Assembly: GCA_003644275.1 (NCBI GenBank)
Contig: QNBY01000003.1
Location: 1-17,063, forward strand
Direction of reading: 5' to 3'
DNA: 17,063 bases
DNA from: Planctomycetota bacterium
GTDB taxonomy: Bacteria; Planctomycetota; B143-G9
Shown piece by piece: positions 1 through 17,063 of the stretch. How positions within the stretch are numbered: the stretch's first letter is position 1; each line of letters begins with the position of its first letter. The position numbers and the translations under genes are program-made. Below the pieces are notes generated by a model, which saw only the letters and a list, made by a program, of their open reading frames with translations, searched no databases and was not told the DNA's origin.

Positions 1-488
1 ATGTGCTCGTCTATGCGGCCCACCTCGCCGTCCACTATCACGTCGGCGTGCACCGAGCGGTCCGCGTAGCGCCCCTTGCCGTTCCTCCAGAGACGCACCA
101 GGTATTCCCTGTGCCAGCCGCAGTGGCGGATGAGCCTGCCGAAGAACTTGGTCATGCGTTTTATTCGGAAACCGTCGTAGCGGGTGCCCTCGTCGAGGAT
201 GGAGCGTATCCTGTCGCGCAGCTCGGGCGTGACGCGCTCGTCGGCGTCGAGCACCATTATCCAGTCGGTCTTGCACTGGGGGATGGCCCAGTTCTTCTGG
301 GCGGCGGAGTTCACGTACTCGTGCTGCACTATGTGATCGGTGTAGCGGGCGGCTATCTCGAGGGTGCGGTCGGTGGAGAAGGAGTCCACCACGAATATGT
401 CGTCGGCCCACTTCACGCTCTCGAGGCATTCCTCCAGGTCCTCTTCCTCGTTGAAGACGGGGACTATGACGGTCAGCGTCTCGCTCAT
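1..488 (-). CDS. Glycosyltransferase family 2 (partial, runs off left edge)
   Basis: The N-terminal 162 residues of a GT-A fold glycosyltransferase, with the 3' end outside the window. It starts with a typical GT2 strand and turn (TVIVPVFNEEEDLEECL, residues 6-22), then FVVDSFSTDRT (32-42), SAAQKNWA (61-68) and the DxD-type metal and nucleotide-sugar motif VLDADERV (79-86). The later GWHREYLVRLWRNGKGRY stretch resembles the WaaE/KdtX group that adds sugars to the lipopolysaccharide inner core; that assignment is from memory and tentative. GT2 enzymes transfer a sugar from a nucleotide donor, usually at the cytoplasmic face of the inner membrane. The start codon overlaps the stop of the upstream GT4 gene as ATGA (488-485), so translation is probably coupled and the two enzymes probably work on the same glycan. 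Donor and acceptor cannot be read from the sequence. Confidence 0.88.
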   Translation of the reverse strand, partial: MSETLTVIVPVFNEEEDLEECLESVKWADDIFVVDSFSTDRTLEIAARYTDHIVQHEYVNSAAQKNWAIPQCKTDWIMVLDADERVTPELRDRIRSILDEGTRYDGFRIKRMTKFFGRLIRHCGWHREYLVRLWRNGKGRYADRSVHADVIVDGEVGRIDEH

Positions 489-1588
489 CGGGCACCTCCG
501 GGGCCGGAGCGTCCAGCCAGTACGTCGCGGTAACAAGCGGCGAGGGCGTCGGCCATCGCGTCCGGCGCGAAGAGTCCGGCCGCCCGCTTTCTTCCCGCCT
601 CGCCCATTCGGAGCCTGAGCGTCTCGTCGCCCGCGAGCCTCACCACGGCCTCGGCGAAGGGAGCGGGCTCCGGCGGAGCGAGCAGGCCGGTGACGCCGCG
701 CTCCACCACCTCAGCCACGCCGCCGCGGTCCACCGCGACCACGGGAGCGCCGCAGGCCATCGCCTCCACCGCCGCGGTGCCGAGCCCCTCCCGCGCTCCC
801 GCGAAGACGAAGACGTCCGCCGCGCGGTAGGCGAGGCGGAGCCTCTCCCTCTCCAGCGAGCCCTCGAAGCGCACGCCCGGAGGGGCGGCGGAGCGGAGCT
901 CCCCCTCGAGCGGCCCCGAACCCGCCAGGGCGAGGACCGCCGCGGGAAAACGGGCGCGGACGAGGCGGAAGGCGTCGAACAACAGGCGATGCCCCTTTTC
1001 CGGCGTGAAGGCCGCGGCGTAGAACAGGACCGGCGCGCCGGCGGGCCATCCCAGGGCGGAGCGGGCCTCCGTGCGGGGAGGCGGAGGGGCCAGGAAGAAG
1101 GGGTCCACCGCCGAGTACACCACCCTTATCATGGAGGGCGGGACGCCGCCTTCCTCGAGGGCGCGGGCGGCGGTGCGGCTTATCGCCACCACCAGGTCCG
1201 GCACCTTCGAGTACTTCAGCCGCGAGCGGATGGGAAAGGCCATGCGGCGGTGGGCGACCACGGCGGGCCTCGCGGCGGAACCCAGCAGCCAGGCGGCGCG
1301 TCCCAGGGCGTGGGCGTCGTTGCAGTGGAGCACGGAGACGCCGAGCCGCCTGCAGAGGGAGGAGAGCTCGAACCTATTGAGGGGGGAGAGCTCGCTCCGG
1401 CGGGGCAGGGGCGTCCTGAGCACCTCCGGCGAGAGGCGTTCGAACAGGGGCGCGCCGGGCGGGGCCGCGGCCGCGGGGCGGAACCCGCGGGCGGAGAGGG
1501 CGTTCAGGAGCACGGCCGCCTGCCGCTCGCCGCCCCTGAAGGTGCGGGCGGTGCTGAGCAGCAGCACGACGGGAAGTTCCTCCGGCAT
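485..1588 (-). CDS. Glycosyltransferase family 4 (GT-B fold)
   Basis: A 367-residue retaining glycosyltransferase. The N-terminal Rossmann domain has the acceptor-side glycine loop RGGERQ (18-23) and LHCNDAHALGR (87-97). The C-terminal domain opens with FTPEKGH (194-200) and carries the GT4 EX7E signature, with Glu267 and Glu275 in AREGLGTAAVEAMACGAPVV, then DRGGVAEVV (287-295). Length is normal for GT4. It lies head to tail with the GT2 gene (ATGA overlap), pointing to surface polysaccharide or lipopolysaccharide synthesis. The start is uncertain: ATG at 1588 has no Shine-Dalgarno sequence and sits 7 bases after a TATAAT box, so it would be leaderless. A GTG at 1567 (codon 8) has GGAGGAA at 1583-1577 with a 9-base spacer, and would still leave a GT4-like N-terminus. 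The frame stays open upstream, but that part overlaps the promoters and tpiA and has no GT4 features. Confidence 0.87.
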   Translation of the reverse strand: MPEELPVVLLLSTARTFRGGERQAAVLLNALSARGFRPAAAAPPGAPLFERLSPEVLRTPLPRRSELSPLNRFELSSLCRRLGVSVLHCNDAHALGRAAWLLGSAARPAVVAHRRMAFPIRSRLKYSKVPDLVVAISRTAARALEEGGVPPSMIRVVYSAVDPFFLAPPPPRTEARSALGWPAGAPVLFYAAAFTPEKGHRLLFDAFRLVRARFPAAVLALAGSGPLEGELRSAAPPGVRFEGSLERERLRLAYRAADVFVFAGAREGLGTAAVEAMACGAPVVAVDRGGVAEVVERGVTGLLAPPEPAPFAEAVVRLAGDETLRLRMGEAGRKRAAGLFAPDAMADALAACYRDVLAGRSGPGGAR

Positions 1589-1595
1589 CGGGGGA

Positions 1596-1601
1596 ATTAT
1601 A
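1596..1601 (-). promoter_or_regulatory. -10 box for the glycosyltransferase pair
   Basis: A perfect TATAAT on the minus strand ends 7 bases before the ATG at 1588. No good -35 hexamer is visible 16-18 bases upstream (GTGCGC, GGTGCG or GGGTGC) and there is no TG extension. Transcription would start at about 1589-1588, giving either a leaderless mRNA or a leader of about 21 bases before the GTG at 1567. Confidence 0.5.
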
Positions 1602-1650
1602 CGCCCTCGACGCGGCGGCGCACCCGCGCGGGGCGGAAATGCCTTTTTAG

Positions 1651-1678
1651 TTGAATCCGAGGCCCAATCAGGTAGAAT
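1651..1678 (+). promoter_or_regulatory. Sigma-70-type promoter for the tpiA operon
   Basis: TTGAAT (1651-1656), a 16-base spacer and TAGAAT (1673-1678), matching the consensus at 4 of 6 and 5 of 6 bases. It lies in the only AT-rich patch before tpiA. The start of transcription would be near 1685, leaving a very short leader that holds GGAAAGG (1688-1694), 3 bases from the ATG. It points away from the minus-strand -10 box, so the region drives divergent transcription. Confidence 0.6.
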
Positions 1679-1697
1679 CCCCAACCTGGAAAGGCCG

Positions 1698-2459
1698 ATG
1701 TCGAGAAGACCCATCATCGCAGGCAACTGGAAGTTGAACCTCACGTCGGCCGAAGGAGTGGAACTGGCCCGCGAGGCGGCCCGCGCGGCGCGGGACGCCG
1801 ACGCGGCGGTCGTGCTTTTTCCTACGAGCCTCGCCGCCCCTTCGGTCCGCCGCGCGCTCGACGGCACGCCCGTCGAGGTGGGCGTTCAGAACGTTTGGTA
1901 CGAGAACAAGGGAGCCTTCACGGGCGAGATATCCCCGGCGCTCGCCCTGGCGGAGGGCCTCACGTGGGCCATCGTGGGCCATTCCGAGCGGCGGCGCATA
2001 TTCGGCGAGAGCGACGAGCTCGCGGGCCGGAAGGCGGCCGCGGCGACGGCGGAGGGCATGAAGGTCATCCTCTGCGTGGGCGAGACGCTGGAGGAGAGGC
2101 AGGCGGGCGAGACGCTCGAAGTGGTCCGCCGCCAGCTCGAGGCGGGCGTGATTCCCGTTCGGGCCGAGCCGCTCCCCGAGAGCCTCGTGATTGCCTACGA
2201 GCCCGTCTGGGCCATCGGCACCGGCCGCACCGCCTCGCCGGAGGACGCGCAGGAGGTCCACGCCTTCATACGGGGCTGGTTCCGGGAGCGCTTCGGCGAG
2301 AGAGAGGCGGAGGCGACGAGGATACTCTACGGCGGCAGCGTGAAGGCCGCGAACATCGCCGGGCTAATGGCGATGCCCGACATAGACGGCGCGCTCGTGG
2401 GCGGAGCGAGTCTGAAGGCCGACGAGTTTTGCGCCATCATCCGGTATAAGGAGCTCTGA
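1698..2459 (+). CDS. tpiA: Triose-phosphate isomerase
   Basis: A 253-residue TIM barrel that interconverts dihydroxyacetone phosphate and glyceraldehyde 3-phosphate in the cytoplasm (glycolysis and gluconeogenesis). All catalytic elements are visible: Asn10 and Lys12 in AGNWKLN, the electrophile His95 in VGHSERR, and the base Glu168 in AYEPVWAIGTG, which leads into the flexible loop. The phosphate-binding LYGGSVKAAN (210-219) and GALVGGASL (231-239) are also present. Length is standard. The ATG at 1698 is chosen because the protein begins at the usual place relative to the AGNWK motif and because it follows a promoter and GGAAAGG. It is the first gene of an eleven-gene run, and the next start lies one base after its stop. 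tpiA followed by secG is a common bacterial arrangement, which supports both calls. Confidence 0.98.
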   Translation: MSRRPIIAGNWKLNLTSAEGVELAREAARAARDADAAVVLFPTSLAAPSVRRALDGTPVEVGVQNVWYENKGAFTGEISPALALAEGLTWAIVGHSERRRIFGESDELAGRKAAAATAEGMKVILCVGETLEERQAGETLEVVRRQLEAGVIPVRAEPLPESLVIAYEPVWAIGTGRTASPEDAQEVHAFIRGWFRERFGEREAEATRILYGGSVKAANIAGLMAMPDIDGALVGGASLKADEFCAIIRYKEL

Positions 2460-2460
2460 A

Positions 2461-2784
2461 GTGGCGAAACTCTTCTACACCATAATCTGGATCATCCTCA
2501 TCCTGGACAGCCTGTTCCTCATCCTGCTCGTGCTCGCGCAGGAGAGCAAGAGCCAGGGCCTCGGCGGCCTCGGCGGCGGTATGGACCTCACCTTCGCCGG
2601 ACACACGCAGAGGACGGCGAAGAGGCTCACGGCGATAGGCGGGGCGATATTCGTCGCCTGCATAATCGGCGTCATCCTGCTCATGGGACCCGCGGGGAGG
2701 GGAGCCTCGCGCAAGCTGAATCCCGTGGCGACGCTGAAGCCCTCGCCGACCGTCACCCCCGCATCGAACATCGAAGGAAAATGA
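2461..2784 (+). CDS. secG: Preprotein translocase subunit SecG
   Basis: A small inner-membrane protein of 107 residues that helps SecYEG-SecA move unfolded proteins across the membrane. Two hydrophobic helices (about 5-27 and 55-77) flank the family's glycine-rich loop (about 28-45: QESKSQGLGGLGGG, then MDLTF). After the second helix comes a 30-residue tail rich in Lys, Pro, Thr and Ala that ends TVTPASNIEGK; such tails vary in SecG. The start is GTG at 2461, one base after the tpiA stop, and its 3' end overlaps pyrE by ATGA. The loop, the two-helix layout and the position behind tpiA make the call firm even though SecG diverges fast. No SecY or SecE gene is nearby. Confidence 0.93.
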   Translation: MAKLFYTIIWIILILDSLFLILLVLAQESKSQGLGGLGGGMDLTFAGHTQRTAKRLTAIGGAIFVACIIGVILLMGPAGRGASRKLNPVATLKPSPTVTPASNIEGK

Positions 2785-3371
2785 GAGACGCGGGCGAACT
2801 TCTCGAAATCTTCCGCGCCAGCGGGGCCTATCTCGACGGTCACTTCCGCCTGACGAGCGGGCTTCACAGCAACGCCTACCTGCAATGCGCGCTGGTGCTC
2901 CAGGAGCCCGGCCGGGCGGAGGCGCTCGCCCGCCTGCTGGCCGAAAAGCTGCGCAAACTGCCCGGCACGGCCAGGCCGGACGCCGTCATCGGACCGGCCA
3001 CCGGCGGCATAATCCTCGCCCACGAGCTGGCGCGGGCCTTCGGGTGCCGCGCAATGTTCATGGAGCGCACGCCGGAGGGCTTCAAGCTCAGGCGCGGCTT
3101 CTCCGTGAAGCCGGGCGAGAAGGTCATCGTGTGCGAGGACGTCATAACCACCGGGGGCTCGGTGCGCGAGACGGCCTCCGCCCTGCTCGATTCGGGCGTG
3201 GAGGTCCCGGCGATAGGCGTGCTCGTGGACCGCAGCGCCGGAAAGGCGAAGCTGCCGGCGCCCTACGTCGCCCTGCTGTCGCTGGAGGTGCCGGTCTGGA
3301 AACCGGAGGAATGTCCCCTCTGCAGGGAAGGGAAGCCCATAGACACGCCGGGCTCGAAGGGATTGAGGTAA
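2781..3371 (+). CDS. pyrE: Orotate phosphoribosyltransferase
   Basis: A 196-residue type I phosphoribosyltransferase that makes orotidine 5'-monophosphate from orotate and PRPP, the fifth step of pyrimidine synthesis. FRLTSGLHSNAYLQC (22-36) is the orotate and PRPP loop region typical of PyrE. The PRPP-binding signature VIVCEDVITTGGS lies at 115-127, with acidic pair Glu119-Asp120. FMERTPEGFKLRRGF (93-107) supplies the flexible-loop basic residues. The C-terminus ends in WKPEECPLCREGKPIDTPGSK, an extension seen in one branch of bacterial PyrE whose Cys-x-x-Cys could bind metal, although I see only those two cysteines there. The ATG overlaps the secG stop by four bases, and the stop overlaps the next gene by one base (TAATG). 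Confidence 0.96.
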   Translation: MRDAGELLEIFRASGAYLDGHFRLTSGLHSNAYLQCALVLQEPGRAEALARLLAEKLRKLPGTARPDAVIGPATGGIILAHELARAFGCRAMFMERTPEGFKLRRGFSVKPGEKVIVCEDVITTGGSVRETASALLDSGVEVPAIGVLVDRSAGKAKLPAPYVALLSLEVPVWKPEECPLCREGKPIDTPGSKGLR

Positions 3372-4240
3372 TGGGCGCGGTGAGGAGCATGACGGGCTAC
3401 GGCTCGGCGAGGTTCGAGTTCGCCGGTCTTACGTGGCTCGTCGAGCTTCGGTCGGTGAACCACCGCTACTTGAAGCTGAACTTCAAGATACCGGCCTCCC
3501 TCACCTCGGTGCAGGAGCGGCTCAGGAAGGCCGTGTCCGGGGCGGTGAAGAGGGGGGCGGTGGACGTGATCATCCGCTCCGCCGAGTCGAACGGCACGCT
3601 GTATTCCATCAACGAGGCGCAGATAGACCGCTACGAACGGCAGTTGCGCGAGCGTTTCCCCACCCTCTCCGTGGGGCCGGAGGTGCTTCTGGCGCTGCCG
3701 GGCGCGACGGCGCGGAACGAGACGGTGGACGAGGAGGAGTTCGCCGGGGCGCTGGAAGCCCCCCTCGCCGAGGCGCTGGAGGCCTTCGAGCGCTACCGGC
3801 TGGAGGAGGGCGAGGCGCTGGCCGCGGACATAGCGGAACGCTGCGGCGCGCTCGCCCGTCTCGTGGACGGCATAGCGGAGAAGGCGCCCGAGGTGCCGCG
3901 CGAGTACGCCCGCAAGCTGCGCGAGCGGATGGCGGAACTTCTGGCCGAGGCGGGCGGCGCCCCGGAGGAGAGCGCGATAGCGAGAGAGGCGGCCTTCTTC
4001 GCGGACAGGGCCGACATAACCGAGGAGATAGTCCGCTTCCGCCACCATCTCCAGCGGCTCGCGCACCTTCTCGAACGCGGCGGGACGGTGGGCAAGGAGG
4101 CCGATTTCATCGTGCAGGAGATGAACCGGGAGGCCAACACCATGGGCGCGAAGTGCGCCGACGTGCGCATCTCCGACGACGTGATATCCCTCAAGGCCGA
4201 GCTGGAGAAGATACGGGAACAGGTCCAGAACCTGGAATGA
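3371..4240 (+). CDS. yicC: YicC/YloC family endoribonuclease
   Basis: A 289-residue YicC-family protein. It opens with the hallmark RSMTGYGSA (5-13), followed by VELRSVNHRYLKLNFKIP, the conserved N-terminal block. The C-terminal block is also clear: DITEEIVRFRHHLQ, then IVQEMNREANTMGAKC and an ending near SLKAELEKIREQVQNLE. E. coli YicC and B. subtilis YloC have been described as endoribonucleases; no metal-site residues are assigned here. The ATG at 3371 sits on the pyrE stop (TAATG), which sets the start exactly before the hallmark motif. yicC directly before gmk and rpoZ is a very common bacterial order. Its stop overlaps gmk by ATGA. Confidence 0.95.
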   Translation: MGAVRSMTGYGSARFEFAGLTWLVELRSVNHRYLKLNFKIPASLTSVQERLRKAVSGAVKRGAVDVIIRSAESNGTLYSINEAQIDRYERQLRERFPTLSVGPEVLLALPGATARNETVDEEEFAGALEAPLAEALEAFERYRLEEGEALAADIAERCGALARLVDGIAEKAPEVPREYARKLRERMAELLAEAGGAPEESAIAREAAFFADRADITEEIVRFRHHLQRLAHLLERGGTVGKEADFIVQEMNREANTMGAKCADVRISDDVISLKAELEKIREQVQNLE

Positions 4241-4875
4241 CGGCGAACCGTAACGCATTTCACGACGGGCGGGGCAGGCTGTTCGTCATCTCCGGTCCTT
4301 CCGGGGCGGGGAAGACGACGGTGGTGCGCGAGATATGCCGCGGGCCCGGCGTGTGGTTCTCCGTCTCCGCCACCACCAGGGAACCGCGCCCCGGCGAGCG
4401 GGACGGCGTGGACTACTTCTTCCTCGACGAGGCGGAGTTCAAGCGCCGCGTCGAGGCCGGCCTCTTCCTCGAACACGCCGTGGTGCACGGCAACCTCTAC
4501 GGCACCCCGCGCGACGAGGTGGAGAGGAGGCTGGAGGCCGGCGAGCACGTGGTGCTGGACATAGACGTTCAGGGCGGGCTCCAGGTGAGGGAGAAATGCC
4601 CCGGCGCGGTGATGATATTCCTCGTGCCTCCCGGCCGGCGGGAGCTGGAGCGCAGGCTGCGCGGGCGAGGCACGGAGGACCCCGAGGCGCTGCGGCGCAG
4701 GCTGGAGGACGCCGATTGGGAGATCGGCTTCAGCGACCGCTACCGCTATCTCGTGGTGAACGAGACGGTGGAGGAGGCCGTGGCGGACATAAGGGCCATA
4801 ATGCGGGCAGAGTCCCTGACCATGCCCGAAGGAGGTATCGAGAGGCCATGGCGGAATACAAGACCGAAGAGCTGA
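4237..4875 (+). CDS. gmk: Guanylate kinase
   Basis: A 212-residue cytoplasmic kinase converting GMP to GDP with ATP. The P-loop GPSGAGKT is at 20-27. The GMP-binding region SATTREPRPGERDGVDYFF follows at 44-62 with conserved Arg48, Arg51 and Tyr60, then LEHAVVHGNLYGTPRDEV (78-95) and VVLDIDVQG. The protein is slightly longer than usual: about ten extra residues precede the P-loop strand and a short tail runs into the next gene. The ATG at 4237 overlaps the yicC stop by four bases. The last 28 bases lie inside rpoZ in another frame, so termination of gmk and initiation of rpoZ are physically interlocked. Confidence 0.97.
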   Translation: MTANRNAFHDGRGRLFVISGPSGAGKTTVVREICRGPGVWFSVSATTREPRPGERDGVDYFFLDEAEFKRRVEAGLFLEHAVVHGNLYGTPRDEVERRLEAGEHVVLDIDVQGGLQVREKCPGAVMIFLVPPGRRELERRLRGRGTEDPEALRRRLEDADWEIGFSDRYRYLVVNETVEEAVADIRAIMRAESLTMPEGGIERPWRNTRPKS

Positions 4876-5099
4876 TCGAGAAGGTCGGCGGGCGCTTCAT
4901 GCTCGTCGCGCTCCTGCAGAAGCGGGTACGCGAGCTGCAGAAGGGGGCGAGGCCCCTCGTGGTCCCCGAGAAGGGGGCGGGCTTCAAGGAGATAGCCCTG
5001 CAGGAGATATGGGAAGGGAAAGTGGAGTTCGTCCCGTTCGAGCCGCAGAAGGAAGAGCGGTTCGACATCGAGGAGGACCTCTTTGAGCTCCCCGAATGA
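4848..5099 (+). CDS. rpoZ: RNA polymerase omega subunit
   Basis: An 83-residue omega subunit that clamps the beta-prime C-terminus and helps assemble RNA polymerase. The conserved core is GGRFMLVALLQKRVRELQKG (14-33), followed by ARPLVVP and an IALQEI helix (51-56). The tail is acidic (FDIEEDLFELPE). Length is within the family range. The ATG at 4848 is chosen because the product begins a few residues before the conserved TEELIEKVGGRF segment; the nearest purine-rich site is GGAGGT at 4831-4836, rather far, with AGAGG at 4841-4845 very close. It follows gmk in the common gmk-rpoZ-coaBC order, overlaps gmk by 28 bases and contains the ribosome-binding site and start of coaC within its last 30 bases. 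Confidence 0.94.
   Translation: MAEYKTEELIEKVGGRFMLVALLQKRVRELQKGARPLVVPEKGAGFKEIALQEIWEGKVEFVPFEPQKEERFDIEEDLFELPE
5071..5085 (+). promoter_or_regulatory. Ribosome-binding site and TTG start of coaC inside rpoZ
   Basis: AGGAGG at 5071-5076 lies 6 bases before a TTG at 5083, inside the 3' end of rpoZ. No ATG precedes the first conserved CoaC strand, so this strong site decides the start of coaC in favour of TTG. Confidence 0.75.
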
Positions 5100-5670
5100 G
5101 GCCGACCGGCCGCTCGCCTGCAAGGTGGTCTGCCTGGGCGTCACCGGCGGCATAGCCGCCTACAAGGCGGCGGAGCTCTGCTCCATGCTCGTGAAGCGGG
5201 GGGCGGAGGTCCACGTCCTGATGACCGCCGCCGCCCGGCGTTTCGTGGGGGAGCTCACCTTCGAGACGCTGTCCCACAACCCGGTGATCACGGAGCTGTT
5301 CTCCCGCTCCGCCGAGTACGATCCCGAGCACGTCGCGCTCGCCCGCAGGGCGTCCGCGGCGGTGGTGGCGCCGGCCACCGCGAACATACTCGCCAAGATG
5401 GCCTGCGGCATAGCGGACGACGCCTTGAGCACGGCGCTGCTCACCTTCGACTGCCCGTGCTTCGTAGCGCCCGCCATGAACAGCAGGATGTGGAAGCATC
5501 CCGCCACCGTCGAGAACGTGCGCAGGCTGAAGGAGCGGGGAGTCGTCTTCATCGGCCCCGCGGAAGGCCCGCTCGCCTGCCGCGACGAGGAAGGCCCCGG
5601 CAGGATGGCCGAGCCCGCCGAGATAGTGGAGAGGCTCGAGGAGTTCTTCCGCGCCGGGAAACGGTCCTGA
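5083..5670 (+). CDS. coaC: Phosphopantothenoylcysteine decarboxylase (stand-alone CoaC)
   Basis: A 195-residue flavoprotein of the HFCD family that decarboxylates 4'-phosphopantothenoylcysteine to 4'-phosphopantetheine in coenzyme A synthesis. VVCLGVTGGIAAYKAAEL (15-32) begins the FMN-binding fold. The active-site histidine is His83 in EHVALARRA; VVAPATANILAKMACGIADD follows at 94-113, with the PAMN motif at 130-133. The substrate-clamp cysteine is Cys166 in GPLACRDEEGPGRM. In most bacteria CoaC is the N-terminal half of a CoaBC fusion of about 400 residues; here it ends at a TGA and CoaB follows as a separate frame one base later. Start is TTG at 5083, with a 17-base overlap of rpoZ. Confidence 0.92.
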   Translation: MSSPNEADRPLACKVVCLGVTGGIAAYKAAELCSMLVKRGAEVHVLMTAAARRFVGELTFETLSHNPVITELFSRSAEYDPEHVALARRASAAVVAPATANILAKMACGIADDALSTALLTFDCPCFVAPAMNSRMWKHPATVENVRRLKERGVVFIGPAEGPLACRDEEGPGRMAEPAEIVERLEEFFRAGKRS

Positions 5671-5671
5671 G

Positions 5672-6301
5672 ATGAGAATCGTAGTCACCGCGGGCCCCAC
5701 CATCGAACCGATAGACGCCGTCCGGTTCATAAGCAACTTCTCGAGCGGGCGCACCGGCTACGCCGTGGCCGCGGCGGCCGCGGGGCGGGGGCACGAGGTG
5801 ACGCTGATAAGCGGCCCCGTCCGCCTGCATCCGCCCGCCGGGGTGAGGGCCGTCGAGGTGGCCGCCACCGCCGAGATGGAGCGGGCGCTGAGGGAGGAGT
5901 TCCCCGCCGCGGACGCGCTGGTGATGGCCGCCGCGGTGTGCGACTACCGCCCCCGCCGCGTCTTCGAAGGGAAGCTGGACCGCTCGCCCGCCGGGCTCAC
6001 GCTTGAGCTGGAGCCCACGCCGGACATACTCGCCGAGCTGGCCGCGGAGAAGGGCGGCCGGGTGGTGATGGGCTTCGCGCTGGAGGCCGAGGACGGCATC
6101 GCCGCCGCCCTGCGCAAGTGCAGGGAGAAGAACTGCGACGTGGTGGCCCTCAATCCTCCGGCCTCGCTGAACGGCGGGGACACCGAGATAACCCTCGTCT
6201 ATCCCGACGGAAGGGTGAAGCCGCTTCCGCTGCTGCCGAAGGAGGCCGCCGCGGAGCTCATCGTCGCGGAGCTGGAGCGGCTGGCGCGCGGTCGGGGCTG
6301 A
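5672..6301 (+). CDS. coaB: Phosphopantothenate--cysteine ligase (stand-alone CoaB)
   Basis: A 209-residue ligase that joins cysteine to 4'-phosphopantothenate by a nucleotide-activated route in coenzyme A synthesis. The nucleotide-binding start VTAGPTIEPIDAVRFISNFS (5-24) is canonical and includes Asn22, and AAAVCDYRP (86-94) is the second signature. The lysine-bearing loop here is FEGKLDRS (98-105): one Lys is kept where many CoaB have a KIKK run. TPDILAEL and VVMGFALEAED follow. CoaC plus CoaB total 404 residues, about the length of one fused CoaBC. The ATG lies one base after the coaC stop (TGAGATG) with no strong ribosome-binding site, so it probably depends on coaC translation. A one-base shift separates the frames. 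Confidence 0.92.
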   Translation: MRIVVTAGPTIEPIDAVRFISNFSSGRTGYAVAAAAAGRGHEVTLISGPVRLHPPAGVRAVEVAATAEMERALREEFPAADALVMAAAVCDYRPRRVFEGKLDRSPAGLTLELEPTPDILAELAAEKGGRVVMGFALEAEDGIAAALRKCREKNCDVVALNPPASLNGGDTEITLVYPDGRVKPLPLLPKEAAAELIVAELERLARGRG

Positions 6302-6317
6302 ACCGAGAGGAGCAAGC

Positions 6318-7115
6318 ATGGACGTAATCACCGCCTTCATCCTCGGAGCCATACAGGGGATAACGGAGTTCATCCCGGTGTCCTCGAGCGGGCACCTGTC
6401 GCTCGCCGAGCTTCTGCTTCACGTGAGGCTCGACGAGGACACCATGCTCACCTTCGACATACTGATACACCTGGCCACGGCGTTCGGCATCATCATCTAC
6501 TACATGACGGACATATACGACATGCTGGTGCGGGAGCGGCGGCAGCTGGTGTACCTGCTCATCGCCTCCGTTCCGGTGTTCGTGATGGGCGCGCTGTTCG
6601 CCAAGAACATAGAGTACGCGAAGACGCAGGTTCTGGTGATAGGGATAGGCTTCGTGGGCACGGCGATATTCCTCACCGGGGGAGAGGTGTTCGCGGTGAA
6701 GAGGTCCGACCGCAAGGAGCCGGTGAAGTTCGTGGACGCGGTGCTCATAGGTCTCGCGCAGGCGGTGGCGCTGCTTCCGGGCGTCTCGCGCAGCGGCTCC
6801 ACCATAGGCAGCGCCCTGATATGCGGCGTGAACAGGCGTCGGGCGGTGGACTTCTCGTTCATGCTGGGCATACCCGCGATACTTGGGGCGGCGGCGTGGA
6901 AGATGGTGCATTTCAACCCCGGCGGGGCCAACCTGGGGCTCACCCCCATCCTGGTCGGCACCTTCACGGCCTTCGGCTTGACATTCGTCGCCATTCCGCT
7001 TACAATCAGGATCGTCCGGTCGGGTAAGCTCTACTGGTTCGCGGCCTACTGTTTCCTCGTCGGCCTGGGGGCCATCTTTTACGAGATATTCAAGATTTCC
7101 AGGATCACGGGATGA
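6318..7115 (+). CDS. uppP: Undecaprenyl-diphosphatase (UppP/BacA)
   Basis: A 265-residue polytopic inner-membrane enzyme that dephosphorylates undecaprenyl diphosphate to regenerate the lipid carrier for peptidoglycan and surface polysaccharide; overproduction in other bacteria gives bacitracin resistance. The first signature, GAIQGITEFIPVSSSGHL (10-27), holds Glu17 and His26. FDILIHLAT (46-54) follows, and the second signature LPGVSRSGST (153-162) holds Arg158. Hydrophobic segments fill most of the rest, with a hydrophilic loop near 126-137. The ATG at 6318 has GAGAGGAG about 5-12 bases upstream and is 16 bases after coaB, the widest gap in the operon. Its stop overlaps ftsK by ATGA. Confidence 0.97.
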   Translation: MDVITAFILGAIQGITEFIPVSSSGHLSLAELLLHVRLDEDTMLTFDILIHLATAFGIIIYYMTDIYDMLVRERRQLVYLLIASVPVFVMGALFAKNIEYAKTQVLVIGIGFVGTAIFLTGGEVFAVKRSDRKEPVKFVDAVLIGLAQAVALLPGVSRSGSTIGSALICGVNRRRAVDFSFMLGIPAILGAAAWKMVHFNPGGANLGLTPILVGTFTAFGLTFVAIPLTIRIVRSGKLYWFAAYCFLVGLGAIFYEIFKISRITG

Positions 7116-9472
7116 GTAAACGCGAGACGAGAGCGTTCCTCGGCGCGCTCTTCCTGTGGGCGCTGGTGGTGTTCTGCGCTCTCGCTCTCTTCTCCTATTC
7201 CAGCTTCGACATACCGTTCATGGCGGATTTCGAGAGGCCGCGGGAGGTCGCCAACCTGTGCGGTCCGGTGGGGGCGTCGCTGTCGTTCGAGCTGCTCTAC
7301 CACCTGGGGCTGGCCTCCTACGTGCTGCTCGTCGCCGCGGCGCTGTTCGGCTTCCACCTCGTCCGCCACGGGCGCATTGATTCCTTCTGGCAGAGACTGT
7401 ACGGCGCGGCCTTCTTCGTGCTCTCGACCGCCTGCCTGCTCGCCCTCACCTTCGACCCGGCGAAGGACCCCGTCTCGCTCGGCCTGCCGGTGTCCTACGG
7501 GGGGCTCGTGGGGCAGGTGTACGCGAGCATACTCGTCATGCACCTGAACCGGACGGGCGCGTTCCTCGTGCTCATCGCGGCGGCGTTGGGCTCGCTGGTG
7601 CTCGCAACCGACATGTGGCTCTACCACTGGCTGCGGGCGAGGGCGAGGGGCCTCTGGCGGCGGCTGCGCTCCGCGTTCAAGGGGAAGGCCGCCGTGAGGG
7701 CCGAGCAGCCGGCCGTCAGGATGGCGGAGCCCGAACCCGCTCCGGCCCCTCCCGCTCCCAAGCCCGCCGCGCCCGCGCCTGAGACCCTGTTCGACATCGG
7801 CGAGGCCGAACCCGCCCCCAAGCCCCGGCGGAGGCCACGGAAGCCCGGGCCCGGAGAGGGCGTTCCGGCCGCGGACGGCGAGTACAAGCTCCCGCCGCTC
7901 GAGCTGTTCGACGAGCCCATCAAGAAGGCCAAGGACTTCGGCTCGTTTTTGGAGTCCCAGGCCGCGGAGATAGAGCGCTGCCTCGGCGAGTTCGGCGTTG
8001 ACGCGAAGGTGGTGGGCTGGGAGGTCGGGCCGGTGGTCACCCTCTTCGAGATAAAGCTCGCGCCGGGCATAAAGGTGAGCGCGGTGTCGTCGCTGTCCGA
8101 CAACCTGGCGATGAGCCTGCGGGCTCATTCGCTTCGGATAATCGCGCCCATCCCCGGCAAGGCCACGGTGGGCATAGAGACGCCGAACCCGGAGCGGGAG
8201 ATAGTCCACTTCCGCGAGATAGCGGAGCACCCGGCCTTCGACGAGTCGCGCTTCCGGCTGCCCGTCTTCCTGGGCAAGCAGGGCTCCGGCGAGCCCCTGG
8301 TGACCGACCTCACGAAGATGCCGCACGTGCTGATAGCGGGCGCGACGGGAAGCGGCAAGTCGGTGTGCCTGAACTCCCTCATAATGACGCTTCTCACCTA
8401 CCGCACGCCGGAGGAGGTGAAGCTCATACTGATAGACCCGAAAATGGTGGAGCTCTCCATCTACCGCGGCATACCGCACCTGCTGTCGCCTGTGGTGACG
8501 GACATGCGGCAGGCGCCGGGCGTGCTGGACTGGGCGGTGAGCGAGATGGAGGAGCGCTACCGCCTCTGCAACCGGGCGGCGGTGCGCGACGTAGTGGGCT
8601 ACAACAAGCTGGGGCCGGAGAAGCTGGACGAGATGTTCCCCGACCCGGAGGAGAGGCGCGACTTCCCCGACCGCCTTCCCTACATAGTCATCGTGGTGGA
8701 CGAGCTGGCCGACCTGATGATGATAGCCAAGAAAGAGGTGGAATGGGCCATAACGAGGCTCGCGCAGAAGTCGCGGGCCATCGGCATACACATAGTGCTG
8801 GCGACGCAGCGTCCGAGCGTGAACGTCATCACCGGGCTCATAAAGGCCAACATGCCCTGCCGCATATCGTTCCAGGTGTCCTCGAAGGTGGACTCCCGCA
8901 CCATCCTCGACCAGAACGGCGCGGAGAAGCTGCTCGGCCGCGGCGACATGCTCTTCCTGCCGCCCACCTCGCCGAGGCTCATAAGGGCGCAGGGCGTGTT
9001 CGTGTCGGACGACGAGATAAAGCGGGTGATAGAGTTCCTCAAGGCGCAGGCCGAGCCCGAGTACGACGAGCTTCTCCACCAGAGCGCCGCCAAGAGCGCC
9101 GAGGCCCACAAGACCGCCTCGCTGTCCAAAGCGCCGTCCGTCCACGAGGCCGGCGGCGTCGCGGGGGGCAAGCGTAAGTCCTACGTGGAGAAGGCCGCCG
9201 CGCCGGACGACGAGGCTGCGGGCGAGGACTTCGAGGGCAAGGACCCCCTCTTCGACGAGGCGGTGCGGGTGGTGCTGGAGGAGCAGCGGGGCTCCGTCTC
9301 CCTGCTGCAGCGCAAGCTGAACATAGGCTACGGGCGTTCCTCCCGCCTCATAGACCAGATGGAGGAGGCGGGCATACTCGGTCCCTACCGCGGCTCCAAG
9401 CCCCGCGAGATATTGATGACGCTCGAGGAGTGGGAGGCCATGCACGGCGGGGGGCCGGGCGTGGAGGGCTGA
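7112..9472 (+). CDS. ftsK: DNA translocase FtsK/SpoIIIE
   Basis: A 786-residue septal DNA pump that moves the chromosome terminus through the closing division site. The N-terminus has four hydrophobic segments (about 9-30, 57-82, 98-113 and 132-165), anchoring it in the inner membrane. A Pro/Ala/Glu-rich linker (about 193-250) follows, shorter than in E. coli FtsK. The alpha/beta motor has Walker A AGATGSGKS (409-417), Walker B YIVIVVDELADL (524-535) and the RecA-fold motif LATQRPSVNVITG. After a second low-complexity linker (about 645-705) comes the winged-helix gamma domain (711-770) with LLQRKLNIGYGRSSRLIDQM, which in other species reads KOPS-like polarity sequences. The protein appears complete. 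It overlaps uppP by four bases and rimO by one. Confidence 0.97.
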   Translation: MSKRETRAFLGALFLWALVVFCALALFSYSSFDIPFMADFERPREVANLCGPVGASLSFELLYHLGLASYVLLVAAALFGFHLVRHGRIDSFWQRLYGAAFFVLSTACLLALTFDPAKDPVSLGLPVSYGGLVGQVYASILVMHLNRTGAFLVLIAAALGSLVLATDMWLYHWLRARARGLWRRLRSAFKGKAAVRAEQPAVRMAEPEPAPAPPAPKPAAPAPETLFDIGEAEPAPKPRRRPRKPGPGEGVPAADGEYKLPPLELFDEPIKKAKDFGSFLESQAAEIERCLGEFGVDAKVVGWEVGPVVTLFEIKLAPGIKVSAVSSLSDNLAMSLRAHSLRIIAPIPGKATVGIETPNPEREIVHFREIAEHPAFDESRFRLPVFLGKQGSGEPLVTDLTKMPHVLIAGATGSGKSVCLNSLIMTLLTYRTPEEVKLILIDPKMVELSIYRGIPHLLSPVVTDMRQAPGVLDWAVSEMEERYRLCNRAAVRDVVGYNKLGPEKLDEMFPDPEERRDFPDRLPYIVIVVDELADLMMIAKKEVEWAITRLAQKSRAIGIHIVLATQRPSVNVITGLIKANMPCRISFQVSSKVDSRTILDQNGAEKLLGRGDMLFLPPTSPRLIRAQGVFVSDDEIKRVIEFLKAQAEPEYDELLHQSAAKSAEAHKTASLSKAPSVHEAGGVAGGKRKSYVEKAAAPDDEAAGEDFEGKDPLFDEAVRVVLEEQRGSVSLLQRKLNIGYGRSSRLIDQMEEAGILGPYRGSKPREILMTLEEWEAMHGGGPGVEG

Positions 9473-10875
9473 TGGGAAGGAAGAGAAGGCGCCGCCCGGC
9501 GACGCCGGAGACTCCCCGCTGGTACGAGCCCGCCACCGTCGCCGTCGTCAGCCTTGGATGCGCGAAGAACCTCACCATATCCGAGGAGATAGCCGCCCGC
9601 TTCGGCATGTCCGGCTACGTGCTCACCCCCTCCACGAGCGGGGCGGAGCTCGTGGTGGTGAACACCTGCGGATTCATCGAGCCCGCCCGCCGCGAGACGC
9701 GCGAGCGGATATCCGAACTGGTGAAGCTGAAGAAGAAGGGCCTCGTGGGCTCCATCGTGGTGTACGGCTGCATGGTGCAGGGATTCCACGAGGAGCTTCG
9801 GGCGGAGTTCCCGGATGTGGACCTCTGGGTGGGCTCCACGTCGTCCGACCGGCTGTTCTCCCTCGTCCGCAAGGGCACGTGCGGCACCTGGCTGGACACC
9901 GAGTGGCGCAGGCCGGGCGGGAAGGTGCTGCCGCGGCTCTACCAGACGCCGCCGTCCTTCGCCTACCTGAAAGTGTCCGAGGGATGCGACAACCGCTGCG
10001 CCTACTGCTCCATACCGCGGTTGAGGGGGCCGCTGCGCTCGCTTCCCACCTCGGCGGTACTGAAGGAAGCGGTCGAGATAGCAGAGTCCGGCAGGCGCGA
10101 GGCGGTGCTGGTGGCGCAGGACCTCACCGCCTGGGGTACCGACCGGGGGCGCAGGGAGCTTCCCGGCCTCGTGGAGAAGATGGCAGCGATAGAGGGGCTG
10201 GAGTGGATACGGCTTCTCTACATGCACCCGGCGGGCATCACGGACGAGATAGTGGAGATGTTCCGCTCCAACCCGAAGGTTGCGCCGTACGCCGACGTTC
10301 CCCTCCAGCACCTCGACGACGGCGTGCTCCGCAGCATGGGCCGTCCCTACGACTACGAGCGGGTTCTCGCCCTCACGGCGGCGCTGCGGGAGGCGCGGCC
10401 GGACATGACCATACGGACCTCGATAATCGTGGGCTATCCCACGGAGGGGGAGGCGGAGTTCGCGCGGCTGCTCGACAGGCTGGACGAGCTCGACCTCGAC
10501 CGCGTGGGCGTCTTCACCTACAGCCGGGAGCGCGAGACGGCGGCATGGAAGCTCGGCGATCCGGTTCCGGAGGAGGAGAAGGAGCGCCGCAGGCGGGCGG
10601 TGATGGAGCTCTGCGAGGCGAAGGCCGAGGCGCACAACGCCGCCAGGGTGGGCGAGGAGACTACGCTCATCGTGGACACGCTCGCCGAGGACGAGGACGG
10701 GCCGTACTGCATCTGCCGCTCCCCCCGCGAGGCCCCGGAGGTGGACGGCGTGGTGTACCTCGACGGAGAGGGCGAGCCCGGCGGGATGGTTCGGGCCGTC
10801 ATAACGGGCAGCGACGTGCACGACCTGTACGCCGAACGCCTTCCCGGAGCGGGGGGCGAGGCCCGAAAAGATTGA
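9472..10875 (+). CDS. rimO: Ribosomal protein S12 methylthiotransferase RimO
   Basis: A 467-residue radical-SAM methylthiotransferase, predicted to methylthiolate the conserved aspartate of ribosomal protein S12. The N-terminal domain has three cluster-binding cysteines: Cys30 in VSLGCAKN, Cys66 in VNTCGFIEPAR and Cys100 in YGCMVQG. The radical-SAM motif CDNRCAYC gives Cys172, Cys176 and Cys179, followed by SIPRLRGPLRS. A C-terminal TRAM-like region holds CRSPREAPEVDGVVYL. The RLRGPLRS and PREAPEVDG signatures favour RimO over MiaB. About twenty extra basic or Pro-rich residues precede the first strand. The ATG at 9472 overlaps the ftsK stop (TGATG) and follows GGAGGG at 9463-9468. Its TGA stop lies within the -35 box of the next promoter. 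Confidence 0.94.
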   Translation: MGRKRRRRPATPETPRWYEPATVAVVSLGCAKNLTISEEIAARFGMSGYVLTPSTSGAELVVVNTCGFIEPARRETRERISELVKLKKKGLVGSIVVYGCMVQGFHEELRAEFPDVDLWVGSTSSDRLFSLVRKGTCGTWLDTEWRRPGGKVLPRLYQTPPSFAYLKVSEGCDNRCAYCSIPRLRGPLRSLPTSAVLKEAVEIAESGRREAVLVAQDLTAWGTDRGRRELPGLVEKMAAIEGLEWIRLLYMHPAGITDEIVEMFRSNPKVAPYADVPLQHLDDGVLRSMGRPYDYERVLALTAALREARPDMTIRTSIIVGYPTEGEAEFARLLDRLDELDLDRVGVFTYSRERETAAWKLGDPVPEEEKERRRRAVMELCEAKAEAHNAARVGEETTLIVDTLAEDEDGPYCICRSPREAPEVDGVVYLDGEGEPGGMVRAVITGSDVHDLYAERLPGAGGEARKD

Positions 10876-10899
10876 CAGTAAACTACCGCATCTTATAAT
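10872..10899 (+). promoter_or_regulatory. Consensus sigma-70-type promoter
   Basis: TTGACA (10872-10877) and TATAAT (10894-10899), both perfect, with a 16-base spacer. The -35 box contains the stop codon of rimO (10873-10875). A leader of about 20 bases with CGGAGG (10915-10920) leads to the GTG at 10926. No terminator hairpin lies between rimO and this promoter, so read-through from the tpiA operon may add to its output. Confidence 0.85.
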
Positions 10900-10925
10900 C
10901 CCAACGGCATTTCGCGGAGGTCGGC

Positions 10926-11318
10926 GTGTCCTTTAGAAACCTGTTTCTCGTCCTGTTCGCGGCGTTTCTCGTTGCGGGTTGCGTCCCGACGAAACACCAC
11001 TCCAGGCCGAGCGCGGGGATAAGGCAGTTCGAGGACGTGCCCGTGCCCCGCAACTTCCGGCTGCTCGACACCTCGTACTCCAACGAAGGGGAGGGGACGC
11101 GGACCGCCTCCTTCAAGTACTACGGCCTCATGCACCCGGCGGGCGTGGAGCGCTTCTACCGGCAGGTCATGCCGCAGTTGGGATGGAACCTGTACGACGC
11201 CCAGATATCCGGCGACGGCTGGGAGCGCTGTCTCTTCTTCAGAAAGGGGCGGACCGTCTGCGTCGTCTCCGTCAACGGCAGCCCGAAGAGGACGTACCTG
11301 ACGATTGAAATACGATAG
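10926..11318 (+). CDS. Small uncharacterised lipoprotein
   Basis: A 130-residue protein with a lipoprotein signal: basic MSFRN, a hydrophobic core and the lipobox LVAGC, so Cys19 would be lipidated. The residue after Cys is Val, not Asp, which by the E. coli Lol rule predicts outer-membrane sorting. The mature 112 residues have an N-terminal PVPRNFRLLDTS segment and two strand-rich parts around FKYYGLMHPAGVERFYRQVM and CLFFRKGRTVCVV, suggesting a compact alpha/beta domain. It vaguely recalls unnamed lipoproteins of delta-proteobacterial type, but I do not recognise a named family and assign no function. GTG at 10926 is chosen for the CGGAGG 5 bases upstream. It has its own strong promoter and is followed 15 bases later by a membrane TPR-like gene, so the pair may act together in the envelope. 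Confidence 0.8.
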   Translation: MSFRNLFLVLFAAFLVAGCVPTKHHSRPSAGIRQFEDVPVPRNFRLLDTSYSNEGEGTRTASFKYYGLMHPAGVERFYRQVMPQLGWNLYDAQISGDGWERCLFFRKGRTVCVVSVNGSPKRTYLTIEIR

Positions 11319-11333
11319 AAAAGGTGCCAGGGA

Positions 11334-12233
11334 ATGACAGCACGACAGTCTCGATCCTCCCGAAAGAGCAGCGTAATAGATGATGTCCTCGGCCTCTCCG
11401 GCAGCGAGGGCACCACTTCACTCGCAAAGCGGGCGTCCGAGTTCCTCAAGAACTACTACCGTCCCATAGCGGTGCTGCTGGCGATGGTGATACTCGCCGG
11501 AGCGGCCTTCTACATCTACGACCGCATAAAGACCCGCAACATGCAGCTCGCCGCCCAAATGCTCGACGACGCCAAGAGCTACGAGGACCTGCAGAATCCG
11601 GAGCTCGTGCAGAAGGTCAAGGGGACGCCCCTCGAGTACGACTGGTACGTGAAGAAGCTCGAGAAGCTCCAGTTCCGCAAGAAGCCCGGCACCGGCACGC
11701 TCGACCTGGAGGGCTACATCGAGGAGGCGGAGAAGTTCCTCGACAAGTATCCCAACACCGCCATGGCTCCCGTCATCCGCTTCAACGTCGCCACCTACTA
11801 CGCCTACCTGGCGGAGTTCGATAAGGCCGTGGCCGAGTACGAGAAGATGGCGAGCCATCCCAAGGCGCGCTTCTTCAAGCAGAGGGCGGAGGAAGAGCTG
11901 AAGAAGCTGAAGGACTACCGGACCGATCCCGACCTGGACGAGAACTTCAAGAAGGCGTTCGAGGAGTACGCGAAGAGCAGGCTTGCCACCCCCACGCCCA
12001 CGCCTTCGCCGAGCCCCTCCGCCTCGCCTTCCGCCGCTCCGAGCGTCGCGCCCACGGTGCTGCCCTCCCCGGTGAAACTTCCCGGCGCGAGCGCGGCTCC
12101 CGCCTCTCCCGCCGCGAGCCCGGCCGCTTCGCCTTCCGCTCCCGCCGCCTCCCCCGCCGCTCCGGCGGCGAGCGCGGCGCCCCCGTCCGCCCCGGCCGCT
12201 TCGCCCGCACCTGCAGGCGGCGGCGCGCGCTGA
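11334..12233 (+). CDS. Membrane-anchored TPR-like protein with Pro/Ala/Ser tail
   Basis: A 299-residue protein of unknown function. A basic, Ser-rich cytoplasmic N-terminus (1-43) precedes one hydrophobic helix (about 44-62), giving a signal-anchor topology with the rest outside the inner membrane. Residues 127-195 contain helical pairs typical of tetratricopeptide repeats (YIEEAEKFLDKYPNTAMAP, then TYYAYLAEFDKAVAEYEKMA). Together with the single anchor this resembles YfgM-like proteins or outer-membrane assembly helpers, but I see no signature that settles it. Residues 219-299 are an almost pure Pro, Ala, Ser, Thr tail. The ATG at 11334 is 15 bases after the lipoprotein gene, with AAAGGTG upstream at a slightly long distance. 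It is the last gene before a strong terminator, so the lipoprotein and this protein form a two-gene unit. Confidence 0.8.
   Translation: MTARQSRSSRKSSVIDDVLGLSGSEGTTSLAKRASEFLKNYYRPIAVLLAMVILAGAAFYIYDRIKTRNMQLAAQMLDDAKSYEDLQNPELVQKVKGTPLEYDWYVKKLEKLQFRKKPGTGTLDLEGYIEEAEKFLDKYPNTAMAPVIRFNVATYYAYLAEFDKAVAEYEKMASHPKARFFKQRAEEELKKLKDYRTDPDLDENFKKAFEEYAKSRLATPTPTPSPSPSASPSAAPSVAPTVLPSPVKLPGASAAPASPAASPAASPSAPAASPAAPAASAAPPSAPAASPAPAGGGAR
11988..12230 (+). repeat. Low-complexity Pro/Ala/Ser coding tract
   Basis: About 80 codons at the 3' end of the TPR-like gene encode only Pro, Ala, Ser and Thr with a few Val, Leu, Gly, Lys and Arg. TPTPTPSPSPS at the start gives way to repeated ASPAAS-type units. 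Such tails act as flexible, protease-resistant spacers and cell-wall-spanning linkers in other exported proteins. The DNA is degenerate, not a perfect tandem repeat, so it looks selected at the protein level. Confidence 0.75.
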
Positions 12234-12258
12234 GGCGCGCGGACCCGAAAGCCGTCCC

Positions 12259-12287
12259 GAAAGGCCCGCTCCGCGGGCCTTTTTCTT
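12259..12287 (+). terminator. Rho-independent terminator after the TPR-like gene
   Basis: The 8-bp stem AGGCCCGC (12262-12269) and GCGGGCCT (12273-12280) with a TCC loop, followed by TTTTCTTT. The A residues before and T residues after can extend the stem. It separates the envelope pair from the fusion gene downstream. Confidence 0.92.
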
Positions 12288-12301
12288 TGTTCCGGCGTTC
12301 G

Positions 12302-12329
12302 TTGACCGGTCCTGAACACGGCGTAAAAT
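12302..12329 (+). promoter_or_regulatory. Sigma-70-type promoter for the SHMT-GcvT fusion and rocD
   Basis: TTGACC (12302-12307), a 16-base spacer and TAAAAT (12324-12329), each 5 of 6 matches to consensus. A leader of about 15 bases contains AAGGAGG (12341-12347), 4 bases before the ATG at 12352. The stretch between terminator and start codon is too short for a glycine or tetrahydrofolate riboswitch, so control by those is not apparent. Confidence 0.78.
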
Positions 12330-12351
12330 CGTCCCATTCCAAGGAGGAACG

Positions 12352-15300
12352 ATGGCGAAACGGAACACCTTCTTCTTCGGCGGCGACCTCTCCGAGCTCG
12401 ATCCCGTGGTGCACGGCTTCATCGAGGCGCTCGCCGTCCGAAGGGCGCAGGAGCTTTTCGCCACCGACCGCTTCCCCGGCCATCCCAACCCGACCTCGCC
12501 GGAGGAGATATTCGTAAACGTGCAGCCCCTGTCCGGCGCGGCGGCCAACAACGCCGTTTACAACGCCTTCGTGGACCCGGGCGACACCGTGATGGGGCTC
12601 GCGCTGCCGCACGGCGGCCACCTCACCCACGGCTCGGAGTTCAACCGCTCCGGCAAGACGTTCCACATAGTGCCCTACGAGATAAATCCCCGCACGGGCC
12701 GGATAGACTACGACGCGCTGCTCCAGCGCGCCCGCGAGTGCAAGCCCAAGATGATAATAGCGGGGGCGAGCGCCTACCCGTGGGAGATGGACTTCGTGCG
12801 CTTTCGCGAGATAGCGGACGAGGTGGGCGCGATACTGCTCGCCGACGTGGCGCATCCCGCGGGCCTGATGGTGACGGGGCTGCTCCAGAGCCCGGTCGGC
12901 CTCGCGGACGTGGTGACCACCACCACGCACAAGACGCTCTGCGGCCCGCGCGGCGCGATCATCGTCACCACCAACCCCGTGCTCGCCGAGAAGGTGGACA
13001 TGGCCGTATTCCCCGGCGAGCAGGGCGGCCCGCACATAAACCAGATAGCGGCGAAGGCGGTTTCCTTCCTGCTCGACGCCACGCCCGACTTCGCGAAGCT
13101 GATGAGGCTCGTGAGGGACAACTGCTCCGCGCTGGCCGAGCGCCTTGTGGAGAACGGCCTCACCCTGGCCTACGGCGGCACCGAGAACCACCTCGTGCTG
13201 GTGGACCTGCGGAAGATAAAGACGCCCACCGGCTACCCCCTCACCGGCGAGATGGCGAGCCGCATCCTCGACCTCATCGGCCTCACCTGCAACAAGAACA
13301 CCATCGCGGGCGACACCAACGCCGCCCACCCCGGCGCGATAAGGCTCGGCACCACCTGGATAACCCAGCGCGGCCTGAAGCCCAAGCACATGAAGAGGCT
13401 GGCGGAGATAATCGCCGTCACCCTGAAGAACATCCACACCTTCAGGTACATCGAGGCGCGCGACTACGTGGGCAGGGGCAAGATAGACTTCGGCCTGTTC
13501 GAGGAGATGAAGCGGGAGGTGGAGCTGCTCGAAAGGGAGGCCGTCCGCGAGATGGAGATAGAGCGCGAGAGCGGCTACCCGTACTTCCAGAGGATGGAGA
13601 TCGACGAGGACCGCTACGACGCCGCCCGCGGCGTCTTCCACATCCGCGGCCACGAGCTGGTGGAGCACTACGGCGATCCCGATTCCGAGATAGCCTCCGC
13701 CCGCGAGGGCGTGGCGCTGGTGGACACGCCCCAGCACGGCGTCTTCCACGTCCACAGCGGCAGGGTGAAGGCGGCGTTGCAGGAGATATTCACCGGCGAC
13801 GTGCTCTCGCTGCAGCCCTGGTGCGCCATGCGGTCCTTCATGCTCGACGCCGACGGCAAGGTGATAGACGACTGCGAGATAATCCGGCTCGACTCCGAGG
13901 GCGACGAGGACCACTACCTCGTCGTGTCGCGGGGCTCGCGCGCAGAGAGGGTGAAGAGCTGGCTGCGGGCGCTCTCCGACTGCTACGTGATCACCGACCG
14001 CGAGGACGTCTTCGCCAAGGTGGAAGGCCCCTTCATCGTGGACGATCTGGGCGAGCCCGGCAACGGCTCCTACTCGTCCTTCAACCTGTTCGGGGGCAAG
14101 GCGGTGGAGCTTCTGAGCAAGTTCGACCCCAAATGGAAGGCCCTCCAGCCCGGCGCCGCCGTGAGGAACGCCGAGGACGTCATCGTGATGAACATGCCCT
14201 TCGGCGACGAATCGAGGCTCGTGGTGATAGCGCCCGAGGACAAGCTGAACGCCATGCGCGAGAGGCTCATCTCGGTGGGCGCGCTCCGCTGCGGCGCGGG
14301 CGTGATGGCGCACGTGCGCAAGGAAGCCGGGCTGCCCGTCTATCTCAAGGAAGGCGAGGACTTCAAGGGCTCCGACTACGTGGAGAGGCACCCGGAGATG
14401 TTCGCGCTCACCAAGTGCAACTACGTGGGATGGCGCAGCCTGCCGAAGCCGCCCGCTCCCGAGAACGCGACGCGGTTCGAGTGGAAGGAGCCCGAGGGCG
14501 AGCCGCGCAAGTCCTGTCTGTACGACGAGCACGTGAAGCTCGGGGCGAAGATGGTCCCCTTCGCTGGATGGCTCATGCCGGTGTGGTACACCTCGACGGC
14601 GGAGGAGCACCGGGCCTGCCGCGAGGCCGCCGCGCTGTTCGACGTCTCCCACATGGGCGTGCTGGACTTCATAGGCGATAACGCCATACGCTTCCTCGAC
14701 CAGGTGACGACGAACTACGTGCACTGGCTGCGCGACGGCCAGGGGCACTATTCCTACCTGCTCGGGCCGGACGGCGTGCCGCTCGACGACATACTGCTCT
14801 ACCGCGTGAACCGCAACCACTTCATGATGGTGGTGAACGCGGCGAACGCGGAGAAGGACGAGGAATGGCTGCGCGGGCTGAACGACGGGCGCTACCTCAT
14901 AGATTACGAGCATCCGTTCAAGCGGCTCGAGGCCCGCGTCACCATACGCAACCTGAAGGACGTGGGCGAGTCGGGCGAGGACTCCCGGGTGGACCTGGCC
15001 CTGCAGGGACGCCGCGCGCTGGACGTGCTGCTGGAGCTCGCCGAGGGGCTGGAGTTCCGCAAGGCGATATACCGCCTGAAGCGGTTCTGCATAGCCCGCG
15101 GGAAGCTCGCGGGGCTGGACGCCATAGTGGCCCGCACCGGCTACACCGGCGAGGACATCGGCTACGAGATATACGTGCATCCGGACAACGCCCCCGCGCT
15201 CTGGAACGCCATACTGTCCGCCGGTGAGAAGTGGGGAGTGAAGCCCGCCGGGCTCGGCGCGAGGGACTCGCTCCGCACGGAGGCCGGGCTGCCCCTCTAC

Positions 15301-15771
15301 GGGCACGAGCTGGCGGGGCCGCTGAACGTCATGCCCATCGAGGCGGGCTACGGGTTCGTGGTGCGCTTCCACAAGCCGTGGTTCATCGGGCGCGAGGCCA
15401 TGATGCGCAACGAGGAGACGCGCACGATGGAGCTCGTCCGGTTCAGGGCCGCGAGCAAGGGGACGAGGATGCTCTCGCTGGGCGATCCGGTGTGCGACCA
15501 GCGCGGGCAGGTCATCGGCCGGGTGACCTCGAGCGTGGCGGTGGACGGCGTACAGTACGGGATCGCCTACGTGCGCTCGAAGTCGGCGAAGGAAGGGCTG
15601 AGGATACTGTGCTATCCCGTCTCCGGCGCCAGGAGTTCCGGCAAGCCGCCCGCCGAGCTCGAACCCGGCGACCGCACGGTGATTCCGGTGGAATGCGTCA
15701 TACTGCCTCGCTTCCTCCGCAAGGAGGAGGAATACCCCGTAATAGTGGACTGGAGCAAGTACGCCGACTGA
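12352..15771 (+). CDS. Fusion: truncated SHMT, degenerate GcvT-like region, GcvT
   Basis: A 1139-residue protein in three parts. Residues 1-410 are SHMT-like (PLP, fold type I): HGGHLTHG with His90, ADVAHPAG with Asp165 and His168, PLP Lys194 in [22 protein letters not shown] and substrate Arg331 in IRLGT. The N-terminus jumps from [19 protein letters not shown] to [11 protein letters not shown], so the segment that in E. coli GlyA holds Ser35, Tyr55, Glu57 and Tyr65 is missing. Residues about 420-697 resemble a worn GcvT copy ([39 protein letters not shown]). Residues 719-1139 look like intact aminomethyltransferase: [37 protein letters not shown] and [16 protein letters not shown]. Expected roles are glycine/serine and tetrahydrofolate one-carbon transfer; with the missing segment, SHMT activity is doubtful. 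The start has its own promoter and AAGGAGG. No GcvH or GcvP gene is in the window. Confidence 0.9.
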
Positions 15772-15784
15772 CACGGAGTCGAGA

Positions 15785-16993
15785 ATGGCAGACACGAAGG
15801 AGCTCATCGAGAAATCCGAGAAGTTCGGGGCGCACAACTACCATCCCCTTCCCATCGTCATCTCTCGCGCCGAGAGGGTATGGGTGTGGGATCCCGAGGG
15901 CAGGAAGTACCTCGACATGCTGGCGTCCTATTCGGCGCTGAACCAGGGGCACCGCCACCCGAAGATAATCGCCGCGCTCGTGGAGCAGGCGGGCAGGGTG
16001 ACGCTCACCTCGCGCGCCTTCCACAACGACCGCATCGGGCCGTTCATGGAGAAGCTCGCGAAGCTCGCCGGCAAGGACAAGGTGCTTCTGATGAACAGCG
16101 GGGCCGAGGCCGTCGAGACCGCCCTCAAGGCCGCCAGGAAGTGGGGCTACAAGATAAAGGGCGTGCCCGAAGGCAAGGCCGAGATAGTGTGCTTCCGCAA
16201 CAACTTCCACGGCCGCACCATCACCATAGTGGGCTTCTCGTCCGAGGAGCAGTACCGCGACGGCTTCGGGCCGTTCACGCCCGGCTTCCGTCTGGTGGAC
16301 TACGGCGACGCCGAGGCCCTCGAGGCCGCGGTGAACGAGAACACCGTGGCCTTGCTCATCGAGCCCATCCAGGGCGAAGGTGGCATACTCATCCCGCCGG
16401 AGGGCTACCTGCGCCGCGTTGAGGAGATCTGCCGCAAGAACGATGTGCTGTTCATCGCCGACGAGATACAGACGGGCTTCGGCCGCACCGGCAAGCTCTT
16501 CGCCTGCGAGCACGAGGGCGTGACGCCCGACGTGTACGTGGTGGGCAAGGCCCTCGGCGGCGGCGTCTTCCCCGTCTCCGGCATAATAGCGGACGATGAG
16601 ATAATGCAGGTCTTCACCCCCGGCGACCACGGCTCCACCTTCGGCGGCAACCCGCTCGGCTGCGCCGTGGGAGAGGCCGCGATAGACGTGCTGCTGGAGG
16701 AGAATCTAGCGGAGCGCTCCGCCGAGCTCGGCGGCTACTTCATCGAGAGGCTCCGCGCCATACCGAGCCCCGCCGTGAAGGAAGTGAGGGGCAAGGGACT
16801 GTTCATCGGCGTGGAGATAAAGGAGGAGTTCGGCACCGCGCGCCCCTACTGCGAGCGCCTCATGGAGCTGGGAATCCTCGCCAAGGAGACCCACCACCAG
16901 GTGATACGCTTCGCTCCCCCTCTCGTGATAGCGAAGGAGGAGATAGACTGGGCGCTGGAGCGCATAGAGAAGGTGCTCACCGAGGAGCGGTAG
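15785..16993 (+). CDS. rocD: Ornithine--oxo-acid aminotransferase
   Basis: A 402-residue class III PLP aminotransferase. It is predicted to move the delta-amino group of ornithine to 2-oxoglutarate, giving glutamate semialdehyde for arginine/ornithine breakdown or proline supply. The N-terminal [20 protein letters not shown] (15-34), [14 protein letters not shown] (48-61) and [10 protein letters not shown] (73-82) are characteristic of ornithine aminotransferase rather than acetylornithine or 4-aminobutyrate enzymes. [15 protein letters not shown] (101-115) binds the cofactor phosphate, Asp226-Glu227 in [14 protein letters not shown] contact the pyridine ring, and the Schiff-base lysine is Lys255 in [11 protein letters not shown]. 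Length is normal. The ATG at 15785 follows CGGAG. It lies 13 bases after the fusion gene and ends at a terminator, so the two are probably co-transcribed. Confidence 0.94.
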
Positions 16994-17020
16994 CCCTTCC
17001 CGCGGCCGTCGATACCGATG

Positions 17021-17048
17021 GGGCCGGCGCACGCCGGCCCTTTTTTTT
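17021..17048 (+). terminator. Rho-independent terminator after rocD
   Basis: The perfect 8-bp stem GGGCCGGC (17021-17028) and GCCGGCCC (17033-17040), with a GCAC loop and eight T residues (17041-17048). It lies 28 bases after the rocD stop and closes the fusion-rocD transcript. Confidence 0.95.
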
Positions 17049-17063
17049 CACGCTGTTCGGGGG

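Follow-up and report, generated by a model that had tools for sequence, protein, structure and literature searches.

The fusion gene and its surroundings

The window (the whole stretch of DNA that was analysed, 17,063 nucleotides) is contig C3 of G000, a MAG of 1.67 Mb in 324 contigs that is 76.91% complete. It carries a gene whose translation runs from an ATG start through 12352–15771 with zero internal stops and joins an SHMT part to two GcvT-type regions. The following features are found at the locus.

12259..12283, forward strand: intrinsic-terminator-like stem of 11 pairs, closing the upstream unit (consensus match only)
12302..12329, forward strand: sigma-70-like promoter site, TTGACC-16-TAAAAT (consensus match only)
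12341..12347, forward strand: Shine-Dalgarno sequence AAGGAGG before the ATG (read from the sequence)
12352..15771, forward strand: SHMT–degenerate GcvT–GcvT fusion gene, 1139 aa (frame, profile matches)
12409..12426, forward strand: gap of about 80 SHMT N-terminal residues (YAEG, RRYYKG region) relative to the checked relatives (junction placed from the protein alignment)
12421..13413, forward strand: SHMT core with Lys194 and Arg331 (Pfam SHMT match)
13591..14505, forward strand: middle region with a degenerate GcvT-like domain (GCV_T match at 13642–14349, 3.9e-20)
14506..15600, forward strand: full GcvT (T-protein) region (TIGR00528, 265.5 bits; cut-off 235.85)
15785..16993, forward strand: ornithine aminotransferase-like gene, 13 nt past the fusion stop (frame, profile match)

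Pfam SHMT (PF00464) covers residues 24–354 of the protein (6.3e-103, 344.9 bits, profile positions 67–399), and Pfam GCV_T matches two stretches, the best of which spans residues 723–1002 (3.9e-93). The original prediction, which placed an SHMT followed by one degenerate and one full GcvT in a single frame, is borne out by the frame, the Pfam matches, and the domain order, and it was right about the degenerate state of the middle part and about the folate one-carbon theme. The SHMT motifs that it had named, Lys194 and Arg331, hold up as well: K194 does not vary in either alignment, and R331 varies little if at all. Both residues presumably have catalytic roles. The promoter and ribosome-binding site that it had assigned to the gene correspond to the promoter-like site (one found versus a mean of 0.0 in 50 shuffles, by consensus matching only) and to the AAGGAGG sequence, and the terminator-like stem stands between the fusion gene and the upstream gene. 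At gathering thresholds, Rfam matched only three tRNAs in one compared locus (L055) when the window and seven loci were scanned, so there is no riboswitch at threshold.

None of the other compared loci has an ornithine aminotransferase-like gene next to its fusion, so this gene probably lies outside the system. Elsewhere in the window, two adjacent frames, CoaC-like (5083–5670) and CoaB-like (5672–6301), may represent a split Dfp, by reading of their translations.

The NCBIfam scan returned no fusion-specific model; what the protein passes are the individual models for SHMT and for GcvT. A SHMT–GcvT fusion in either order was not mentioned in the literature searched, which comprised titles and abstract openings from incomplete listings. 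The parts and what they catalyse are known; the union of the two enzymes, how widely it occurs, and its role as the main T-protein appear undescribed in that literature.

Distribution and phylogeny

The fusion is present in 20 of the 59 Planctomycetota genomes examined, the window's own included. One of the 20 copies (G003) runs into a contig end before reaching the last GcvT, and a further fusion beyond the 20 (G028) is cut within SHMT. A phylum-wide draw gave matches at E <= 1e-90 in 57 of 294 genomes; two of these (G056 and G286) match in the GcvT part only, with frames of 420 and 441 aa, and in four (G003, G122, G218, and G221) the visible protein is incomplete, with a frame of 536–625 aa. 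Among the best 80 matches of a scan of named genomes, the fusion is carried by genomes of Chloroflexota and Planctomycetota and by one further genome whose title reads Deltaproteobacteria (Myxococcota according to the tree tool). The guess that Chloroflexi-like lineages may carry the architecture was thus correct, the window genome itself being Planctomycetota. A stop or frameshift between the parts, a concern raised in the original prediction, was checked in other genomes: the same layout in 20 of the 59 Planctomycetota genomes and in Chloroflexota rules out a frameshift artefact and argues against a chance join.

Quick trees were built for both end domains, with SH-aLRT support only and a midpoint root. 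In the SHMT tree, the cores of 37 fusion rows, among them the split protein of L065, stand apart from the 24 rows of canonical GlyA (23 of them different) with a support of 100. The GcvT parts of the fusions likewise form one group (support 100). Three further sequences fall within it: the unfused GcvT of G056, the piece L077, which is truncated at its contig start, and the separate GcvT of L065; the latter two entered this tree labelled as canonical, and L065 was additionally entered as split. Five loci were left out of the fusion rows (L033, L054, L058, L068 (frameshifted), and L074), with L033, from G003, being the exact reverse complement of L058 (JACOTG010000189.1). The unfused G056 GcvT is a 420-aa frame that, unlike the fusion, has no SHMT; it lies in a gcvT-gcvH-gcvPA-gcvPB cluster on contig C37 and is placed outside the fusion GcvT parts with a support of 92.

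The window protein belongs to this family, which is defined by three parts in one frame with both end domains in the fusion groups. A single old joining would be the simplest reading. The nearest neighbour of the window is L034 in the SHMT tree (support 90) and L056 in the GcvT tree (support 98), so the two domain trees disagree on the inner branching, and exchange between lineages may have played a part. Two long GcvT-bearing frames of 1160 and 1111 aa on contigs C23 and C51 of the L061 genome (G299) are probably two fusion copies.

The C-terminal GcvT and the glycine cleavage system

The C-terminal part aligns to TIGR00528 over positions 2–339 of 362 and runs along the solved aminomethyltransferase structures 1yx2, 1woo, and 3a8i. 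These solved chains are free proteins of 364–401 aa, whereas the GcvT of the window makes up the C-terminal third of its polypeptide. The pair D812 and D813 is invariant in 17 of 17 rows in each of two alignments, and we take it to be the catalytic Asp position of the folate site.

Activity without GcvP or GcvH, as had been proposed for the fusion, is not supported. A look for both genes elsewhere in the genome of the window found gcvH, gcvPA, and gcvPB side by side on contig C64, so that the genome has the partners of a T-protein of the glycine cleavage system (GCS). No GcvT match besides the fusion was found in this genome; as the MAG is 77% complete, a second gcvT could be unassembled. GcvH and GcvP occur in 19 of the 20 fusion genomes, and neither was found in the remaining one (G052, 73% complete). 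Of 40 loci, many with short flanks, only 4 have GCS genes in the neighbourhood of the fusion; in L055 the neighbouring match is a fragment of 72 aa where the contig ends. L070 carries an intact fusion next to gcvH-gcvPA-gcvPB.

A standalone GcvT over the TIGR00528 cut-off is kept by four of the 20 fusion genomes (G003, G005, G019, and G038), compared to 32 of 37 other genomes (Fisher 1.0e-6, kinship ignored). G003 was counted as a fusion genome though its fusion is visible only through the middle domain at the contig end, and two genomes were left out of the count: G028, whose fusion is cut at a contig end, and G020, whose GcvT is part of a reverse-order fusion. Including G020 gives 33 of 38 for the non-fusion genomes (7.5e-7, kinship ignored). 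Adding G028 as a fusion genome and counting a sub-cut-off standalone GcvT that stands beside gcvH in G011 gives 2.8e-6, again with kinship ignored. The same pattern is seen in the named fusion genomes, mostly Chloroflexota, where 19 of 20 have no separate GcvT over the cut-off and only L065, with its split partner, departs from this. The T part of the fusion itself falls under the cut-off in G010, G011, G019, and G055 (209.7–231.6 bits) and in four of the 20 named genomes (210.6–229.2 bits). Taken together, the GcvT pattern and the co-occurrence with GcvH and GcvP make it most likely that the fusion is a working GCS T-protein joined to SHMT.

The SHMT part in the family and in the window

The window copy keeps the lysine motif, Arg331, and the core of GlyA (PF00464), and the other fusion members keep the N-terminal motifs too. 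Where the solved SHMT used for comparison reads FPGIQGGP and RGPRGG, this SHMT reads FPGEQGGPH and CGPRGA. Nine of the 20 fusion genomes (G011, G012, G018, G019, G032, G034, G049, G052, and G057) have no other canonical GlyA above 400 bits; the one canonical GlyA match in G032 reaches 75.6 bits and contains a stop. The fused SHMT is therefore probably the SHMT of these nine cells. The genome of the window has a canonical GlyA on contig C199, which can carry the SHMT reaction there.

Compared to GlyA and to every checked relative, the window copy lacks about 80 N-terminal residues. Its SHMT matches the profile only from position 67, and the gap sits between LDPVVHGFI and EALAVRR. The missing stretch includes the YAEG glutamate and the RYYxG tyrosine region, for which we assume a catalytic and folate role. 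The [AT]EG motif is present in each of the 39 other fusion loci that could be checked, which makes the window copy the sole one without it among 40 compared, and the relatives also keep the RYY motif, with variants. This census reads L075 by eye (YTEG at the [AT]EG position) and leaves out L074 and L077 (cut before the region), L058 (the same DNA as L033), and the shorter duplicates L004–L021. A hidden upstream N-terminus was ruled out, since the stop-to-stop frame adds 12 codons only.

Relaxed constraint on the remaining SHMT core was considered and left no sign: at 0.45, the end branch of the window copy is about as long as those of 19 other fusion rows from Planctomycetota (median 0.46), and there are 0 unique breaks at otherwise invariant columns, a weak test as the other 35 rows likewise have a median of 0. 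An undecayed core leaves two readings, a recent gap or an error of assembly, and these are about equally likely. An assembly or consensus error, with an intact SHMT in the living cell as in the relatives, has an even chance: it agrees with the motif being kept in every other checkable locus, with the undecayed core, and with an assembly that is fragmented and incomplete. However, the gap is in frame, a search of the MAG for a leftover N-terminal piece matched canonical GlyA only, and a canonical GlyA could make a genuine loss tolerable. By the same facts, a recent in-frame deletion is just as probable; it would have left a T-protein with a dead SHMT scaffold, tolerated thanks to the GlyA on C199, and the retention of the downstream GcvT as the sole T-protein found in the assembly fits such a history. 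Against a real deletion speak the core, which shows no sign of relaxation, and the fact that no other compared locus lacks the motif. Without these N-terminal residues and their conserved Glu and Tyr, the protein as assembled should act as T-protein only.

The middle GcvT-like domain

The region between the end domains measures 168–341 aa in 36 fusions. Its profile matches aminomethyltransferase structures, best over residues 32–140 of 1yx2 (1.2e-16 for the whole sequence). Of the 36 extracted middle domains 35 could be aligned, L064 giving no alignment over the Asp motif. The Asp pair is kept in nine of these 35 copies, the DD of the window included, and is thus not conserved in the family. 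Motifs such as WLRALSDG are conserved in most of 11 aligned rows, and together with the retention of the domain across phyla this suggests a structural role; the domain may serve a structural or a folate-docking function.

Reverse-order, split, and unfused arrangements

A protein with the opposite order is encoded in G020 (contig C105, L136:128–2869). Its 913-aa frame begins with a single GCV_T stretch (GcvT at 43–302) and ends with an SHMT-family domain (469–869, 117.8 bits). Among the 294 genomes of the phylum, the GcvT-then-SHMT order is also found in a 911-aa frame of G070 (C18:106136–108817); G166 has GcvT and the SHMT-family protein as separate neighbouring frames of 423 and 461 aa, and most other matches of this search hit one part only. 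Like the window fusion, the G020 and G070 frames hold a GcvT and an SHMT-family domain, but in reverse order, and the SHMT part of G020 is closer to canonical GlyA than to the SHMT of the window (74.7 versus 41.1 bits). The reverse-order protein therefore looks like an independent fusion, and the joining of GcvT and SHMT would then have happened on two occasions. The frames in G020 and G070 point independently to a coupling of GcvT and SHMT. GcvP was not found in G020, which is 80% complete.

Other arrangements were also observed. A Roseilinea locus (L065:8677–11894) has SHMT and the middle region in a 637-aa frame and GcvT in a separate 404-aa frame, possibly a natural split. The gcvT-gcvH-gcvPA-gcvPB cluster at L050:4868–9430 encodes the unfused GcvT that branches closest outside the GcvT parts of the fusions. 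A Lachnospiraceae locus (L076:971–6866) carries an unfused glyA-gcvT-gcvH-gcvPA-gcvPB cluster.

Proposed function and alternatives

The architecture, the grouping of the end domains, the co-occurrence with GcvP and GcvH, and the missing N-terminus are observed, and they are best explained by a gene for the cell's GCS T-protein that is fused through a mostly non-catalytic GcvT-like spacer to SHMT, the window copy being a T-protein only as assembled (probability about 0.8); the enzyme activities, the coupling, and the loss of SHMT function here we infer. The reaction in the family would start with GcvP and GcvH handing the C-terminal GcvT an aminomethyl group bound to lipoyl, from which GcvT would form NH3 and 5,10-methylene-THF. 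Subsequently, the tethered SHMT would combine the methylene-THF with a second glycine to yield serine and return THF, or run in reverse. Keeping the two sites together would spare the labile methylene-THF from decay to formaldehyde, and channelling of this intermediate in the fusion is plausible. According to a study on the E. coli GCS in vitro, formaldehyde is released mainly from methylene-THF and the addition of SHMT holds its level near zero (PMC7227101). The protein of the window as assembled would take part only as T-protein, with the GlyA on C199 performing the SHMT reaction.

A T-protein role has to be weighed against that of a folate-dependent demethylase or transferase that resembles the GcvT domains of sarcosine or dimethylglycine enzymes. 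Such proteins do have GcvT-fold domains fused to other enzymes, and they are seen as weaker matches, but the GcvT part of the fusion matches GcvT models far better than the sarcosine and dimethylglycine families, and in most fusion genomes with GcvP and GcvH no further GcvT exceeds the cut-off, which makes this role improbable. As an analogy, dimethylglycine oxidase/dehydrogenase may work like the fusion, by joining a carbon-donating enzyme to a THF site. Its GcvT-like domain is not a GCS T-protein, and its partner is an FAD/flavin enzyme, whereas the partner in the fusion is SHMT. Channelling of the intermediate to the THF site is reported for the dimethylglycine enzymes (PMC5082570).

A stronger competitor, at a little under even odds, is that the fusion of T-protein and SHMT would serve co-expression or a fixed stoichiometry only, with channelling absent. 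The existence of an unfused cluster with glyA beside the GCS genes agrees with this, but a middle domain that is retained across phyla with its WLRALSDG-type motifs does not. A more far-reaching version of the T-protein reading is rather doubtful as a whole. It would hold that one polypeptide acts as GCS T-protein and SHMT widely in Planctomycetota and Chloroflexota, that a retired GcvT became a folate-docking spacer in a glycine-to-serine unit which hands methylene-THF directly from site to site, that a second join in the reverse order arose in some Planctomycetota, and that the lineage of the window has just switched off its SHMT by the in-frame deletion, so that its T-protein now bears an SHMT-derived scaffold.

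Implications

Glycine, serine, and one-carbon flux depend centrally on the GCS and SHMT, as do engineered reductive glycine pathways. Where the producer of methylene-THF is naturally joined to its consumer, channelling becomes directly testable, and the fusion would be a ready-made part for limiting formaldehyde leakage. For gene calling, a genome seemingly without gcvT may hold its GcvT inside a gene named as SHMT. The fusion is apparently the sole T-protein in most of the examined genomes that have it, and the same two enzymes appear to have been joined again in reverse order.
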